A stretch of 64,000 bases of DNA, taken from Acidobacteriota bacterium. GTDB lineage: Bacteria > Acidobacteriota > Blastocatellia > Pyrinomonadales > Pyrinomonadaceae. Below are positions 1 to 64,000 of the stretch, in pieces (position 1 is the stretch's first letter; the number at the start of each line of letters is the position of its first letter). A program made the position numbers and the translations under genes. A model generated the notes under the pieces. That model was given only the letters and a program-made list of their open reading frames with translations, made no database searches and was not told the origin of the DNA. The stretch lies in NCBI GenBank assembly GCA_019639175.1, contig JAHBSK010000003.1, forward strand, positions 186,001-250,000, written 5' to 3'.

Positions 1-125
1 AAAAGCTTTCCTGACCGCGAATTGAAACCCGACGTTTCCGTGTCACAGCCCAGAGCCTCGGCCGATCTCAGCCGTTCACAGGCCGCTTTTATTTCTTCCG
101 CCGTGCGGGTGATGGTCACGTTCAT
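1..125 (-). CDS. 3'-5' exonuclease domain protein (N-terminal fragment)
   Basis: Only the first 41 codons are visible; the gene runs off the left edge. The ATG is at 125. The peptide begins MNVTITRTAEEIKAACERLR and continues to EALGCDTETSGF. A hydrophobic stretch followed by D-T-E-T is the Exo I metal-binding motif of DEDD exonucleases, as in RNase D or the proofreading domain of DNA polymerase I, and the preceding helix also fits those families. Which of the two it is cannot be told from this fragment. It is divergent from the yceH-type gene, with 103 bp between the starts. Confidence 0.55.
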   Translation of the reverse strand, partial: MNVTITRTAEEIKAACERLRSAEALGCDTETSGFNSRSGKL

Positions 126-150
126 ACTATATTGATATTTTCACCGTTGA

Positions 151-186
151 GCCGCAAAGACGCAAAGGGCGTAAAGGTTGTATAAT
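151..186 (+). promoter_or_regulatory. CGCAAAG word repeat and -10-like box upstream of yceH
   Basis: The short divergent intergenic region holds two tandem GCAAAG words (151-166), a degenerate third (171-176) and a perfect TATAAT at 181-186. No good -35 hexamer lies 16-18 bp upstream, so the promoter call is weak. The words match a repeat family seen elsewhere in the window, near 22.1, 38.1, 49.1 and 61.0 kb. Confidence 0.35.
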
Positions 187-228
187 TTTTTGGTGAAACT
201 GATTACGGTTATTTAACTTAGATTTCCT

Positions 229-888
229 ATGCCCTTAACGATCAACGAAACCGAAGCCCGCGTCCTCGGCAGCCTTGTCGAAAAGCAGCTGACCACGCCG
301 GAATATTATCCGCTGACGCTGAACGCTCTGACCGCCGCCTGCAATCAAAAGAGCAATCGCGACCCTGTGATGTCGCTTGGCGAAACCGAGATATTGGCCG
401 CCATTGACAGCCTGCGTGACAAAAATCTTGTGTATCTTTATTACGGCAGCTCCAGCCGGACGGTCAAATACAAACACATGCTGCCGAACGTTTTTGAGAT
501 CGAAGCTCCGGCGGTCGCGATACTGACATTGCTCCTGCTGCGCGGGCCGCAAACCGCCGGCGAGATGCGCGGACGTGCCGATCGCCTTTATGAATTTTCA
601 GGCATTGGCGAGGTGCAGGAAACGCTTGATGAGCTTGCCCGACGCGACGACGCATTGGTCGTAAAGCTCGAACGCCAGCCCGGACAGAAGGAATCACGCT
701 ATGCTCATCTCCTTTCAGGCCCGGTCGATGCCGCTGCGGTTACGGCAAGCGCGGAAAGTACGTATGCGGCTTCGCCCACTGCATCGGGTGGACGCATTGA
801 GCAGCTTGAACAGCAAGTAGAAAAACTGAGTTCCGAAATGGCCGAGCTTCGTTCGATGTTCGAAGAGTTCAGGAAACAGTTCGAATAG
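229..888 (+). CDS. yceH: YceH family protein (DUF480, UPF0502)
   Basis: A 219-residue cytoplasmic protein. The N-terminus (LTINETEARVLGSLVEKQ, then TTPEYYPLTLNAL and a C-N-Q-K-S-N-R-D-P stretch) is diagnostic of the YceH/DUF480 family, whose members consist of two winged-helix domains. Residues 185-219 form a charged coiled coil (EQLEQQVEKLSSEMAELRSM), also usual for the family. The biochemical role is not established; the winged helices suggest nucleic-acid binding or protein interaction. No Shine-Dalgarno sequence is obvious before the ATG. The gene is convergent with the next one, with only 7 bp between the stops. Confidence 0.88.
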   Translation: MPLTINETEARVLGSLVEKQLTTPEYYPLTLNALTAACNQKSNRDPVMSLGETEILAAIDSLRDKNLVYLYYGSSSRTVKYKHMLPNVFEIEAPAVAILTLLLLRGPQTAGEMRGRADRLYEFSGIGEVQETLDELARRDDALVVKLERQPGQKESRYAHLLSGPVDAAAVTASAESTYAASPTASGGRIEQLEQQVEKLSSEMAELRSMFEEFRKQFE

Positions 889-895
889 GCTGCCT

Positions 896-2584
896 TTACG
901 GATGAAGCCTCGTTGTCACGGTAAACTCCCTGCTTACAGATATTTCCGGCTGTTCGGCGTCCGTCGCCGTCAGCGTGAATGTCCAGGTGCCTTTTAGCCT
1001 TGCCCGTCCTCTGATCGCGCCCGTCTGAGTGTCAAGCCGAAGTCCCGGCGGCAGATCGCCTGCGGAAATTGACCAAACATAAGAGCCTGAACCGCCATCG
1101 GCCTCGACCGCTCCGTCATAATAACGGAGCAGCACCGCTCCGGACAGCTTTCCTGTAAGTATCTGCATCGGCGCGGCAGACGCGTGTTCATAAGCCCCGA
1201 GGTCGAACGCTCCGCTCATCGGCCTGTCCGTCTTTGTTTGGTGCTTTACGTATTGAAACAAAAGGCTGTGCGAAGGCAGAACGTCGGCGTGAAGCGATGT
1301 CCCGGCATCAATGGCGGGCGATGTCGGCTGCAAACGAAAGTCCTGAACCGATGCATCCAAAAATCCCGGCGACGTGCCGGTTATCATCGTTCCGCCGCCG
1401 GTGACGCTGCCGCCAAAACCGCCGCCTTCGTGCGAATTTCGCCAGCCGGTCTTTGCCCAATTATTTGCCAGATTCAGCGTTCCTGCTTCGGCAAGCATCG
1501 CTAGGCTCGTTCCCGCAGCGGTGTTAAAGAAAATGTTGTTGCGAAAATCGCCCTGTTCGTCATTGGTCGAAAGACGTGCGACGACCGTGTTTCCGGCGCG
1601 TATCGAATAAAGCGTGTTGTTGTAAAAATAGAGCTTGCCCTTGCGGTAATTTGCCGTGTTTCCGCTGTCGCCGCCGTAATGTATCGCCTGATTATTGCCG
1701 CCGTCCTGCTTTATCAGGATGTTGCCGTAAACGAACGTTTTTCGATATTCGGGAGCATTGCGGATGACGGCGGTGTCCTCGCCGTCAACCATATCGATGT
1801 TGCGATTGCCGCCTTCGATCCAGTTGTAACGGACGACAAGGCCCGCCGAGCGATCCTTTAGATTAACGCCGGGCGCACCGCTCCGCAGCGGCCCGAATCG
1901 GTTGTATTGAAACGTGATGTTTATCGCGGCGGTGTAATTATTGTGCTGATAGATGCTGCCCGAAATGCCGTTGCCGTAAATGTAGTTTCCCTCAACAAGT
2001 ATGTTCCGCGACACGGCTTCGTCACTCGACGCCACAAAAAAACCGTTGGCGCCGTCCGTGATGATATTGTTGCGAATGGTTATGTTTTCGCCTTTTTCAA
2101 CAAAGATCGGCGAGGCAGCCGAGGCGTAATTCTGCACGACGTTATTGCGGCCTGTGAATTGATAATTAGGATGCGCACCGCGTATCTCAAGGTTTTCAAT
2201 TATGATATGACGCGGCATCGTGTCCGCAGGGATGTTCGCTCCGCCTATCTTTATGACACCGCGCTGTTCGCTCCAAAAATTAAGGTTGGCCGGTGTCACG
2301 GCTCCGTTGCCGTCTATCACGGGAAGTTCGCCGTTCGGCCCCGGAACACCGCTGACTGTTATCGGCATTTCCGCCGATCCCTGTCGGCATATCACCCATT
2401 TTTCTTTATACGGCTGTGCCCGCCAATGGATAAGTACCGTGTCGCCCGGCTGGAGCGTCGCCCACGGAACCTGGGCAATGGTCGTCATCGCCGTTCCGGG
2501 TTTTACTTCGTAAACAGCGCCGTTCACTGACAGCACCAAAATCATTGCGCAAACCAGCGCAAACAGCGGTCTATATATCATCAT
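896..2584 (-). CDS. Secreted right-handed beta-helix protein with putative Ig domain
   Basis: 562 residues with an N-terminal signal peptide (MMIYRPLFALVCAMILVLSVNGA). The middle, about residues 100-430, contains repeated short strands of the type ITIRNNIITDGANGFFV and ILVEGNYIYGNGI, with many N-N and G-N turns. This is the signature of right-handed parallel beta-helix proteins such as polysaccharide lyases and pectate-lyase-like proteins. Residues 475-560 resemble a putative Ig/cadherin-like domain (YVWSISAGDLPPGLRLD, T-G-x-I-x-G, F-T-L-T-A-T-D). Likely an exported carbohydrate-active or surface protein; catalytic activity cannot be assigned because no catalytic residues could be placed. Confidence 0.75.
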   Translation of the reverse strand: MMIYRPLFALVCAMILVLSVNGAVYEVKPGTAMTTIAQVPWATLQPGDTVLIHWRAQPYKEKWVICRQGSAEMPITVSGVPGPNGELPVIDGNGAVTPANLNFWSEQRGVIKIGGANIPADTMPRHIIIENLEIRGAHPNYQFTGRNNVVQNYASAASPIFVEKGENITIRNNIITDGANGFFVASSDEAVSRNILVEGNYIYGNGISGSIYQHNNYTAAINITFQYNRFGPLRSGAPGVNLKDRSAGLVVRYNWIEGGNRNIDMVDGEDTAVIRNAPEYRKTFVYGNILIKQDGGNNQAIHYGGDSGNTANYRKGKLYFYNNTLYSIRAGNTVVARLSTNDEQGDFRNNIFFNTAAGTSLAMLAEAGTLNLANNWAKTGWRNSHEGGGFGGSVTGGGTMITGTSPGFLDASVQDFRLQPTSPAIDAGTSLHADVLPSHSLLFQYVKHQTKTDRPMSGAFDLGAYEHASAAPMQILTGKLSGAVLLRYYDGAVEADGGSGSYVWSISAGDLPPGLRLDTQTGAIRGRARLKGTWTFTLTATDAEQPEISVSREFTVTTRLHP

Positions 2585-2719
2585 TTTTATATCGACCCGG
2601 CGCCGAGTCGTATTTGGGGGGAACGCCGTGAGATCTGTGTCGGCCTTTTATGGGCATCAGAACAAGGCCTTATATATAGAAATAACAAATCGCCGCCATC
2701 TTTTCATAAAATTCAACAA

Positions 2720-2752
2720 AAAAGAAGATGTCTGAAAATCACTTTTCAGACA
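2720..2752 (-). terminator. Rho-independent terminator of the repeat protein gene
   Basis: A perfect 10-bp stem, TGTCTGAAAA and TTTTCAGACA, with a 4-nt loop (2729-2752). On the minus strand it is followed by a T-rich tract (2712-2727). It lies about 30 bp past the stop of the gene ending at 2783. Confidence 0.75.
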
Positions 2753-2782
2753 CCCTGGTTTATTCAGTAATGTTCGCTTTGC

Positions 2783-3685
2783 CTATCGCGTATGAACGCC
2801 GATCTTTTTCTCAACTATCTTTTTAACCGAGATGTTCGGGTCCTCGGCCCTCGCGTCGCGGACGAAAGCAGCATCGACCTTAAATATCCTCAGCTTCACT
2901 ATCTCTTCCGGTGAAAGAGCGGTCAGCCCCTCGTTCCTCAATTCGGCCAGATATTCCGGCGTCACCTTAAAGATGCTGTATTTGACCAGATGCTCAAATT
3001 TATCGGCGCCAAATCCGGCGTCCTTTATGCCGCGAACATAGTCTGCATTTATCTTGAAGATGCGTGCCTTTACCATGTCTTCCATACTGAGGTCGGGAAA
3101 ACCGGTCGCCGCCATTTCCGCGACGAATTTACCATCTATTTTGAAGATCTTCGCTTTGAACAAGTCGCTCACATCAAGGTCGGGAAAATTTGAAGAGCGG
3201 AGGTCATCGGCCAAAGCCACACTCACGTCCAGCATTGCGGCCATGAACATCCGCTCTTCATATTTTGAACTTCCGTCCTTCGCCGGCTTCTCAAAATCAA
3301 ATCCGCGGCTGCTCATCTGCCGTGCATAAGAACTGTCAGGAACGAACCGAAAAGTTCCTGAACCTTTTCCGTCCGTAAAAGTGCCGTTGAGTTCGATGCT
3401 GCCTGCCTCGCGAACTATCCTGAAACTGCCGCCGCCGTTAACAAGCTGGCCCGCAGATATTCCCTGAAGGTCGCTGACATCAAACCCCGAACCGTTCGAG
3501 TGATTTCGGTCAGTGTCAGATGTCCGTTTGAAATTTATCTGTATGCGGTCCGGGTCTTTTTCCTTTGTTTTTGATGTCCACGTCCCGCTGATCTCGCCCT
3601 GGGCGGCAATTACATAAGAACCGAATACGATGACTATAAAAGCAGATAATACCTGTCGTGCGTTGCAGAAACCATTCTTCCGCAT
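2783..3685 (-). CDS. Secreted protein with five tandem ~27-residue repeats (BlaR/M56-associated type)
   Basis: About 300 residues. The reading frame opens further upstream at a TTG, but GGAGGA sits just before the ATG at 3685, which gives the signal peptide MRKNGFCNARQVLSAFIVIV. The first half (residues 30-145) is an unassigned domain. The second half has about five repeats of roughly 27 residues with the pattern FPDLDVSDLFKAKIFKIDG, then x-V-x-E-M-x-x-x-G, recurring with cores KARIFKINADYVRGI, KYSIFKVTPEYLAEL and KLRIFKVDAAFVRDA. Such repeats are known from acidobacterial M56/BlaR1-type proteins. No peptidase motif is present, so this is the repeat module without the enzyme. Periplasmic or secreted; function unknown. 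Confidence 0.7.
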   Translation of the reverse strand: MRKNGFCNARQVLSAFIVIVFGSYVIAAQGEISGTWTSKTKEKDPDRIQINFKRTSDTDRNHSNGSGFDVSDLQGISAGQLVNGGGSFRIVREAGSIELNGTFTDGKGSGTFRFVPDSSYARQMSSRGFDFEKPAKDGSSKYEERMFMAAMLDVSVALADDLRSSNFPDLDVSDLFKAKIFKIDGKFVAEMAATGFPDLSMEDMVKARIFKINADYVRGIKDAGFGADKFEHLVKYSIFKVTPEYLAELRNEGLTALSPEEIVKLRIFKVDAAFVRDARAEDPNISVKKIVEKKIGVHTR

Positions 3686-3762
3686 ATGTTCTTCCTCCAA
3701 AATAACGTGTTTATTTTTTTGTCTGTCAGAGGGAAAACACCGCTCCGCGAGGTTTTATGACA

Positions 3763-3793
3763 CAAAAAACCGCCTCCGAAGAAGCGGCTTTTC
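3763..3793 (-). terminator. Terminator downstream of the TPR protein gene
   Basis: On the minus strand a 7-bp stem with one mismatch (CCGCTTC and GAGGCGG, 4-nt loop) is followed directly by TTTTTT. It lies about 35 bp beyond the stop at 3828. Confidence 0.75.
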
Positions 3794-3827
3794 GATCTGA
3801 TGAGAAAATTTCCTGAACCAAAGTGGT

Positions 3828-5096
3828 TTACCTGATCTTCTGAGGGGTCATTTTCATATCCGTTTTCAGAAATTCTATCGCGTTCTGAACATCCGCCTTC
3901 AGCGAATGCGTGTTGGGAGCCGCATCCACAAATGCCTGCATAAGGTTGAGTCCTTCCTGAACCTGGGCCTTATCGTCGTTCGTCAGCCCGACGTTGAAAA
4001 GCGACAGTCCGAGTCCGGCCAGAGAATCCACATTTTTTGGTTCTTCAGCCAAAGCCGCACGATAGGCAACGATCGCGTCATCGGCCTCGCCCGCCTCGCG
4101 CAGTATGTCGCCAAGCGTTACCATTGACTTCACTTTCAGGGCCTTGTCCGTCTCTACTTTTTGATATTCGGCAAAGATCGGTATCGCGTCTTTCACGCGT
4201 GACGAATCGGCCTTGGTCAAGACCAGCAAACGGTGAGTCTCGACAAAATTTGTGAGAATATTCTTGCGGGTATTGGTCATATTCTCTTTTATGCCCGGAT
4301 CGTTGTTGGTTTTTGTGTTGAGAATTTCCAGCCCGCGTGTAAACGCATCAGCCGACGCATTAAGATCGGCCTTGGCCTTTGCCATTTCACCGGCCCTGTC
4401 AGCGCCAGGCTGAACCGCCCGTCTGTATGCCTCAAAACCGCGCATACGCAGAGCGACGCCCTTGTAATTAAGCAAAACGGGAGCGCTTCCCTCAAAATCG
4501 GGATCGGCGTTTATGCCCTCGTCAAATTTTGTGATCGCGAGGTCATAGTTCTTTGCGTTAAAAGCCTTGTCTCCGGCATCCAGAGCCGCAGAGACGATCT
4601 TGTGGGCATTTGCCGCCTTTTCCTTTTCGGCGTTATAACGCTCAAGTTCTTTCTGATACTCGGCATCAGATTTTTTTCTGTCCTCTTCGGACATTCCGGC
4701 AAGCTTGATCAGCTCACGCACCTCCGCCTCTTCGACACGGCTGCCGTCGCCCTCGTCCAGGATTATCACCACTTTCTGGCCGCCGACCCTTACGTCCGGC
4801 GTGACACGCGGACCGGCACCGGGAGCGCTCGCGGCAATGGCGTAAACGTGGCCGGGCTGTACCAGAGGAAATGTGAACTCTCCCTTGCTGTTGGTCTTGG
4901 TGGTCGGGAGTTTTCCGCTTGACGTATCAGTGCGATACGCCTCGATCACGGCTCCTTCGAGCGGGACCTCGGTTCCATCCGCCTTTTTCAGCTTCACTTC
5001 GCCGTAAACCGGGCCGCTCTGGGCATACACACCGGCAAACCCGAATACCATAAATGCCAGCGCGAAAAGAGCGCCGATTACCTTCTTGTTGAACAT
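3828..5096 (-). CDS. Exported TPR protein with N-terminal carboxypeptidase-regulatory-like domain
   Basis: 422 residues with a clear signal peptide (FALAFMVFGFAGVYAQS). Residues 30-120 look like a carboxypeptidase regulatory-like/CNA-B-type beta-sandwich (GAVIEAYRTDTSSG, TKTNSKGEFTFPLV, GHVYAIAASAPG). A charged linker with coiled-coil character follows (residues 125-175), then tetratricopeptide repeats to about residue 405 (DAGDKAFNAKNYDLAITKFD, GDILREAGEADDAIVAYRAAL, ALAEEPKNVDSLAGLGLSLF). The architecture suggests a periplasmic or outer-membrane scaffold. The ATG at 5096 is preceded by GGAGGAATTT on the minus strand, a good ribosome binding site. Its own terminator follows, so it is probably monocistronic. 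Confidence 0.78.
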   Translation of the reverse strand: MFNKKVIGALFALAFMVFGFAGVYAQSGPVYGEVKLKKADGTEVPLEGAVIEAYRTDTSSGKLPTTKTNSKGEFTFPLVQPGHVYAIAASAPGAGPRVTPDVRVGGQKVVIILDEGDGSRVEEAEVRELIKLAGMSEEDRKKSDAEYQKELERYNAEKEKAANAHKIVSAALDAGDKAFNAKNYDLAITKFDEGINADPDFEGSAPVLLNYKGVALRMRGFEAYRRAVQPGADRAGEMAKAKADLNASADAFTRGLEILNTKTNNDPGIKENMTNTRKNILTNFVETHRLLVLTKADSSRVKDAIPIFAEYQKVETDKALKVKSMVTLGDILREAGEADDAIVAYRAALAEEPKNVDSLAGLGLSLFNVGLTNDDKAQVQEGLNLMQAFVDAAPNTHSLKADVQNAIEFLKTDMKMTPQKIR

Positions 5097-5311
5097 AAAT
5101 TCCTCCGAATATCGTCTTGGACGATGCCAAACTAATCTCTAGGATGCCTGATCTCCAGCACGAGTTTACAGTTTAGTTACCATTTTAATGGTTTTCCCAA
5201 AAAAATAAAATGCTCTTTGGCAAATTAGCCTGTCGCGGATTTTCCCGTTAAAATCCTAGCTTGGGCTGCCGGTTTACAATATGCACCGGCGGCCCGGCAC
5301 AGCGGATAAAA

Positions 5312-6394
5312 ATGTCAGTTGCCATTTACAATTTCAGCGCCGGCCCGGCAATGCTTCCCGCACCCGTTCTGGAAAAGGCGCGAGAGGAAATGCTCTCGCT
5401 TCGCGGCATAGGGATGAGCGTGATGGAAATAAGCCATCGTTCCGGCGATTTTGAAGCGGTGCTTGCATCGGCACGCGATGGCCTGCGGAATGCTTTGGAT
5501 CTGCCCGATAATTATGATGTGCTTTTCCTTCAGGGCGGAGCGACGATGCAGTTCTCAATGGTGCCGATGAACCTCTTGCAGGGCAGATCGGCGGACTACA
5601 TAACGACCGGAGCATGGGGCAAAAAAGCTCTGGCCGAAGCTGCAAAATTTGGCAGCGTGAATGAGATATTTTCCTCGGCTGACAGCGGATTTCGGAACGT
5701 TCCGACACAGGATGAGCTTAGATTTTCACACAATGCGGCTTATGTCCACTACACGTCGAACGAAACTATAGACGGCGTGGAGTTTCCCTACGACCTCGAT
5801 GCCGGCGGCATTCCCATTGTGTGCGACGCGTCCTCCAATATCCTTTCGCGGCCTTTCGATATGGAAAAATATGCGCTCATCTATGCCGGAGCGCAAAAGA
5901 ATATCGGCCCGAGCGGCGTCACGGTCGTCATCATTCGCAAAGACCTGCTTGAAAATATTCCTAACGGTTTGCCGACGCTGCTTGATTACAGGTCGTATGC
6001 CGACGCTTATTCGATGCCGAACACACCAAACACCTGGGGCATCTATCTGGTCGGCCTGGTTTGCGAATGGCTGGCGGAACAGGGCGGAACAAACGCAATG
6101 GCCGCAAGGAACAAAGCAAAAGCCAAACTTCTCTACGACACGATAGATTCCAGCGACGGATTTTATCGCTGCCACGCTGAACCATATGCCCGTTCCGTGA
6201 TGAACGTCACTTTCCGCCTGCCGAGCGAGGAACTTGAAAACGATTTTTGCGACGAGGCCGAACGAGCGGGCCTAAGCGGGCTGCGAGGACACCGTTCGGT
6301 CGGCGGCATCAGGGCATCCATTTACAACGCCATGCCCATCGAAGGCGTCGAAGCACTTGTCGGCTTTATGGCTGATTTTGCGGCGAAAAGATAG
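5312..6394 (+). CDS. serC: Phosphoserine aminotransferase
   Basis: Class V PLP-dependent aminotransferase converting 3-phosphohydroxypyruvate to phosphoserine (serine biosynthesis) and acting in pyridoxal phosphate synthesis. The start at 5312 gives IYNFSAGPAMLPAPVLEKA, the standard SerC N-terminus, and 360 residues, the normal length; the frame opens 51 bp earlier but adds no family sequence. Visible motifs are LFLQGGATMQFSMVPMNL, the PLP-lysine segment YAGAQKNIGPSGVTVVIIR and the C-terminal SVGGIRASIYNAMPIEGVEAL. Other serine pathway genes are not adjacent. Confidence 0.95.
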   Translation: MSVAIYNFSAGPAMLPAPVLEKAREEMLSLRGIGMSVMEISHRSGDFEAVLASARDGLRNALDLPDNYDVLFLQGGATMQFSMVPMNLLQGRSADYITTGAWGKKALAEAAKFGSVNEIFSSADSGFRNVPTQDELRFSHNAAYVHYTSNETIDGVEFPYDLDAGGIPIVCDASSNILSRPFDMEKYALIYAGAQKNIGPSGVTVVIIRKDLLENIPNGLPTLLDYRSYADAYSMPNTPNTWGIYLVGLVCEWLAEQGGTNAMAARNKAKAKLLYDTIDSSDGFYRCHAEPYARSVMNVTFRLPSEELENDFCDEAERAGLSGLRGHRSVGGIRASIYNAMPIEGVEALVGFMADFAAKR

Positions 6395-6518
6395 CCTTCG
6401 CGGCATGGCAAATACGTCGGTTTCGGTGTTTCTGGAATCAAACCTTCATTAAGCCTTTTTAAATTCCTGCGGGTGATTTTGCGCCCGGCCATCTTTTCCT
6501 CATCACTCATACAAAGAT

Positions 6519-6839
6519 ATGCGCCCAATAGGAAACAAACTTTACCGCCAGATGACCTCCCGGATGGAGGAAGCTGCCGATTTTGACCAGGAACTCTCGC
6601 GCGTCGAAGAATCTATCAGAAAACTGAAGATAGATTTTGACATCTATTTCAACGGTGCGACAAAAAGGCCGCCGCTTGAGGCCAGAGCGCGGCTGGAAGC
6701 CCAGCTAAAAAGACTGGCTGACAAACGCGGCCTGAGCTACGGCCAGAAATATCACTTGAACGGACTGGTCAGCCGTTACACTTCCTATCGTGAATTGTGG
6801 AGAAGAACACTGCGGACACGCGGTGAGGAACTTATTTAG
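6519..6839 (+). CDS. Small helical protein resembling the MXAN_5187 C-terminal domain
   Basis: 106 residues, soluble, mostly helical and strongly basic. The core IRKLKIDFDIYFNGATKRPP, followed by KYHLNGLVSRYTSYRELWRR, resembles the small domain known from the C-terminus of the Myxococcus protein MXAN_5187 (pattern K-L-K-x-x-Y-x-x-F-x-G...R-x-P...F-x-x-L...R-Y). The molecular function of that domain is unknown. It lies 125 bp after serC on the same strand and is closed by a bidirectional terminator. Family assignment is from memory of the motif and is moderate. Confidence 0.6.
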   Translation: MRPIGNKLYRQMTSRMEEAADFDQELSRVEESIRKLKIDFDIYFNGATKRPPLEARARLEAQLKRLADKRGLSYGQKYHLNGLVSRYTSYRELWRRTLRTRGEELI

Positions 6840-6884
6840 GCGACCCAGCTACGTCACATTCAGCCATACATCACATTTAAAATG

Positions 6885-6924
6885 AGAAAGAGCGGCTCCG
6901 CGCCAACCGGAACCGCTCTTTTTA
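6885..6924. terminator. Bidirectional terminator between converging genes
   Basis: A 9-bp stem (AAAGAGCGG and CCGCTCTTT) with an A-run on one side and a T-run on the other. It can end both the small plus-strand gene (stop 6839) and the minus-strand cold-shock gene (stop 6974). Confidence 0.8.
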
Positions 6925-6973
6925 TGTGTCTGAGCACATGGCCTGCTTCAGGCAGCAGCCCCTTTCGGGCCTG

Positions 6974-7189
6974 TCACGCTAAAGCAACCTTGCTGACGTT
7001 TTCGGCCTGAGGGCCTTTTGGCCCGTTGGTGACCTCAAATTCCACCTCCTGACCCTGGATCAGCGTCTTATAGCCCTCCCCGGAGATCGCGCTATAATGC
7101 ACGAAAATATCCTGTTCACCCGGTTGTTCAATAAAGCCATATCCTTTTGCGTTATTGAACCATTTGACCATTCCTACGGTTTTAGCCAT
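6974..7189 (-). CDS. Cold-shock protein, CspA family
   Basis: 71 residues, a single OB-fold cold-shock domain. Both RNA-binding motifs are intact: RNP1 as KGYGFI near residue 15 and RNP2 as DIFVHY near residue 27. The start [20 protein letters not shown] is typical. Members bind single-stranded RNA and DNA and act as RNA chaperones. A strong ribosome binding site (AGGAGGAATT) lies 8-9 nt before the ATG. The leader upstream is long and can fold, as is common for csp mRNAs, but no specific thermosensor is claimed. Confidence 0.95.
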
Positions 7190-7528
7190 TCTTTTTAATT
7201 CCTCCTAAACTTCTGTAAATCATTTGTGTCAGACAGGTATGCGCATATACCGGCCCTTATCACACCTTTTACCGGGCCGTGGGTACCGCGGCAAACGATG
7301 TGATAATACTCAAGTTGGACTCAACATTCAGAAACAAATATCGAATCTTAAACCTCAAGATCCATTATTGACATTGTTGTTTTTTATTGGTTGACGAAAG
7401 AAAATTTACTTATATTTAATCCCCGTGTCAAGACTTTTTTTACTTTCACGCCGATTTTTTGCAAATTGACAGAATTGTCATCATACAAGATGATGGTTTT
7501 ACACAGACCCGAAACACAAAAAAGCAAT
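7190..7528. promoter_or_regulatory. 339-bp divergent regulatory region between csp and kynA
   Basis: No gene is supported here. The csp side contains a hairpin (CGGCCC and GGGCCG, about 7252-7279). The kynA side has a possible promoter, TTGACG at 7391-7396 and TATTTA at 7413-7418 (16-bp spacing). Two inverted repeats share bases just before the likely kynA start: TGACA-GAAT-TGTCA at 7467-7480 and CATCAT-ACAAG-ATGATG at 7479-7495. Such overlapping dyads could be an operator or a small leader hairpin. Confidence 0.4.
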
Positions 7529-8341
7529 ATGACACAGGAATACGGTAAAGAACCTACGCTCTCCTATAACAAGTATCTAAAGGTCCGCGAACTGACGCAG
7601 CTGCAGGAAACACTTTCGGAACCCGAAAGCCACGATGAACTGCTGTTCATCATCATCCACCAGACGTATGAACTCTGGTTCAAACAGATACTTCATGAAG
7701 TTGATGCCTGCGTCGGATGGATGGACGAGGGCCGTCTGTTTCGCGCCAATCATTCGCTCAGGTCGGTTATTTCCATCGAGCGAATATTGGTAACACAAAT
7801 TCACATTCTCGAATCAATGGCGCCTATCGGCTTCCTTGAATTTCGCGACAAGCTCAATCCGGCAAGCGGTTTTCAGTCGATGCAGTTCCGCGAACTGGAA
7901 TTTTCATCCGGTGCCAAAGATGAACGCATTCTGAACTTTTTCAAGGATGACGAGTTCGCTTTTGAACGGCTTGAGAAACGCTTTAATTCTCCGTCGCTGG
8001 CAGATGCCTTTTGGTCTTTGGTAGAAAGACAAGGCCTTGCCGCAGGCTCTCATGACGAAAAGGTCGCCGCGATCGTTGAGATCCTGACGCATCCTGAAAA
8101 ATATGCCGAGCTTTATAATATGCAGGATCTGCTTATCGAACACGACGAACTGATAGTCGCCTGGCGATACAATCATATCCAGATGGTCGAGCGAATGCTG
8201 GGAATGAAACGCGGAACCGGCGGTTCGGAAGGCGTCGGCTATCTGAAAACCACTCTGGACAAGAAATTCTTTCCCGAATTGTGGGAAGCCCGCACGCATC
8301 TGAAAGTAGCGGGAACCGACGGACAAAAAACTGATAGCTGA
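7529..8341 (+). CDS. kynA: Tryptophan 2,3-dioxygenase
   Basis: Heme enzyme opening the indole ring of L-tryptophan to N-formylkynurenine, first step of the kynurenine pathway. The start at 7529 gives 270 residues, the usual bacterial size; the frame stays open 138 bp further upstream but that part has no family resemblance and overlaps palindromes. Diagnostic segments are LLFIIIHQTYELWFKQILHE near residue 40 (active-site His44) and WRYNHIQMVERMLGMKRGTG, containing the heme-ligand histidine. No other kyn gene is adjacent. The nadA gene at 49 kb makes NAD by the aspartate route, so this enzyme is more likely catabolic. The stop codon falls inside a CTGATAG/CTGAAAG word repeat. Confidence 0.93.
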   Translation: MTQEYGKEPTLSYNKYLKVRELTQLQETLSEPESHDELLFIIIHQTYELWFKQILHEVDACVGWMDEGRLFRANHSLRSVISIERILVTQIHILESMAPIGFLEFRDKLNPASGFQSMQFRELEFSSGAKDERILNFFKDDEFAFERLEKRFNSPSLADAFWSLVERQGLAAGSHDEKVAAIVEILTHPEKYAELYNMQDLLIEHDELIVAWRYNHIQMVERMLGMKRGTGGSEGVGYLKTTLDKKFFPELWEARTHLKVAGTDGQKTDS

Positions 8342-8360
8342 AAGCCGGCGGCTGAACGCT
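8331..8360 (+). repeat. CTGAAAG-type word repeat at the end of kynA
   Basis: Four imperfect 7-8 nt words of the GCTGAAAG type (CTGATAG, CTGAAAG, then GGCTGAA) start in the last codons of kynA; the TGA stop is part of a word. The same words occur at 21.97 kb and inside the flavoenzyme gene at 31.3 kb. Confidence 0.6.
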
Positions 8361-8462
8361 CTTTTTAAAAAGCACCCTCAACGGTTACGTGGTTTGATCG
8401 AATACCGTCCGTGGGCCATCAGCTTTTGTATGTATGCCGATATGAAAAATGGAATAAAACCG

Positions 8463-9986
8463 ATGAATAGGTCATTACAAAGTTTCTTTATTTTCTGTGC
8501 CGTTTTGCTGTGCTCATTTGCCGCATCGGCTCAGGCGGATGGAACTGTACGCATTACGCTGCTTCATCTAAATGACACTTATCAGTTCACGCCGGTCGAT
8601 GGCGGAACGCGCGGCGGGCTGGCCCGCGTTATGACGATAAAGCAGGAAGCGTTAAAGGAAAATCCGAACACGTTTATGACGCTTGGCGGCGACACGGTCT
8701 CGCCATCGGTCGAAACGCGCACATTTCGCGGCAAGCAGATGATAGACGCGTGGAACCAGATAGGGCTGGATTATTCCGTGCTTGGCAATCACGAGTTTGA
8801 CATCAAGACCGAAGAGATACTGGAACGCATAAAAGAATCAAAATTCACCTGGCTCGGTTCTAATGTGTTCGATACTAAAACGCGAAAGCTCTTCGCTGAC
8901 CTGCCGACCTTTGTCATTCGCGAGGTTGACGGTGTCAAGATCGGGTTCATCGGCTTCCTGCTGCCCGAAACAAAAGAGACCTCCTCAATGGAAGATCATC
9001 TGAGGATCGAGGATTACTGCAAAACGGCAAATGCGCTCATTCCGCAAATGAAGGCCGCCGGAGCAAATACGATAGTTGCCCTGACGCATATGTTCATGTT
9101 TCAGGACAAGCATCTGGCACGCTGTGCCGAGGGCATCGACCTGATACTCGGCGGACATGAACACACGCTGCTCCAATCCTCATCGAACGGCACGCCTATC
9201 TTCAAAATGTGGGCTGATGCACGTCAGGTCGGCAAATTTGACCTTTTCATCGACAAAAAGACCGGCAAGCTGCAAAGCATGGATTGGGAAATTATACCGG
9301 TCACGGATGCCATCGCTGACGCTCCGGGCTTTGCTCCGATAATGGCAAAGTATAAAGATATATTGGAACGGCTTGAGGTACGCGTCGGTGCAACATCCGT
9401 CCCGCTTGATGCACTTTCACATTCCGTCCGCTCAAAAGAAACCGACATCGGCAATTTTATCGCAGACGCATACCGCAACGCGGTTAATGCCGACATCGGG
9501 TTCGTCAACGGCGGTTCGATCCGCGCCGACCTGAGCTACAATCCCGGCCCGCTCACAAAACGCGATGTGCTGTCGATGCTGCCTTTTAACAATCCCATCG
9601 TGAAGGTCGAGGTCACAGGCAAAATGCTGATGGAGATATTGGAACACGGCGTCGCCCGTTCGGCTGAAGACAACGAACCGGGACGATTTCCGCAGGTGTC
9701 GGGAATAAAATTCACCTTTGACGCACGCAAACTGCCCGGCCAGAGGATCATTGAAGCAACAGTCAACGGCGAAAAAATAACTGATGCTGCTGTCTATACG
9801 ATGGCGACCTCCGACTTTCTGGTCACACGCGGCGGCGACGGCTACACGATGTTCAAAAAAGCGAAGATACTCATAAATGCCGAGGACGCTCCAAAAGATT
9901 CCGACGTGTTCGAAAAGGCCATCAAGGAATCGCCCGACGCGACCATCTCTCCCGTCAAAGAAGGCAGGATCACGCGTCTTAATTGA
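8463..9986 (+). CDS. Periplasmic 5'-nucleotidase / metallophosphoesterase (UshA-like)
   Basis: About 507 residues from the chosen ATG, which gives a good signal peptide (SFFIFCAVLLCSFAASAQA). A start at 8442 is possible; the 8394 start adds non-family sequence. The N-terminal calcineurin-like metallophosphatase domain shows LLHLNDTYQF, LGGDTVSPS, LGNHEFD, VALTHM and GGHEHT, the full dinuclear metal set. The C-terminal half is a 5_nucleotid_C substrate-binding domain (GNFIADAYRNAVNADIGFVN, then GGSIRAD; later SDFLVTRGGDGYTMF). Expected to hydrolyse nucleotides or nucleotide sugars in the periplasm for phosphate and nucleoside salvage. Substrate cannot be fixed from sequence. Confidence 0.88.
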   Translation: MNRSLQSFFIFCAVLLCSFAASAQADGTVRITLLHLNDTYQFTPVDGGTRGGLARVMTIKQEALKENPNTFMTLGGDTVSPSVETRTFRGKQMIDAWNQIGLDYSVLGNHEFDIKTEEILERIKESKFTWLGSNVFDTKTRKLFADLPTFVIREVDGVKIGFIGFLLPETKETSSMEDHLRIEDYCKTANALIPQMKAAGANTIVALTHMFMFQDKHLARCAEGIDLILGGHEHTLLQSSSNGTPIFKMWADARQVGKFDLFIDKKTGKLQSMDWEIIPVTDAIADAPGFAPIMAKYKDILERLEVRVGATSVPLDALSHSVRSKETDIGNFIADAYRNAVNADIGFVNGGSIRADLSYNPGPLTKRDVLSMLPFNNPIVKVEVTGKMLMEILEHGVARSAEDNEPGRFPQVSGIKFTFDARKLPGQRIIEATVNGEKITDAAVYTMATSDFLVTRGGDGYTMFKKAKILINAEDAPKDSDVFEKAIKESPDATISPVKEGRITRLN

Positions 9987-9993
9987 CCTGAAT

Positions 9994-11466
9994 CTATTTG
10001 CTCACATTACCAAGCCGGTCAACGCTTTTGACGATGATCTGTTCTATGCCGCGTTCGCCGGACAGAGCTATTGAACGCTCGCTTGCGGGCAGCACCGAAT
10101 GGCTCCAGCCGTTTTTGTCTTTTGCATACACAACGAACCAAAAAGCTTTTACGCTTCCTGTTTCGGTCCACTTAGCCACGGTAAATTCTGCTCCGCGTTC
10201 TATCGTCACCTTTGGCGTGGACGGGGATTTGGCCTTTATCCACGGCGACGGCGGAATGATCGCAGAACGCCGGTAAACATTCTCAAGCAACGCCGCCTGA
10301 ATGCCGCCCGTGTCATTTCTGATCGATTTGAAATTAAAAAAGATCGACCCGCGCGTTTCCGGCGCGAGGCGTGTCCGCTCGATCTGGCTGATTATTTCCT
10401 TTGCGGTGAAATCCTCATTACGGCCTATGCGGTATGTCGCAAGCCCCGGCCAGATGTGGCGTTTCTTCGGATTTTGGCTTTTCCACCAATCCAGCAAAAT
10501 GGGATAGCTCTGCGCCCTGCGGGCAGTTTCCCAATAAAGCTGCGGCGTAAAATAATCGACCGTGCCGTCTCGCAGCCACTTGCGTGAATCTGCATACAAT
10601 CCTTCGTACGCATCAAAACCCTCGATGCCGAGTTCGGGCATTGGCCGCCAGATGCCGAACGGCGAGATGCCGTACATCACGTGCGGTTTTGTCTTCTTGA
10701 CCTTGCGGCCAACGGCCTCGATAAAATTGTTGACGTGCATCCGCCGCCAGTCCGAACGGCTCATCGGTTTGTTCCCGGCAGTTTTCAGATACGCTTCCCA
10801 ATTCTTGTCATCGGGAAAAGGGATGTCCTTATCCTCGGCATCCTTTTCGATATAAGGATAAAAGTAATCGTCAAAATGAACGCCGTCTATGTCGTATCGG
10901 CTGACAACATCCTGTATTACGCGGATGCTTAGTTTTTGAACTTCCGTGTCGGTCGGGTCCATCCACAGATATTTGCCGTATTGGCGGACAAGTTCCGGCC
11001 TTGTTTTTGAGATATGGCCGTCGGACATCGTCGTTGCCGAAGGATGATATGCCCGATACGGGTTGAACCACGCGTGAACCAAAATGCCGCGTTTGTGTGC
11101 CTCGGCGACCAGAAATTCCAGCGGATCGAGGTCTTGCGGCTTGCCCATCTGGCCGGTCAGATATTCCGACCACGGTTCGATCTCAGACCTGTACAACGCA
11201 TCCGCCGCCGGCCTTACCTGAAAAACGACAGCGTTCATCCTAAGGCGCTGAACAAGGTCAAGATCGCGAATGATCTCGGCCTTCTGCTCTGCTTCCGAGA
11301 TGCCTTTTTTTGAAGGAAAATCAATGTTATCGACCGTCGCTATCCAAACTGCACGAAAATCGCGTTCAGGTTCGGGAAGCCGCTGTGCAATGCCGAGAAG
11401 CGGAGAGCCGAACATCGCCGCCAAAAGCCATATCACAAAACATATTGAGCCGACACGGTTTTTCAT
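9994..11466 (-). CDS. Secreted GHL10-type glycosyl hydrolase-like protein (DUF187, YddW family)
   Basis: 490 residues with a signal peptide (ICFVIWLLAAMFGSPLLGIAQ). The body is a TIM-barrel of the GHL10/YddW family: EFRAVWIATV-like RDFRAVWIATVDNIDFPSKK, MNAVVFQVRPAADALYRSEI, LVHAWFNPYRA, DGVHFDDYFYPY and YGISPFGIW. Members are linked to peptidoglycan or other polysaccharide hydrolysis. A C-terminal region of about 90 residues looks like a beta-sandwich. The start codon overlaps the hemW stop as ATGA, so the two are translationally coupled although functionally unrelated as far as known. It is tail-to-tail with the nucleotidase gene, 7 bp apart. Confidence 0.85.
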   Translation of the reverse strand: MKNRVGSICFVIWLLAAMFGSPLLGIAQRLPEPERDFRAVWIATVDNIDFPSKKGISEAEQKAEIIRDLDLVQRLRMNAVVFQVRPAADALYRSEIEPWSEYLTGQMGKPQDLDPLEFLVAEAHKRGILVHAWFNPYRAYHPSATTMSDGHISKTRPELVRQYGKYLWMDPTDTEVQKLSIRVIQDVVSRYDIDGVHFDDYFYPYIEKDAEDKDIPFPDDKNWEAYLKTAGNKPMSRSDWRRMHVNNFIEAVGRKVKKTKPHVMYGISPFGIWRPMPELGIEGFDAYEGLYADSRKWLRDGTVDYFTPQLYWETARRAQSYPILLDWWKSQNPKKRHIWPGLATYRIGRNEDFTAKEIISQIERTRLAPETRGSIFFNFKSIRNDTGGIQAALLENVYRRSAIIPPSPWIKAKSPSTPKVTIERGAEFTVAKWTETGSVKAFWFVVYAKDKNGWSHSVLPASERSIALSGERGIEQIIVKSVDRLGNVSK

Positions 11467-12617
11467 ATAAATACCTCGAACACTTCGTTTGAATATAACA
11501 TCCCTTTTCGCGTGAGCCGGAGACTTTCGGCGGACAAACTGACCAATCCCGCTTCGGCCGATCTCTGTATGTCGTCATTATACATTTCGACGAGGTCAGA
11601 GCCGAAGCGTTTCCGGTACTCGGCAAGGTCGATGCCGCGCTCAAGTCTGAGGCCAAGAAAAACGAACTCGGACGCAGCGTTGATCTTTTCACGATAGTTT
11701 TCAGGGCTTTCGCCGTTTTCGATAGTGGATACGTATTTTGCCGTATCGCGTTCGTTGGCATAGCGTTCGCGGCCGTCAAAAGAATGCGCCGACACGCCAA
11801 ATCCGTAAACGGGTTCGAGCAGCCAATATTTTGTATTGTGCCGCGAGGCAAAACCGGGTTTTGAAAAATTTGAGATCTCGTACTGCTCATAGCCCGCAGC
11901 CGCAAGCCGGTCGAGCATCACCTCATACATTTCTGCCGCCAATTCGTCATCCGGCAGCGGACGGCGTTCGGTTCTTATCTGATCTGCCAGCGGTGTGCCT
12001 TCGTGAATTTCCAGCAGATATAACGAAATATGTTCGGGCTGCATCGCGATGGCCTCTTCAAGATTGCGTGACCAATCCTCAAGTGTCTGCCCCGGCAAAC
12101 CCGCTATCAGGTCAAAACTGATATTCTCAAAACCCGCATCGCGCAGCATTTTAAATGTGTTCCGCGCATCATCGGCATTGTGTCCTCGCGCCAATAGCTT
12201 TAAGTCACGATCATTGAACGTCTGCACGCCAAAACTCGCCCGGTTTATGCCCAGTTCGCGATAAGCCGCCAGCGTTTCAGGCGTTACCGTCGCCGGATTC
12301 ATCTCCATCGTGACTTCGGCGTCATTGGCCACAGAGAACACAGAGGTTAGTGCGTTTAATATCTTTTCAACCTGCGGCGGCGTCAATAACGAAGGCGTCC
12401 CGCCACCGAAATAAATAGAGTCTGGAGTCTGGAGTCCGGAGTCTGGAGCATGAAGGCTTTTGCGCCTGACTCCCAACTCATGACTCAAGACTTCCGCACA
12501 CAAGGCACTTACATACCGCTCGACCGCGTCACCGCTCCGCCAAACATCCGTCGCAAAATCACAGTACGAACACCGTGACTTGCAGAATGGGATATGTAGA
12601 TAAACTCCTGCAGGCAT
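11463..12617 (-). CDS. hemW: HemW-like radical SAM heme chaperone with an in-frame repeat insertion
   Basis: 384 residues. The N-terminus GVYLHIPFCKSRCSYCDF carries the radical SAM CX3CX2C cluster motif (Cys12, 16, 19). FGGGTPSLL, FGVQTFNDRDLKLLARGH and DLIAGLPGQTLEDW are characteristic of the HemN/HemW group; the HemW-type C-terminal HemN_C region (EFVFLGLRLERGIDLAEYRKRF) is present. The lack of the extra HemN N-terminal extension favours HemW, a heme-binding chaperone, over coproporphyrinogen dehydrogenase. Residues about 43-67 (HELGVRRKSLHAPDSGLQTP and flanks) have no counterpart in the family and are encoded by a tandem GAGTC word repeat, yet the frame is kept. Overlaps the next gene by 4 bp. 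Confidence 0.88.
   Translation of the reverse strand: MPAGVYLHIPFCKSRCSYCDFATDVWRSGDAVERYVSALCAEVLSHELGVRRKSLHAPDSGLQTPDSIYFGGGTPSLLTPPQVEKILNALTSVFSVANDAEVTMEMNPATVTPETLAAYRELGINRASFGVQTFNDRDLKLLARGHNADDARNTFKMLRDAGFENISFDLIAGLPGQTLEDWSRNLEEAIAMQPEHISLYLLEIHEGTPLADQIRTERRPLPDDELAAEMYEVMLDRLAAAGYEQYEISNFSKPGFASRHNTKYWLLEPVYGFGVSAHSFDGRERYANERDTAKYVSTIENGESPENYREKINAASEFVFLGLRLERGIDLAEYRKRFGSDLVEMYNDDIQRSAEAGLVSLSAESLRLTRKGMLYSNEVFEVFI
12417..12491 (-). repeat. In-frame GAGTC/GACTC word-repeat insertion in hemW
   Basis: On the coding strand one arm has GAGTC-type words (GAGTCAT, GAGTTGG, GAGTCAG) and the other has four GACTC words (GACTCCG, GACTCCA, GACTCCA, GACTC). The arms are inverted relative to each other around a 16-nt centre, so the transcript can form a hairpin. 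Length about 75 nt, a multiple of three, inserted between the N-terminal helix and the F-G-G-G-T-P strand. Confidence 0.75.
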
Positions 12618-12701
12618 ATAAACGTAAATCTAGCATTAAATCACAAAAAAATATTGTGTCCTTGCCGAATGGGTGCTTTAATATCATTGCCAAGTCGTGC
12701 G

Positions 12702-13664
12702 ATGCAAAAATTTATCTTTATCGTCTTTGTTTTATTATTGGGCAGCTGCACCGCTGAACACTCACCGGTGCGGCAAGAGTCCGAGGCAGTAACGGCGATC
12801 ACTGCACCTGAGGAAATAGTTTTACCAACAAAAGCATCCACACCCGAAACCGAAAAACCAGAATATCCCGGAAAGGCTATTGACGTAGTCTTTCCAAGTA
12901 CTGCGCACCACGGGTTTGACAAAGAAAATCGTAATAAAGCCCTTCATATTGAAATAGATGATTTCATTGTAAATTTTCATAACTACAACCCCAAAACAAT
13001 CACTAAAAATTCTAATGTTATATTCAATTTCAGGATTGCCAATCATGACGAGTATTGGAGTGCATTGGCTGGCAAGTCAAAATTACTTGGAACCGACTCA
13101 TTAGAAATCTACACAGCAACAACTGGACCGGGAGGTGTTTGCTGCACTAATTATTGGATAACTGACCTTTCAGGCCAAATTCCAAAAAATATTTTCAGAA
13201 GTGAAGATTGGGGATTCTTTAGAGAATGGATGGAAATATTTGACGAAGACGGCGACGGTATTTACGAAATAATGCAGTGGGATTCATGCTTTAGATATTT
13301 TATGGATGACTGCGGTTCGTGTTCGCCCGAGCCGAGAGCTTATTTCAAATATGACAAACGACAAAAACAGTATCTTCCGGCAAAAGGCATCACTCAGGAC
13401 TTTTATCTGGAAGATCTTCGAGATACCGAAAAAAGGTTAGATGATATGTTGGCACAGCTACGTGAAGGAAACGATTCTGGCCTATCTCTTGAACACCATC
13501 GCGGAGCTTTGGCTCATTTCGCCAACCTTATTCACATCGGTGAAGAAAAGAAGGCATGGGAATTTCTGAAAAAACATGAAATGAACGACGCGAAGATGAT
13601 CAAGGAAATAAACAGACGCTTATCAGCCTGTCCGTTTTACCAATATCTCAGATCGAAAAAATAA
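12702..13664 (+). CDS. Lipoprotein of unknown function, AT-rich
   Basis: 320 residues from the ATG at 12702, which gives MQKFIFIVFVLLLGSCTAEH with a lipobox (L-G-S-C); the frame opens 48 bp upstream without a signal sequence. No known domain recognised. Visible features are a low-complexity linker after the lipid-anchored Cys, a middle region rich in N, Y and F, the acidic stretch FDEDGDGIYEIMQWD that resembles EF-hand or FG-GAP calcium loops, and several paired cysteines (CC near residue 146 and C-x-x-C at DDCGSCSPEP). Base composition is clearly more AT-rich than the neighbours, a sign of possible transfer. It is divergent from hemW. Confidence 0.65.
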   Translation: MQKFIFIVFVLLLGSCTAEHSPVRQESEAVTAITAPEEIVLPTKASTPETEKPEYPGKAIDVVFPSTAHHGFDKENRNKALHIEIDDFIVNFHNYNPKTITKNSNVIFNFRIANHDEYWSALAGKSKLLGTDSLEIYTATTGPGGVCCTNYWITDLSGQIPKNIFRSEDWGFFREWMEIFDEDGDGIYEIMQWDSCFRYFMDDCGSCSPEPRAYFKYDKRQKQYLPAKGITQDFYLEDLRDTEKRLDDMLAQLREGNDSGLSLEHHRGALAHFANLIHIGEEKKAWEFLKKHEMNDAKMIKEINRRLSACPFYQYLRSKK

Positions 13665-14017
13665 GAGGGTTCATGAAGACGCAGGGCATTAACAGCTAAA
13701 CCACTAGAGCAGATACGAATTGAGTGTAAGGAAAAAATAGCCTCTGTCGGAGACTTTTGAAAAACCGGATTCGGCTGTGCCGCATTGCACTGCGGTCGGA
13801 GCTATGCCCGACCGTAAACTTTCCCCATTATTTGAAAGAGGCTGTGCCTCTGTCTAACAGATCGGAGGCTCAGCCTCAAAAAAGATTGTCATGCATTGTC
13901 ATGCAGCGTTACGGTCGGGCGCAGCACCGACCGCGATGCGTGATGGCGCAGCCCCGACATAAGAGTTCCAAAGGAATCCTGATAATTCATCTGCCATTCG
14001 TGCGATTCGAAACATCT
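13665..14017. repeat. Intergenic region with a composite palindromic (MITE-like) element
   Basis: The 353-bp gap holds no supported gene. A left arm at 13782-13817 and a right arm at 13909-13940 are imperfect inverted copies of each other (shared blocks: TGCGGTCGG, CCCGACCGTAA). Each arm is itself palindromic (CGGTCGG...CCCGACCG; CGGTCGG...CCGACCG). Between them lie two more palindromes, GAGGC-TGT-GCCTC and GAGGCT-C-AGCCTC. A related single arm is found at 48.65 kb. No transposase is present. Confidence 0.65.
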
Positions 14018-16285
14018 TTAAGCCAGCTTCTTTTCAAGCGATGATTCCCAGATCGACTCAAGTTCGCTGACGGATGCGGAGACGGTTTCCGTGCCGTCCA
14101 CGTTCATTTTCAGGACATCGTCCGCGACCTTGCCGATGACGGTAAAGGGACATTCGCCGATGATCTCTTTTACGCGGTCGAGGCTTTCCGGGGCAAAGCT
14201 GATGACAATGCGCGAGGGCGATTCGCCGAACAGCACGGCCTCTGCCGAAATGCCGCAGCTTTCCAGTTCGATGTAGGCGCCGACGGCTTCGCGGTTGAGC
14301 GAAGAGAAACAGCTTTCGGCTATCGCAACGGCCAGGCCGCCTTCGGAACAGTCGTGTGCGGAACAGAGCAGCATCTCATCTGCCAGACGCAAACACGTGT
14401 CCTGAACATTCTTTTCAAGCACAAGATCGAGCCGCGGCAGAACGCCGTGTTCGGTCATCTTCTCGGTTGAAACTCCCGCTACCGCCTTTGCGTACTCGCT
14501 GACCGAAAGATCGTCATTCGTTACGCCGAGCAGGGCGATGATATCGCCTTCTGATTTGAAGCCCTGCGTGATTATCTTTCTCGTGTCCTCTATCAGGCCG
14601 ACCATGCCTATCGTCGGCGTCGGCAAGATTCCTTTGCCGTCAGTTTCGTTATAGAGCGACACATTGCCCGAAACGACCGGCGTTTCAAACACCGTACAGG
14701 CCTCCGCCATGCCGTCTATCACATCCGAGAACGCACGCATCACCTCAGGCCGTTCGGGCGAGGCAAAGTTCAGACAGTTGGTGACGGCGATGGGCTGTGC
14801 GCCGACGCAGACGACGTTCCTGGCCGCTTCGGCAACAGCGTGTTTCGCGCCTTCTTTTGCATCGACGGCGACGTATCTGCCAGGGCCGTCCAGACACATC
14901 GCGACCGCTCGCCGTGTTTCCTTTATGCGGATAACGGCGGCATCGGCTCCCGGCAAGACCGCCGTGTTTGTCCGCACCATCGTGTCATATTGCTCATAGA
15001 CCCAATGTTTTGAACAGATGTTTGGCGAAGCGAGCAGTCTTCGCAAAACCTCATCCGAGACAAGAGACGGGAGACGGGAGACAAGAGATGCTGAGGTCAA
15101 GATCTTGTCTCTTGTCTCCTGTCTCTCGTCTCGATCCAGCATCGGCCGTTCATAACGCGGTGCTTCATCGGTCAGTGCCGATATGGGCAGGTCGGCCTCA
15201 AGCACTCCGTTATGCATGACACGCAGCCTGTCGCCTTCTATCACTTTTCCGATAACGACCGCGTCGAGGTCCCAGCGGTTGAATATCTCGACCAGCTCAC
15301 GCTCGCGGCCGCGGCGGGCGACTATCAGCATCCGCTCCTGCGATTCGGACAGCAGCATCTCGTATGCCGTCATGTCTTCTTCACGCTGCGGGACAAGCGT
15401 CAGGTCAAGTTCCAGGCCGGTTCCGGCACGCGCCGCCATCTCGACCGAAGAACTTGTCAAACCGGCGGCTCCCATATCCTGAATGCCCGCGATAGCTCCG
15501 CTTCGCATCGCCTCGAGGCACGCTTCCAGCAGAAGTTTCTCAAGGAACGGGTCGCCGACCTGAACGGTCGGGCGTTTTTCCAAAGATTCGTCGTCAAACT
15601 CTGCTGACGCCATTGTCGCGCCGTGTATGCCGTCGCGGCCTGTTTTTGCTCCGACATACAGCACCGGATTGCCGATGCCTTCTGCCTTGCCGAAAAAGAC
15701 CTGATCTTTTCTGACCAGCCCCAGGGCGAACGCATTGACCAGCGGATTGAGGCTGTACGATTCGTCAAAAACGACCTCGCCGCCGATGGTCGGAACGCCG
15801 AAACAGTTGCCGTAATGCCCGATGCCCTCGACACAGCCTTTCAGGATCGATCTGTTGCGGTTGCCGTATTTCGGGTCGTCAAGCGGCCCGAACCTCAGGC
15901 TGTTCATTGCCGCGACAGGCCTTGCCCCCATTGTGAAAACATCGCGCAGAATGCCGCCGACACCGGTTGCCGCACCCTGAAACGGTTCGATAAAGCTCGG
16001 ATGATTGTGCGATTCTACCTTGAAAGCGATCCACCAGTCGTCACCTATATCCACAACGCCGGCGTTCTCGCCCGGCGGCACGATCACACGCGGCCCGCTC
16101 GTCGGCAGCCGTTTCAGATGGACGCGCGATGATTTGTACGAGCAATGCTCTGACCACATCACGCTGAAAACGCCAAGCTCGGTCAGGTTCGGCTCGCGGC
16201 CCATTATTTCCTTTATCCGGCCGTATTCTCCGGGCGTCAGGTTGTGTTGTTCTACTACTTCGGGTGTGATCTCTGTCTTGTCCAT
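14018..16285 (-). CDS. purL: Phosphoribosylformylglycinamidine synthase subunit PurL, with in-frame repeat insertion
   Basis: 755 residues, slightly longer than the usual ~735. Catalyses the ATP-dependent amidation of FGAR to FGAM in purine synthesis, working with PurS and PurQ (not in this window). Small-type PurL hallmarks are the N-terminal [69 protein letters not shown] and [15 protein letters not shown], and the second half with [11 protein letters not shown] and [16 protein letters not shown]. Residues about 385-411 lie in the linker before [18 protein letters not shown] and are encoded by an inverted word repeat; the excess length is accounted for by this insertion. Confidence 0.95.
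15053..15133 (-). repeat. In-frame GAGACAAG inverted word repeat in purL
   Basis: About 81 nt. On the plus strand one arm reads GAGACAAGAGACGGGAGAC and continues with GGGAGACAAGAGA; the other arm is its near reverse complement (CTTGTCTCTTGTCTCCTGTC then TCTCGTCTCG), around a short centre containing AAGATCTT-like sequence. It encodes [20 protein letters not shown] plus flanks and keeps the purL frame. Confidence 0.8.
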
Positions 16286-16416
16286 CTTCTGTTAACTCTC
16301 TGAGCAAAAAACAAAACAGTTATTCTATCCTTTTGGCGGTGGTATGTCGATTTATAGAATCCATTTAGTTAGCAGGAAGTATTTAATAGTGCTATTTTAG
16401 AAATGAGGTGTTCAAT

Positions 16417-16644
16417 ATGAACCACTTGGCTATGAAAAAAGTGATCGAGCGTGATCCGGCAAAAGTAAGCGGCGAATGGGTCTTTAAAGGGACCCGTGTG
16501 CCTGTAACCGCTCTTTTTGAAAATCTAAAGGACGGAGCCTCGATAGATGAATTTATCGAATGGTTTCCGGGCGTCAAACGCGAACAGGTCCTGGCAGTGT
16601 TGGATCATAAACTGGCGTCGTTAGGCGAATTGGCCGCTGTATGA
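16417..16644 (+). CDS. DUF433 protein, putative antitoxin of the DUF5615 toxin
   Basis: 75 residues. VIERDPAKVSGEWVFKGTRV, then PVTALFENL and a D-E-F-x-x-x-F-P-G-V core, is the DUF433 signature, a small helix-turn-helix-like fold common in toxin-antitoxin antitoxins. The ATG at 16417 is preceded by GAGGTG; a GTG nine bases upstream is an alternative. The last codons overlap the next gene as ATGA (16641-16644), the typical coupling of such pairs. It is expected to bind its own promoter and neutralise the downstream PIN-like protein. Confidence 0.85.
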   Translation: MNHLAMKKVIERDPAKVSGEWVFKGTRVPVTALFENLKDGASIDEFIEWFPGVKREQVLAVLDHKLASLGELAAV

Positions 16645-16961
16645 AAATATTGTTCGATCAGGGTACGCCCGTACCGTTGCGCAAAGCATTGGCTGAACAT
16701 TCGGTGGAAACCGCCTTCGAACGGGGATGGCAAACGCTCGAAAACGGCGAACTGCTTGCAAAAGCGGAAAGCGGCCATTACGAGATACTTATCACGACCG
16801 ACCAAAACCTACGATACCAGCAAGATCTTAGTGAGCGGCATATTGCAATAGTTGTATTGCTTTCAACCTCATGGCCCCGGATCAGCAAGCATACAGAAAC
16901 TATTCGGAAAATCGTCAGCGAAACCCTTCCCGGGGATTATCACGAGATCAAGATTCCATAA
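16641..16961 (+). CDS. DUF5615 PIN-like protein, putative toxin
   Basis: 106 residues. MKILFDQGTPVPLRKALAEH with an early Asp, then AESGHYEILITTDQNLRYQQ, is the DUF5615 PIN-like pattern (acidic residues D6 and later T-T-D-x-N-L). PIN-fold proteins are metal-dependent RNases; a nuclease role is inferred from the family only. Translationally coupled to the DUF433 gene. It is convergent with the DinB gene, 5 bp apart. Confidence 0.82.
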   Translation: MKILFDQGTPVPLRKALAEHSVETAFERGWQTLENGELLAKAESGHYEILITTDQNLRYQQDLSERHIAIVVLLSTSWPRISKHTETIRKIVSETLPGDYHEIKIP

Positions 16962-16966
16962 ACACA

Positions 16967-17467
16967 TCACGGAAGAGCCGGAGCGCCCATTGCGGCCCAT
17001 TCTTCCTTTGACGGGCCGTAAATGCCGGGAACGGGCAAACCCGCCTGCCTCATCAGAACGGTCATCTGTCCGCGATGATGCACTTGGTGGGCGATCATGT
17101 AAAAAAGCGTCATTCCGCGTGTCCACGTGTCACCGTACATCTCATCGGTTTGCAGCAGCGTTTCGTCCGTCCAGTTTTTGGCGATCTCATCCGCAACGGA
17201 CCTTGCAGCTTTTTCATACGCGGCGGCTATCTCGGCCACGCTTCGGACAGGTTCAGCTTCGTGATGCGGAGCGTCGATGTTCAACCCGACCAGCCCCAGC
17301 ATCTCTCCCGGTGTGACCGTTGTGTGCCACGCCAAAAAGCCGAGCGAACGCCCGTCATCCGTCACTTTCTGTTCCGCCGCCTCGTCTGTCAGCGTCTGCA
17401 AGACCTTGCCGGTCATTTCGGCCTCATAGGCCCAAGAGTTTTGAAAATCCTCGATCTTTCTGAACAT
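16967..17467 (-). CDS. DinB family protein
   Basis: 166 residues, four-helix bundle of the DinB/YfiT type. The three metal-binding histidines fit LAWHTTVTPGEML (residue ~47) and FYMIAHQVHHRGQMTVLMRQ (around 128-132); the C-terminal AGLPVPGIYGPSKEEW is also family typical. Members are thiol-dependent transferases or damage-inducible proteins of often unknown substrate. A good Shine-Dalgarno (GGAGG) precedes the ATG on the minus strand. Monocistronic by layout. Confidence 0.85.
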   Translation of the reverse strand: MFRKIEDFQNSWAYEAEMTGKVLQTLTDEAAEQKVTDDGRSLGFLAWHTTVTPGEMLGLVGLNIDAPHHEAEPVRSVAEIAAAYEKAARSVADEIAKNWTDETLLQTDEMYGDTWTRGMTLFYMIAHQVHHRGQMTVLMRQAGLPVPGIYGPSKEEWAAMGAPALP

Positions 17468-17514
17468 ATCTGCCTCCGGTGAAATAATATTGCACAGATG
17501 AAATTATCATCGAA

Positions 17515-17547
17515 AGAAAAAGCTGTCAACGTCCCCGTGACAGCTTC
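17515..17547 (-). terminator. Terminator of the thioredoxin-fold operon
   Basis: Perfect 9-bp stem AAGCTGTCA and TGACAGCTT with a 9-nt loop, followed on the minus strand by TTTTC and a T-rich tract. Lies about 10 bp past the stop at 17558. Confidence 0.85.
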
Positions 17548-17557
17548 CTATAAAAGA

Positions 17558-18091
17558 TCAGTTCTCTGGTGCGGCGGGCAGGAGTTTGTCGATCTCGCCC
17601 GTCAAGACCGCGTGTTTTACTACGCCTTGGTGCGAATAAACCATCTCGCCGTTCGGCCTATACAGCACGGTGAACGGCAAACCGCCCTGCCAGTCCTTTG
17701 AGACCGACTTGATCGCGGCAGTTTCGTCCGGCGTGACCAGCAAAAATGTCGGCATCTCCGCTTTCATCTCTGCCAAAAACTTCGGCACGGCGGCATCAAG
17801 CTCTTCCTCAAAATCGAGCGTTACGGTTATAAAATCGATCTTTCCTTTGTATTCCTTGTCGATCTTGACAAGGTCGGGAAATTCCTCGACGCACGGAACA
17901 CACCACGTCGCCCAAAAATTGATGAGCAAAGGCTTTTCGCCGGGTTTGATAAGCTCGGCAAAGGCCTTGTCGTCTATTTTTGTCACTTTCGCCGCCGGGC
18001 TTTGTGCAACGGCTCCGGCCGCAAAAAGGAAAAGAACGAGAAACGCCCCCAAAAGCACGTTTCCCGTTCTGATGTTAACGCTTTGTCTCAT
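17558..18091 (-). CDS. TlpA-like periplasmic thioredoxin-fold protein
   Basis: 177 residues with a signal peptide (GAFLVLFLFAAGAVAQS). LLINFWATWCVPCVEEFPDL carries the redox-active C-V-P-C (Cys64 and Cys67), and the fold continues to LPFTVLYRPNGEMVYSHQG with the cis-Pro segment. TlpA/ResA-type proteins reduce periplasmic disulfides, for example in cytochrome c maturation. It is the second gene of a two-gene operon, 8 bp after the redoxin gene. Confidence 0.88.
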   Translation of the reverse strand: MRQSVNIRTGNVLLGAFLVLFLFAAGAVAQSPAAKVTKIDDKAFAELIKPGEKPLLINFWATWCVPCVEEFPDLVKIDKEYKGKIDFITVTLDFEEELDAAVPKFLAEMKAEMPTFLLVTPDETAAIKSVSKDWQGGLPFTVLYRPNGEMVYSHQGVVKHAVLTGEIDKLLPAAPEN

Positions 18092-18099
18092 GATCGTTC

Positions 18100-18705
18100 T
18101 TATTTGCCGGCCATGCCTACACGTTTGATGGTGCAGCCAAAAGCGTTGGTGCGTGTCTTTTCAATGTCCTTGCCGGAAAGGGCCGCGTCAAAAGCCGTGC
18201 GCAGGAACTGTTCCTGAATATTCTTGCCCGAACGGTCATTGTCGATCGCACCGTGATATTTCAGCACGTTGTTCGCGTCAAAATAGAAAACCTCGGGTGT
18301 GACGGTCGCTCCGAACTGATCGGCAAGTTTGTTGTCAGTGTCGATCAGCATTGTGAACTTAAAATTCTCGGCGGCGTCATTTGTGACCCACTCAAGCGAT
18401 TCGGCGTTGCGGTTGTTCGAGTTAATGCCGATGAAGTTGATGCCTTTTTCCTTATATTCGGCGGCAATAGTGTCGATCCTTTCAATATATGCCTTGACGA
18501 CCGGACACTGTGCCGAAAGAAAGACGATAACTGCCCCGTTCTTTCCCTTGAGGTCATCGAATGAGTATTCCTTGCCGTCGGTCGCGGTCATTTTAAAATT
18601 CTCAAGCTTGGTTCCTACCTCGATGCCGTCAGCGGACACGGTCGGGCCGGAGATAAGCGCGATAAACAAAAACAATGCCACAAATAATATGCTTTTCCGT
18701 CTCAT
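18100..18705 (-). CDS. Exported redoxin/AhpC-TSA family protein
   Basis: 201 residues, signal peptide (SILFVALFLFIALISGPTVS). VIVFLSAQCPVVKAYIERI with a single Cys in place of C-x-x-C, then INFIGINSNNRNAESLEWV and FGATVTPEVFYFDANNVLKY, matches the subgroup of thioredoxin-like redoxins with a T/A-Q-C-P-V motif. The lone cysteine suggests a peroxidase-type or non-classical redox role. First gene of the operon with the TlpA-like protein, with AGGAG ahead of its ATG. Confidence 0.82.
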   Translation of the reverse strand: MRRKSILFVALFLFIALISGPTVSADGIEVGTKLENFKMTATDGKEYSFDDLKGKNGAVIVFLSAQCPVVKAYIERIDTIAAEYKEKGINFIGINSNNRNAESLEWVTNDAAENFKFTMLIDTDNKLADQFGATVTPEVFYFDANNVLKYHGAIDNDRSGKNIQEQFLRTAFDAALSGKDIEKTRTNAFGCTIKRVGMAGK

Positions 18706-18849
18706 GATCGTTTGCTCCTTTTATTTTTTACCTTCTGAACCAGTGATTTTATCAAATTCCTTTCGCTGTGAACAACTTTTTATTTCGTGTTTTCGACATT
18801 TTGTTGCTGAACAGGTCCCTTTCATTGCATCCGCCGCAGTTTCGGGATG

Positions 18850-18876
18850 AGCGTAAAACGCTGTGAATGATATAAT
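18850..18876 (+). promoter_or_regulatory. Possible promoter of the kinase gene with an overlapping dyad
   Basis: A perfect TATAAT at 18871-18876 lies 20 bp before the ATG at 18897. Just upstream is the dyad AGCGT-AAA-ACGCT (18850-18862). No consensus -35 is visible. If the -10 is used the leader would be only about 14 nt. Confidence 0.4.
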
Positions 18877-18896
18877 TTAGCCTCGAACCTTTACAG

Positions 18897-21800
18897 ATGG
18901 TCCCTGGTAGCAGCATCGAACATTTTACGATCCTCTCTTTGTTGGGAAAGGGCGGAATGGGTGAGGTTTTCCTTGCAAACGACGAAAACCTCGGGCGAAA
19001 GGTCGCTCTCAAGTTCCTTTCAGAGGAATTCTGCTCTGACGCAGGCCACGTCGCGCGTTTTCTGCGTGAAGCACGCTCCGCCTCCGCCCTCAATCATCCT
19101 AACGTCTGCACCATACATGAGATAAATGACAAAGGCGACAGGCCGTTCATCGCGATGGAATTTGTCGAGGGCGAAACCCTGGCGCAGATGATAGTCCGCT
19201 GCCGCAGAGGGCTTCATCAAACGCTGAACATCGCCACACAGGCGGCTGATGCTCTGGCCGCCGCTCATGACATCGGCATAGTTCATCGCGACATCAAGCC
19301 GTCGAATATGATCGTTACACCGGGCGGCCGCGTAAAACTGCTCGATTTTGGGCTTGCCAAACAGATCTCAGGCGAAATATCCGATCTTAAGGACATAAGC
19401 GTCACCCGCGACGGGATGATCGTCGGCACCGCCTCGTATATGTCGCCCGAACAGGCACGCGGGTTTCCGATAGACGGCAGGACCGATATATGGAGCCTCG
19501 GCATCTGCATTTTTGAGATGCTTACCGGTGTTCAGCCGTTTGTCGGCGAGACCGCCGCTGACACGCTTGCCCTCATTCTGACAAGCGAACCGCCGCCGGT
19601 TGCATCGCTTGTGCCGGGTGTTCCCGCGTGGCTCCAGAGCGTTATCTCCAAATGCCTCCGCAAACGCGCCGATGAGCGGTTCTCTTCATGCAAAGAACTG
19701 TTCACCGAACTCAAAAGCCTTGAAGCGCGTTTCGGCGACCTGGCGGAAAACACGCCTGTTCTTTACGAACGGATCCACAAAGAGGAAAAAACGCTGGTCT
19801 TTGAACAGGCGACGACCGAGGTCGCTGCGGACAAGATAACCGGCAAGGACATACTGGACCGCAAACTGCACCCGAACAACCTGCCTGACCGCCACGATGT
19901 GATGGTCGGCAGAGAAAATGAGATAAAGGAAATAGCGTCGCTGCTCCGCGATGCAAAAACGAGGCTTGTGACCCTGACCGGCATTGGCGGAACCGGCAAG
20001 ACACGCCTAGCCGAAGCCGCCGCGACCGAACTCCTGCCTGATATGAAGGACGGCGTGTTCCTTGTCGAACTCGGCAACGTAACACGCGGCGACCTGATCG
20101 TTCCCGCCATAGCGGACAGCCTCGACATAGAAGATCGCGGCGGCAGTTCCGTAGCCGATCTGGTCTATGAACACCTTCGGCAAAAACAGCTTCTTTTGGT
20201 GCTCGACAATTTTGAACAGCTCGAGGACGGCGCAGGTGTTGTCGCCGACCTGCTCGAAAGAAACACTGGCCTGAAGATACTTGTTACCAGCCGCGTCACG
20301 CTGAACCTTTCCGTCGAACACGAGGTCATCGTTCCGCCGCTCGAACTTCCGTCATCTGATGTTCACGACGCTTTGAAAAATCCTGCCGTGCGCCTCTTTG
20401 CCGACAGGGCAACAAAGGTCAGGCCGCATTTCACGCTGACCGAACAGAACGCTCCTGTCATAGCGGAAATATGTCAGCGGCTTGAAGGCCTGCCGCTGGC
20501 GATAGAGCTTGCCGCGGCACGTATGCGTGTTCTGTCCCCGCAGGCAATTTTGAAAAAGCTCGGCGACAGGCTCTCTCTGCTTGGCGGCGGGCCTGAGGAT
20601 CGCCCCGAACGCCACCGCACGATGCGCGGCATGGTCAAATGGAGCTATGACCTTTTGAGTGAACCTGAACAGGAAATGTTCCGGCGCCTTTCGGTATTTC
20701 GCGGCGGATTTCGCCTTGAGGCGGCAGAAGAAGTTTGCAAGGTCATGAGTTCCGCCGAACTTGAACCATTTGAACTTATCGCGTCGCTGACGGAAAAGAG
20801 CCTTGTCACCCGACGCGAATTGCCGAGCGGCGACCTGCGCTTGCAGATGCTGGACGTGGTTCGCGAATACGCCGGCGAAATGCTGAGCGAAAGCGGCGAG
20901 GAGAACGAGACCCGACGCCAGCACGCCGAATATTTTGCCGCCATCGCCGAAGAGGCGGAGCGGTACATACAAACGGCAGAGTCCGCGAAATGGCTTGACC
21001 TTTTGGACGAAGATCACGACAATCTGCGGGCCGCGATGCGGTGGACGCTTGCAAATGAACCATCGCTGGCCGTGAGGCTTGCCGTTGCCCTTAGAAATTT
21101 CTGGATCCTGCACGGCCACCTCAACGAAGGCTTTAACTGGCTGATGGCGGCATCGTCCGCCGGAGAGCCGCCCGCAGGCGCCAGGTTCAAGCTGATGAAC
21201 GGCCTCGGCCTGGCGGCGCGGTTTCGCGGCGATCATCAGGCGGCACGTGCGGCTTATGTTGCGGGCCTTGCCGCCGGTGAAGAGGCGGGCGATATGCAGG
21301 GCATCGCCATCTCATGCCGCGGGCTTGGCCTTGTGCTGATGCAGAGCGGCGATAATGAAGAAGCCGAACGGCATTTTCTGCGCGGGCTGGAGATCAGCAA
21401 AGGCCTCGGTGACGACCTCGGTGTTGCAATGTCTCTGAGCTTTTTGGGCGACCTCCACCGCGCGACGGGCGATTATAAAAAGGCAAGCCCGCTGATGGAA
21501 GAATCCGTCCGGCTTTTCAGAAAGATCGGACGCCGCGCGGCCCTTGGCGATGCTCTCAACAATCTTGCCACGGCCTGTGTTGAGCTTAATGACGCGGAAC
21601 GCGCCGTGAAATGCTTTGCCGAGGCTTTTGAGATAGCCGTTGACCTGAAGAACAAGATAACCATTTCGCTTTCAATGGACGGTTTTGCCCGCATCGCCCT
21701 TTTGAATGACGATCCGCACCGTGCCGCACGGCTCGCCGCCGGGGCCGAAGCAATGCGCGAATCGGTCGGTTACAAGATAGAACCTGCCGAACGCCTTTTT

Positions 21801-21938
21801 CGCGATTCCTATCTGGGACAGCTCAGTGAACGCCTTTCGGCAGAGGAATTTTTAGCGGAGACCGAGGCCGGAAGATCTATGGACATGCGAACGATCGCAG
21901 ATGAGATCGCTGCCATCTCAAAAAGCATGTCGGCCTAG
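18897..21938 (+). CDS. Ser/Thr protein kinase fused to NB-ARC-like ATPase and TPR repeats
   Basis: 1013 residues, three modules. Residues 9-280 are a Hanks-type kinase: GKGGMG loop (17-22), VALK lysine (39), HRDIKPSNM (130-138), DFG (150-152), and SPEQARG. All catalytic residues are present. Residues 336-640 are a STAND/NB-ARC-type ATPase: VGRENEI, Walker A GIGGTGKT (362-369), Walker B LLLVLDNFE (432-440), ILVTSR sensor and RLEGLPLAIELAAARMRVLS. Residues 740-960 are TPR repeats (RGLGLVLMQSGDNEEAERHF, LSFLGDLHRATGDYKKASPL). No transmembrane segment or DNA-binding domain, so the kinase replaces the effector domain usual in AfsR/LuxR-type STAND regulators. The TPR part is the likely ligand sensor. 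Confidence 0.88.
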   Translation: MVPGSSIEHFTILSLLGKGGMGEVFLANDENLGRKVALKFLSEEFCSDAGHVARFLREARSASALNHPNVCTIHEINDKGDRPFIAMEFVEGETLAQMIVRCRRGLHQTLNIATQAADALAAAHDIGIVHRDIKPSNMIVTPGGRVKLLDFGLAKQISGEISDLKDISVTRDGMIVGTASYMSPEQARGFPIDGRTDIWSLGICIFEMLTGVQPFVGETAADTLALILTSEPPPVASLVPGVPAWLQSVISKCLRKRADERFSSCKELFTELKSLEARFGDLAENTPVLYERIHKEEKTLVFEQATTEVAADKITGKDILDRKLHPNNLPDRHDVMVGRENEIKEIASLLRDAKTRLVTLTGIGGTGKTRLAEAAATELLPDMKDGVFLVELGNVTRGDLIVPAIADSLDIEDRGGSSVADLVYEHLRQKQLLLVLDNFEQLEDGAGVVADLLERNTGLKILVTSRVTLNLSVEHEVIVPPLELPSSDVHDALKNPAVRLFADRATKVRPHFTLTEQNAPVIAEICQRLEGLPLAIELAAARMRVLSPQAILKKLGDRLSLLGGGPEDRPERHRTMRGMVKWSYDLLSEPEQEMFRRLSVFRGGFRLEAAEEVCKVMSSAELEPFELIASLTEKSLVTRRELPSGDLRLQMLDVVREYAGEMLSESGEENETRRQHAEYFAAIAEEAERYIQTAESAKWLDLLDEDHDNLRAAMRWTLANEPSLAVRLAVALRNFWILHGHLNEGFNWLMAASSAGEPPAGARFKLMNGLGLAARFRGDHQAARAAYVAGLAAGEEAGDMQGIAISCRGLGLVLMQSGDNEEAERHFLRGLEISKGLGDDLGVAMSLSFLGDLHRATGDYKKASPLMEESVRLFRKIGRRAALGDALNNLATACVELNDAERAVKCFAEAFEIAVDLKNKITISLSMDGFARIALLNDDPHRAARLAAGAEAMRESVGYKIEPAERLFRDSYLGQLSERLSAEEFLAETEAGRSMDMRTIADEIAAISKSMSA

Positions 21939-22226
21939 AGCAGTTTTCATACGCATGTATGGCTGCGTAAAACTGAAAGCTGTCGGCTGATCGCTGAAAG
22001 CTGTTCCCAAAACTGGATCACGCGATAGACGTTTTTTCTTATTTCTTCCTTTGCGTAACTTAGAGCCTTCGCGTCTTAGTAGCAATGCTTGAAACAGAAC
22101 AGCCACAAAGTCGCAAAGTCACAAAGAACCGCTAAGAAAAAACTTTGCGTAACTTAGAGTCTTTGCGTCTTAGGGGCAAAATTTCAAATCAAACAGCAGC
22201 AAACCGCCAAAAGAAAGAATGCCCGT
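21939..22226. repeat. Intergenic repeats: CTGAAAG words and a CTTTGCG direct/inverted repeat element
   Basis: No gene. CTGAAAG-type words occupy 21972-22003. Two direct copies of a 31-nt unit at 22049-22079 and 22143-22173 differ at two positions; each starts CTTTGCGTAACTTAG and ends GCGTCTTAG. Between them, 22104-22136 carries the inverted counterpart (CACAAAG, CGCAAAG, CACAAAG, CGCTAAG), so the middle and second unit can form a hairpin. It could also act as a transcription barrier between the converging kinase and MgtE_N genes. Confidence 0.7.
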
Positions 22227-23459
22227 TCAGTGACGCCTTTGAAAATTCTTTGGCAGCAATATCTCCATCGCGTCATCGACCGTTATGATGCCCGCTATGT
22301 CGCCTTCGTCATCGACCACCGGCAAGGCAAGCAGGTTGTATTCCGCAATGGTCCGGGCCGTTTCGTCGGCAAGATCAGAAGGGTGGGCCACGCGATAATC
22401 GGCCCGCATAATATCCTCCAGCAAGGTTTCAGGATCGCCGAGGATAAGCACGCGGAGCGTGATAACGCCGCACAGCTTCCACGACCCTTCTTCCTCCACG
22501 ATATAGAGGTAATAGATCATGTTCGGCGTTTCCGCCATTTCGCGAAGCCGTTCTATCGCCTCGCCGACCGTTAATTTGCGCGGAAAAACGATGAATTCGG
22601 TCGTCATCAAACCGCCTGCCGTGTCGTGTTCAAACTCCATCAGTTCGGCAACGTCGGCACGCTCTTCGTCTTCCATCAGGTTGAAAAGCTCCTGTGCCTT
22701 TTCGTCCGAAAGCTCGCCCAGAACATCGACCGCGTCGTCCGGCGACATTTCTTCCAGAATGTCAGCCGCGCGTTCGCCGTCCATGTCTTCCAGAATGCGT
22801 GCCTGTGCCTCGGTTGACATCTCTTCGAGCGTATCTGCCGCGATCTCGTTATCCAGGCTTTCCACGACCTCGGTGCGGTGTATCGGCGAAAGCGTCTCGG
22901 CAAGCTGGGCGATCTCGACCGGATGCAGCCGCGAGAGTTTGTCCTTTGACGATTTTAGCTGAACCGTTGCCGTTGCCGTGTCCGTCGCCAGATAGCCGAC
23001 ATCGGCCCAGTCAAGCACCTCGACAACACGGTCGCTGCCGTAAAATCCCTTTGGCATCAGCCGCCGAAGAAATCCCTGAAAGCTGACATCGGCGCCGGAA
23101 ACCCGCCATTCGTCGCCTGCCGATATCATCTGCACGTCGTTGACCCTGACGACCCGCTTGCCGTCAACGTCTATCAACTGATTGTCCAAAACGTCTTTTG
23201 CCAGCAGAACTTCGCCCTCGCGCCGCTCGAACGGAGTAAGGTTGAGCTTTACGGAACTCATCTTAACGCCATCCTCGCCAAATGATTCGATGTTACGTTT
23301 CGGGATAAAGAAATTCCGCCTTCTGAACCGCGCCACAACGCCGATGACAGGCGGATAATCCTCGCTGCCATACCGCACAAGCACGTCATTTATGACCGCG
23401 ATCCTTTCTCCGCGGGCATCATTTATCGGGCGGCCAAGTATCTGTGACAGGTACAGCAT
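22227..23459 (-). CDS. Cytosolic PRC-barrel / MgtE N-terminal / CBS domain protein
   Basis: 410 residues without transmembrane segments. Residues 1-75 and 85-165 look like two PRC-barrel domains (MLYLSQILGRPINDARGERI; VLLAKDVLDNQLIDVDGKRV). Residues 185-290 form an MgtE N-terminal superhelix (HPVEIAQLAETLSPIHRTEV, then repeats ILEDMDGERAADILEEMSPD). Residues 290-405 are two CBS domains (MTTEFIVFPRKLTVGEAIER; LLALPVVDDEGDIAGIITVD). The domain order is that of the cytosolic sensor of MgtE magnesium channels, but the channel part is absent. It may regulate a separate metal transporter; none is adjacent here. Confidence 0.85.
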   Translation of the reverse strand: MLYLSQILGRPINDARGERIAVINDVLVRYGSEDYPPVIGVVARFRRRNFFIPKRNIESFGEDGVKMSSVKLNLTPFERREGEVLLAKDVLDNQLIDVDGKRVVRVNDVQMISAGDEWRVSGADVSFQGFLRRLMPKGFYGSDRVVEVLDWADVGYLATDTATATVQLKSSKDKLSRLHPVEIAQLAETLSPIHRTEVVESLDNEIAADTLEEMSTEAQARILEDMDGERAADILEEMSPDDAVDVLGELSDEKAQELFNLMEDEERADVAELMEFEHDTAGGLMTTEFIVFPRKLTVGEAIERLREMAETPNMIYYLYIVEEEGSWKLCGVITLRVLILGDPETLLEDIMRADYRVAHPSDLADETARTIAEYNLLALPVVDDEGDIAGIITVDDAMEILLPKNFQRRH

Positions 23460-23569
23460 AGAGATAAGATACTCCGTTTCCTCAAAAAGAAAAAAATCCG
23501 CATAAAGAATTTTGTTTTCTTCTGTGGCGGCGGTGTGTTATCATCATCTTCGCAAACATAAACAATGTT

Positions 23570-23597
23570 TTGCATTTTTGTATATTTTTGATACACT
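23570..23597 (+). promoter_or_regulatory. Possible promoter of the lytic transglycosylase gene
   Basis: TTGCAT at 23570-23575 and TACACT at 23592-23597 are separated by 16 bp. A small dyad GATAC-ACT-GTATC overlaps the -10. The predicted leader is about 95 nt. Confidence 0.35.
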
Positions 23598-23700
23598 GTA
23601 TCGGGTTTGGGCCTTCTCTTAAAGGAAAGGCCGCCAAACACATCCATCGCCGTCCCTATCGGCAAACACAGAACAAAAGCAGGATCCGCATCCTCAACAA

Positions 23701-24549
23701 ATGAACAAGTTCCTGACAGTCACGCTCGTCACTATGGTTGCCGCATCGGCTGCTTTTTCGCAGTCAACCATGCGGACGCTGGACAATTTTGACATTGCCG
23801 GCGGCGTGACCATTCATCTGCCGCCTCCGCCGCCCGTTCCTGCGGCTCCGAAAACACGCAGGGTCAAGCGCAACGGACGCTGGGTGACAGTTCCGGTACG
23901 GGCCGGAAACGGCGTAAAAAAGACCGCCAGCGTTACAGACGGCATGGCAACCCGCGAAAGCCGTCCGACGCGGCTGGTAATGGGAACCGGCACGAACCTT
24001 CGCGGATTCACCACGGGCAACTCCGCCCACGACGCTTTTATTGTCGAATCCAGCCTTCGTTACCGCATTGACCCGCTGTTGATCTATGCACAGATGCACC
24101 AGGAATCTTCATTCAAGATCAGGGCGACCTCGCATAAAGGTGCAAGCGGCCTGATGCAGCTGATGCCTGCGACCGCAAGGCGCTTTGGCGTGACAAAGAT
24201 CTACGATCCGAAACAGAACATTGACGCCGGTGTGAAATATATGCGCTGGCTGTTGGATTATTTCGATCAGGACGTGGTGCTTGCCCTGGCCGGTTACAAC
24301 GCAGGCGAAGGTGCGGTGTTGAAATACGGCAGGAACATACCGCCCTATCGCGAAACGCAGGAATACGTCCGTCGCATCTCAGCACGCTATAATACAATAT
24401 CCAACCCGACCTATGTCAGCACATCGCGCCCGTCAACCGTTCAGACCGCTTCCGTCGATCAAAAAGATTCGCGGCCGCTGACGGTCTATGAACCCCCGCC
24501 AATGACGGTAAGGCTGCCAAACGGCCAGATGATGCTGGTAAATCAATGA
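23701..24549 (+). CDS. Exported lytic transglycosylase (SLT domain)
   Basis: 282 residues. Signal peptide MNKFLTVTLVTMVAASAAFS, then a proline-rich linker (HLPPPPPVPAAP) likely spanning the periplasm. Residues 108-235 are the SLT domain: RIDPLLIYAQMHQESSFKI with the catalytic Glu135, GASGLMQLMPATARRFGV and LALAGYNAGEGAVLKYG followed by PPYRETQEYVRRI. Cleaves peptidoglycan glycan strands with formation of 1,6-anhydromuramic acid. The C-terminal 45 residues are low complexity. A strong terminator follows. Confidence 0.92.
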   Translation: MNKFLTVTLVTMVAASAAFSQSTMRTLDNFDIAGGVTIHLPPPPPVPAAPKTRRVKRNGRWVTVPVRAGNGVKKTASVTDGMATRESRPTRLVMGTGTNLRGFTTGNSAHDAFIVESSLRYRIDPLLIYAQMHQESSFKIRATSHKGASGLMQLMPATARRFGVTKIYDPKQNIDAGVKYMRWLLDYFDQDVVLALAGYNAGEGAVLKYGRNIPPYRETQEYVRRISARYNTISNPTYVSTSRPSTVQTASVDQKDSRPLTVYEPPPMTVRLPNGQMMLVNQ

Positions 24550-24587
24550 CCGAAAAAAGTTCTCCTCTCCACTGGTCATTAAGACTT

Positions 24588-24616
24588 GCGGCCGAGCATT
24601 TCCGGCCGCTTTTTTT
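24588..24616 (+). terminator. Terminator of the lytic transglycosylase gene
   Basis: Perfect 7-bp GC stem (GCGGCCG and CGGCCGC, 8-nt loop) followed by TTTTTTT. Confidence 0.92.
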
Positions 24617-24661
24617 GTCCTGAATTTTGAGATATTTTCACAATGCCTCTAAACTAGCCGT

Positions 24662-25270
24662 ATGTTCTGTCCAAAATGCGGTGCGGAAAACGCCGACGAT
24701 TCTCTTTTCTGCAAAAAATGCGGCACCTCGCTTGATGATGAGGAAGTGACGCGCCTGGCGCAAAAGCCGGGAGCCGTGTCCAAGCGGCCTGCCGACGACA
24801 TTGAAGAAAGACGGATCTTTTCAATAACGCCGACGCTGAAATTCGTCTGGCTCGGTTATATCCTGACGGCTTTTTTGGCGCTGCTGCTGGTGGCGATACT
24901 GAGCGTGTTCCTGCCTGCGGTCGGCGTTGTGCCGGGTGTTGTGCTTGGGCTGTTTTTGTTCGTCATTCCGGCGTTCTATCACATACGAAAAAAACTTGTC
25001 CGCTACACGCTGTCGGATTCAAAACTTGAGATAGATACGGGCCTGATCTCGCGAACGACCGTCAATGTTCCGCTTCGCCGGATACAGGACGTCACCGTGC
25101 GGGCAAGCGTTTTTCAACGCATTCTGGGATTTGGCGACATCATCGTTGACAACGCCGGAACCGACGGGACACAGGTGATCCTCAAGGACATAGATGCGCC
25201 GCGACGCTATGCGGATATGATGTTAAGGCAAATGCGGGAAGCGGATCACCGAAAGCCCGACTCGTTCTAG
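24662..25270 (+). CDS. Membrane protein with zinc ribbon and bacterial PH (DUF304/bPH2) domain
   Basis: 202 residues. An N-terminal zinc ribbon (MFCPKCGAENADDSLFCKKCG, two C-x-x-C knuckles) is followed by a linker, two transmembrane segments (residues 62-85 and 88-108), and a DUF304/bPH2 domain (KKLVRYTLSDSKLEIDTGLI, TTVNVPLRRIQDVTV, FGDIIVDNAGTDGTQVILKD). The bPH2 fold probably mediates membrane-protein interactions; no enzyme activity is expected. It ends 18 bp before rfbB and may share its transcript. Confidence 0.82.
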   Translation: MFCPKCGAENADDSLFCKKCGTSLDDEEVTRLAQKPGAVSKRPADDIEERRIFSITPTLKFVWLGYILTAFLALLLVAILSVFLPAVGVVPGVVLGLFLFVIPAFYHIRKKLVRYTLSDSKLEIDTGLISRTTVNVPLRRIQDVTVRASVFQRILGFGDIIVDNAGTDGTQVILKDIDAPRRYADMMLRQMREADHRKPDSF

Positions 25271-25288
25271 AAATTTATCCTCAAAAAA

Positions 25289-26260
25289 ATGTCTATTTTT
25301 CTGGTAACAGGTGGAGCCGGATTTATCGGATCGGCATTTGTCCGAACGCTGCTCAATGCGTATCCTGATGCGTCCGTGATAAACATCGACGCGCTGACCT
25401 ATGCCGGCAGCATGGCGAATCTTGAGGGACTTGACAGGCAACGCCATCGCTTCCTACATGGTGACATCTGTGACCGCGACACGGTGCTGAAAGCCATTCC
25501 GGAAAACTGCGACGCTGTCTTTAATTTCGCCGCCGAATCTCACGTTGACCGAAGCCTTGATTCCGCCGACAAGTTCATTCGGACAAATGTGCTTGGAACA
25601 CAGGTTTTGCTCGATGCTGTCCGCGAAAAAAGGGTCAGGCGTTTTATACAGATCTCGACCGACGAAGTGATGGGAAGCCTTTCGGAAAACACCGAAGAAC
25701 TTTTCACCGAATCATCGCCGCTGCGGCCAAATTCGCCCTATGCCGCATCAAAGGCCGCAGCCGAAATGCTTGTTCGTGCGGCGGTCGTTTCTCATGGCGT
25801 TGATGCCGTAATTACACGAAGCGGCAACAACTACGGCCCGCGTCAGTTCCCCGAAAAACTGATTCCGCTGGTGATAAAAAACGCCCTTGACGAAAGGCCT
25901 TTGCCGATCTATGGCGACGGAATGAACGTCCGCGACTGGATACACGTTGACGACAACTGCCGAGCCGTTCTGCTTGCTTATGAAAAAGGACGTTCCGGCG
26001 AGACATACAACATCGGGGCCGGATGCCAAAAACGAAATCTGGATGTCGTCCGCTTTATTCTTAAGGAGATGAACAAACCCGAAAGCCTGATCGAATTTGT
26101 CACGGATCGCCCCGGCCACGACCGCCGATATGCGACCGATCCGAACAAAGCGGAAACCGAACTCGGATGGAAACCGGAGATAATTTGGGAAAACGGTATT
26201 AAGCAAACCACCGCGTGGTATGTTGATAAATGGAACAAAAAAAGGCCGCTTAAAAAATAA
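25289..26260 (+). CDS. rfbB: dTDP-glucose 4,6-dehydratase
   Basis: 323 residues, extended SDR enzyme converting dTDP-glucose to dTDP-4-keto-6-deoxyglucose (second step of dTDP-rhamnose synthesis). GGAGFIGSAFVRTLL is the NAD-binding loop; ADKFIRTNVLGTQVLLDAV, STDEVMGSL (the family usually has STDEVYG, so Tyr is Met here), SPYAASKAAAEMLVRA with the catalytic Y-x-x-x-K, and RSGNNYGPRQFPEKLIPLVI are standard. The Tyr of the STDEVYG motif is not the catalytic one, so activity should be kept. Followed directly by rfbD; rfbA and rfbC are not in the window. Confidence 0.92.
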   Translation: MSIFLVTGGAGFIGSAFVRTLLNAYPDASVINIDALTYAGSMANLEGLDRQRHRFLHGDICDRDTVLKAIPENCDAVFNFAAESHVDRSLDSADKFIRTNVLGTQVLLDAVREKRVRRFIQISTDEVMGSLSENTEELFTESSPLRPNSPYAASKAAAEMLVRAAVVSHGVDAVITRSGNNYGPRQFPEKLIPLVIKNALDERPLPIYGDGMNVRDWIHVDDNCRAVLLAYEKGRSGETYNIGAGCQKRNLDVVRFILKEMNKPESLIEFVTDRPGHDRRYATDPNKAETELGWKPEIIWENGIKQTTAWYVDKWNKKRPLKK

Positions 26261-26278
26261 CTGCAACGCGGCCGTATT
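26244..26278 (+). terminator. Possible hairpin terminator or attenuator between rfbB and rfbD
   Basis: GGCCGC (26244-26249, inside the last rfbB codons) can pair with GCGGCC (26268-26273) over an 18-nt loop and is followed by a T-rich run just before the rfbD start. A short stem with a long loop; more likely to modulate than to end transcription. Confidence 0.35.
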
Positions 26279-26284
26279 TTTCAA

Positions 26285-27133
26285 ATGAAAATACTGATAA
26301 CAGGCGCTAACGGAATGGTCGCCCGCACGATGGCAAACATCTGCGAAAAACTCGGCGACGAGGTTGTCGCCCTTGACCGCGCCCGGCTGAACATTGCCGA
26401 CCGCGAAGCCGTCATGTCGGTCATCGGCGGTGAAAGCCCGGACGCCGTTCTTAATTGCGCCGCTTTTACCAATGTCGATCTGGCTGAAAAGGAAGAAGCC
26501 GCCTGTTACGCCGCCAACGCTGACGGCCCGGAAAATCTTGCCATGGCGTGTAAAGAAAGCGGTTCTGCTTTAGTCACTATCTCAACGGATTATGTTTTCG
26601 GCGGCAAAAAGGAAGGCTTTTATACCGAAGAGGACACGCCCGATCCGATCAGCGTTTACGGCAGGTCAAAATATGAGGGCGAACTAAGAACAGAAGCCGC
26701 TTATCCGGCGGCGGTCACTGTCCGTTCGGGATGGATATACGGCAGTGGCGGCATAAATTTTCTCAGCAAGATACCGGAAATGCTTGCTGAAAATAAGCCG
26801 TTCACCGCCATTGATGACGTGTTCGGCACACCGACAAACGCAAACGATCTGGCTCTGCGGCTGAGGGAACTGGCGTTATCAAATGCCTCCGGCATATTTC
26901 ACGTTGCGAATACAGGCGACGGCACGACCTATCACGGATTTGCGGCGGCTGTCTGTGATGTAATAGGAGCTGAACGTGAACTTATCACAAAAATAAGCGG
27001 TGCCGAACTTGAACGTCCGGCACCGCGTCCCTGTAACTCTCGTCTGGCGAGCATCCGCTCGGAAAAATTTGAACCGATGCCGCATTGGGCCGATTCGCTG
27101 CGAAACTACCTCGCGTCGCCGTTGGTCTCATGA
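26285..27133 (+). CDS. rfbD: dTDP-4-dehydrorhamnose reductase
   Basis: 282 residues, SDR superfamily, last step of dTDP-L-rhamnose synthesis. MKILITGANGMVARTMANIC is the NADPH loop; NCAAFTNVDLAEKEEAACYA and VTISTDYVFGG are RmlD signatures; SVYGRSKYEGEL holds the Y-x-x-x-K pair. Lies 24 bp after rfbB. Its 3' end overlaps the 3' end of the convergent tyrosine kinase gene by 28 bp. Confidence 0.92.
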   Translation: MKILITGANGMVARTMANICEKLGDEVVALDRARLNIADREAVMSVIGGESPDAVLNCAAFTNVDLAEKEEAACYAANADGPENLAMACKESGSALVTISTDYVFGGKKEGFYTEEDTPDPISVYGRSKYEGELRTEAAYPAAVTVRSGWIYGSGGINFLSKIPEMLAENKPFTAIDDVFGTPTNANDLALRLRELALSNASGIFHVANTGDGTTYHGFAAAVCDVIGAERELITKISGAELERPAPRPCNSRLASIRSEKFEPMPHWADSLRNYLASPLVS

Positions 27134-29631
27134 ATAGGCTCAACGTCTTCCATTCTCGGCGTCGTCATATCGTTCTCGCCCTGGCGGTAGTATTCGTAAT
27201 AGCCTGAGCCGTAATACTCATATTCGACCGAGCCGGACTTGATGCCGTTCAGCACAACGCCGTAGATGCGTGCACCGATATTGCCGAGCCGCTGTTTGAA
27301 ACGCCGCATCAGGTGCATCGAGCTTTTGCCCGCCATCGCTACCAGCACGACGCCATCGACCTGTGTTGAAAGAATGGCCGCATCGGTGAACGAGATCGCC
27401 GGCGGCGAATCGATGATGATGTGCCGATACTTGCCGCGAAGGAACTGCAGCAGGTTCTTCATCTCGTTCGAGCTTAAAAGCTCTGCCGGATTTGGCGGTA
27501 TCGGGCCGCTGGTGATGACCTTCAGCCCGGGCAATCCGCGACACGATTTTATCATGTTCTGCGTGTTGCGTTCGCCCGAAAGATAATTCGTCAGCCCTTG
27601 TGTGTTGTCGAGGTCAAAATGCGAATGCAAACGCGGACGGCGGAAATCGCAGTCGAGTATAACGACCTCTGTGCCGGACTGTGCCAGCGTGATCGCGGTG
27701 TTGATAGCCGTTGTCGTCTTGCCCTCAGACGGTTGAGATGACGTGACCAAAATGGTCTGCGGCGGCTTTCCGGCGGAAGAGAACAAGAGCGATGTTCTGA
27801 GATGCCGGTATGCCTCGGCCATCGGCGAATGGCGCTCTTCAAGCGCTACAAGGCTGGAGGTCTGATCGTGGCCGTTGCCGTTCGCTCCGGCAAGCCGCAA
27901 ACGCTTCTTTTCCGAACTAAGATAATGCGGTATCAGCGCAAGCGTCGGCAGGCCGAGATTTCGCCCGATGTCGTCCGAGGATTTTACCGAATCGTCAAGA
28001 TAATCAAGCAGAAACGCCAAGCCGACACCTGCCGCCAACGATAGCAGAAACGCGACCAGTATGTTTCGTCCGCGATTTGGCCCGACCACGCCTGCACCTT
28101 GCGCCTGTGCGGCTATCTTTATGTTGTCCGGCGCCTCGCTCTGGAGCGCAAGTTCCTGCTCCTTCAAACGCTGCGTATATGTGTCCAAAAGGTTTCGCTT
28201 GGTGTCTATCTCGCGGCGAAGCGTCGTCAGTTTTGTCTGTGCCTGTCCCTGAATATTTGCCAGAGCGGCCTCGCGTTCGTAAGCGGCAAGTGCCTGGCTT
28301 TCCTCACGGCGTTTTGAATCAAGCTGCGACTTAAGAGCCGTCAAAGCTCCGGTAACGGCGTCTTTTTCTATCTTTTTCTGGTCACGTTCTATTATTTGCG
28401 AGACCTCTTTTTCGGTATTGACCTTTGCTTCCTTAAGCGTCGCTATCCGCTCCTCTTTTCTCTTTACCTCGTGATATTCCCTGGTATATTTTACGAGCAG
28501 TTCGGCCATTTCGGTCTCGGCTTCCTGTATCTGCTTGTCAATGGAGCGGATGTCGTCCTGAAGTTTCGCTTTTCGCTCGGTGTTCAGCCGCATCGTGTCC
28601 TGAAAGATCTTATTCTCGTACAGGTCGGGAATGTTCATTCCCTCACCGCGGCTATTTGCGGATACCGCGGCATTGTATCGGCCCTCGAGCGAACGGCGGG
28701 CTTCCATTGTTCTGAGCCACGTCTCGCTCAGTGAACCCAGACGGCTGGCGGCAAGGTCCTGTCCTTTGTCCTGAAGCGGCAGGTTGCTCTTGCGCATTTC
28801 GTCTATCAGCTCAGCTTCCTGCTGGGCAATGATGTTCTGCAGTTCCTCGATGGAGTTTGAAAGGTCGGCGGCAGCACGGCGCGCTCCCTGCTGTTCGCGT
28901 TCCGCGTCCTGTTTTCTGAAAACAAGCGCGACCATGTCCGACACCTTCGGGGCCAGTTCCCTGTTCGTTGACCTTATTCTTACATGAACCAGATTGGTCC
29001 GCTCGATCTGTTCGACCTCCAGGCCGCCGCGAAGCCTTGCGGCATATTCCTGAACGAGCAACTCCTCTTCCGGCGACAGGATGGCCTGAACCTTCTCTTC
29101 GCCGAGAATTTCAGGCGATGAGATAACAGGCAGGACCGATCCGTCCTTTTGTTCCTCGGACGAACTTGAAAACATCGAACCCAGCGAGGAGAAAAATCCA
29201 CGGCTGCTGCCGGCAAAAAGGTTAGGTTCGCGATACAGCCCCAGGTCAAGCACGACCTGTTTCATCAGTTCAGGGCTGGATAAAAGCTGAAGCTGGGTGT
29301 TGTAATAGTTTATATCGTTGCCGAAATTGATATTGATCGAATCTTTGGACGTGACCTTTGGCCGACGCGGCTCGATTATCATCTGCGTCGTTGCCTGATA
29401 CTGCGTCGGCTGGCGAAACATATACAGCGCCGCCGCGGCCGTGACCAGAGCCGTCAGCGTCAGGATAAGCGGGAGCCTTTTGTAAACAACTGAGAAAAAA
29501 TGCTGTACCGCTTTTCTCCCCTGCGACGACTCATCGTCGTAATACGAAGAATATGCGGGCGGATATTCGGCCGCGCTCGTCCGAAGCCCCGCAGTTTTAG
29601 GTAATGGCGTTAACCGCTGATCCTGTTCCAT
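27106..29631 (-). CDS. Wzc-type polysaccharide co-polymerase / tyrosine autokinase
   Basis: 841 residues in one chain. An N-terminal Wzz domain has a first transmembrane segment near residue 55 (LPLILTLTALVTAAAALYMF) and a second near 545 (RNILVAFLLSLAAGVGLAFL), enclosing a periplasmic coiled-coil region. The cytoplasmic BY-kinase follows: ILVTSSQPSEGKTTTAINTA (Walker A), VVILDCDFRRPRLHSHFD (Walker A'), and IIIDSPPAISFTDAAIL (Walker B). The C-terminal tail has a tyrosine cluster (YEYYGSGYYEYYRQGEN) for autophosphorylation. Controls capsule or exopolysaccharide chain export; fits the dTDP-rhamnose genes next door, although they are on the opposite strand. Confidence 0.9.
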   Translation of the reverse strand: MEQDQRLTPLPKTAGLRTSAAEYPPAYSSYYDDESSQGRKAVQHFFSVVYKRLPLILTLTALVTAAAALYMFRQPTQYQATTQMIIEPRRPKVTSKDSININFGNDINYYNTQLQLLSSPELMKQVVLDLGLYREPNLFAGSSRGFFSSLGSMFSSSSEEQKDGSVLPVISSPEILGEEKVQAILSPEEELLVQEYAARLRGGLEVEQIERTNLVHVRIRSTNRELAPKVSDMVALVFRKQDAEREQQGARRAAADLSNSIEELQNIIAQQEAELIDEMRKSNLPLQDKGQDLAASRLGSLSETWLRTMEARRSLEGRYNAAVSANSRGEGMNIPDLYENKIFQDTMRLNTERKAKLQDDIRSIDKQIQEAETEMAELLVKYTREYHEVKRKEERIATLKEAKVNTEKEVSQIIERDQKKIEKDAVTGALTALKSQLDSKRREESQALAAYEREAALANIQGQAQTKLTTLRREIDTKRNLLDTYTQRLKEQELALQSEAPDNIKIAAQAQGAGVVGPNRGRNILVAFLLSLAAGVGLAFLLDYLDDSVKSSDDIGRNLGLPTLALIPHYLSSEKKRLRLAGANGNGHDQTSSLVALEERHSPMAEAYRHLRTSLLFSSAGKPPQTILVTSSQPSEGKTTTAINTAITLAQSGTEVVILDCDFRRPRLHSHFDLDNTQGLTNYLSGERNTQNMIKSCRGLPGLKVITSGPIPPNPAELLSSNEMKNLLQFLRGKYRHIIIDSPPAISFTDAAILSTQVDGVVLVAMAGKSSMHLMRRFKQRLGNIGARIYGVVLNGIKSGSVEYEYYGSGYYEYYRQGENDMTTPRMEDVEPIHETNGDAR

Positions 29632-29850
29632 AATTCGGCTTAAATCCTATCCCGTTTATACTGCGAAAGACAGCTTTCATCCTGTGAAATAAACGGTAAA
29701 CTCTCTTTATATCATATTTTATGTCTCTTTTCACGGAATTTGGAAGCCAAAGAGCCTCAGTCCGCTCCGCCCTGCTTTGTCCCTTCATTCGGTGCGATGC
29801 TATCATAATAGGTTAACAGTTTTGCGGAATTTCCCGCCAAGGACAGCACT

Positions 29851-32800
29851 ATGACCTCCGTTTATGAAGAAAAAGATCAGGCTCGCGTCGGGTACGATCT
29901 CGCCCTGGGCATTCCGGGATACAAATATTCTGATCTTTATGATGCAAAAAAGCTGCAAGAGCTTGCCGAAAAATTTTATGCCGAGGTTTCGGCGGCCGAA
30001 CCGGCACTTGGCGACGCGCTTTTGAAATATATAGAAACACGCGGCCACGGGCTGGAAAAAAGAGCCGAATCAAAGATATTGACGGACGCCGCTCCGTTCC
30101 TTTCGGACTTTGTCGCCCGAATGTTTCACATAACAAAGGAACGCGAGCATCTGCAAAACCGCATAACCGAACAGGACCCGATCTGGAAATATAAGTTCTT
30201 TGTTCAGCGAAAGGCGTCAAAGACATATAAACCGGAGGCGATCGCCGAACTTGACCATGCGGGGTTGACGCGGGCGCTGACCGACCTTAGGAACAACGGT
30301 TTCAGCCAAACGCTTGTTTTTGATGACGAACTCGGCATCGCAACAATGGCCGGATTGCTCGTTGACGCCGAAGAAGCCCTTTCCAAAGAAGCAGAGCAGA
30401 CGGCTTCGATCCGTGAAACGGTTGCAGGCATAAACCGAACTTATGAAAAACTAAAGGACGGACCGTTCGGAAAGGTGTTCGAGGAATTTGTTCTAAAAAC
30501 CGAAGCAACGGGAGACCTTTTGACCGTGAAAGCCGCCGTCGGCATTCTGGAGGCGTGGTCGGCAATTGAATTTCACAAAAAAGAAAAACGCTGGAAGGCA
30601 TTCAAAACGCCTCATGCTCTTGATTACCAAAACCTGGTTCATCTGATACACCCCGAACCGGAAGTGCCGAATGTGATGCGCGGCTCTGACGAGGAAATGC
30701 GCCGTCGCGACGGGTTCAAGCTCACGGACGACCGCGGGACGATGCGTGACGCGCTCTATGAGATCGACTATTGCATGATCTGTCACGAACGCGGCAAGGA
30801 CTCGTGTTCGACCGGCATTCACGAAAAGGACGGCTCGGTAAAAAGCAATCCTCTGGGCATCAAGACCGACGGCTGTCCGCTTGATGAAAAGATCTCGGAA
30901 ATGCACCTGTTGAAAAAGCAGGGCGATCCGATAGGCTCGCTTGCCCTCGTCACCATCGACAACCCGATGTGTGCCGGAACGGGCCATCGCATCTGCAATG
31001 ACTGTATGAAAGGCTGCATCTTTCAAAAACAGGAGCCTGTCAACATTCCGCTTGCAGAGACCGCGTCGCTGACCGACGTTCTGCAATTACCCTACGGTTT
31101 TGAGATATACAGCCTTTTGACGCGTTGGAATCCGCTCAATGCAAAGCGTCCATACACGCTGCCGTATAACGGCAAAAATGTCCTCGTTGTCGGCCTCGGG
31201 CCTGCGGGCTACACGCTCTCGCAATATCTTTTGAACGAAGGTTTTGGCGTCGTCGGCATAGACGGCCTCAAGATCGAACCGCTTCCGGCGGAATGGACCG
31301 GAATGCAGACTGAAAGCTGTCGGCTGAAAGCTGAAAGCTGGAATTCTGTACCATCTGTCAGCCGCTCCTGTCCGAAACCGATCCGCGATATTTCAGAGAT
31401 CACCGAAGAGCTTGACGAACGCATCCTGTCCGGCTTTGGCGGCGTTTCTGAATACGGCATCACGGTTCGCTGGGACAAGAACTTTCTGACGATGGTCCAG
31501 TTGATGCTCACCCGGCGAAAGCGTTTTCGCGCTTACGGCGGCGTGCGTTTCGGCGGCACGCTGACCATCGAGGACGCGTGGAGCTATGGCTTTGATCACA
31601 TTGCCATTGCCACCGGTGCGGGCCGTCCGACCATCGTCCCGATGAAGAACAACCTTATTCGCGGCATTCGTCAGGCATCGGACTTTCTGATGGCGTTGCA
31701 GCTTACAGGTGCGTTCAAAAAAGACACGCTTTCAAACCTTCAGGTGCGCCTGCCTGCCGTTGTCATCGGCGGCGGCCTGACCGGCATTGACACCGCGACC
31801 GAGATATTTGCCTATTACCCGATACAGGTCGAAAAGATCTTGCAAAAATTTGAGGCATCGGCAGCCGAGTTTGGCGAAGAACATGTGATGAAACAGTTCG
31901 ATCCCGAGGAACTTATGATCGTCAATGAGTTCCTCGAACATGGCCGTGCCGTCCGCGCCGAGCGCGAACGCGCCGCTGCGGCAGGCGAACAGCCAAATTT
32001 TGTTCCGCTCGTCAAGAACTGGGGCGGTGTGTCGCTTGTCTATCGCAAACGGCTTCAGGATTCGCCCGCATATCGCCTCAATCACGAAGAGGTTCAAAAG
32101 GCGCTCGAGGAAGGCATAGATTTTGTTGAATGTATGTCGCCGACCGAAGCCGTGCCTGATGATTTCGGCGCTATCAAAGCGATCAAATTTGAGCGGCTAA
32201 ATTACACAGCCGAAACAGGCAAATTTGAAAAGACAGGCGACATTCACGAATTTCCGGCAAGGACCGTCTGTGTTGCCGCCGGAACCTCGCCGAATGTCAT
32301 TTACGAAAAGGAAAATCCCGGCACGTTCAAGCTCGACGACTGGCAGCAGTTCTTTCGTTCATTCAAGGTCGAAAAGGACGCTGACGGAAAACAGCACCTC
32401 GTTGAGGCCGCAAAAGGCGAGACGGGCTTTTTCACCTCATATCATCGCGACGGCAAATTCATCTCATATTACGGCGACAATCATCCGAAATATGCGGGAA
32501 ATGTCGTAAAGGCAATGGCATCTGCAAAATACGGTTACAGCCATGTCGTCGATCTGTTCGCCGACGAACTGACGGAACGCGGAACCTTGCCGCAGGCCGA
32601 ACGCGACGCTGTCTTTGACAAGCTGAAAGCTACGCTGGACGAACAGCTTCGTGCCTACGTCGTAAAGGTTGAAAGGCTGACGCCGACCATCGTTGAAGTG
32701 ATCGTAAAGGCCCCGCTTCAGGCAAGAAAATTTGAACCCGGACAATTCTATCGTCTGCAGAATTTTGAGACCTCGGCGCCCGTCGTTGACGGTTCGCGCC

Positions 32801-33624
32801 TTTTGATGGAAGGCCTTGCCCTGACAGGCGCTTGGGTAGATGTCGAAAAAGGCCTGCTTTCGATGATAGTTCTGGAAATGGGAACGTCGTCGCGGCTTGT
32901 CTCGCTCCTCAAGGAAGGCGAAGAAGTATTGGTCATGGGGCCGACCGGAACGCCGACCGAGATACCTACGGGCGAAGGCGTTCTGCTTGCGGGCGGCGGG
33001 CTTGGCAACGCGGTTCTGTTCTCGATAGCAAAAGCCCTGCGCGACAACGGCAACCGCGTCATCTATTTTGCCGGATACAAGAACGGAGCCGACCTCTTCA
33101 AACGTGAAGAGATAGAGAACGCCACCGACCAGATAATCTGGGCGACCGATTTTGGCACGGAGATAGAACCGCACAGGCCGCAGGACGCACATTTTCGCGG
33201 CAATATAGTTCAGGCAATGATCGCCTATGCCGAAGGAAACCTGGGCGGCCAGAGCGTTCCGCTGAGCGACGTTGACCGCATCATCGCCATCGGCTCTGAC
33301 CGCATGATGAACGGCGTCCGCGAGGCTCGCCACACAACGCTGAAACCTTTCCTGAAACAGGAACACGTCGCCATCGGCTCCATCAACAGCCCGATGCAGT
33401 GCATGATGAAAGAGGTCTGCGCACAGTGTCTGCAACGCCACGTAAACCCGCACACCGGCGAGGAATTCTTCGTCTTCTCATGCTTTAATCAGGACCAGCA
33501 TCTCGATTTCGTCGATTTCAAAAACCTCAACGACCGCCTCCGCGCAAACAGCGTTCAGGAAAAATTGACGAACCTGTGGCTGGACCGGGTTTTTAGATCG
33601 AGCAAAAAACTAACGGCGAGTTAG
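29851..33624 (+). CDS. Single-chain NfnAB/SudAB-like flavoenzyme (GltD-type plus PyrK-type) with N-terminal cysteine-rich domain
   Basis: 1257 residues. Residues 1-300 are an unassigned helical domain. Residues 303-390 hold eight cysteines (308, 311, 319, 342, 374, 382, 385, 389), likely Fe-S ligands. Residues 440-930 are a GltD-like FAD/NAD(P) oxidoreductase (NVLVVGLGPAGYTLSQYLL; AVVIGGGLTGIDTATEI; VCVAAGTSPNVIYE). Residues 970-1225 are a PyrK-type ferredoxin-reductase-like module (KFEPGQFYRLQNFE; GVLLAGGGLGNAVLFSIAKA) ending in a C-x5-C-x2-C...C [2Fe-2S] motif. Separate GltD- and PyrK-type subunits make up NfnAB/SudAB, so electron transfer between NAD(P)H and ferredoxin is a reasonable inference. 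Residues about 485-508 come from a word-repeat insertion. The last eight residues (RSSKKLTA and S) are not native: see the downstream copies. Confidence 0.75.
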   Translation: MTSVYEEKDQARVGYDLALGIPGYKYSDLYDAKKLQELAEKFYAEVSAAEPALGDALLKYIETRGHGLEKRAESKILTDAAPFLSDFVARMFHITKEREHLQNRITEQDPIWKYKFFVQRKASKTYKPEAIAELDHAGLTRALTDLRNNGFSQTLVFDDELGIATMAGLLVDAEEALSKEAEQTASIRETVAGINRTYEKLKDGPFGKVFEEFVLKTEATGDLLTVKAAVGILEAWSAIEFHKKEKRWKAFKTPHALDYQNLVHLIHPEPEVPNVMRGSDEEMRRRDGFKLTDDRGTMRDALYEIDYCMICHERGKDSCSTGIHEKDGSVKSNPLGIKTDGCPLDEKISEMHLLKKQGDPIGSLALVTIDNPMCAGTGHRICNDCMKGCIFQKQEPVNIPLAETASLTDVLQLPYGFEIYSLLTRWNPLNAKRPYTLPYNGKNVLVVGLGPAGYTLSQYLLNEGFGVVGIDGLKIEPLPAEWTGMQTESCRLKAESWNSVPSVSRSCPKPIRDISEITEELDERILSGFGGVSEYGITVRWDKNFLTMVQLMLTRRKRFRAYGGVRFGGTLTIEDAWSYGFDHIAIATGAGRPTIVPMKNNLIRGIRQASDFLMALQLTGAFKKDTLSNLQVRLPAVVIGGGLTGIDTATEIFAYYPIQVEKILQKFEASAAEFGEEHVMKQFDPEELMIVNEFLEHGRAVRAERERAAAAGEQPNFVPLVKNWGGVSLVYRKRLQDSPAYRLNHEEVQKALEEGIDFVECMSPTEAVPDDFGAIKAIKFERLNYTAETGKFEKTGDIHEFPARTVCVAAGTSPNVIYEKENPGTFKLDDWQQFFRSFKVEKDADGKQHLVEAAKGETGFFTSYHRDGKFISYYGDNHPKYAGNVVKAMASAKYGYSHVVDLFADELTERGTLPQAERDAVFDKLKATLDEQLRAYVVKVERLTPTIVEVIVKAPLQARKFEPGQFYRLQNFETSAPVVDGSRLLMEGLALTGAWVDVEKGLLSMIVLEMGTSSRLVSLLKEGEEVLVMGPTGTPTEIPTGEGVLLAGGGLGNAVLFSIAKALRDNGNRVIYFAGYKNGADLFKREEIENATDQIIWATDFGTEIEPHRPQDAHFRGNIVQAMIAYAEGNLGGQSVPLSDVDRIIAIGSDRMMNGVREARHTTLKPFLKQEHVAIGSINSPMQCMMKEVCAQCLQRHVNPHTGEEFFVFSCFNQDQHLDFVDFKNLNDRLRANSVQEKLTNLWLDRVFRSSKKLTAS
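31303..31374 (+). repeat. In-frame CTGAAAG word-repeat insertion in the flavoenzyme gene
   Basis: About 72 nt made of CTGAAAG-type words (CTGAAAGCTG, CGGCTGAAAG, CTGAAAGCTGG) and a partly complementary arm (CTGTCAGCC). It encodes MQTESCRLKAESWNSVPSVS plus RSCP, without interrupting the frame, in a loop before the conserved PIRDISEITEELDERIL segment. Confidence 0.7.
33511..33596 (+). repeat. Copy 1 of the flavoenzyme 3'-end repeat (in the gene)
   Basis: Coding for DFKNLNDRLRANSVQEKLTN then LWLDRVF. The same segment recurs at 34330, 35195 and 36154. After this copy the reading frame ends in unrelated codons (RSSKKLTAS), where the first toxin-antitoxin cassette begins. Confidence 0.92.
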
Positions 33625-33654
33625 AACGGTGTTCATTTTGGTTATCCCCAAATC

Positions 33655-33682
33655 TTGACTGTTGTACCTATTTTGGTACACT
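33655..33682 (+). promoter_or_regulatory. Promoter with embedded operator-like dyad of the HigBA-like module
   Basis: TTGACT at 33655-33660 and TACACT at 33677-33682 are 16 bp apart. A perfect dyad TGTACC-TATTTT-GGTACA (33663-33680) lies in the spacer and covers the -10. This is the layout of an autoregulated toxin-antitoxin promoter bound by the HTH antitoxin. Confidence 0.7.
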
Positions 33683-33691
33683 TGGATATTG

Positions 33692-34033
33692 ATGATCCCT
33701 GTTTTGACAGTCAAGTTCTTTTGCACTGACTCGGGACGGGAACCTGTGAGAGATTGGCTGAAGAATGATCTGTCACCGGAAGATCGTCGTATTATAGGGA
33801 TCGACATCAAGACGGCCCAATTCGGTTGGCCCATAGGAATGCCGGTCGTTCGAAAGATCGCGACAAACCTGTGGGAAGTCCGCAGCCGCATTCGTGACGG
33901 CATTGCGAGAACATTCTTTACGGTAGTCGATTCTGAGATGATTCTTCTGCATGGCTTTGTGAAAAAAAGTCAGAAAACGCCAAAAGAGGAATTGCTGGTT
34001 GCCCGGACAAGACTCAGGAAATTTAGCAAATGA
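33692..34033 (+). CDS. HigB-like toxin (phage Gp49-like family)
   Basis: 113 residues from the ATG at 33692; the frame opens 30 bp earlier within the operator. VKFFCTDSGREPVRDWLKND, then MPVVRKIATNLWEVRSRIRD and ILLHGFVKKSQKTPKEEL, is the Gp49-like/HigB signature. These RelE-superfamily toxins cleave mRNA on the ribosome. The toxin gene precedes the antitoxin, the order usual for higBA. It overlaps the antitoxin gene by 4 bp (ATGA). Confidence 0.9.
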   Translation: MIPVLTVKFFCTDSGREPVRDWLKNDLSPEDRRIIGIDIKTAQFGWPIGMPVVRKIATNLWEVRSRIRDGIARTFFTVVDSEMILLHGFVKKSQKTPKEELLVARTRLRKFSK

Positions 34034-34320
34034 GTAAACATAAAAATATAGGCAGTAATTTAGATGATCTCCTCGCTGAAGAAGGTGAGCTTGACGAGGT
34101 CACGACAGTTGCCGTTAAACGCGTTATCGCCTGGCAACTAAGCGAGGCAATGAAAGAAGCCGGCATCTCGAAATCAAGTCTCGCAAAACGAATGCGCACC
34201 AGCCGCACCGTCGTTGACCGCATATTAGACTCCACAGATGGCGGGCTTACGCTCGACACGATGACCCGCGCCGCAAATGCTCTCGGGCGACGACTCAAGG
34301 TCGAGCTGGTGGCGGGTTAA
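34030..34320 (+). CDS. HigA-like HTH antitoxin
   Basis: 96 residues, XRE-type helix-turn-helix at about residues 35-85 (VIAWQLSEAMKEAGISKSSL, AKRMRTSRTVVDRIL, TLDTMTRAANALGRRLKVEL). Neutralises the upstream toxin and probably represses the promoter at 33655-33682. Its stop lies 9 bp before copy 2 of the 3'-end repeat. Confidence 0.9.
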   Translation: MSKHKNIGSNLDDLLAEEGELDEVTTVAVKRVIAWQLSEAMKEAGISKSSLAKRMRTSRTVVDRILDSTDGGLTLDTMTRAANALGRRLKVELVAG

Positions 34321-34329
34321 ATATTTCCG

Positions 34330-34430
34330 CGTCAATTTCAAAAACCTCAACGACCGCCTCCGCGCAAACAGCGTCCAGGAAAAACTGACGAACCTGTGGC
34401 TGGACCGCGTCTTTGGTAAAGAGGAATTTA
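34330..34430 (+). pseudogene. Copy 2 of the flavoenzyme 3' end (orphan fragment)
   Basis: Codes for NFKNLNDRLRANSVQEKLTN, LWLDRVF and then GKEEFKAKF. About 80 of 86 positions match copy 1 and most differences are at third codon positions. It keeps a longer tail, G-K-E-E-F-K-A, also found as G-K-D-E-F-K-A in copy 4, which is therefore likely the ancestral C-terminus. Confidence 0.9.
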
Positions 34431-34462
34431 AGGCAAAATTTCAAATAACAGGCCGAGAGGAG

Positions 34463-34496
34463 ACATCAAGACATCAACAATCTGATGTCTTGATGT
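34463..34496. repeat. Perfect 14-bp inverted repeat upstream of the VapBC-like module
   Basis: ACATCAAGACATCA and TGATGTCTTGATGT around a 6-nt centre. Each arm contains a repeated ACATCA word, like the word-repeat hairpins elsewhere. The right arm ends on the first base of the -35 hexamer, so it may also act as operator. Confidence 0.85.
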
Positions 34497-34524
34497 TGAC
34501 TATTAGCGGTCTTTTTAATATCAT
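34496..34524 (+). promoter_or_regulatory. Promoter of the VapBC-like module
   Basis: TTGACT at 34496-34501 and TATCAT at 34519-34524, 17-bp spacing. The vapB ATG is at 34534, only 9 bp after the -10, so the transcript would be leaderless or nearly so; no Shine-Dalgarno sequence is present. Confidence 0.65.
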
Positions 34525-34533
34525 CTGTTTGCC

Positions 34534-34782
34534 ATGAGAACCACACTGACTATAGATGACGATGTCGCTGTCAGGCTTCGTAGAATACAACAGGAAGCTC
34601 CTGAAAAATCATTCAAAGAGATCGTAAACGAGCATTTACGACGCAGTCTTAAAATGGCATCAGGCACGCCAAAGAGAAAGAAATTTAAGGTTAAGGCCTA
34701 CAAGATAGGCCTGAGAAAAGATCTGAATTTCGACAATATCGAAGAGGTATTGGATATTTTAGAGGGACCTAATCGCAAATGA
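34534..34782 (+). CDS. vapB: VapB-like antitoxin
   Basis: 82 residues. MRTTLTIDDDVAVRLRRIQQ and ERSFKEIV-like KSFKEIVNEHLRRSLKMA form a ribbon-helix-helix DNA-binding domain typical of VapB. The C-terminal half (KKFKVKAYKIGLRKDLNFDN, then EEVLDILEG) is the toxin-wrapping tail. Coupled to vapC by a 4-bp overlap (34779-34782). Probably represses its own promoter at the 14-bp inverted repeat. Confidence 0.88.
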   Translation: MRTTLTIDDDVAVRLRRIQQEAPEKSFKEIVNEHLRRSLKMASGTPKRKKFKVKAYKIGLRKDLNFDNIEEVLDILEGPNRK

Positions 34783-35210
34783 TCTACCCTGATGTAAATC
34801 TGCTTCTTTATGCATACGATACAGAGAGCGAATTTTACCGAGCGGCGTCTGAATGGCTGGAAGATGCACTTACAAATGAGGAAGTCTTTTTTTCGTGGCA
34901 CACAATAACCGGATTTATCAGAATTATTACAAATTCCAAGGGGTCTGGGTCGCCATTGAGCCTTGATCAGGCAATCGAGATCGTTAATGACTGGTTAGAT
35001 CTTGAGAACACTCATTTGGTCTCAATGGAAAAGAAAAACTGGCCGCTTTTTGCAAAAATGCTCTCTGAAGGCCAGGCAACCGGCAACCTCGTCATGGACG
35101 CGCACGTGGCCGCAATGGCCGCATCTTGCGGTGCGACGGTTGCCAGCACGGATAAAGACTTCAAACGCTTTCCGGGTCTTCGATATATAGATCCGATATT
35201 CAAAACCTAA
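34779..35210 (+). CDS. vapC: VapC-like PIN-domain toxin
   Basis: 143 residues, PIN-domain RNase. MIYPDVNLLLYAYDTESEFY gives the first acidic residue (Asp5); the HTITGFIRIITNSKG region and NLVMDAHVAAMAASCGATVA with STDKDFKRFPGLRYIDP supply the remaining acidic residues. Group of PIN toxins with H-x-x-x-A-S-x-W-L. Its last codons (I-F-K-T-stop) run into copy 3 of the 3'-end repeat, so the present stop codon is supplied by the repeat. Confidence 0.9.
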   Translation: MIYPDVNLLLYAYDTESEFYRAASEWLEDALTNEEVFFSWHTITGFIRIITNSKGSGSPLSLDQAIEIVNDWLDLENTHLVSMEKKNWPLFAKMLSEGQATGNLVMDAHVAAMAASCGATVASTDKDFKRFPGLRYIDPIFKT

Positions 35211-35277
35211 CGACCGCCTCCGCGCAAACAGCGTCCATGAAAAACTGACGAACCTATGGCTTGACCGGGTACTTAAA
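35195..35277 (+). pseudogene. Copy 3 of the flavoenzyme 3' end (orphan fragment fused to vapC end)
   Basis: Shares the segment ending CTTGACCGGGTA with copy 1. Two single-base deletions near the start (F-K-N-L region) break the original frame, but other changes (GTC, CTG, CTA, CTT, GTA codons) are synonymous. The vapC stop (35208-35210) is inside this copy. Confidence 0.88.
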
Positions 35278-35281
35278 TCAA

Positions 35282-35335
35282 TTGACACCGCTTCGGCTAA
35301 TGTCGGATAATTATGTGCGCACACAGTGCGGACAT
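35282..35335 (+). promoter_or_regulatory. Promoter and operator-like dyad of the DUF1778/GNAT module
   Basis: TTGACA at 35282-35287 and GATAAT at 35306-35311 (18 bp apart). Immediately downstream is a dyad of two 10-bp arms, ATGTGCGCAC (35313-35322) and GTGCGGACAT (35326-35335), pairing at 9 of 10 positions around ACA. The position over the start site fits autorepression by the ribbon-helix-helix antitoxin. Confidence 0.72.
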
Positions 35336-35354
35336 ATGATCTTGAGGTTTTGAT

Positions 35355-35645
35355 ATGATCACAACAAAAGAAAACCGCGTAACTCGTTTTAGTATCAGGG
35401 CAACAAATCGTCAGAAAGAGATGATCTCTCGGGCAGCGCAAAGGAGTAACATGACGATCAGCGAGTTTGTTCTCGAAAACAGCCTCGATGCCGCCAGGGC
35501 GTTGGAACTCGATAATGCACATTTTGTGGTCAGCCGTGAGGATTACGAGGCTTTTCTTAAAAAGCTCGATGAACCTCCGAGAACGATCCCCGCACTCAGA
35601 CAACTGATGTCAGACCCGACCTCGATCGATGTCCCGAACAACTGA
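35355..35645 (+). CDS. DUF1778 (TacA-like) antitoxin
   Basis: 96 residues. RVTRFSIRATNRQKEMISRA, AQRSNMTISEFVLENSLDAA is the DUF1778 ribbon-helix-helix domain; the C-terminal SREDYEAFLKKLDEPPRTIP and L-R-x-L-M-S is the toxin-binding tail. Family members block GNAT toxins and repress their own operon. GAGG lies about 10 nt before the ATG. Overlaps the toxin gene by 17 bp. Confidence 0.9.
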   Translation: MITTKENRVTRFSIRATNRQKEMISRAAQRSNMTISEFVLENSLDAARALELDNAHFVVSREDYEAFLKKLDEPPRTIPALRQLMSDPTSIDVPNN

Positions 35646-36144
35646 CTATTTGCCGCCTAAACTGCTCGAAAAGGGTTTCGACCGCACCGCTTTTGACTGC
35701 GGAATCGAACCGCTCAACGAGTACTTGCGCAAATATGCTCTGCAAAATCAAAAGAGAGATGCGGCCCGAACCTATGTCGTGGTCGATCCTGATGACAGGA
35801 TCCTCGGCTATTACACTTTAGTTTTCGGAGCCGTCGAACCCGATGATGTTCCGGATAGTATCTCAAGCGGACTGGGCCGATATCAGATCCCGATAATCCT
35901 CATTGCCCGCTTAGCTGTTGACCTTAGCGAAAAGGGTAAAGGCCTCGGCGGATTTCTAATGCGGGAGGCTTTTCTAAGAACAATTCAGGCTGCCGAGATT
36001 GCCGGACTTCGTGCCGTTATGGTCGAAGCAAAGGATGAAAACGCAAGAGCTTTTTATGAAAAAGTAGGGTTTAGGCGATCACCGTCCGATCAATTCAAGT
36101 TGTTTCTGAATATCTCCGACATTCGGAAAAACTTAGATGTTTAG
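35629..36144 (+). CDS. GNAT acetyltransferase toxin (TacT/AtaT-like)
   Basis: 171 residues. KGFDRTAFDCGIEPLNEYLR and ALQNQKRDAARTYVVVDPDD are typical of GNAT toxins paired with DUF1778; IILIARLAVDLSEKGKGLGG holds the acetyl-CoA binding loop and ENARAFYEKVGFRRSPSDQF the C-terminal core. Known relatives acetylate the amino group of aminoacyl-tRNAs and block translation. The stop at 36144 is 9 bp before copy 4 of the 3'-end repeat. Confidence 0.9.
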   Translation: MSRTTDYLPPKLLEKGFDRTAFDCGIEPLNEYLRKYALQNQKRDAARTYVVVDPDDRILGYYTLVFGAVEPDDVPDSISSGLGRYQIPIILIARLAVDLSEKGKGLGGFLMREAFLRTIQAAEIAGLRAVMVEAKDENARAFYEKVGFRRSPSDQFKLFLNISDIRKNLDV

Positions 36145-36153
36145 CTCTTCACG

Positions 36154-36240
36154 GACAGCGTCCAGGAAAAATTGATGAACCTGTGGCTGGATAGGGTATT
36201 TGGAAAAGATGAGTTCAAGGCAATGCCGCAGCGGGGTTGA
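36154..36240 (+). pseudogene. Copy 4 of the flavoenzyme 3' end, with probable native stop codon
   Basis: Codes in one open frame for DSVQEKLMNLWLDRV, then FGKDEFKAMPQRG and a TGA at 36238-36240. It lacks the first part of the repeat. As the most distal copy, with a stop codon and the tail shared with copy 2, it probably is the original end of the host gene, displaced by the cassettes. Confidence 0.82.
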
Positions 36241-36265
36241 TCCACAAGATAACACTAAGTTCGGC

Positions 36266-36859
36266 TCAGCCTCGAAACAACATTATCCGCTCGATATGCT
36301 TTGCGATGATGTCGGCTTCGAGGTTGACGGGGTCGCCGGGTTTTAGGGATGAGAGATTTGTCATTTCCCATGTTTTTGGGATGAGGGCGATGTCAAAGCT
36401 GTCATCATAGAGCGCGGCGACGGTCAGGCTGATGCCTTCGACGGCGACGGAGCCTTTTTCGACAAGGTATTTCGCCATTTCGGGCGGAAAGCCGATCTTT
36501 ATCGTCCAAAAATCGCCGTTCTGCTCGGCGGAAACAAACGTTCCGCGATGATCGACGTGTCCCAAAACTATATGTCCGCCAAGCCGTGAAGAAGGCGTTG
36601 CGGCGCGTTCCAGATTTACGGACGAGCCGACGGCCAAGCCGCCCAATGTCGAACGGTTCAGCGTTTCCTGAGAGACATCGGCATCAAACGAATCCGGCAG
36701 GACATTCAGCGCGGTCAGGCAGACGCCGTTCACTGCGATGGAGTCGCCGTCCCGCGTTCCTTCCGTCACCAGAAGCGCAGAAATGGAAATGCGGGCATTG
36801 TCGCCCGCTTTCTCAAATGCCGATACACGGCCAAGTTCTTCTATTATTCCCGTAAACAT
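36266..36859 (-). CDS. ribE: Riboflavin synthase, alpha subunit
   Basis: 197 residues, two homologous lumazine-binding barrels. [15 protein letters not shown] is the standard N-terminus; [20 protein letters not shown] and [16 protein letters not shown] in the first half are mirrored by [20 protein letters not shown] and [20 protein letters not shown] in the second. Converts two 6,7-dimethyl-8-ribityllumazine molecules to riboflavin. It starts 5 bp after the TM2 gene, so the two are cotranscribed. Confidence 0.94.
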
Positions 36860-36864
36860 CTACC

Positions 36865-37281
36865 TTAAAACCACGGCTTTTTGTTGACGATATATGTGTG
36901 TACAAATTCCTCGTCAGATTTTGTCAAATAGATGATGCCTTCTACCAAACCTAATACGCCGGGTATCATCACCAAAAATGTCAGTATGCCGCAGGATATG
37001 ATGGCAAGGGCAAGCGCAATGCCAAACATCACAAGGTAAATGATGCCTTCCTGCTGATAACCGAGGATGAATTTATGTATCCCCAAACCGCCCAGCAGGA
37101 TGCCGCATATCCCGGCGGCGATCTTTTTATCCGCTCCCGGTATCTTTGCATTCTGATAACCGCCGGCGGGCTGCATCGGCCCCTGATTAAAGGTCAGCGA
37201 TGCACCGCAATTGGTACAGGTCATAAAGTTGGCCGGATTTTGCGACCCGCAGCTTGAGCAATTTATATATTGTGTAGCCAT
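36865..37281 (-). CDS. TM2-domain membrane protein with N-terminal zinc ribbon
   Basis: 138 residues. The zinc ribbon INCSSCGSQNPANFMTCTNC has two C-x-x-C knuckles. A Gly/Pro/Gln-rich linker follows, then a TM2 domain: KKIAAGICGILLGGLGIHKF with the typical G-x-x-G-x-H-x-F turn, and a second helical pair (IALALAIISCGILTFLVMIP, GVLGLVEGIIYL). TM2 proteins have no defined activity. First gene of a two-gene unit with ribE. Confidence 0.85.
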   Translation of the reverse strand: MATQYINCSSCGSQNPANFMTCTNCGASLTFNQGPMQPAGGYQNAKIPGADKKIAAGICGILLGGLGIHKFILGYQQEGIIYLVMFGIALALAIISCGILTFLVMIPGVLGLVEGIIYLTKSDEEFVHTYIVNKKPWF

Positions 37282-37476
37282 AATTTTTCAGGTAGATGCC
37301 ATTCTAAAGCATTTTAAGTATTGTCCATTATTCTTGGGTTTGTCAAAGCATTTTGACCGCCGCGATCTCACCGCCGATTCAACCCATCTGATCTCACAGA
37401 CCTGTCCTATGCGTTGTAAAATCAGCACTCAGGTGAAATAATCATTCTTTATCTTTTACGACATTTTAGAGAATTT

Positions 37477-38019
37477 ATGGCAGAAACAGCCCAGTCAACA
37501 CAGCTTCCACCTAAACTCAGGCCCGGCCAAAATGGCGGCATCGAACCCGCGTCTCTGGCCGATCTTGTCGAATGGTTCCTTAATTTTGACGAGCGAACAG
37601 CGCGGATGCGTCACCCGATGGTCGAAGAGCTTTTCCAATGGAAACAGGCGGACGATCAGGCAAACGGCATCGCCACATATCCTTTTGAAAATGCCGAGGC
37701 GCGTTTTGCGATAGGCGTGTTTCAGGCGCTTGAGGAAAACAGGTCGGAACCGCTGCTCGGGCTTTGGCTCAATGACGTTACCGCTGCCCTGCACGACGCC
37801 AGAAATACAAAGGCCGAGATGTCCGAAGCCTACAAACTGGACGAAAACCCTGAGGATTTCGCGTTGAAAAAAGCTGAAAAACTGACGACAAACGCCGAGC
37901 GCAGAATGTATCTGACCGGTTGCTGGCTCGAAGCTCTGTTTACTGCCGAGGCGCGTGTTCTCGGCTGGGTCTATCAGGAGCTTTACGGCAAACCGTTCAC
38001 GCCTGCGTCGCCGCAATAA
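37477..38019 (+). CDS. Conserved-looking soluble protein, not recognised
   Basis: 180 residues, helical, no signal peptide or membrane segment, acidic. Good coding character with a normal GC pattern. Notable stretches are LADLVEWFLNFDERTARMRH, YPFENAEARFAIGVFQALEE and AERRMYLTGCWLEALFTAEA. No family recognised. Isolated on the plus strand between ribE/TM2 (divergent) and the zinc peptidase (convergent). Confidence 0.65.
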   Translation: MAETAQSTQLPPKLRPGQNGGIEPASLADLVEWFLNFDERTARMRHPMVEELFQWKQADDQANGIATYPFENAEARFAIGVFQALEENRSEPLLGLWLNDVTAALHDARNTKAEMSEAYKLDENPEDFALKKAEKLTTNAERRMYLTGCWLEALFTAEARVLGWVYQELYGKPFTPASPQ

Positions 38020-38090
38020 GGGTTATCTCAGATCGATCCTTAGAAAAAGTTGTGGTTTTGTCGTATGCCTCCGTGGTCGAAAATAGAACC

Positions 38091-38166
38091 GCCACAAAGC
38101 CGCTAAGGCACAAAGAATCGCCAAAAAAGAACTTTGCGAAACTTAGTGTCTTGGCGTCTTGGTGGC
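38091..38166. repeat. CACAAAG/CTTTGCG imperfect hairpin element
   Basis: Left part has words GCCACAAAG, CCGCTAAG, GCACAAAG; right part has ACTTTGCG, AACTTAG, TGTCTTGG, CGTCTTGG, TGGC. The outer blocks are inverted copies. Same family as the elements near 22.1, 49.1 and 61.0 kb. It sits between convergent genes. Confidence 0.65.
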
Positions 38167-38214
38167 AAAAAAAACAAAAACTCCCGCACAATTTTCCTAA
38201 CGCTCGATCCGCGA

Positions 38215-39036
38215 TCATCTGAACGTCTCGCATTGCCGCATATCCCCGCCGTTGTAACCGCGTGCGAACCACTGCATTCGCTGCTGCGACGATCCGTGCG
38301 TGAACGAATCGGGAACGACATACCCCTGAGTTCTCTTTTGGATCAGGTCATCACCGACAGCCGCCGCTGCCCGCAGAGCTTCTTCCGGGTCGCCCGGTTC
38401 AACAATTCCCTTTTTCGCTGCATGATGTGCCCAAACTCCGGCGAAACAATCCGCCTGCAATTCCAGAGCGACCGAAAGCTGATTGGTGTTTCCCGCACGG
38501 TGAACCTGAGCCATTCGCCCGGTCAGGTTTTGCACATGATGGCCGACCTCATGAGCGATGACGTATGCCTCGGCAAAATCGCCCGGAGCCTTAAATTCAC
38601 GCTTAAGTTCCTGAAAGAAAGCAAAATCAAGATAAAGCTGGTTGTCGCCCGGACAATAAAACGGCCCTGTCGCGGAACTGGCATATCCGCACGCGGAACT
38701 CACCGAACCGTCGAAAAGCACCAGTTTCGGCGCCTGGTATCTGATGCCCAGTTGCTGCGGCAATATTGCCCCGAAAACGTCTTCAGTACTGCCGAGTACG
38801 GCCGCCGCAAACTGCCTTTGTTCATCAGGAGCGCTGTTGGCCGTCGAGGGCTGTTGCTGCTGAACCTGTGATTGCTCGGGAACGCTTTGCAGAAACTGCA
38901 TCGGGTCGCCGCCCAAAAGGCACACAATGGCGGCAATTATCAATACCCCAATGCCGCCGCCGCCAAGAGCCACACCGCGTCCCATTCCCCGGCGATCCTC
39001 TATATTTGTACTCTGTCGCTGCTCTCTCCAACGCAT
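38215..39036 (-). CDS. ypfJ: Membrane-anchored neutral zinc metallopeptidase (YpfJ family)
   Basis: 273 residues. MRWREQRQSTNIEDRRGMGR and a Gly-rich N-terminus followed by a transmembrane helix (residues 28-42) are the family hallmark. ACGYASSATGPFYCPGDNQL, AYVIAHEVGHHVQN (zinc motif HEVGHH at 162-167) and ELQADCFAGVWAHHA complete the pattern; ADCFAG carries a further conserved acidic/metal residue. The protein ends EPGDPEEALRAAAAVGDDLI, then HGSSQQRMQWFARGY, again typical. Substrate unknown. AGAGG precedes the ATG. Confidence 0.92.
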   Translation of the reverse strand: MRWREQRQSTNIEDRRGMGRGVALGGGGIGVLIIAAIVCLLGGDPMQFLQSVPEQSQVQQQQPSTANSAPDEQRQFAAAVLGSTEDVFGAILPQQLGIRYQAPKLVLFDGSVSSACGYASSATGPFYCPGDNQLYLDFAFFQELKREFKAPGDFAEAYVIAHEVGHHVQNLTGRMAQVHRAGNTNQLSVALELQADCFAGVWAHHAAKKGIVEPGDPEEALRAAAAVGDDLIQKRTQGYVVPDSFTHGSSQQRMQWFARGYNGGDMRQCETFR

Positions 39037-39220
39037 CTGATATGCCTCTGTTTAAATAGATGTATTTGAAAATGTATATCGGATTCTAGCATTTTCGACC
39101 CCGGATGAGAACAATGTCAGGAGAGACAATGCCATTGCATCTTTATTCCGGTGTGGCGGAAAGGCGCCTGTATGAAGTGTTCAACGCTCTATGGTCAAAG
39201 CCGCAAGTTTCCGCAAAACC

Positions 39221-39250
39221 TTGACAGACGTGAAGTTAGGGCATTATTAT
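39221..39250 (+). promoter_or_regulatory. Promoter of the HU gene
   Basis: TTGACA at 39221-39226 and TATTAT at 39245-39250, 18 bp apart, about 65 bp before the ATG. AAGGAGGAAAT before the start codon is a very strong ribosome binding site, in line with an abundant protein. Confidence 0.6.
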
Positions 39251-39317
39251 GAGAGTGTCAGATGCTTTTTTTTCGTCTTCCCATCACGTTTACGCCTAAC
39301 AGGATAAGGAGGAAATA

Positions 39318-39596
39318 ATGATCAAGCTTGATATCGTCAATCAGGTGGCCGAAAAAACCGGTGTCCCCAAGCAAAAGGCCGAGCAGGTTGTCGATTCGTT
39401 GTTTAACGCCATGAAAGAGGCTCTGGCCCAGGGCAAACGGATAGAATTGCGCGGTTTTGGTGTGTTTGTCGTCAAACCGCGAAAACGCGGCGTCGGGCGA
39501 AATCCGCGAACCGGGACCGAAGTGCCGATACCTGCGGGAAAGACCATCCGCTTCAAACCGGGCAAGGAACTGTCCGCTCAAACCGTGGATGAATAG
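39318..39596 (+). CDS. HU/IHF family DNA-binding protein
   Basis: 92 residues. MIKLDIVNQVAEKTGVPKQK, then IELRGFGVFVVKPRKRGVGR and NPRTGTEVPIPAGKTIRFKP, is a standard HU fold with the flexible DNA-binding arm containing the conserved Pro (N-P-R-T-G). Nucleoid-associated, bends DNA. The IELRGFGVF and G-R-N-P motifs do not separate HU from IHF; as the only family member in view HU is the default. Ends in a strong terminator. Confidence 0.93.
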   Translation: MIKLDIVNQVAEKTGVPKQKAEQVVDSLFNAMKEALAQGKRIELRGFGVFVVKPRKRGVGRNPRTGTEVPIPAGKTIRFKPGKELSAQTVDE

Positions 39597-39627
39597 TTCC
39601 GTAAATAGTTAAGCCGACAGATCTTAC

Positions 39628-39677
39628 AGCCGCAGATCACGGGATGAAATTTGCTTCTTGTGGTCGGCGGCTTTTTT
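39628..39677 (+). terminator. Terminator of the HU gene
   Basis: A long stem, AGCCGCAGATCAC paired with GTGGTCGGCGGCT (one mismatch and one wobble), followed by TTTTTTC. It covers the upstream candidate start codon (39644) of the next gene, which supports using the later start at 39683. Confidence 0.85.
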
Positions 39678-39682
39678 CGTTG

Positions 39683-40708
39683 ATGCAGGATAACGAACAA
39701 TTTACCAGGGTATTTTATTTTGAACACGAAAGGCAGACGATAAATGCCCGTGTTCTGCTGAAACACGGCAGCCTGCTGCTGTTGACGTTCATCACCGCCA
39801 CGATAGCCGGAACGCTTTATCCCTTTGGCAAGCTCGGTATATTTGCCGAAGGCGACCCGCAAACCTGGCCGGAACTCCTACAATTTCTGCTGCTGCTGCC
39901 GGGCCAATATGTTCTTACGCTGGCAACGGCGGCCTCAAGCCTTCTTACGGACACATCTGTTCTTGCACACGGCCTCAGCTTTTCGCTTTCGCTTCTGTTC
40001 ATTCTTGTCTGTCACGAAATGGGGCATTATATCGCCTGCCGCATCTATCGTGTCGATGCCACGCTGCCTTTCTTTATCCCGACGCCGCCGATGATCGGCC
40101 CGGCGGGAACATTCGGTGCTTTTATCAAGATCCTGTCGCCGATGCCTTCGCGAAAGGCCGTTTTTGACATCGGCGTTGCCGGTCCGATAGCCGGTTTTAT
40201 CGCGTTGCTCCCGATCTCCGTCATCGGTGTGCTGACAATGCAGCCCGCACCGCCCGAAGCCATTGCAAATTACAGCGGCATAACATTTTCAGATCCGATA
40301 TTGATGCAGCTTATTGCCGCTGCCGCCGGCATTGACCTTTCGGCCAGCTATGGAAATGCCTTCTTTTACGCGGCGTGGATAGGATTGCTCGTAACAGCCC
40401 TCAACCTGATACCGTCCGGCCAACTGGACGGCGGACACGCGATCTATGCCGTGTTTGGCAAGGCCGTGCATTTCTGGACAGGCCGCATTGCGTTTGTCGT
40501 CATGGCGGCGTTGTCGATACTCGGAATGGTTTATTTCAACAGCCCGAGCGGTTTTTTGATAGCGATACTTCTGGGCGTGATGATGCGGATACCGCATCCG
40601 CAGCCGTGGGACGAATCGCCTCTGGATATTAAACGCAAACTCATCGCAATTTTCGTACTGGCGATCTTCGTAGTATCATTCCTTCCCTTCCCGATCAAGA
40701 TCACATAA
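39683..40708 (+). CDS. Site-2 protease family intramembrane metalloprotease (M50)
   Basis: 341 residues from the ATG at 39683; the ATG at 39644 lies inside the HU terminator. Six or more hydrophobic helices. LLFILVCHEMGHYIACRIYR carries the HExxH zinc motif (111-115), and TALNLIPSGQLDGGHAIYAV the conserved N-P-x-G/S-x-x-D-G motif with the third ligand. FFIPTPPMIGPAGTFGAFIK is also family typical. A short cytoplasmic N-terminus precedes the first helix. Could process membrane-anchored anti-sigma factors or signal peptides; no partner is next to it. Confidence 0.9.
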   Translation: MQDNEQFTRVFYFEHERQTINARVLLKHGSLLLLTFITATIAGTLYPFGKLGIFAEGDPQTWPELLQFLLLLPGQYVLTLATAASSLLTDTSVLAHGLSFSLSLLFILVCHEMGHYIACRIYRVDATLPFFIPTPPMIGPAGTFGAFIKILSPMPSRKAVFDIGVAGPIAGFIALLPISVIGVLTMQPAPPEAIANYSGITFSDPILMQLIAAAAGIDLSASYGNAFFYAAWIGLLVTALNLIPSGQLDGGHAIYAVFGKAVHFWTGRIAFVVMAALSILGMVYFNSPSGFLIAILLGVMMRIPHPQPWDESPLDIKRKLIAIFVLAIFVVSFLPFPIKIT

Positions 40709-41084
40709 GAAAGATGCCCTCTTTTTAGATCAGTTTAGGTTCTGTTGACATTTGGTTTTATAAATTGCCACTAGCTTTAGTGGCCGTGTCGAAACTCAAA
40801 ATTATGGAAATAGATCCCGTAGGGATCTGTGAAAATAGCCCGCCGATCTATCGGCGGGAAAGCGTCGATCATTCCCAACCAGTCCCGGCTGGGACGGCTG
40901 GGGCATTGCAAACATCGGCATTGCAGTCGTCCCTGAGGGACTCTCACAAACGTCTGTTTTCTCTACCCACCGATAAATCGGCGGGCTATTTCCGACAAGT
41001 CCCTTCGGGACACAATGCCGCCGCTGACCTCCAGTTAAACCTGAAGGCAATTTAAAAACTTCTCAAACAGTTCTTCGTGCCGGT
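40709..41084. repeat. Intergenic region with composite palindromic element (GGGAC/GATCGG type)
   Basis: No gene. Left part: GATCCC-GTA-GGGATC (about 40813-40827) then CCCGCCGAT-CT-ATCGGCGGG (40841-40860). Right part is the inverted order: CCACCGAT-AA-ATCGGCGGG (about 40966-40985) then GTCCC-TTC-GGGAC (41000-41012). GTCCC-TGA-GGGAC and CAGTCCC-GGC-TGGGACG lie between. Nested palindromes in inverted arrangement suggest a non-autonomous mobile or REP-like element; no transposase is present. It separates the convergent M50 and lon genes. Confidence 0.7.
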
Positions 41085-43559
41085 CTATTTCTCCTTCGCT
41101 ATCAGCCTATCGCCTTCGGGTTCGGCGGTGCTGCCGTCGCGGTTCGGGAGGATGAAATCGGTCTGTGTCACGGGCTTTGCCGTCGGGTCGGGTTCGAGCA
41201 CCGCCGACAGAACATCGCTCACGCGCGTCGCGGTTATTATCTCAATCTCCGAGCGGACGTCCGCCGGTATCTCAGTAACATCAAATTCGTTCTGTGCCGG
41301 AAGCACTATGCGGCGGATGCCCGCACGATGTGCCGCCAGCACCTTTTCCTTGATGCCGCCGACCGGAAAAACAAGTCCCGAAAGCGTTATCTCGCCCGTC
41401 ATTGCCGTATCAGAACGCACCTTTCGGCCGCTGTAGAGCGAAGCAAGTGCCGACGCCATCGTCACGCCCGCGCTTGGGCCGTCCTTTGGTATCGCGCCGG
41501 CGGGAACGTGCAGGTGAACGCCGTTCGCCTTGATCTCATCGGGGTTGATGCCGAATTCACCCGCATGTGACCACAGATAGCTGCGGGCCGCCTGTGCCGA
41601 TTCTTTCATCACGTCGCCAAGCTGTCCGGTCAGGGTCAGCCCGCTGCCGCCGGGCAGCTTCGTTGCCTCAATGAACAATATCTCGCCGCCCATTTCGGTC
41701 CACGCCATTCCGGTCGCAACTCCGGCAGGCATCTCTCGGCGGGCCTCTTCGGGGTGAAAACGCGGCGGGCCGAGGTATTCGACAACATCCTTTGTGTCGA
41801 TTACAAAATTTTCCGTCGCTCCCTCCGCAACCTTGAGGGCGACCTTTCGGGCAAGGTTCCCGACCGTGCGTTCTAGCTGGCGAACACCGGCCTCGCGCGT
41901 GTATCGCGTTGAAAGCAGGTTGACCGCAGCGTCGGTTATGGTGAACCGTTCCGGCTGCAGGCCGTTCTCGGTTATCTGTCTCGGTATCAGGTATTGCTTG
42001 GCGATGTTCAGCTTTTCGCGGTCGCTGTAACCCGCTATGGTGATGATCTCCATGCGGTCGCGGAGCGGCATCGGGATCGGCCCGAGCGAATTTGCCGTTG
42101 CGATAAAGAACACCTTTGAAAGATCGAACGGCAGGTCGATATAGTTGTCGCGAAACGTGTTGTTCTGTGCCGGATCGAGTATCTCAAGCAGAGCCGACGC
42201 CGGATCGCCGCGATAATCGTTGCCGAGCTTGTCTATTTCGTCCAGCATCATCAGCGGATTGTTAACGCTGACGCGCCGCAGAGCCTGTATTATCCTGCCC
42301 GGCATTGCCCCGATATAGGTTCGGCGGTGGCCGCGAAGCTCTGCCTCATCACGCATGCCGCCAAGCGACATCCGCTCAAATTCGCGTCCCAGGGCGCGGG
42401 CTATCGAACGTCCGAGCGATGTTTTACCGACTCCCGGAGGGCCGACAAAAAGCATTATCGGGCTTTTGGAATCAGGACGAAGTTTTACGACGGCGAGCGA
42501 TTCGAGAATGCGTTCCTTCACGTCCTCAAGCCCGTAATGGTCTTCATCCAGTATCTCTCGGGCCTCGTTCAGGTCAAGCCGTTCCTCGCTCGACTTTCGC
42601 CACGGCAATTCCAGAATGTATTCGAGATATGTGCGGATGACGTGAAAATCCGGCGCGGACTGCGGCAATGCCTCCATCCGTTTTAGCTCTCGCTCTGCCT
42701 CTTTCCTTACGTCATCGGGCAAATCGGCGGTTTCCAGACGTTCGCGAAGCTGTTGGGCCTCGGCCTTTTCGCCGCTTTCCTCGCCTTCGCCAAGTTCTTT
42801 CTGGATCGCCCGCAACTGCTGCCGCAGAATGTAATCACGCTGCGACTTGTCCATTTCGGTCTGTGCCTCGCTGGCGATCTTTGTGCGGATCTGCATTATC
42901 TCCAGCTCGCGCGCGAGGGCGCCGTGCGTCATCGCAAGGAGCGTATCGACCGTGTCAGCCTCAAGCATACGCTGCTCGGTGTCGTTGCCGAGTTCCAGCA
43001 CCGACGCCAGAAAATACGACAACTGAACCGGGTCCTGCTGGGTCATCACCGCCATGCGTATTTCAGGCGGAACCTGCGGAAGCATTGCCAGGGCCTGCTG
43101 CACCATTGCGTGGATGTTGCGTTTCAGCGCCTCGATCTCTTCTTCATCGACCCGTACAAGTTCGGGCAGCTTTTCTACCTTTGCCCTCAGATACGGCTGG
43201 TCGTGTATCCATTCCGTGACACGAAATCTTTCCAGGCCCTGCACGATAAGCTGCATCAGGCCGTCGTTCCGCATCATCCGCTTTACGCTGACGATGGTGC
43301 CGGTCGCATAAAGATCTTCGTACTTGGCCTCATCGCCCGTCACATTTTCGGTCTTTGTCGTTATACACCCGAGCAGCTTCTCTTCGGTGGACAGGGCCGA
43401 TTCGACCGCCTTGGTCGAACGGTCACGGCCTACCGCGAGCGGCACGACCGTAAAGGGAAACAATGTCGTGTTTTGCAGCGGAAGTATTCCTATTTCCAGC
43501 ATTTGCGGTATATCGACCTCTGTCACCATTGTCGGATTTTGTAATGTCTCATCTGCCAT
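41085..43559 (-). CDS. lon: ATP-dependent Lon protease
   Basis: 824 residues, full-length LonA. N-terminal substrate-binding LON domain (ILPLQNTTLFPFTVVPLAVG, residues 26-215), then the AAA+ module with Walker A GPPGVGKT (373-380) and Walker B LMMLDEID (436-443), and the protease domain with PKDGPSAG (catalytic Ser696) and GGIKEKVLAAHRAG (catalytic Lys739). Degrades misfolded and regulatory proteins in the cytoplasm, including antitoxins of type II modules in other bacteria, a possible link to the modules at 33.7-36.1 kb. No clear heat-shock element was seen upstream. Confidence 0.97.
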   Translation of the reverse strand: MADETLQNPTMVTEVDIPQMLEIGILPLQNTTLFPFTVVPLAVGRDRSTKAVESALSTEEKLLGCITTKTENVTGDEAKYEDLYATGTIVSVKRMMRNDGLMQLIVQGLERFRVTEWIHDQPYLRAKVEKLPELVRVDEEEIEALKRNIHAMVQQALAMLPQVPPEIRMAVMTQQDPVQLSYFLASVLELGNDTEQRMLEADTVDTLLAMTHGALARELEIMQIRTKIASEAQTEMDKSQRDYILRQQLRAIQKELGEGEESGEKAEAQQLRERLETADLPDDVRKEAERELKRMEALPQSAPDFHVIRTYLEYILELPWRKSSEERLDLNEAREILDEDHYGLEDVKERILESLAVVKLRPDSKSPIMLFVGPPGVGKTSLGRSIARALGREFERMSLGGMRDEAELRGHRRTYIGAMPGRIIQALRRVSVNNPLMMLDEIDKLGNDYRGDPASALLEILDPAQNNTFRDNYIDLPFDLSKVFFIATANSLGPIPMPLRDRMEIITIAGYSDREKLNIAKQYLIPRQITENGLQPERFTITDAAVNLLSTRYTREAGVRQLERTVGNLARKVALKVAEGATENFVIDTKDVVEYLGPPRFHPEEARREMPAGVATGMAWTEMGGEILFIEATKLPGGSGLTLTGQLGDVMKESAQAARSYLWSHAGEFGINPDEIKANGVHLHVPAGAIPKDGPSAGVTMASALASLYSGRKVRSDTAMTGEITLSGLVFPVGGIKEKVLAAHRAGIRRIVLPAQNEFDVTEIPADVRSEIEIITATRVSDVLSAVLEPDPTAKPVTQTDFILPNRDGSTAEPEGDRLIAKEK

Positions 43560-43658
43560 AACGTGCTATTGATTTGATGCAAAATTTTGACCGAACGAAG
43601 TATTGATAAGCATTTTTGTCAATAGATGCCTTTCTGTCCGGCAGCTCTCAAACCGTAA

Positions 43659-44270
43659 TTACGGCTTGAATCTTTTTCGGGTCTCTTCGTTGTATTTTTC
43701 CTCGCGTTCCGCAATTATTTTTTGCTCCTGCGTATTACGCACACTGAGTTCATTACTATTTGCGGGTGTAGTGACACTGATCTGATAGTCTCCACAGGTT
43801 AACCGCAAAGTCGATCTATCCCCGGTCCATTTATCTGTAGTCGGCAGGCCAAGCGATTCTGCGACTTTCTCAGCGAATTGTGTTGAGTCTTTCCATCTGG
43901 TCCATGGGTAATTCACCGAAAAACCGCTTACCTTTTCATCAAGAAAAGAAAAAGTATAGCCTCCTATGCCTTCAAATCTTCCACCGGGATCCTTATCTTT
44001 TTGCTGCGGAATTAGCATGATACTTTCATAACCCAAATGCCGTCGCACTGAGCCACCGCCTTGATTCCGCTTTAATTTCTCCTTTTCTTCTTCATCCGAG
44101 GCAAAAATGTTAAGGACATCCTCTATTTTCATCCCTAACTTTATCCCTCGCGATTCGATCTTTTCTACCGTTTGATCTGTGCAAAGAGCCTTGTCCGAAG
44201 CGTCGCCCTGTGAAAAGGAATAGCCCGTAAAAAATACCAAAAACGCCAAAGTGCCGCTTATCAGTTTCAT
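43659..44270 (-). CDS. Exported protein of unknown function
   Basis: 203 residues with signal peptide MKLISGTLAFLVFFTGYSFS. No family recognised. GIKLGMKIEDVLNIFASDEE resembles short 'G-x-x-x-G-M' openings of outer-membrane-assembly-like small folds, and two cysteines (residues ~30 and ~160) could form a disulfide. Composition is more AT-rich than neighbours. GGAGGAG precedes the ATG. Last gene of a four-gene minus-strand unit (CBS, unknown, Hsp20, this gene). The stop codon lies inside the perfect palindrome CCGTAATTACGG. Confidence 0.65.
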   Translation of the reverse strand: MKLISGTLAFLVFFTGYSFSQGDASDKALCTDQTVEKIESRGIKLGMKIEDVLNIFASDEEEKEKLKRNQGGGSVRRHLGYESIMLIPQQKDKDPGGRFEGIGGYTFSFLDEKVSGFSVNYPWTRWKDSTQFAEKVAESLGLPTTDKWTGDRSTLRLTCGDYQISVTTPANSNELSVRNTQEQKIIAEREEKYNEETRKRFKP

Positions 44271-44289
44271 CTATGCTCCTCCTTTGATC

Positions 44290-44658
44290 CTATGTTGTCT
44301 CAGCTTTTCTGAGCCTGAGTATAAGCAGGCCGTTCTCAAACATATGGTCTATCTGAACGCCTTCGATCGACGCGGGAAATTTCAGCGTTTTTTCAAAGCG
44401 GCTGTATGTGATCTCCATCTGATGATAGGACGCGCCGGCAACGCACGAGCGGTCGCGGCGGCAGCCGGCGATGTACAGCACGTTTCCGTGAACCTCGATC
44501 TCGACATCCTCAGCCGCAACACCGGCAAGCTCTACCTTGACGACCCAGCCTTCCGGTGTTTGATAGACATCCGCTGCCGGAAACCACAAACGCCCCGAAG
44601 GCTTCGCCCCTTTTGACGAACCAAGAAACTGAAAATGCCTGTTAAATGCTTTTGCCAT
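44290..44658 (-). CDS. Small heat-shock protein, Hsp20/alpha-crystallin family
   Basis: 122 residues. FPAADVYQTPEGWVVKVELA, then GVAAEDVEIEVHGNVLYIAG and R-F-E-K-T-L-K-F-P are alpha-crystallin domain strands; the C-terminal NGLLILRLRKA fits the usual L-x-I/V-x-L end. Holds unfolding proteins. It starts 6 bp after the stop of the upstream gene and ends 19 bp before the next, so it is within an operon. Three cysteines (CRRDRSC region) are uncommon in the family. Confidence 0.9.
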   Translation of the reverse strand: MAKAFNRHFQFLGSSKGAKPSGRLWFPAADVYQTPEGWVVKVELAGVAAEDVEIEVHGNVLYIAGCRRDRSCVAGASYHQMEITYSRFEKTLKFPASIEGVQIDHMFENGLLILRLRKAETT

Positions 44659-44664
44659 GTGCCG

Positions 44665-45135
44665 CTACTTATCAATATTAAAAACTACCGGAGCCTCTAT
44701 CACGATATTATAAGGAGTTTTGGAGGATTTAAATCTTATTTCTAAGCTATTCGCGCCCGGCAAAGAAAATTGTCCTTCTAAAATACCAATGATATATATA
44801 TCAGTCTTCTCTTTATCCGCTTTGATACACAATTTGTCATCATCAACTGCTTCTTGTTTGGTATTTACATCGGGCGAAAGAAAACAATCGATCTCATAAA
44901 CCTTTTTATTCACCAAGACCTCGAAATCTTTGCGGGACAGGTCATTGATAAATATATTTGCTCCTGGATCCTTTACTGAAAACTCAATAAGGAGTAGATG
45001 AGATATTCGATCATCGACAATCTCCTCTTCATCAACGGGAGGTGTCGGAGAAGGTTGTGTTTTCTGCGCACCGGCAGCTACACACAGCAAAAAAGTGAAT
45101 GCAGCCAGAACACTAATTTTTGTGACTAAAGCCAT
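44665..45135 (-). CDS. Exported protein of unknown function
   Basis: 156 residues from the ATG at 45135, which gives the signal peptide KISVLAAFTFLLCVAAGAQ; the frame is open a further 153 bp into the CBS gene. The mature part starts with a Pro/acidic linker (TQPSPTPPVDEEEIVDD) and continues as a beta-rich domain with ISHLLLIEFSVKDPGANIFI and CFLSPDVNTKQEAVDDDKLC, whose two cysteines could pair. No family recognised. It is 10 bp after the CBS gene. Confidence 0.65.
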   Translation of the reverse strand: MALVTKISVLAAFTFLLCVAAGAQKTQPSPTPPVDEEEIVDDRISHLLLIEFSVKDPGANIFINDLSRKDFEVLVNKKVYEIDCFLSPDVNTKQEAVDDDKLCIKADKEKTDIYIIGILEGQFSLPGANSLEIRFKSSKTPYNIVIEAPVVFNIDK

Positions 45136-45145
45136 AAATGCCAGC

Positions 45146-45619
45146 CTATGACTTACTCCAAAACGCTTCGCCGCTTGAAATATCCTCAAGCGTTTCGGCG
45201 ATCTCGCGTTGGTCTTCGGTTTCGAGTGCGATGTCCGCCATTGCGATAATGCCCGCGAGCCTGCCGTCCTCATCAACCACCGGAACACGCCGTATCTGTC
45301 TGTCGCCCATCAGACGAATGGCCTCAAAAACAAACGCGTCGGGCCGGACTGAGAATATCTCTGTGGTCATCACCTCTGAAACCGGCGTATCGGGCGTTTT
45401 CCCGTCGGCTACGGCGCGGACGACAATGTCGCGGTCGGTTATTATCCCGATCAGTTTCTCGCCGTCAACTATCGGGACGCTGCCCATGTCGCCGTCGCGC
45501 ATCATCGCGGACACGAGGTTCAGCGGATCGCCGGGTGACGCGGTTCTGACGACCGCGGTCATTATCTCGCGACACCGCCTACGGGCCTTTTCACCACTGT
45601 CGGTTGTATTCTGTGCCAT
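45146..45619 (-). CDS. Two-CBS-domain protein
   Basis: 157 residues, essentially a Bateman module. CBS1: REIMTAVVRTASPGDPLNLV ... GSVPIVDGEKLIGIITDRDI; CBS2: VSEVMTTEIFSVRPDAFVFE ... IRRVPVVDEDGRLAGIIAMA. The G-I-I-T-D-R-D-I motif suggests adenosine-nucleotide binding. Stand-alone CBS pairs act as energy or redox sensors. Likely first gene of the Hsp20 unit. Confidence 0.9.
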   Translation of the reverse strand: MAQNTTDSGEKARRRCREIMTAVVRTASPGDPLNLVSAMMRDGDMGSVPIVDGEKLIGIITDRDIVVRAVADGKTPDTPVSEVMTTEIFSVRPDAFVFEAIRLMGDRQIRRVPVVDEDGRLAGIIAMADIALETEDQREIAETLEDISSGEAFWSKS

Positions 45620-45720
45620 TTATTATATTTTGTTGGAGTTCGGCGTATAAAGCAAGCCCCTTTTCCTGACGCTCCCCTGTTGAACACCCGGCACCTGATA
45701 TGTGACCATCAAATAAAGGA

Positions 45721-46068
45721 ATGGGAAAGGCCAGAACAAACAAGAGAAAACCGATAGAGCAGGGACGCGTCATCACCGTCGGTCATGAGGCATCAGTTCC
45801 GCCCGGCCGCGGCGCCACGGTCAAATTAAAGGACGGCACAGAGGTCGCACTTTTCAATGTTGCCGGAAAGTTCTACGCGATCGAGAATTTTTGCCCGCAC
45901 AAAGGCTATCCGCTTGCCGATTCAAAGCTTCGCGGCACCGTTGTCGAATGCGAGTTTCACGGCTGGCAGTTTGATGTGACAAACGGCGCGTGTTTTACAA
46001 AACCACACTGTTCTATTCAAAACTATAAGGTATTTATCGAAAATGGCTGGATCAAGCTTGAGCTATAA
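45721..46068 (+). CDS. Rieske [2Fe-2S] domain protein
   Basis: 115 residues, a single Rieske domain. FCPHKGYPLAD (Cys58, His60) and CEFHGWQFDV (Cys77, His80) are the two cluster ligand boxes; FNVAGKFYAIENFCPHKG is typical of NirD/ferredoxin-type soluble Rieske proteins. Probable electron carrier for an oxygenase or reductase not found in the neighbourhood. The basic N-terminus MGKARTNKRKP is odd but no signal peptide is present. AAAGGA precedes the ATG. Convergent with the papain-like protease gene. Confidence 0.9.
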   Translation: MGKARTNKRKPIEQGRVITVGHEASVPPGRGATVKLKDGTEVALFNVAGKFYAIENFCPHKGYPLADSKLRGTVVECEFHGWQFDVTNGACFTKPHCSIQNYKVFIENGWIKLEL

Positions 46069-46070
46069 AT

Positions 46071-46101
46071 TAAAAAGGTGCCGACAAATATTGCCGACAC
46101 C
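46071..46101. terminator. Hairpin terminator between converging genes
   Basis: GGTGCCGACA and TGCCGACACC (8 of 10 pairs, 5-nt loop). On the minus strand it is followed by TTTTTAATTT, so it mainly serves the papain-like gene ending at 46123. Confidence 0.7.
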
Positions 46102-46122
46102 CGCTTCTTGAGCGTTAAGGAA

Positions 46123-46656
46123 TTAACTTCCCGGAGAATACATCTTCCAGGCCAATACGTTCGGATCTGCTCCGCCTAAGAACTCACTGAGGCCTTTTTC
46201 AACGAATTTGCCCGTTCTTGGTTCCATTACCTCGACAAACTGAAACGAACTGTCATAGCCGCAAATGACGTTCAGGTGGTTTCCCATCACAACCCCGTCA
46301 TAATAGCCGATGATGATCGGGCCATTTGCTCCCAACACAGTGTCTATCATTTCTCCCTGCGGCGCAGGTGATTCCATTACGTTCATCGTGAACCTGGGCT
46401 GTCCCAGAAGGCTCAACAGCTCATGCTTTTCCAGAACACCATAATCCTTGTGACTTTTTTTAAGGGTGTCTCCCGTCGTGCTGTCGTTGGAATACATCGC
46501 TTTTATATCAGCTTCTTTTCTCAATGCCGACTGCGAATAGACCGTTGAGAAGCCCATTGCCTTCTGCCACCATTCCAAACATGCCGCCCAACAGCTGTTT
46601 CTGTGTACCTGCTTTATCGGCTTTATCTTCTTATATTTATTATCTACAAACCCCAT
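46123..46656 (-). CDS. Papain-like cysteine protease domain protein (AvrRpt2/C39-like)
   Basis: 177 residues, no signal peptide. VHRNSCWAACLEWWQKAMG carries the candidate catalytic Cys (residue 22) in a C-W-A-A context; GEMIDTVLGANGPIIIGYYD and GNHLNVICGYDSSFQFVEVM supply the His (in N-H-L-N-V), followed by M-E-P-R-T-G with the position of the third residue. This pattern matches bacterial papain-like peptidases of the AvrRpt2/C39-like group, used for bacteriocin processing, effectors or toxins. The body is more AT-rich than neighbours. No immunity or export gene is adjacent. Confidence 0.7.
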   Translation of the reverse strand: MGFVDNKYKKIKPIKQVHRNSCWAACLEWWQKAMGFSTVYSQSALRKEADIKAMYSNDSTTGDTLKKSHKDYGVLEKHELLSLLGQPRFTMNVMESPAPQGEMIDTVLGANGPIIIGYYDGVVMGNHLNVICGYDSSFQFVEVMEPRTGKFVEKGLSEFLGGADPNVLAWKMYSPGS

Positions 46657-46738
46657 TTTTAATATTCTCCGATGATCGCTTTTGTTAAAAAAACACCTAT
46701 TCCAGTCAAAAGGACGCTCTCACGAAGAAAATTTGCAC

Positions 46739-46764
46739 AAAAAAGAGGCGGCATTTCTGCCGCC
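46739..46764 (-). terminator. Terminator of the YbaY-domain protein gene
   Basis: Perfect 7-bp stem GGCGGCA and TGCCGCC with a TTTC loop; an A-run on the plus strand gives a T-run after the hairpin on the minus strand. Confidence 0.88.
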
Positions 46765-46791
46765 TTGCCGCGAACCGGTCTGGTAAAAGGT

Positions 46792-48399
46792 TCAGAACCT
46801 CAAGGTTACCTTTTGTCCATCCAATACAAGATCGGATGTCGTAAGCGAATTTAGACGGCTGCCGGAATACCTGACCTCGATGACGCCGCTTGCATCTGCA
46901 TCACCTGAATTGCCGACCGTGATCTTTAAGATACCATCGTCATAAGATGTCAGCTTTCCGTCAAACATGACCGTTCCGTTATGCCGGGTCAGAGCGACAC
47001 TCGCAGAACCGTCATCGCTAACCGTTACGCGGCCGCTGACCACCACATCTGTTCTAGTGTCGATCTGGATCGAACCGATACCGAACTTTGACAGGTTGAG
47101 CGTATGTCCTGTTATGGCAGTTGGCCCGTCTTGTGCCGGTGCCAATACGAGTTCGACGTTCTGGGCGGCACTTACCGCAAAGGACATTCGATGTCCTTCC
47201 GGTGTGTTAAATCTGAGCCGGCCGCCGGACCTTATCTCCGCCCGAAGCTCATAGCTTCTGCCCTGGCGGATGTCTCTCCGGTCGTAATCAAGCTGAAACG
47301 CGATAGGAACCTGTCTGTTTCCTGTGTTGACCGTGGTTTCAGCCAACGGCTCTCCATCAACATCGGCAGCGTCGACCAATTTCACCAATACTTCCGAATT
47401 GCGTTCGAGAGCAATGCGCTGGCGATATGTCACATTACCGCGTATCACCGAATCGCGGTTCTGTCCCGTCTGTCCGCGACCGCCGACGGCAACAAGCGTT
47501 ATGTCCGCATTTCTCGGATTTCCCTGCGTCAGTACCGGATGGCTCGTGTCGGTAGTGAACAGCAGGCGGTCGCCGTCGTGTATCTCCGCGCGGACAGCAT
47601 ATCTGTTGCGTTCATTGATGCGTCGCTGCTCATAGACCAGATCGAACGGGATCGGCACCTGTTTGCCCGCCGTTTCTATCCGCTGCTCGGCGATGGTTGC
47701 CGAAGGAGCGTCCGCACGCGAAACATCAAGCAGCTTGACGGTCAGCACCGCATTTCGCGGCAACGCCATTCGCTGGCGATAAGTGACCGTTCCGGTTATT
47801 ACATTGTCCTGTGTCGTTATGCCGCCGTCGTTGCAGTTATCAGAGGTTGAAACGTCGGTCGCCCTTAAAACCCCGCGGATCCCGGTCGTCAGTTCATAAG
47901 AGACCGTGCTTGTTCGCGATGGACAGCAGAGAGCATCATTTTCACCATATCGCGCAAATTCGACCGTTATTTCATCAAGTGTGAAAAGGCTTATCCGCCC
48001 GATAGCCCCGTCCGTTCGCGAATCGGTCGGCGCCGGAGCAAGAGTTCCGGCAAAACGTGTGCCGACAAAAACAAAACCGTTATATTGATTTGGCCTGCAC
48101 ATGCCGTCAACACTTGCCATGGCCGTGACGACCGTCACATTTCCATAAACATACGCCGGGCCGAAAAGATGCCAACCTCTGGCCGTAACGGCCTTGTCGG
48201 CCGCGGTCGCTGCGGTTCGTATCTGTGAACGGCATTGGGCCGTGGTCGGCAGGTCGCCCGCGGCACGCGGAGCGGTCGGTACCGTCGCTGTCCGGTTCCA
48301 GTTCGTGGTCAGCGGCCGGTCAAGCCACGAGGCCTGTCCAAATGCCGCAACTGATGTGAATACGATGGTTAAAGCAATTATTAAAGATCTGTTCTTCAT
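46792..48399 (-). CDS. Exported protein with two YbaY-type domains
   Basis: 535 residues from the ATG at 48399, preceded by GGAGGG; it gives the signal peptide KNRSLIIALTIVFTSVAAFG. Residues 35-185 are an unassigned N-terminal domain with cysteines. Residues about 190-300 and 310-420 are two YbaY/YscW-like beta-domains with the same core: ITGTVTYRQRMALPRNAVLT ... KQVPIPFDLVYEQRRINERN, and IRGNVTYRQRIALERNSEVL ... RQVPIAFQLDYDRRDIRQGR. A C-terminal beta domain follows (GRVTVSDDGSASVALTRHNG). Probable periplasmic protein; function unknown. Confidence 0.8.
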   Translation of the reverse strand: MKNRSLIIALTIVFTSVAAFGQASWLDRPLTTNWNRTATVPTAPRAAGDLPTTAQCRSQIRTAATAADKAVTARGWHLFGPAYVYGNVTVVTAMASVDGMCRPNQYNGFVFVGTRFAGTLAPAPTDSRTDGAIGRISLFTLDEITVEFARYGENDALCCPSRTSTVSYELTTGIRGVLRATDVSTSDNCNDGGITTQDNVITGTVTYRQRMALPRNAVLTVKLLDVSRADAPSATIAEQRIETAGKQVPIPFDLVYEQRRINERNRYAVRAEIHDGDRLLFTTDTSHPVLTQGNPRNADITLVAVGGRGQTGQNRDSVIRGNVTYRQRIALERNSEVLVKLVDAADVDGEPLAETTVNTGNRQVPIAFQLDYDRRDIRQGRSYELRAEIRSGGRLRFNTPEGHRMSFAVSAAQNVELVLAPAQDGPTAITGHTLNLSKFGIGSIQIDTRTDVVVSGRVTVSDDGSASVALTRHNGTVMFDGKLTSYDDGILKITVGNSGDADASGVIEVRYSGSRLNSLTTSDLVLDGQKVTLRF

Positions 48400-48881
48400 A
48401 TAGTTCCCTCCAAAAAGCGTAAAAGCAAAAAGCCCAGACAGGTTCGGCAACAGTGTTGGATGTAAATATCTTACCACCTGCGCGGAACTTTTGATGATAA
48501 ATAATTTTGTCCGCAAAGGCGGAAACCCGACCGGTAAGGAGGGTGCGGAAAAAAATTACATTTCCGATAATTGAAAACGACACACTCGCTGCTGCACGTG
48601 TTTCCGCCTTTTGACTGCTGACTCAGGACTTCAAGCCCCGGACACTTCCTGCGGCTTTGCTGCATCGCAGTGCGGTAAGGCTTTGCCTTACGGTCCGATC
48701 TGAAAAAAGATGATTCCTCTCTGCCGAAGGCCGGTTTTCTTTCTTATCTAACAGTTTTCAGTTCCAAGTTTTTTAGTTATAAGTTTTTCCGAAGGTGACA
48801 TTGCCCTTACTTCGTGTGGGCTTCTGCAATGCCGGACAATGCCCTTACTTCGTGCGGGCTTCTGCAACTTCTGTAAAAACA
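48400..48881. repeat. 482-bp repeat-rich intergenic region
   Basis: No gene supported. Contents: a GACTG/GACTCAG word stretch at 48612-48635; one palindromic arm at 48649-48702 (GCATCGCAGTGCGG, then GGTAAGGC-TTT-GCCTTACGG) related to the 13.8-kb element; AGTTTTC/AGTTCCA/AGTTATA-type words at 48743-48789; and two direct copies of a 29-nt unit (48801-48829 and 48839-48867, period 38) containing GCCCTTACTTCGTG and GGGCTTCTGCAA. Each unit can form a GCCC...GGGC hairpin. Confidence 0.7.
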
Positions 48882-49112
48882 TCATCCGTCATCGCCAATG
48901 GCGTCAACGGGACAAGCCATCAATGATTCTTTGCAGAGTTCAAGTTCTTCCGGCGTTTCGGGCTGTTTGTAAACGTAGGAATATTCTTTTTTGTCGTTGC
49001 GGGTAAAATTTGCGGGTGCTGTGTCGCGGCAGACATCGCAATCTATGCACATCTTGTCAACATAGAATCGCCCCGTTGCATTGTCGGGCAGCCTGTCTTT
49101 TGTTTCAGCCAT
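48882..49112 (-). CDS. Single-cluster ferredoxin
   Basis: 76 residues from the ATG at 49112. DKMCIDCDVCRDTAPANF gives C-x2-C-x2-C, and LMACPVDAIGDDG gives the distal C-P: a [4Fe-4S] (or [3Fe-4S]) ferredoxin of the compact type. The intervening Y-x-Y-V-x-K-Q-P segment is common in these proteins. Low-potential electron carrier; partner unknown. The upstream leader lies within a CGCAGAG/CTCTGCG hairpin element. Confidence 0.88.
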   Translation of the reverse strand: MAETKDRLPDNATGRFYVDKMCIDCDVCRDTAPANFTRNDKKEYSYVYKQPETPEELELCKESLMACPVDAIGDDG

Positions 49113-49118
49113 ATTTTC

Positions 49119-49182
49119 ACCGCAGAGAAACAAAGACGCAGAGCTTTTATTATTTTTCTCTGCGTCTCTGCGTCTTAGCGGT
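49119..49182. repeat. ACCGCAGAG/CTCTGCG inverted word repeat
   Basis: Left arm ACCGCAGAG, AAACAAAG, ACGCAGAG; right arm CTCTGCGT, CTCTGCGT, CTTAGCGGT; an AT-rich centre. Arms match at most positions over ~25 nt. Lies between nadA and the ferredoxin gene and ends at the nadA stop codon. Confidence 0.75.
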
Positions 49183-50295
49183 TCAATTTTTCGTCTCGGT
49201 CATTGAGATCATCCGTTCTAAGGCGACGTTGGCGTAGTGCTTTGTATCGCCGTCAACGATTATCTCGTTCACAACATTGCCGTCGGCAAGATTTTCAAGC
49301 GCCCATGCAAGGTTTTGCGGAGCTATGCGGTACATTGTGGCGCACATGCACAGGTCTGGTGCCAACAGGTGTATCTCCTTGTCAGGAAAACGCTGGGCAA
49401 GGCGGTTCACCAGATTTACCTCTGTCCCGATGGCCCATTTTGAACCGCTTGGCGATTCCTCGACCGTTTTTATGATATAGCTGGTCGAACCGTTCAGGTC
49501 GCTTTTTTGCACGACCTCGTATGTGCATTCGGGATGAACCAGCACCTTTACGCCCGGAACCTGTTCGCGGATCTTGTCCACGTGCCAGTCCTTAAAACGG
49601 CCATGCACCGAACAGTGTCCGCGCCACAATATCAATTTTGCGTCAAGAAGCTGTTCCGGCGTGTTGCCGCCAAGCTCTTCGTGCGGATTCCAGACGACCA
49701 TCTTGTCCAGCGGTATGCCAAATTTCGCGCCCGTGTTGCGGCCAAGATGCTGGTCAGGAAAGAAGAACATCTTGTCGTATTCTTTCAGGTAGATATCAAA
49801 AAGCGGAACGGCGTTTGACGATGTGCAGACAACGCCTTCGTTGCGTCCGCAAAAGGCCTTGATCGCGGCGGTCGAATTCATGTAGGTTATCGGCGCCACG
49901 CGCGAATTGAGAACGCCTATTTCGCGAAGCTGTTCCCACGCGTCCTCGACCTGATCGATGTTCGCCATGTCCGCCATCGAACATCCGGCGCCCAGATCGG
50001 GCAATATCACCTGCTGTCCCTCGCGGCCAAGAACGTATGCCGATTCGGCCATGAAATGCACGCCGCAAAAGACTATGTAATCAGCGTCGGCCTTTGCGGC
50101 CATCACCGAAAGCTGGTAGGAATCGCCCTGTAGGTCGGCATGACGAATGACGTCGTCACGCTGATAATGGTGGCCGAGGATAACAACCCTCTTGCCAAGC
50201 GCCTCACGAGCGGATTCGATGCGTTCGGCGACCTCCACCTCCGGCATCACCAGATAATCCTCAAGCACGCGTACATCTTCCAAAACGGCTGTCAT
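49183..50295 (-). CDS. nadA: Quinolinate synthase
   Basis: 370 residues. [4Fe-4S] enzyme condensing iminoaspartate with DHAP to quinolinate in NAD synthesis. VVILGHHYQRDDVIRHADLQ and GDSYQLSVMAAKADADYIVF-CGVHFMAE are diagnostic, as are LGAGCSMADMANIDQVEDAW, GVVCTSSNAVPLF and LLAPDLCMCATMYRIAPQNL. The three cluster cysteines expected in these segments are present. nadB and nadC are not nearby. It is upstream of the ferredoxin gene on the same strand. Confidence 0.95.
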   Translation of the reverse strand: MTAVLEDVRVLEDYLVMPEVEVAERIESAREALGKRVVILGHHYQRDDVIRHADLQGDSYQLSVMAAKADADYIVFCGVHFMAESAYVLGREGQQVILPDLGAGCSMADMANIDQVEDAWEQLREIGVLNSRVAPITYMNSTAAIKAFCGRNEGVVCTSSNAVPLFDIYLKEYDKMFFFPDQHLGRNTGAKFGIPLDKMVVWNPHEELGGNTPEQLLDAKLILWRGHCSVHGRFKDWHVDKIREQVPGVKVLVHPECTYEVVQKSDLNGSTSYIIKTVEESPSGSKWAIGTEVNLVNRLAQRFPDKEIHLLAPDLCMCATMYRIAPQNLAWALENLADGNVVNEIIVDGDTKHYANVALERMISMTETKN

Positions 50296-50376
50296 ACCAG
50301 AATGATTGCGCTTTTACGCAATGGAAAGCAAGCCGCACGGAACTCGAGCGGCACTCATCTCTGCTTGCCGCTCAGG

Positions 50377-51453
50377 TCATATCTGTCCGGTGAGTTTTTC
50401 GATTATCAGAATTATGCCGTAGCAAAGTCCGGAAATAAGCGCGGCCATCGGGATGGTCAATACCCACGCCCAGACGATGCGGCCCGCAACGCCCCATTTC
50501 ACCGCCGAAAGGCGCTTTGCGCTCCCGACGCCGACTATCGCTCCGGTAATGGTGTGTGTAGTGGAAACGGGAATGCCCGCTGCTGTGGCGCCGAACAGGG
50601 TCATCGCACCTGCGGTCTCGGCGCAAAACCCGCCGACGGGCTGGAGTTTTGCGATCTTTGTTCCCATTGTCTTAACGATCCGCCAGCCGCCTGACAGCGT
50701 TCCGAGAGCGATGGCAAAATGCGCCGCCAAAATGACCCACAGCGGCGGTTCGGGCAGCCTGTTGCCCGGGTCCATCGTCAAAAACCCGCCTGAAACAAGA
50801 ACGATGGTTATGATGCCCATCGTTTTTTGGGCGTCGTTGCCGCCGTGGCCCAGCGAATAAGCAGCCGCCGAGAAAAGCTGCCCGATGCGAAATCCGCGAT
50901 CGACCCTTTTGATGGAAACACGCCGAAATATCCAATACACGGCGACCATCATCGCAAAACCGAGAAGCATTCCCAAAAGCGGCGAAAGAATGATAAAGGC
51001 AATGGTCTTTATCCAGCCTTCGGCCTTTAGAACGGTCTCCATTCCCCAAAAACCATAATGCCAGGCATAAGACGACATTGCTGCACCTGCATAAGCTCCG
51101 ACCAGAGCGTGAGAGCTTGATGTCGGCAGGCCGAGATACCACGTTATCAGGTTCCATACGACGGCGCCCAAAACTGCGGCAAGAAGCACGAGAAGCTGGT
51201 CGTTGCCCGGAATGCGTGTGATATCGACCATATCGCCGCCGATGGTTTTGGCAACGGCGGTCCCGAACACGAGAAAAGCGATGAAATTGAAAAATGCTGC
51301 CCAAACGACCGCCACGCCAGGCGACAGCACTCTGGTGGCCACGACCGTAGCTATAGAGTTAGCGGCGTCGTGAAAACCGTTGATGTAATCAAAAACGAGC
51401 GCTGCAAAGATTATGAATATGACCAGGCTGAGGGCCGCGTACTGTCCTTCCAT
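50377..51453 (-). CDS. pit: PiT family inorganic phosphate transporter
   Basis: 358 residues, about ten transmembrane helices. The family signature G-F-H-D-A-A-N-S-I-A appears at DYINGFHDAANSIATVVATR, with the second half repeat at YSLGHGGNDAQKTMGIITIV. TWYLGLPTSSSHALVGAYAG and AGIPVSTTHTITGAIVGVGS are the two conserved P-x-S-S/T-T-H loops. Low-affinity phosphate-metal symport. Follows the DUF47 gene by 17 bp, the usual arrangement. Confidence 0.95.
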   Translation of the reverse strand: MEGQYAALSLVIFIIFAALVFDYINGFHDAANSIATVVATRVLSPGVAVVWAAFFNFIAFLVFGTAVAKTIGGDMVDITRIPGNDQLLVLLAAVLGAVVWNLITWYLGLPTSSSHALVGAYAGAAMSSYAWHYGFWGMETVLKAEGWIKTIAFIILSPLLGMLLGFAMMVAVYWIFRRVSIKRVDRGFRIGQLFSAAAYSLGHGGNDAQKTMGIITIVLVSGGFLTMDPGNRLPEPPLWVILAAHFAIALGTLSGGWRIVKTMGTKIAKLQPVGGFCAETAGAMTLFGATAAGIPVSTTHTITGAIVGVGSAKRLSAVKWGVAGRIVWAWVLTIPMAALISGLCYGIILIIEKLTGQI

Positions 51454-51470
51454 AAAAAGTCTTCTGTCGG

Positions 51471-52091
51471 CTAGTTGTGTTTCAACACAATGCTCTCAAT
51501 GATATTTGCTGCTCCCTCGCAGAGGTCGGTCGCGCTTTCCAGTATCTCGTAAAGCTCCTTGTACTTGATGACCTCAAGTGCATCGGTCGATCTCTGGAAC
51601 AGCTCCGCTATCGCGCGAAAATATACGTCGTCAGCCTCGTTCTCCAGCCTGTGTATCTCGACAAAATATGTGTTTATGCCGTTCGGTTTGTTAAGCATCG
51701 AAACGGCGCCGTGAACCTGCCACGACTGGTTGTGTATCACCTCGGCAAGCTGGCGGATATGAGCATTGCTTTGCTGGATGTCATACATCACCATTGCTCT
51801 GGCACCGGCATCTATGTAATCGCAGATGTCGTCAAGTGCCACTGCTAGTGTGTAGATGTCTTCGCGGTCAAAAGGTGTGATGAATGATTTGTTGAGTTTT
51901 GTGGTTATCTGGTGCATCAGGTCGTCACATGCATGTTCGACCTCCTTTATCCGCTTGATGTAAAGCATTCGGTCGCCGTTATCATCGTTGACCATTTCCG
52001 TGAGTATCTTTGCGGCCTCCTGTATCTTGGAGGTCATTTGAGTGAAGTAAAGAAAGTATTCATCCTCACGGGGCAAGAAGCTAAAAGCCAT
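51471..52091 (-). CDS. DUF47/PhoU-like accessory protein of the Pit transporter
   Basis: 206 residues, all helical. FFLPREDEYFLYFTQMTSKI-like FLPREDEYFLYFTQMTSKIQ, then KEVEHACDDLMHQITTKLNK and FITPFDREDIYTLAVALDDI match the DUF47 (TIGR00153) family, which is structurally like PhoU and thought to regulate Pit. Cotranscribed with pit. Confidence 0.92.
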   Translation of the reverse strand: MAFSFLPREDEYFLYFTQMTSKIQEAAKILTEMVNDDNGDRMLYIKRIKEVEHACDDLMHQITTKLNKSFITPFDREDIYTLAVALDDICDYIDAGARAMVMYDIQQSNAHIRQLAEVIHNQSWQVHGAVSMLNKPNGINTYFVEIHRLENEADDVYFRAIAELFQRSTDALEVIKYKELYEILESATDLCEGAANIIESIVLKHN

Positions 52092-52423
52092 TTCCGTTTC
52101 TCCGGTTATGTTAAATAAGTGTTAAATGAATACCTAAATATAAACGACAGCCCGATGCGGTGTCTATTGACGGTTAAGAAAATCTTTATCACCGCCCTGT
52201 CAGCGGTTATACCGCAGATCATAAATAACGGTCAAAGACCGCCTTTTACGCATATTCAGCGGCTTAACTGCGGTCTCTGACCGCCAATTTACGGTTGATG
52301 TAGAGAATTTGTTATGTGATCGGTGCTAAATAAAGTCGCTATACTTAGCAAAGTGTCAGAGTTTGCTAAGTATAGCGATTCTATTTAGCAGCATTATCAA
52401 AAGGCAGTACGGAAGTGTTCCCT
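52092..52423. repeat. Intergenic palindromes between the pit and pst operons, including a 29-bp inverted repeat
   Basis: No gene. Three short palindromes: GCGGT-TAT-ACCGC (52203-52215), CGGTC-AAA-GACCG (52229-52241), GCGGTC-TCT-GACCGC (52270-52284). Then a long inverted repeat: arms 52324-52352 and 52362-52390, 27 of 29 positions pairing around a 9-nt centre; the inner 17 pairs (TCGCTATACTTAGCAAA and its complement) are perfect. It ends 34 bp from the phoU stop and may also terminate the pst-phoU transcript, but has no T-run. Confidence 0.8.
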
Positions 52424-53080
52424 CTATTTGCTGTGTTTTATGAACGCGGCTTCGGTCAGATATACGTTCAGTTCGCAGATGTCGGTAACATAGTCGCCTA
52501 TGCGTTCCAGATGTTTTGCGACAAACAGCAGGTGGGCGGCACCGGTGGTTAAGGACGGGTCCGCTATCATCATCTCCAACAGTTCGTTGAACACGCGTTT
52601 GTACGCCGCGTCGATCTCCTTATCGCGTTTGATGACCTCGCGCGAGGTTTGGGCATCTTCGGACGTAAAGGCGTCCAGCGCGGCACGGAGCATCTCAGCC
52701 GCCGTCTGTGCCATCATCGGAAACTCGATGTAGTTCTTCAATTGCGGCTCGGTGTTTATCACCAGTGCGGCCCTAGCGATGTTCGATGCGTGATCGGCGA
52801 TCCGTTCCAGGATCGGCGTAATTTTTGCAACTGAGATAACGAACCGCAGGTCGTGGGCCGCCGGCTGCTGCAGAGCGAGTATCTCTATGCTCATGCGGTC
52901 TATTTCCAGTTCCATCTGGTCGATGATCTGGTCGTCATCCAGCACCTTTTGCGCCAGTTGGCTGTCGCGTTCTACGAGTGATTCCATCGCCCGGTTGAGG
53001 GCCGCTTCGGTCGCTCCGCCAAGCAGCAGGATCTTATCCCGCAGGAGGTCCAATTGTTGATCTATGATTCTGCGTTCCAT
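52424..53080 (-). CDS. phoU: Phosphate signalling regulator PhoU
   Basis: 218 residues, two three-helix PhoU bundles. MERRIIDQQLDLLRDKILLL, LQQPAAHDLRFVISVAKITP, ILERIADHASNIARAA in the first half, mirrored by AHLLFVAKHLERIGDYVTDI. E/D-x-x-x-D metal motifs are intact in both. Couples the Pst transporter to the PhoR/PhoB-type two-component system (not in the window). Last gene of the pst operon, 63 bp after pstB. Confidence 0.95.
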   Translation of the reverse strand: MERRIIDQQLDLLRDKILLLGGATEAALNRAMESLVERDSQLAQKVLDDDQIIDQMELEIDRMSIEILALQQPAAHDLRFVISVAKITPILERIADHASNIARAALVINTEPQLKNYIEFPMMAQTAAEMLRAALDAFTSEDAQTSREVIKRDKEIDAAYKRVFNELLEMMIADPSLTTGAAHLLFVAKHLERIGDYVTDICELNVYLTEAAFIKHSK

Positions 53081-53143
53081 TTTCTATCCCAATTCAATAC
53101 ATATTAACACAAATGCTCAAAATAAAGGGTTTTTCGCCGTTTT

Positions 53144-53902
53144 CTAACCAAATCTGCCGGTTATGTAGTCTTCTGTCAGCTTTTCGTCAGGGTTGGTGAA
53201 CATCTTCTGCGTCGGGTTGAATTCGACCAGTTTTCCAAGCATGAAAAATGCCGTCCGGTCAGAAACTCGCGCCGCCTGCTGCATATTGTGCGTAACGATG
53301 ACAATGGTGTAATCGCGTTTCAGTTCCACGACCAGTTCTTCTATCTTTTGCGTTGCTATCGGGTCGAGAGCGGACGCCGGTTCGTCCATCAGAACAACTT
53401 CCGGCTGAACCGCCAACGCTCTCGCTATGCAAAGCCGCTGCTGCTGTCCGCCCGACAATCCGAAAGCGGATGAATTCAGCCTGTCCTTTACCTCGTCCCA
53501 CAACGCCGCGTTCCTCAGCGCTTTTTCAACTCGTTCCTCAAGGTCAGCCTTGTTCGAATGAATGCCGTTGATGCGAATGCCGTAGGCGACGTTCTCAAAT
53601 ATCGACTTTGGAAAAGGATTCGATTTTTGAAAGACCATCCCGACCTTTCTTCTCAGCGCCACAACATCCGTTCCCGGCGCATAGATATTCCTGCCGTCTA
53701 TGACCACTGAGCCGTCCACGCGGGCAATGGCTATAGTGTCGTTCATCCGGTTCAGCGTCCTCAAAAAAGTTGATTTTCCGCAGCCTGACGGCCCGATAAA
53801 AGCGATCACCTCACGCTCGGGAATTTCGAGCGAGATGTCATACAGTGCCTGATTGCTTCCGTAAAAGAAATCCAGATTTTTTACGCTTATTTTGCTTTCC
53901 AT
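53144..53902 (-). CDS. pstB: Phosphate ABC transporter ATP-binding protein
   Basis: 252 residues from the ATG at 53902 ([20 protein letters not shown]); the frame continues 57 bp upstream into the pstA region. Walker [20 protein letters not shown], signature [20 protein letters not shown] and Walker [21 protein letters not shown] are all canonical for PstB. 25 bp after pstA. Confidence 0.97.
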
Positions 53903-53927
53903 TCGATCTCTTTCGCCTATATCCGTC

Positions 53928-54773
53928 CTAAAATTTCTTTCTGGTAAAGAACCGGACAAGGATATTTATCACCAGTATCAATCCGACCAGCAGCAGCGTT
54001 GCCGCCCACGCCATGGCGTGTTCAACCTCGAACGGGCCGGTCGCATAGTTGTATATCTGCACCGTCAGCGACGACATCGGCTGATCAAGATAATAGTTGT
54101 AAAAACGGCTGTTCAGGGCCGTAAAGAGCAGCGGCGCCGTTTCACCTGTAACGCGGGCGATGGCAAGCATCGCTCCTGTCGCTATGCCCGACGCGGCTGC
54201 GGGCAGAACGATGTTCCATGTAACGCGCCATTGCGGAGCGCCGAGCGCCAACGCGCCCTCACGCATCGAATTTGGCACAAGGCTGATCATCTCTTCGGTT
54301 GTGCGGGCCACTATCGGGATCATTATTATCGCCAGCGCCAAACCGCCCGCAAACCCCGATTGACGGCCCATAGGCAAAACGACCAGCGTGTAAACAAAGA
54401 TGCCGATAATGATCGACGGCACGCCGATGAGCGTGTCCGCAACGAACCGCACCGTGTTGCCGAACCAGTTCCTGCCAAATTCCGCCAGATACACTCCTGC
54501 GGCTATGCCCACCGGCAAACCGAGGAATGCCGCCAGCAGCGTCATGATGGCAGAACCGAGTATCGAGTTGCCGATGCCGCCGCCTTCTCCGACAGGTTTT
54601 GGCGTGTCTGTCAAAAATTCGATGCTCAGCGAAGAAATGCCGCGAACACCGATATAGCCGAGTATCGCCACCAGCACAGCTATCGCAAAAACGGCGCAAA
54701 CGGCCGTCAGGCTGGTCATAATCATGTTGACCACCCGCCGTCGGTCAATGCTGTTTATCGTCTTCGTCGTCAT
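53928..54773 (-). CDS. pstA: Phosphate ABC transporter permease PstA
   Basis: 281 residues from the ATG at 54773; a GTG at 54791 would add six residues and overlap pstC. About six transmembrane helices. [35 protein letters not shown] and [20 protein letters not shown] are family typical; [20 protein letters not shown] is the permease EAA loop contacting PstB. 19 bp after pstC. Confidence 0.95.
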
Positions 54774-54792
54774 CAAATAAACTAAAGGCACA

Positions 54793-55722
54793 TCACGCGT
54801 GTTTAGCGCTGTTCGTTTTGCGCGCCACGCTCATTATCAAAAGTTTTGCAAATGCGTTTACCATGAACGTCACCAAAAAAAGCACCAGCCCGATCTCTAT
54901 CAGCGCGCTCATGTATATCTCATCGGTCGCCTCGGCAAAATTGGCGGCAAGCAGCGACGCGATGGTGTTCGCCGGTTCAAAGAGCGATGCGGCTATCTGC
55001 GGCGAATTGCCTATCACCATTGTCACCGCCATTGTCTCGCCGACCGCGCGGCCGAGACCGAGCACGACCGCACCGGCAATGCCCGAAGCGGCGTTGCCCA
55101 GCACGATCATCGTCGTTTCCCATTTGGTCGCGCCGAGCGCCAGCGCCGCCTCACGCTGTGTGTGCGGAACGGCTTCCAGCACGTCGCGCACGACCGACGT
55201 TATGATCGGCGTTATCATCAACGCCAAAATGATGCCCGCCGTCAGCATTCCTATGCCCGTTATGCGTCCCTGAAAGAGCGGCAAAAAGCCCAGCGATGCC
55301 TGTAAGAACGGGCCGATATATTCGCGGATCAGCGGCGCCAGAACGAATATTCCCCACAGCCCGTAAACGACCGACGGTATCGCCGCAAGCAGCTCGACCA
55401 TGAAGGCTATCGGCCGCGCGATCTTTTTCGGGGCTTGTTCAACAAGGAATATCGCTATCCCGAGCGATATGGGAATGGAAAGTATCAGCGCAATGACGGA
55501 AGACGTGACCGTCCCGAAAATGAACGGCAACGCGCCGAATTCTTCCTGTGCCGGTTTCCATTCGCGCCCGAAAAGGAACCCGATGCCGAAACGCTCCATG
55601 CTCGGCACAGCGCTCTGATACATAACGGCTATCACCGCCGCCACGATCAAAATGATCGAAAGGGCCGCCGCGAATACAATGGCCTGAAAGACCTTATCTC
55701 CTTTGGTACCGGTATTTGCCAA
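54793..55722 (-). CDS. pstC: Phosphate ABC transporter permease PstC
   Basis: 309 residues; starts with TTG (MANTGTKGDKVFQAIVF), no better ATG being available before the first helix. FLFGREWKPAQEEFGALPFI, LLAAIPSVVYGLWGIFVLAP and DVLEAVPHTQREAALALGAT (EAA loop) mark PstC. 9 bp after pstS. Confidence 0.95.
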   Translation of the reverse strand: MANTGTKGDKVFQAIVFAAALSIILIVAAVIAVMYQSAVPSMERFGIGFLFGREWKPAQEEFGALPFIFGTVTSSVIALILSIPISLGIAIFLVEQAPKKIARPIAFMVELLAAIPSVVYGLWGIFVLAPLIREYIGPFLQASLGFLPLFQGRITGIGMLTAGIILALMITPIITSVVRDVLEAVPHTQREAALALGATKWETTMIVLGNAASGIAGAVVLGLGRAVGETMAVTMVIGNSPQIAASLFEPANTIASLLAANFAEATDEIYMSALIEIGLVLFLVTFMVNAFAKLLIMSVARKTNSAKHA

Positions 55723-55731
55723 TGTGTGATC

Positions 55732-56829
55732 TTATCGCCGCAGCGGCTTGCCTCCGCCGGTTATAGAATCTATTTTTACCGCGACCTTTTCCATGACCTC
55801 TTTCGGCAGCGGAGCGTAATGCAGGTCCTCAACGTATCTCTCGCCGTCGGTCACTGCCCAGAAAAGAAAATCGGCCAGGGCCTTGCCGCGTATCTCGTCA
55901 GACTGTTCCTGATATACAAGGATGTATGTATAACTTGCTATCGGATACGCACCTTTTCCGTCGGCATTGGTTATCTGCGCTCTCAGGTCGTCAGGCATTG
56001 CCGCGACCGAACCGGCTGCCGCCTCTGAAACAGACGTGAGCGAGGCTTCGACAAATTCGCCCGCCTTGTTCTTCACTCTTGCCGCCGGCAGGTTGTTCGC
56101 TTTGGCAAATGTCAGTTCGACATAGCCTATCGAATTTGGCGTCTGCTTGACCTGGCCCATAACGCCGTCGTTGCCTTTTGCTCCGACGCCGACACCCGTT
56201 ATCCAGCTTGGCTGTTTGTTCGTGCCGACCCTCTCGGCCCATTCCGTATTGGTCTTTGTGAGGAAATCAGTGAATACCGCCGAAGTGCCGCTCGAATCCG
56301 CACGGTAAACCGGCAATATCTCCGCGTCCGGGAACTGTATGTCGGGATTGTCGGTCTTTAGGCGTTCGTCGCTCCAGCGTTTTATATTGCCAAGATAAAT
56401 ATCCGCTATGACCTGCGGCGAGAGGTTTATGGACTGCGTCACACCCTCAAGGTTATAGGTCAGAACGACCGCGCCAAGCACCGTCGGTATATGCAGTATC
56501 GGAGTTCCGGCTTCGGCCATCGTTTCATCGGTCATCGGGTCGTCCGAGGCCCCGAAATCGGATGTTTTTGAAAGCAATGCCTTTTGTCCCGCTCCCGAAC
56601 CTGTCGATTGATAATCTATCCTGACATTTGGCCTTATCTTGCCAAATTCGCTGACCCATTTATCGTATATTGGCTTTGGAAAACTTGCTCCGGTTCCCTG
56701 AAGCCTGACGGTTCCGCCGCCCGATCCGCTGCCTTCGCCAAACTTTTGCCCGCTGCACGCGACCAGCACCGCTGCCAGCGTGAGCAAGGCAAAAACCGAA
56801 GTAAAACCGGATGTCTTAAAAATTCTCAT
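55732..56829 (-). CDS. pstS: Phosphate-binding lipoprotein PstS
   Basis: 365 residues. Signal sequence ending in a lipobox (LAAVLVAC, Cys25), so membrane-tethered rather than freely periplasmic. LQGTGASFPKPIYDKWVSEF, YQSTGSGAGQKALLSKTSDF-GASDDPMTDE and VYRADSSGTSAVFTDFL contain the phosphate-binding Thr/Ser/Asp/Arg residues. First gene of the pstSCAB-phoU operon. Confidence 0.96.
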   Translation of the reverse strand: MRIFKTSGFTSVFALLTLAAVLVACSGQKFGEGSGSGGGTVRLQGTGASFPKPIYDKWVSEFGKIRPNVRIDYQSTGSGAGQKALLSKTSDFGASDDPMTDETMAEAGTPILHIPTVLGAVVLTYNLEGVTQSINLSPQVIADIYLGNIKRWSDERLKTDNPDIQFPDAEILPVYRADSSGTSAVFTDFLTKTNTEWAERVGTNKQPSWITGVGVGAKGNDGVMGQVKQTPNSIGYVELTFAKANNLPAARVKNKAGEFVEASLTSVSEAAAGSVAAMPDDLRAQITNADGKGAYPIASYTYILVYQEQSDEIRGKALADFLFWAVTDGERYVEDLHYAPLPKEVMEKVAVKIDSITGGGKPLRR

Positions 56830-56932
56830 TGTAACTTTCTATTGATCGGCGGCGTCCGTTGTTCTATTCGTTTTCCGTCCGCAAATGAACTATGCGAATA
56901 TGTTTACACACCACGCCCTATCAAGTGTTTAA

Positions 56933-57016
56933 ATTATACTTAAATAAAATTGTCCGTCTTTATTTTCCCCGAAAGAGTTAACATTTGGTTAACATCGAGG
57001 TAACATCGCTTTCATA
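56933..57016 (-). promoter_or_regulatory. pst operon promoter with four Pho-box-like direct repeats
   Basis: On the minus strand a perfect TATAAT (56933-56938) has no -35 consensus 17 bp upstream. Further upstream are four hexamers with exact 11-bp spacing, read on the plus strand: TTAACA 56978, TTAACA 56989, GTAACA 57000, TTCATA 57011. Such TTAACA repeats at 11-bp spacing are the known PhoP-type Pho box. The likely reading is activation of pstS under phosphate starvation; the array could also serve the small gene on the other side. Confidence 0.75.
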
Positions 57017-57097
57017 ACCTTGTTCTCATCAAACAACGCCAAAGCCCCGCGCTGATGTCATATCGGCGGGGCAGAGGTTTGGAGGGATACCAAGATC

Positions 57098-57292
57098 ATG
57101 GACCTGATGAACGATCTGAGCAACGACCTGGCATTTGCATTTCTGGTCGAACGCAAAAACGAGGGTGCCCTTACTCCGCGTGATGTAAGAGAACTCATAG
57201 ACCGCATAAAACATGCCCTTTCGCCGGTCGAAATGCCCGAACGAAAACGGACGGTGAACGATCACACGCCTCTTTCACGATCTGATCATTAA
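57098..57292 (+). CDS. Small protein of unknown function
   Basis: 64 residues. MDLMNDLSNDLAFAFLVERK, then NEGALTPRDVRELIDRIKHA: a small, soluble, helical, acidic-then-basic protein with no recognised family. GGAGGG lies 11 nt before the ATG. It is divergent from pstS and the nearest plus-strand gene to the Pho-box-like repeats, so phosphate regulation is conceivable. Confidence 0.55.
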   Translation: MDLMNDLSNDLAFAFLVERKNEGALTPRDVRELIDRIKHALSPVEMPERKRTVNDHTPLSRSDH

Positions 57293-57532
57293 GGCATAAA
57301 AGCCCCTCAATATACCGGTTCCAGGCCGTTCGGCCCCGGCCGAATATCTGCGCCAGGCTGCGTAAAATATTGTCAACCGGCTTCGTCCCCGCCATTTTTT
57401 CTCAAACCCTTCCCCGCCAAAAGGTCATCCTACACTTGTTGTCTGGTATTCTCCCCGATGTGTTAAAATACAGACCATCTTTAATAACTGAACAATTTTT
57501 GTCTTTTAAAGACCTTACGGGAGGAACCGTTT

Positions 57533-58936
57533 ATGAGATCTCGACAATTAAAAACAACGATATTTGCCGCTTCGATGATCTGGGCAATGGCACTTGCCCC
57601 GATGGCGGCGTATGCACAGACCAAGGTCAGTCTTCCAAAAAACAAATACAAGGTAGAGGATGACGTTAAGCTCGGGCGTGATGCTTCGGCACAGGTGGAC
57701 CAGCAGTTTCCGCTTATCAATGACAGACAGGTGTCCAATTACATAGAGGATGTCGGCGCAAGGCTGGTCTCGGCAATACCGCAGCAGTTTCGCCAGTCGC
57801 AGTTCCAATACAGCTTTAAGGTCGTAAATGCCAGCGACATCAACGCTTTTGCCCTGCCCGGCGGGCCGATGTATGTAAATCGCGGCATGATCGAGGCCGC
57901 CAAGAACGAAGGCGAGATGGCTGGTGTGATGGCACACGAGATCAGCCACGTTGCCCTTCGCCACGCAACGGCCCAGGCCACAAAGCAAGGCAGTTGGCAG
58001 AATCAGCTTGGAACGATCGGGCTTATCTTAGGCGGTGCGATACTTGGCGGACAGACCGGAGCGCAGCTTGGCATGCTCGGAGCAGCCGTATGGCAAACTA
58101 AGTACAGCCGTGAATATGAGACTCAATCCGATATTCTCGGCGCACAGATAATGGCAAACGCCGGTTACGATCCGCGCGACCTGGCAAATATGTTCCAGAC
58201 CATTGCCGGCCAGGGCGGCGGACGCGGGCCGGAATGGCTCAGCAGCCACCCAGATCCGGGCAATCGTTTTCAGAAGATAAATAATGAGGCACGTTATCTT
58301 CGCGTCTCGCCCAACCCGATCAAGATCACCGCCGGATTTGAAAGCGCTCAGGCACGGCTCAGAAGAATGCCAGCGGCCAGGACCATGGCTGAGATCCAGC
58401 AGTCACAGCAATCACAGCAGCCGACGGAAAACCCGATGGCAGGCGGACGCTATTCAAACAACGTTCCGGCCCCGTCCAGAAATCATAAGGTATTTTCGGG
58501 CGGAAACTGGCTTCGGATGAACGTCCCCAGCAACTGGCGCGAATTTGGCAGCCAGTCAAGCGTGAGTTTTGCTCCGGAAGGCGCTTATGGCAATGACGGC
58601 ATTACGCACGGGCTGATGCTCGGCATTCATCGCGGCCAGAACAACAACCTTTCCCGCGATTCGCAGGAGTTGATAAACGGCCTGCTTCAGGCAAACACAT
58701 ATCTGCGGCAGCAGGGTTCGGCCAGAAGCACACGGCTTGGCGGACGTTCGGCGATAATGACCACATTGTCAGGCCGTTCGCCGATCTATGGCGGAACTGA
58801 GATCGTCACGATCTACACGGCACAGTTGCGAAGCGGCGAGACGTTCTATTTGGCGACCGTGACGCCGCAGACGAACTCTTCGCGTTACAACTCGGCATTT
58901 CGCACGGCAATAAACTCCGTCAGGTTCAACGATTAG
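57533..58936 (+). CDS. Exported M48 family metalloprotease (BepA/LoiP-like)
   Basis: 467 residues. Signal peptide IFAASMIWAMALAPMAAYAQ. The M48 domain, residues 45-260, has NAFALPGGPMYVNRGMIEAA, MAHEISHVALRHA (zinc motif HEISH 135-139) and YSREYETQSDILGAQIMANA (third ligand Glu). A Gln-rich linker (IQQSQQSQQPTEN) leads to a C-terminal domain of about 150 residues (HKVFSGGNWLRMNVPSNWRE) that BepA lacks; BepA carries TPRs there. Likely periplasmic quality control of outer-membrane proteins. GGGAGG precedes the ATG. Confidence 0.9.
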   Translation: MRSRQLKTTIFAASMIWAMALAPMAAYAQTKVSLPKNKYKVEDDVKLGRDASAQVDQQFPLINDRQVSNYIEDVGARLVSAIPQQFRQSQFQYSFKVVNASDINAFALPGGPMYVNRGMIEAAKNEGEMAGVMAHEISHVALRHATAQATKQGSWQNQLGTIGLILGGAILGGQTGAQLGMLGAAVWQTKYSREYETQSDILGAQIMANAGYDPRDLANMFQTIAGQGGGRGPEWLSSHPDPGNRFQKINNEARYLRVSPNPIKITAGFESAQARLRRMPAARTMAEIQQSQQSQQPTENPMAGGRYSNNVPAPSRNHKVFSGGNWLRMNVPSNWREFGSQSSVSFAPEGAYGNDGITHGLMLGIHRGQNNNLSRDSQELINGLLQANTYLRQQGSARSTRLGGRSAIMTTLSGRSPIYGGTEIVTIYTAQLRSGETFYLATVTPQTNSSRYNSAFRTAINSVRFND

Positions 58937-58952
58937 CACGACGGTTATAAAC

Positions 58953-58996
58953 GAAAAAGGAGGCTCTCATGAAAATGTCATGTGAGCCTCTTTTTC
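58953..58996. terminator. Bidirectional terminator
   Basis: A long stem: AGGCTC pairs with GAGCCT, extended inward by TCATGA and TCATG; AAAAAGG before and CTTTTT after. Ends the M48 gene and can serve the convergent MFS gene. Confidence 0.88.
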
Positions 58997-59067
58997 GCAC
59001 TAAAAATTCTCCTTTCTCTGCGTTCCCGGCGGTCTCTGCGTTGAATATTCTGTTGGCAGAGTTTTTT

Positions 59068-60315
59068 TTAACTCTTGTCGATCTCTGCCGGTCGCGAGCG
59101 TATCGGAATAATGAGGATGATCGCCAGAACGGATATGGCGGCGCTGGTCAGGAAAGCCGCCGCCGCACCGAATTGATACCAGAGAAAGCCGAACATCAGC
59201 GACGCCGGAAAGACCGTTATTCCGTATGCAAGATTGTAAAAGCCAAACGCTGTGCCGCGTTTTTCATCACGCACCATGTCCGCGACCAGAGCTTTCTCGA
59301 CACCTTCGGTCATGCCGAAATAGGCTCCGTAAATGATGAAAAGTATCCACGCCTGCCAAGCCGACTCAACGAACGCAAATCCCGCATAGACCAGAGCGTA
59401 AACCGCCCATCCGGCAATTATCATCGTCTTTCGGCCGATCTTGTCCGAAAGGTCGCCGCCCAAAAGCGAAAAGAACACCTTGCTGAAATGCAGCACCATC
59501 CACAAAAGCGGAAGCATTGCCGGAGCGATGCCCGCCTGTTCCGCACGCAGCAGCAAAAAAGCATCGGTCGAATTTGAAAGCGTGAACAGGGCAATGACGC
59601 CGAGAAACCGCAGGAAATTTCCGTCAAATTCACGCAGCGAGAATTTTATCGGATCGTCCGATGAAAGCTCCGCCGCCGGCCTTTCCTCATGAACAAAAAA
59701 GATCACGACAAAAAGCCCCAGCACGACCGGTATCGACGCAAACAAAAACACCTGCTGATATTCCTTTGCCGTAGGCTCTTCCGCGTTTGCCGCCAGAAAT
59801 GTCAGAAGCAGGAACGCGATGACCGGCCCGACGACCGCACCCAGATGATCTGCCGCACGGTTAAAACCAAATGCAAGGCCGCGCTTTTCATACGGCACGT
59901 CCGCCGCCAAAAGGGCGTCACGCGGCGCTCCGCGAATGCCTTTGCCGACGCGGTCCGCCGTCCTGACGAACAGCACCTGCGGCCACGTTGTGACAAAGGC
60001 AAGCAGCGGCCTTGCCACGGCGGCCAGCGAATAGCCCATAAAAACGGGCAGCTTTCGGCGACTGAACCTATCGCTCAGATAACCGGAAAATAATTTGAGG
60101 ATGCTGGCGGCGGATTCGGCAATTCCCTCGATCAAACCTATGGCAAACGGCGTCGCGCCGAGGCTTAGAAACAAAAAGGCGGGCAAAAGCGGATAGATCA
60201 TCTCGCTTGACGTGTCATTGAGAAAGCTGACGGCGCTGAGCGCAAAAACGGTCGGCGGCAAACCCTTGTACCGCTTCCAAAATTTCCAGCGAGCCTTTTT
60301 CTCTACAGCTTCCAT
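59068..60315 (-). CDS. MFS transporter
   Basis: 415 residues, 12 predicted transmembrane helices. SFLNDTSSEMIYPLLPAFLF, then GYLSDRFSRRKLPVFMGYSL (the loop 2-3 motif G-x-L-S-D-R-x-x-R-R) and DRVGKGIRGAPRDALLAADV. The latter segment is typical of a group of MFS proteins often of unknown substrate, related to those annotated as multidrug or metabolite exporters. Cotranscribed with the two small upstream genes, 63 bp from the nearer one. Confidence 0.9.
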   Translation of the reverse strand: MEAVEKKARWKFWKRYKGLPPTVFALSAVSFLNDTSSEMIYPLLPAFLFLSLGATPFAIGLIEGIAESAASILKLFSGYLSDRFSRRKLPVFMGYSLAAVARPLLAFVTTWPQVLFVRTADRVGKGIRGAPRDALLAADVPYEKRGLAFGFNRAADHLGAVVGPVIAFLLLTFLAANAEEPTAKEYQQVFLFASIPVVLGLFVVIFFVHEERPAAELSSDDPIKFSLREFDGNFLRFLGVIALFTLSNSTDAFLLLRAEQAGIAPAMLPLLWMVLHFSKVFFSLLGGDLSDKIGRKTMIIAGWAVYALVYAGFAFVESAWQAWILFIIYGAYFGMTEGVEKALVADMVRDEKRGTAFGFYNLAYGITVFPASLMFGFLWYQFGAAAAFLTSAAISVLAIILIIPIRSRPAEIDKS

Positions 60316-60378
60316 TTAAAACAAAAACAGGCCAAAAGCCTGTCTTTAAGTTGTGAAATGCTTGTCCGGCTCGCCTGT

Positions 60379-60627
60379 TTACCGCTTTTTTGTGGCGGCG
60401 GGCTTTGTTTTTGACGGCGACGCGTCTTTCATCCAAAACCACCCGAGCGAAACGGCGCCGATCAGAACGGCGGCCATGACCGCTGCGGCAAGAGCAAGGC
60501 GAAACGCCATCTTCACGCTCTTTCTCAGCATCCGAAACACGACATAGCCGACAAACAGCGCCGCCATGCCTCCGATGCCGACCGTGGCCGCTATTACGCC
60601 GAGAAATGATGTTCCTGCCACTTCCAT
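60379..60627 (-). CDS. Small two-helix membrane protein
   Basis: 82 residues. Two hydrophobic segments (FLGVIAATVGIGGMAALFVG; FRLALAAAVMAAVLIGAVSL) with a basic loop between and a Lys-rich C-terminus (SPSKTKPAATKKR). No family recognised. It starts 4 bp after the yacG stop, in the same transcript. Confidence 0.7.
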   Translation of the reverse strand: MEVAGTSFLGVIAATVGIGGMAALFVGYVVFRMLRKSVKMAFRLALAAAVMAAVLIGAVSLGWFWMKDASPSKTKPAATKKR

Positions 60628-60631
60628 AAGA

Positions 60632-60847
60632 TCACTTCGCCTGGCGGCCCTGCTCCTCGGCCGCGGCCTGTTTTTCTATCTCGCGAAGGTCTTCTTCGGT
60701 CAACTCCGAGCTTTCGGCGGGGAGAGAATACTCTTCGTTGACCCACGCCCCAAAATCTATCAATCTGCACCTTTCCGAACAGAACGGCCGAAACTCATTC
60801 CCTTCGTATTCGGCGGCGGTGCCGCAATTTGGACATTTTACAAGCAT
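60632..60847 (-). CDS. yacG: DNA gyrase inhibitor YacG (zinc-binding)
   Basis: 71 residues from the ATG at 60847 with AGGAGC upstream; a larger open frame upstream is not coding. MLVKCPNCGTAAEY, then FRPFCSERCRLIDFGAWVNE is the YacG pattern: zinc ligands Cys5, Cys8, Cys23, Cys27. The acidic C-terminal tail (SSELTEEDLREIEKQAAAEE) is the expected gyrase-contacting part. Blocks DNA binding by gyrase in E. coli. Confidence 0.92.
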   Translation of the reverse strand: MLVKCPNCGTAAEYEGNEFRPFCSERCRLIDFGAWVNEEYSLPAESSELTEEDLREIEKQAAAEEQGRQAK

Positions 60848-61201
60848 TAAAAAGGCTCCTGAACAGTAAGCCCAGATTATCACACGCGCGAAAAGCAAAA
60901 AAGCTCCAAAAAATATCCGCAAATAAAGCGTTAGGCAAGTGATATGGATCTTGCTCCTATTCTTCTTTGCGATTTTTTTTGCGAACCTGGCGGCTTTGCG
61001 TGGGAAAAAAGCAGTTTCACGCAAAGCCGCAAAGAACGCAAAGAAAGAAATAAGGAAGATAACGTCTTTCGCGTGACCCACGTTGAAAAAATTGAATCTT
61101 TTTGCCGTTAATGCGATTATTACCTTGTTTCGGCACGGCGGAAATGCCGAACATCCTGTTGTGGCTCTTCGTAATCTAAATCTGTTGGGGTTTGTGAAAT
61201 T
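60848..61201. repeat. Intergenic region with a CTTTGCG/CGCAAAG hairpin element
   Basis: 354 bp without gene. At 60966-61043 an imperfect inverted repeat has CTTTGCG and GCGGCTTTGCGTG on the left and CACGCAAAGCCGC, then AACGCAAAG on the right; the inner 13 pairs are perfect. Same family as the elements at 0.15, 22.1, 38.1 and 49.1 kb. The remainder is plain AT-rich sequence that presumably holds the promoters of yacG and the downstream plus-strand gene. Confidence 0.7.
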
Positions 61202-62224
61202 ATGAGCGATTACAAGGAAAGATTTGATAAATGGCAGCGTGACGCCAAAGAAAAATTTGACGAGATAGATAAACGCATCGGCATCACCGACACCATCGGC
61301 GAAAGCGTCCGCATTGTGTCCGAGACCGCTCAAAAAGGCGCCGAAAAGGTCAAGGAAGAGGCAGAGCGGAGAGAGATCGGCAAAAAAGCCGTCGAAACTG
61401 CCGAAGCCACTTTGAAAACCGCCGAAGCTGCCGCCAAAAAGGCATGGGAAGCCAGCGAACCGCTCCGCGAAGCCGCCGAGGACGTTGGTGAATTTGCCGG
61501 CGATGTCGTGAAGGACGCGGGAAAAGCCGCCAGTGACGTAGTTGCCGGAGCCGGTGAAAAAGCCGGAGAGATATTTGACGAAACGCGTGAGACGGTCAGC
61601 CGCAACGCAAAACGCGTTTCTGATGTCATCAGTTTTGGAGCAGGCTGGTCGCGGGCGTTTGATTCGGCATATCGGACGTTAAGCAATGCGTCCGGTTGGG
61701 TCGCGGAAAACCCGATGAAAGCAGCCGCGACGGGAGCTTCAATGGCCGTCGGCGCCGGGCTTGGCGTCGTTTTTACCGGCATCAGTTCGCATTGGCTCTT
61801 TAATTCGGCACTGCCCGCGTGGTCGGTGAAAAAGATCGCCGAACAGTATGACGAATACATCACCCGCCGCGAGGAAAAGATCGCCAAAGGCCGGATGACC
61901 GAAGCCGAGGCCGAACGCGTAAAATTTGAACGCGACATGGCTGTTCAGATCGGTGCGCCGCTGCTTGGTGCGTTCTCATTTGCCTCAGGCGCGGTGATGA
62001 TGACAAATGTCCTGAACCCAAAGACCGTTACCGGCGCGCCGATAGACTGGATACTCGGCGGCAACCCGCTGCTCGAAAGCGTCTGGTTCTTTGGCAACGG
62101 AATGGTCTGTTTCAAGACAAGCTACGATTTTTTCATGATCGCGCTGAACGGACAGAAGGACGTGGAAAAAATGATCCGCGAGATAAAGGGGCTTCTGCCC
62201 GAAACGGTCTCTTCCCAGCTTTGA
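61202..62224 (+). CDS. LEA-like / amphipathic-helix membrane protein of unknown function
   Basis: 340 residues. Residues 1-140 are a long Lys/Glu/Ala-rich helical stretch (KKAVETAEATLKTAEAAAKK; DVVKDAGKAASDVVAGAGEK) similar to late-embryogenesis-abundant or apolipoprotein-like repeats. Residues 175-210 and 255-320 are hydrophobic, including AAATGASMAVGAGLGVVFTG, IGAPLLGAFSFASGAVMMTN and NPLLESVWFFGNGMVCF, so it is probably membrane-associated. No enzyme motif recognised. It may shield membranes or DNA during stress; this is a guess from composition. Confidence 0.6.
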   Translation: MSDYKERFDKWQRDAKEKFDEIDKRIGITDTIGESVRIVSETAQKGAEKVKEEAERREIGKKAVETAEATLKTAEAAAKKAWEASEPLREAAEDVGEFAGDVVKDAGKAASDVVAGAGEKAGEIFDETRETVSRNAKRVSDVISFGAGWSRAFDSAYRTLSNASGWVAENPMKAAATGASMAVGAGLGVVFTGISSHWLFNSALPAWSVKKIAEQYDEYITRREEKIAKGRMTEAEAERVKFERDMAVQIGAPLLGAFSFASGAVMMTNVLNPKTVTGAPIDWILGGNPLLESVWFFGNGMVCFKTSYDFFMIALNGQKDVEKMIREIKGLLPETVSSQL

Positions 62225-62298
62225 TCGCGGCACTTTATAACTGTCCGGCGCCTGCGTCTGCTTGCCGATGATCGCTTAAACGGTCTATCTTAGAGAAT

Positions 62299-62973
62299 AT
62301 GAGGCTTGTTTTCACTGCCTTTTTTGTGGTGCTTTTAATGTCCGCGGCCGCCATAGCGCAACCGGCGAACGGATCGCGGGACTCTGCTCCGCGCCCGCCA
62401 ATTCCAAAAACGGTCTATCTGGATTCGGACGGCAACGAGATCTCAAATAACGAATTCGTTGATATCCGCATGGCAAATCCGAACTATCCTGACCGCACTC
62501 TGCAACGCATCAGGCCGGACGGAACCATCGAATTTCGCCTGCAAAAGATCGGGCAGGAAGGAATGCAGGTTCAGGATTTCACCGTCAGGACCGTTGAAGG
62601 CAAGGAGATCTCTTACGAACAGCTTCGCGGAAAGGTGGTGGTGCTGAATTTCTGGTTCATCGGCTGTCCGATATGCCGGGCGATGACCCCGAACCTGAAC
62701 GAATTTGCCGCCCGATATGCGGACAATAATGATGTGGTCTTTTTGGCGATGACCGAAGACCCGGCGGCGGATGTAAAAAAATATCTTGCCAACAACAAAT
62801 TTGATTATGCGCAGGCAGCAGATGCCCGCGACGTGCTGAAAACCTTTGCCATATCGGGTTATCCGAAAAATGTCGTGATAAGCAAAACCGGCGAGATAGT
62901 ATATTGGCGAACGACCATCAAGGCTTGGGACAAATTCGCATCCGTCGTTCAGGCGGAGCTTGATAAACAATAA
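62299..62973 (+). CDS. Exported TlpA-family thiol-disulfide protein
   Basis: 224 residues. Signal peptide FTAFFVVLLMSAAAIAQPA. An N-terminal ~85-residue part precedes the thioredoxin fold. VVVLNFWFIGCPICRAMTPN has C-P-I-C (Cys123, Cys126), then DNNDVVFLAMTEDPAADVKK and FAISGYPKNVVISKTGEIVY with the cis-Pro position. Periplasmic reductant. It is 3 bp from purE; co-transcription is likely though functionally unexplained. Confidence 0.88.
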   Translation: MRLVFTAFFVVLLMSAAAIAQPANGSRDSAPRPPIPKTVYLDSDGNEISNNEFVDIRMANPNYPDRTLQRIRPDGTIEFRLQKIGQEGMQVQDFTVRTVEGKEISYEQLRGKVVVLNFWFIGCPICRAMTPNLNEFAARYADNNDVVFLAMTEDPAADVKKYLANNKFDYAQAADARDVLKTFAISGYPKNVVISKTGEIVYWRTTIKAWDKFASVVQAELDKQ

Positions 62974-62976
62974 ACA

Positions 62977-63462
62977 ATGGCGAAAAAGCCTATAGTTTCG
63001 ATCATAATGGGCAGCAAAAGCGACTGGCCGACGATGGAGCATGCTTCGCTGATGCTTAACGAATTTGGCGTCCAGCACGAGACAGAGATCGTCTCAGCAC
63101 ACCGCACACCAGATCTGCTGTTTGAATTTGCAAAGTCCGCTGAGGAACGCGGCATTGAGGTGATAATCGCCGGTGCCGGCGGCGCGGCGCATCTGCCCGG
63201 AATGTGCGCCTCGCAAACCGTTCTGCCCGTACTCGGCGTCCCGGTCGAAAGCCGCGCGCTGAAAGGCCTTGATTCTTTGCTGTCGATCGCGCAAATGCCC
63301 GCCGGCGTTCCCGTCGGAACGCTTGCCATCGGCGAAGCCGGAGCAAAGAACGCCGCGTTGCTTGCTATTTCAATTTTGGCAAACTCGCGGCCCGCGCTTA
63401 GAAAGAAACTTCATGACTTCCGCCAAAACCAAACCGATACGGTTTTGAATACCAGACTTTAA
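62977..63462 (+). CDS. purE: N5-carboxyaminoimidazole ribonucleotide mutase
   Basis: 161 residues, class I PurE, converting N5-CAIR to CAIR in purine synthesis. [40 protein letters not shown] and [20 protein letters not shown] are diagnostic, including the catalytic His in S-A-H-R-T. purK is expected elsewhere. The ASCH gene starts on the next base after the stop. Confidence 0.96.
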
Positions 63463-63921
63463 ATGAGTAATTTAAAGACCTTTTGGGAAAGATTTGTAAC
63501 AGAAAATCCGGTGTATGCGGAGCATGAGATGCCCTTCACGGATTATTTTTGCGACAACAAAAAAGATGCAGATGAATGTGCGGATCTGGTTGTAGAGGAC
63601 ATCAAGCGGGCGACGACGTCTTCGGTTTGGGCGATAGAAAAGTTTGGCGAAAAGATGCCGGCGGTTGGTGATCTGAGCATCGTTACAAATTGGGACGGCG
63701 AACCGAAAGCTGTTATCGAAGTGACGAAAGTTGAGGTGGTCAAATTCAGAGACGTTACCGCCGAATATGCTTTTACCGAAGGAGAAGGCGACAAGAGCCT
63801 GCAATTTTGGCGCGACGTTCATTGGGAATTTTACAAACGCGAGATGCAGCCGCACGGCGAACACCCGACCGAAGAAATGCAGGTAGTTTGCGAATACTTC
63901 ACCACTATCTGGCACGGTTAG
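63463..63921 (+). CDS. ASCH domain protein
   Basis: 152 residues. Helical N-terminus (KTFWERFVTENPVYAEHEMP), then the ASCH barrel: VEDIKRATTSSVWAIEKFGE, MPAVGDLSIVTNWDGEPKAV, VTKVEVVKFRDVTAEYAFTE-G and SLQFWRDVHWEFYKREM. ASCH is a PUA-like fold; related bacterial proteins such as YqfB are amidohydrolases, others bind RNA. The role is open. Shares a transcript with tlpA-like and purE. Confidence 0.85.
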   Translation: MSNLKTFWERFVTENPVYAEHEMPFTDYFCDNKKDADECADLVVEDIKRATTSSVWAIEKFGEKMPAVGDLSIVTNWDGEPKAVIEVTKVEVVKFRDVTAEYAFTEGEGDKSLQFWRDVHWEFYKREMQPHGEHPTEEMQVVCEYFTTIWHG

Positions 63922-63930
63922 CGTAAACAA

Positions 63931-64000
63931 ATGGAACTTATTTTCACCGTAAAAAGGGACAAACAGACTGTATTTGAATATTTGACGCAGCCGTACAAAT
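63931..64000 (+). CDS. N-terminal fragment of an unknown protein
   Basis: The frame is open from the ATG at 63931 to the window end (23 codons): MELIFTVKRDKQTVFEYLTQ followed by PYK. It starts 9 bp after the ASCH stop. Too short to classify; an RluA-type pseudouridine synthase N-terminus or an SRPBCC protein would both be compatible. Confidence 0.4.
   Translation, partial: MELIFTVKRDKQTVFEYLTQPYK

Follow-up and report, generated by a model that had tools for sequence, protein, structure and literature searches.

A heptad hairpin within hemW

The stretch of DNA analysed here (64,000 nt, hereafter the window) contains a hemW gene for a radical SAM heme chaperone at 11463..12617 on the minus strand. 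Its intact 384-aa ORF scored 276 bits on the TIGR00539 HemW equivalog profile, above the cut-off of 205, and carries the radical SAM CxxxCxxC motif as CKSRCSYC; the top Foldseek match was E. coli HemN (1olt, TM 0.84). The host genome (G000) belongs to an uncultured member of the Acidobacteriota, and its nearest named relatives are Pyrinomonadaceae/Blastocatellia MAGs, the closest being the isolate ACE_ACI3, at 83% in HemW. In what follows G014 is the sister species, and other G numbers are further genomes compared.

Inside hemW lies a GAGTC/GACTC heptad repeat (12418..12493, minus strand) that codes for approximately residues 42-67 (EVLSHELGVRRKSLHAPDSGLQTPDS) and reads AAGTCTTGAGTCATGAGTTGGGAGTC ... 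GCTCCAGACTCCGGACTCCAGACTCCAGACTC on the mRNA strand (12493-12418). TRF described it as GAGTCTG x4.4, and the word stretch exceeds chance. An earlier note on this DNA had pointed to these words as a run of a length divisible by three in which no stop arises, and this is what we found: the words are present and the segment is in frame and stop-free within the intact ORF. Beyond that note, the two sets of words form the arms of a single imperfect hairpin, with GAGTC-type heptads as the 5' arm on the mRNA strand (12461..12495), a 10-nt terminal loop (12451..12460) and GACTC heptads as the 3' arm (12417..12450; all on the minus strand). The predicted RNA fold has an energy of -39.9 kcal/mol (z -4.67), which none of 200 shuffles equalled, and the DNA fold a z of -4.32. 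An Rfam scan of 9000-17000 gave no family at gathering score and only sub-threshold miRNA-precursor matches, such as long hairpins of any kind usually elicit.

From YCDF to FGGG the HemW linker spans 47 aa in G000 and G014. The range is 34-41 aa among 17 congeners and 33-43 aa among ten genomes of other families, none of which exceeds 43. The repeat codes for about 26 residues, close to the insertion of some 25 residues claimed earlier; however, compared with 36 aa, the most frequent length among congeners, the protein is lengthened by about 11 aa, hence the repeat extends and at the same time replaces a native variable linker. An AlphaFold2 model of HemW (25-row alignment) has a mean pLDDT of 90.9 and falls below 50 solely at residues 54-60, with the segment placed after helix 29-53 and before strand 65-71. 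In this model the segment is predicted to occupy the alpha1-beta2 surface loop of the radical-SAM barrel, a low-confidence loop; the earlier note had proposed structure prediction to see whether the segment is a surface loop.

Another repeat word, which reads CTCTGTGTTCTCTGTGG on the mRNA strand, is found at 12329-12345. It codes for SVFSVA in a different loop of HemW, the one preceding strand 101-106, and this loop has its native length. Its DNA is near-identical in G014, G010 and G027, partly present in G007, G019 and G020, and missing from most congeners.

The HemW site and the PurL linkers across the genus

At the site of the repeat, 36 congeneric HemWs divide into 17 with short and 19 with long linkers (47-70 residues), and the reading frame is open through the site in every recovered congeneric HemW. 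Near-empty sites, which the earlier note had expected to find by alignment, do exist among these congeners. The inserted DNA comprises at least four unrelated repeat families and four unclassified cases (G023, G027, G034 and G035). GAGTC heptads (type 1) are present in G000 and G014. Type 2, GAACCGCCTGCGTTAGCGGGCGG..., is a paired palindrome (GAACCGCC..GGCGGTTC) with REPIN-like paired arms of about 35 nt and a variable middle, and occupies the site in G005, G010, G018, G020, G026 and G031. An ATCTGCG palindrome (type 3, CCGCAGATGA..ATCTGCGG) is found in G003, G006, G008, G013, G017 and G030, degraded in some of them, while GAAATTC heptads (type 4) stand within linkers of native length in G025, G007, G001 and G015; heptads at native length also occur in G022 and G032. 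In G019, GTCTC heptads (type 5) lie on an apparent type-2 remnant (REIRTEPRSLA, compared with REIRSEPPALA in its sister G010).

A tree of HemW+PurL was constructed with the insert columns left out, and several of its deep branches are weak. On this tree the families at the HemW site require a minimum of 14 changes by parsimony, a count in which gain and loss are indistinguishable. The site is a recurrent one for several repeat families rather than the scene of one event. The segment of the window is not conserved beyond the sister G014, so conservation across phyla, which the earlier note had named as the observation that would count against it, is not seen.

In three pairs of related species that share an insert, the inserts show 19 nonsynonymous to 7 synonymous codon changes, as against 68 to 213 in the flanks (Fisher p 9e-7), and these codons, if mutated at random, would be expected to yield 2.85:1. 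An insert ratio so different from that of the flanks and so near the mutational expectation indicates a peptide without visible constraint. The encoded peptide is presumably translated, given the open frames, and presumably serves no purpose in itself. We considered whether the segment is specially conserved at the nucleotide level, since G000 and G014 are 92% identical within it and 80% identical in the remainder of the gene, but rejected this, as identity is 92-97% throughout the 5' part of the gene.

Also beyond the earlier note, a second heptad palindrome lies in purL (14018..16285, minus strand; 755 aa; PRK01213, 1007 bits), 1.4 kb from hemW in the window. It consists of GAGACNN/GTCTCNN heptads at 15056..15133 (minus strand), in frame within the PurL linker that runs from TDEAPRY to LLASPN, with a hairpin z of -5.2 and a lag-7 match of 0.86. 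Its heptad word differs from that of hemW, and the sister G014 holds a different sequence there. Two PurL linkers carry repeats in the genus, one after NSLRFGP and one after TDEAPKY, and their words include GAGACNN, AGTCCAA, GTTCAAA/GGAACCT, ATTCCAA, GTTGATA, GGGATGA and GCGGAAT as well as type-2 repeats. These repeats differ even between the sisters G000 and G014, and one of the linkers requires a minimum of 14 family changes on the same tree. In G023 (L154), linker 1 of PurL contains a 228-nt GC-rich palindromic repeat in frame, amounting to about 67 extra residues.

Self-matching over all sequences gave lag 7 as the top short lag at all three sites (HemW and the two PurL linkers), with z values against shuffles of 7.3, 6.0 and 16.3, lag 14 being the harmonic. 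Since 7 is not a multiple of 3, this period is no codon-level pattern.

Dispersal and origin of the repeats

Our genome-wide statements on G000 draw on pattern searches together with 450 kb from the contig of the window (C15). This 450 kb contains 15 lag-7 arrays, compared with 0.25 in simulated sequence, and 0-5 arrays at lags 5, 6 and 8-11. About one third of the lag-7 arrays lie inside ORFs, including hemW, purL, thiC and an M14-type peptidase ORF, the last named from sequence alone without a profile; ThiC of the same genome is 47 residues longer than its profile. Elsewhere in G000, a saccharopine dehydrogenase-like gene has GAGTC heptads in frame.

The pattern GAGTCNNGAGTCNNGAGTC gave 30 overlapping matches in G000 (about 14 loci), where its reversed control gave none, and is present in 13 of 41 congeners; the type 2 pattern occurs in 34 of the 41, with up to 58 matches, and the type 3 pattern in 17. 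Beyond the genus, GAGTC heptads are widespread in the family, and in the wider class they reach 577 matches in one genome. The reversed control is itself abundant in some genomes of the class (1368 matches in G042), and CTGAG heptads are therefore another such word. BLAST with the hemW segment found 14 further matches in the same genome, covering 24-53 nt of the heptad array, so that the array is shared and the loop is not. The word of the G016 purL recurs on three further contigs of G016 and is absent from all five of the other genomes tested, and that of G025 recurs on two other G025 contigs and partly in G006; where tested, the words are genome-specific. The hemW and purL elements of G026 are identical over 90 of 90 nt, and the hemW copies of G010, G031, G020 and G018 are 74-81% identical to the G026 element. 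Of all our observations, the G026 twins point most directly to recent copying inside one genome, although they call for caution, as the two copies lie only 1.3 kb apart in neighbouring genes.

Several further arrays were seen. One at about 319.2 kb of G000:C15 (L008 around 1500-1600) passes through GACTCAA, GACTAAT, GACTAAG, GACAAAT, GACAAAG and GACCAAA, a drift which suggests that words may evolve into one another along an array. At about 30.1 kb of G000:C4 (L071 around 1500-1600), a GACTC heptad array stands immediately upstream of a putative tRNA gene. In the window, intergenic palindromes of CTCTGCG and CGCAAAG words lie at 49119-49182 and 60948-61060, and an intergenic inverted repeat at 52324-52390 has 29-nt arms, 93% complementary, around a 9-nt spacer.

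The hemW segment is probably one copy of a small dispersed repeat, made of period-7 words arranged as a hairpin, copied within the genome and tolerated in a protein loop. Resident repeats would be copied by a gene-conversion-like or a single-strand, hairpin-templated route, with slippage altering the number of heptads. Copies might land anywhere in the genome, those in genes surviving only where they preserve the reading frame and fall in a loop of the protein that can accept new sequence, and later copies would overwrite earlier ones. Copying together with survival in tolerant, frame-keeping positions would explain the dispersal, the genome-specific words, the recurrence at one site and the neutrality of the peptide. 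Slippage must contribute, given that copies vary in heptad number, some are one-armed and some linkers are all-heptad at native length.

A rival account is growth in place, whereby polymerase slippage and hairpin template switching would make heptads and palindromes in a variable, unconstrained linker without any mobility. The GAGTC loci of G000 have arrays in common rather than elements and several copies are one-armed, unlike a discrete transposable unit; nor are heptads at native length, as with GAAATTC in G025, G007 and G001 and likewise in G015, G022 and G032, expected from plain insertion. Furthermore, the bacterial excess of heptamers has been ascribed to slippage (PMC4692102, PMC4679880). 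Nevertheless we consider growth in place an unlikely account, because the same word occurs at unlinked loci of one genome and is missing from others, the palindromes of types 2 and 3 are plainly dispersed, and two G026 genes hold the identical 90-nt copies. REP/REPIN-like units might instead be moved by RAYT (Y1) transposases, and Y1_Tnp genes are indeed present in all 41 congeneric genomes (1-21 each), alongside the REPIN-like arms and variable middle of type 2. However, a word-pattern scan of 12 sampled Y1 loci found none bracketed by the hemW families, with isolated partial matches only, and by eye the Y1/RAYT genes of the genus (L156, L161, L164 and L167) are flanked by REP-like palindromes of their own (GTCGCTACGCGAC and CCGTGGGTTTCACCCACGG). 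Inspection of the hemW element ends revealed no GTAG/CGTC end tag, and we think a RAYT origin decidedly improbable.

There is little to recommend a functional segment, whether as a HemW loop of adaptive value or as a coding-region hairpin that regulates the mRNA, even though the hairpin is stable and has been kept by both G000 and G014. Sister species have unrelated sequence or nothing at the site, the peptide changes as it would under mutation alone, and the Rfam scan described above gave no family at gathering score; a function for the segment is thus very improbable. An artefact of assembly or binning deserves almost no credence: although the relatives are metagenome assemblies and some MAG contigs break near purL repeats, independent MAGs from different studies have the same site occupied with the frame open, and the segment is 92% identical between G000 and G014.

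Beyond the reading of hemW as one copy of a dispersed repeat, we advance tentatively, as a possibility that we would not expect to prevail, a family-wide turnover system in Pyrinomonadaceae-type Acidobacteriota. Here some copying process, as yet undescribed and with no transposase linked to it, would write palindromes of genome-own heptad words into DNA, including protein loops, where they would replace native linkers and each other. If so, protein loops would record each lineage's history of repeat words. We found no paper on Pyrinomonadaceae repeats among the open-access (PMC) articles searched.

Collectively, on the best reading of these comparisons, junk-like repeats appear time and again to enter those loops of housekeeping enzymes that tolerate them, and to overwrite what is there. 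To our knowledge, protein-coding palindromes were regarded as peculiar to Rickettsia and Wolbachia, and few cases have been added since. The present bacteria have multi-megabase genomes and share this outcome at high density, and in sister species different families have entered the same codon interval. The HemW and PurL sites may therefore serve as experiments replicated by nature, showing which parts of an enzyme can accept a foreign peptide. The reason for a period of 7 has been a standing question since the bacterial heptamer excess was noticed, and one site followed through many species would be a tractable setting for how heptad repeats spread and why they have this period.

Comparison with known repeat systems

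The earlier note likened the segment to the STRR sequences of cyanobacteria and to Rickettsia palindromic elements (RPE). The heptanucleotide units and the in-frame placement in a housekeeping gene bear out this likeness, but the single event that it implied does not agree with a recurrent site. Acidobacteriota are a phylum of mostly free-living bacteria, unlike Rickettsia. RPE and their Wolbachia counterparts are small palindromic repeats that lie between genes and are also fused in frame within conserved protein genes (PMC2229807), and here too an in-frame palindromic repeat is found in conserved protein genes as well as between genes. As recounted in the passages of PMC2229807 that cite Ogata 2000 and Abergel 2006, an RPE-bearing guanylate kinase is translated and active. 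However, RPE are 105-146 bp units of defined Rickettsia families, whereas here period-7 words of many kinds make up a segment of about 76 nt, the native linker is replaced and one site appears to be overwritten repeatedly. No discrete unit of 105-146 bp conserved over its whole length was found in G000, where matches cover 24-53 nt of a segment of about 76 nt.

The STRR of heterocystous cyanobacteria are degenerate 7-nt direct repeats, and we likewise observe a degenerate 7-nt word that is directly repeated in tandem at sites scattered through the genome; in the P6b region of the Nostoc trnL intron, heptanucleotide repeats pair into a hairpin and vary by repeat number (PMC3488679). STRR are nevertheless chiefly in intergenic DNA, an intron or RNA genes, whereas the present repeats are protein-coding, of other words and in another phylum. 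In Geobacter metallireducens, four tandem heptanucleotides occur in 49 copies both between and within genes (PMC2700814), a distribution like ours, but with differing words, a proposed role as regulatory RNA elements and no cross-species comparison of one site. Intragenic GTAG/CGTC REPs are likewise palindromic repeats inside genes, and recB of two Xanthomonas species has different REPs at approximately the same site (PMC3733652). REPs differ, however, in their short stems and end tag and, for the GTAG families, in the link to RAYT; neither the tag nor, at the 12 sampled Y1 loci, the link was found here.

As whole-element conservation, end tags and, at the 12 sampled Y1 loci, transposase links were not found, we file the hemW repeat under none of RPE, REP, STRR and the Geobacter elements. 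It is best regarded as analogous to them, resembling RPE and intragenic REPs in behaviour and, in material, mostly STRR-like heptads, a likeness in kind rather than a claim to membership of a sequence family.
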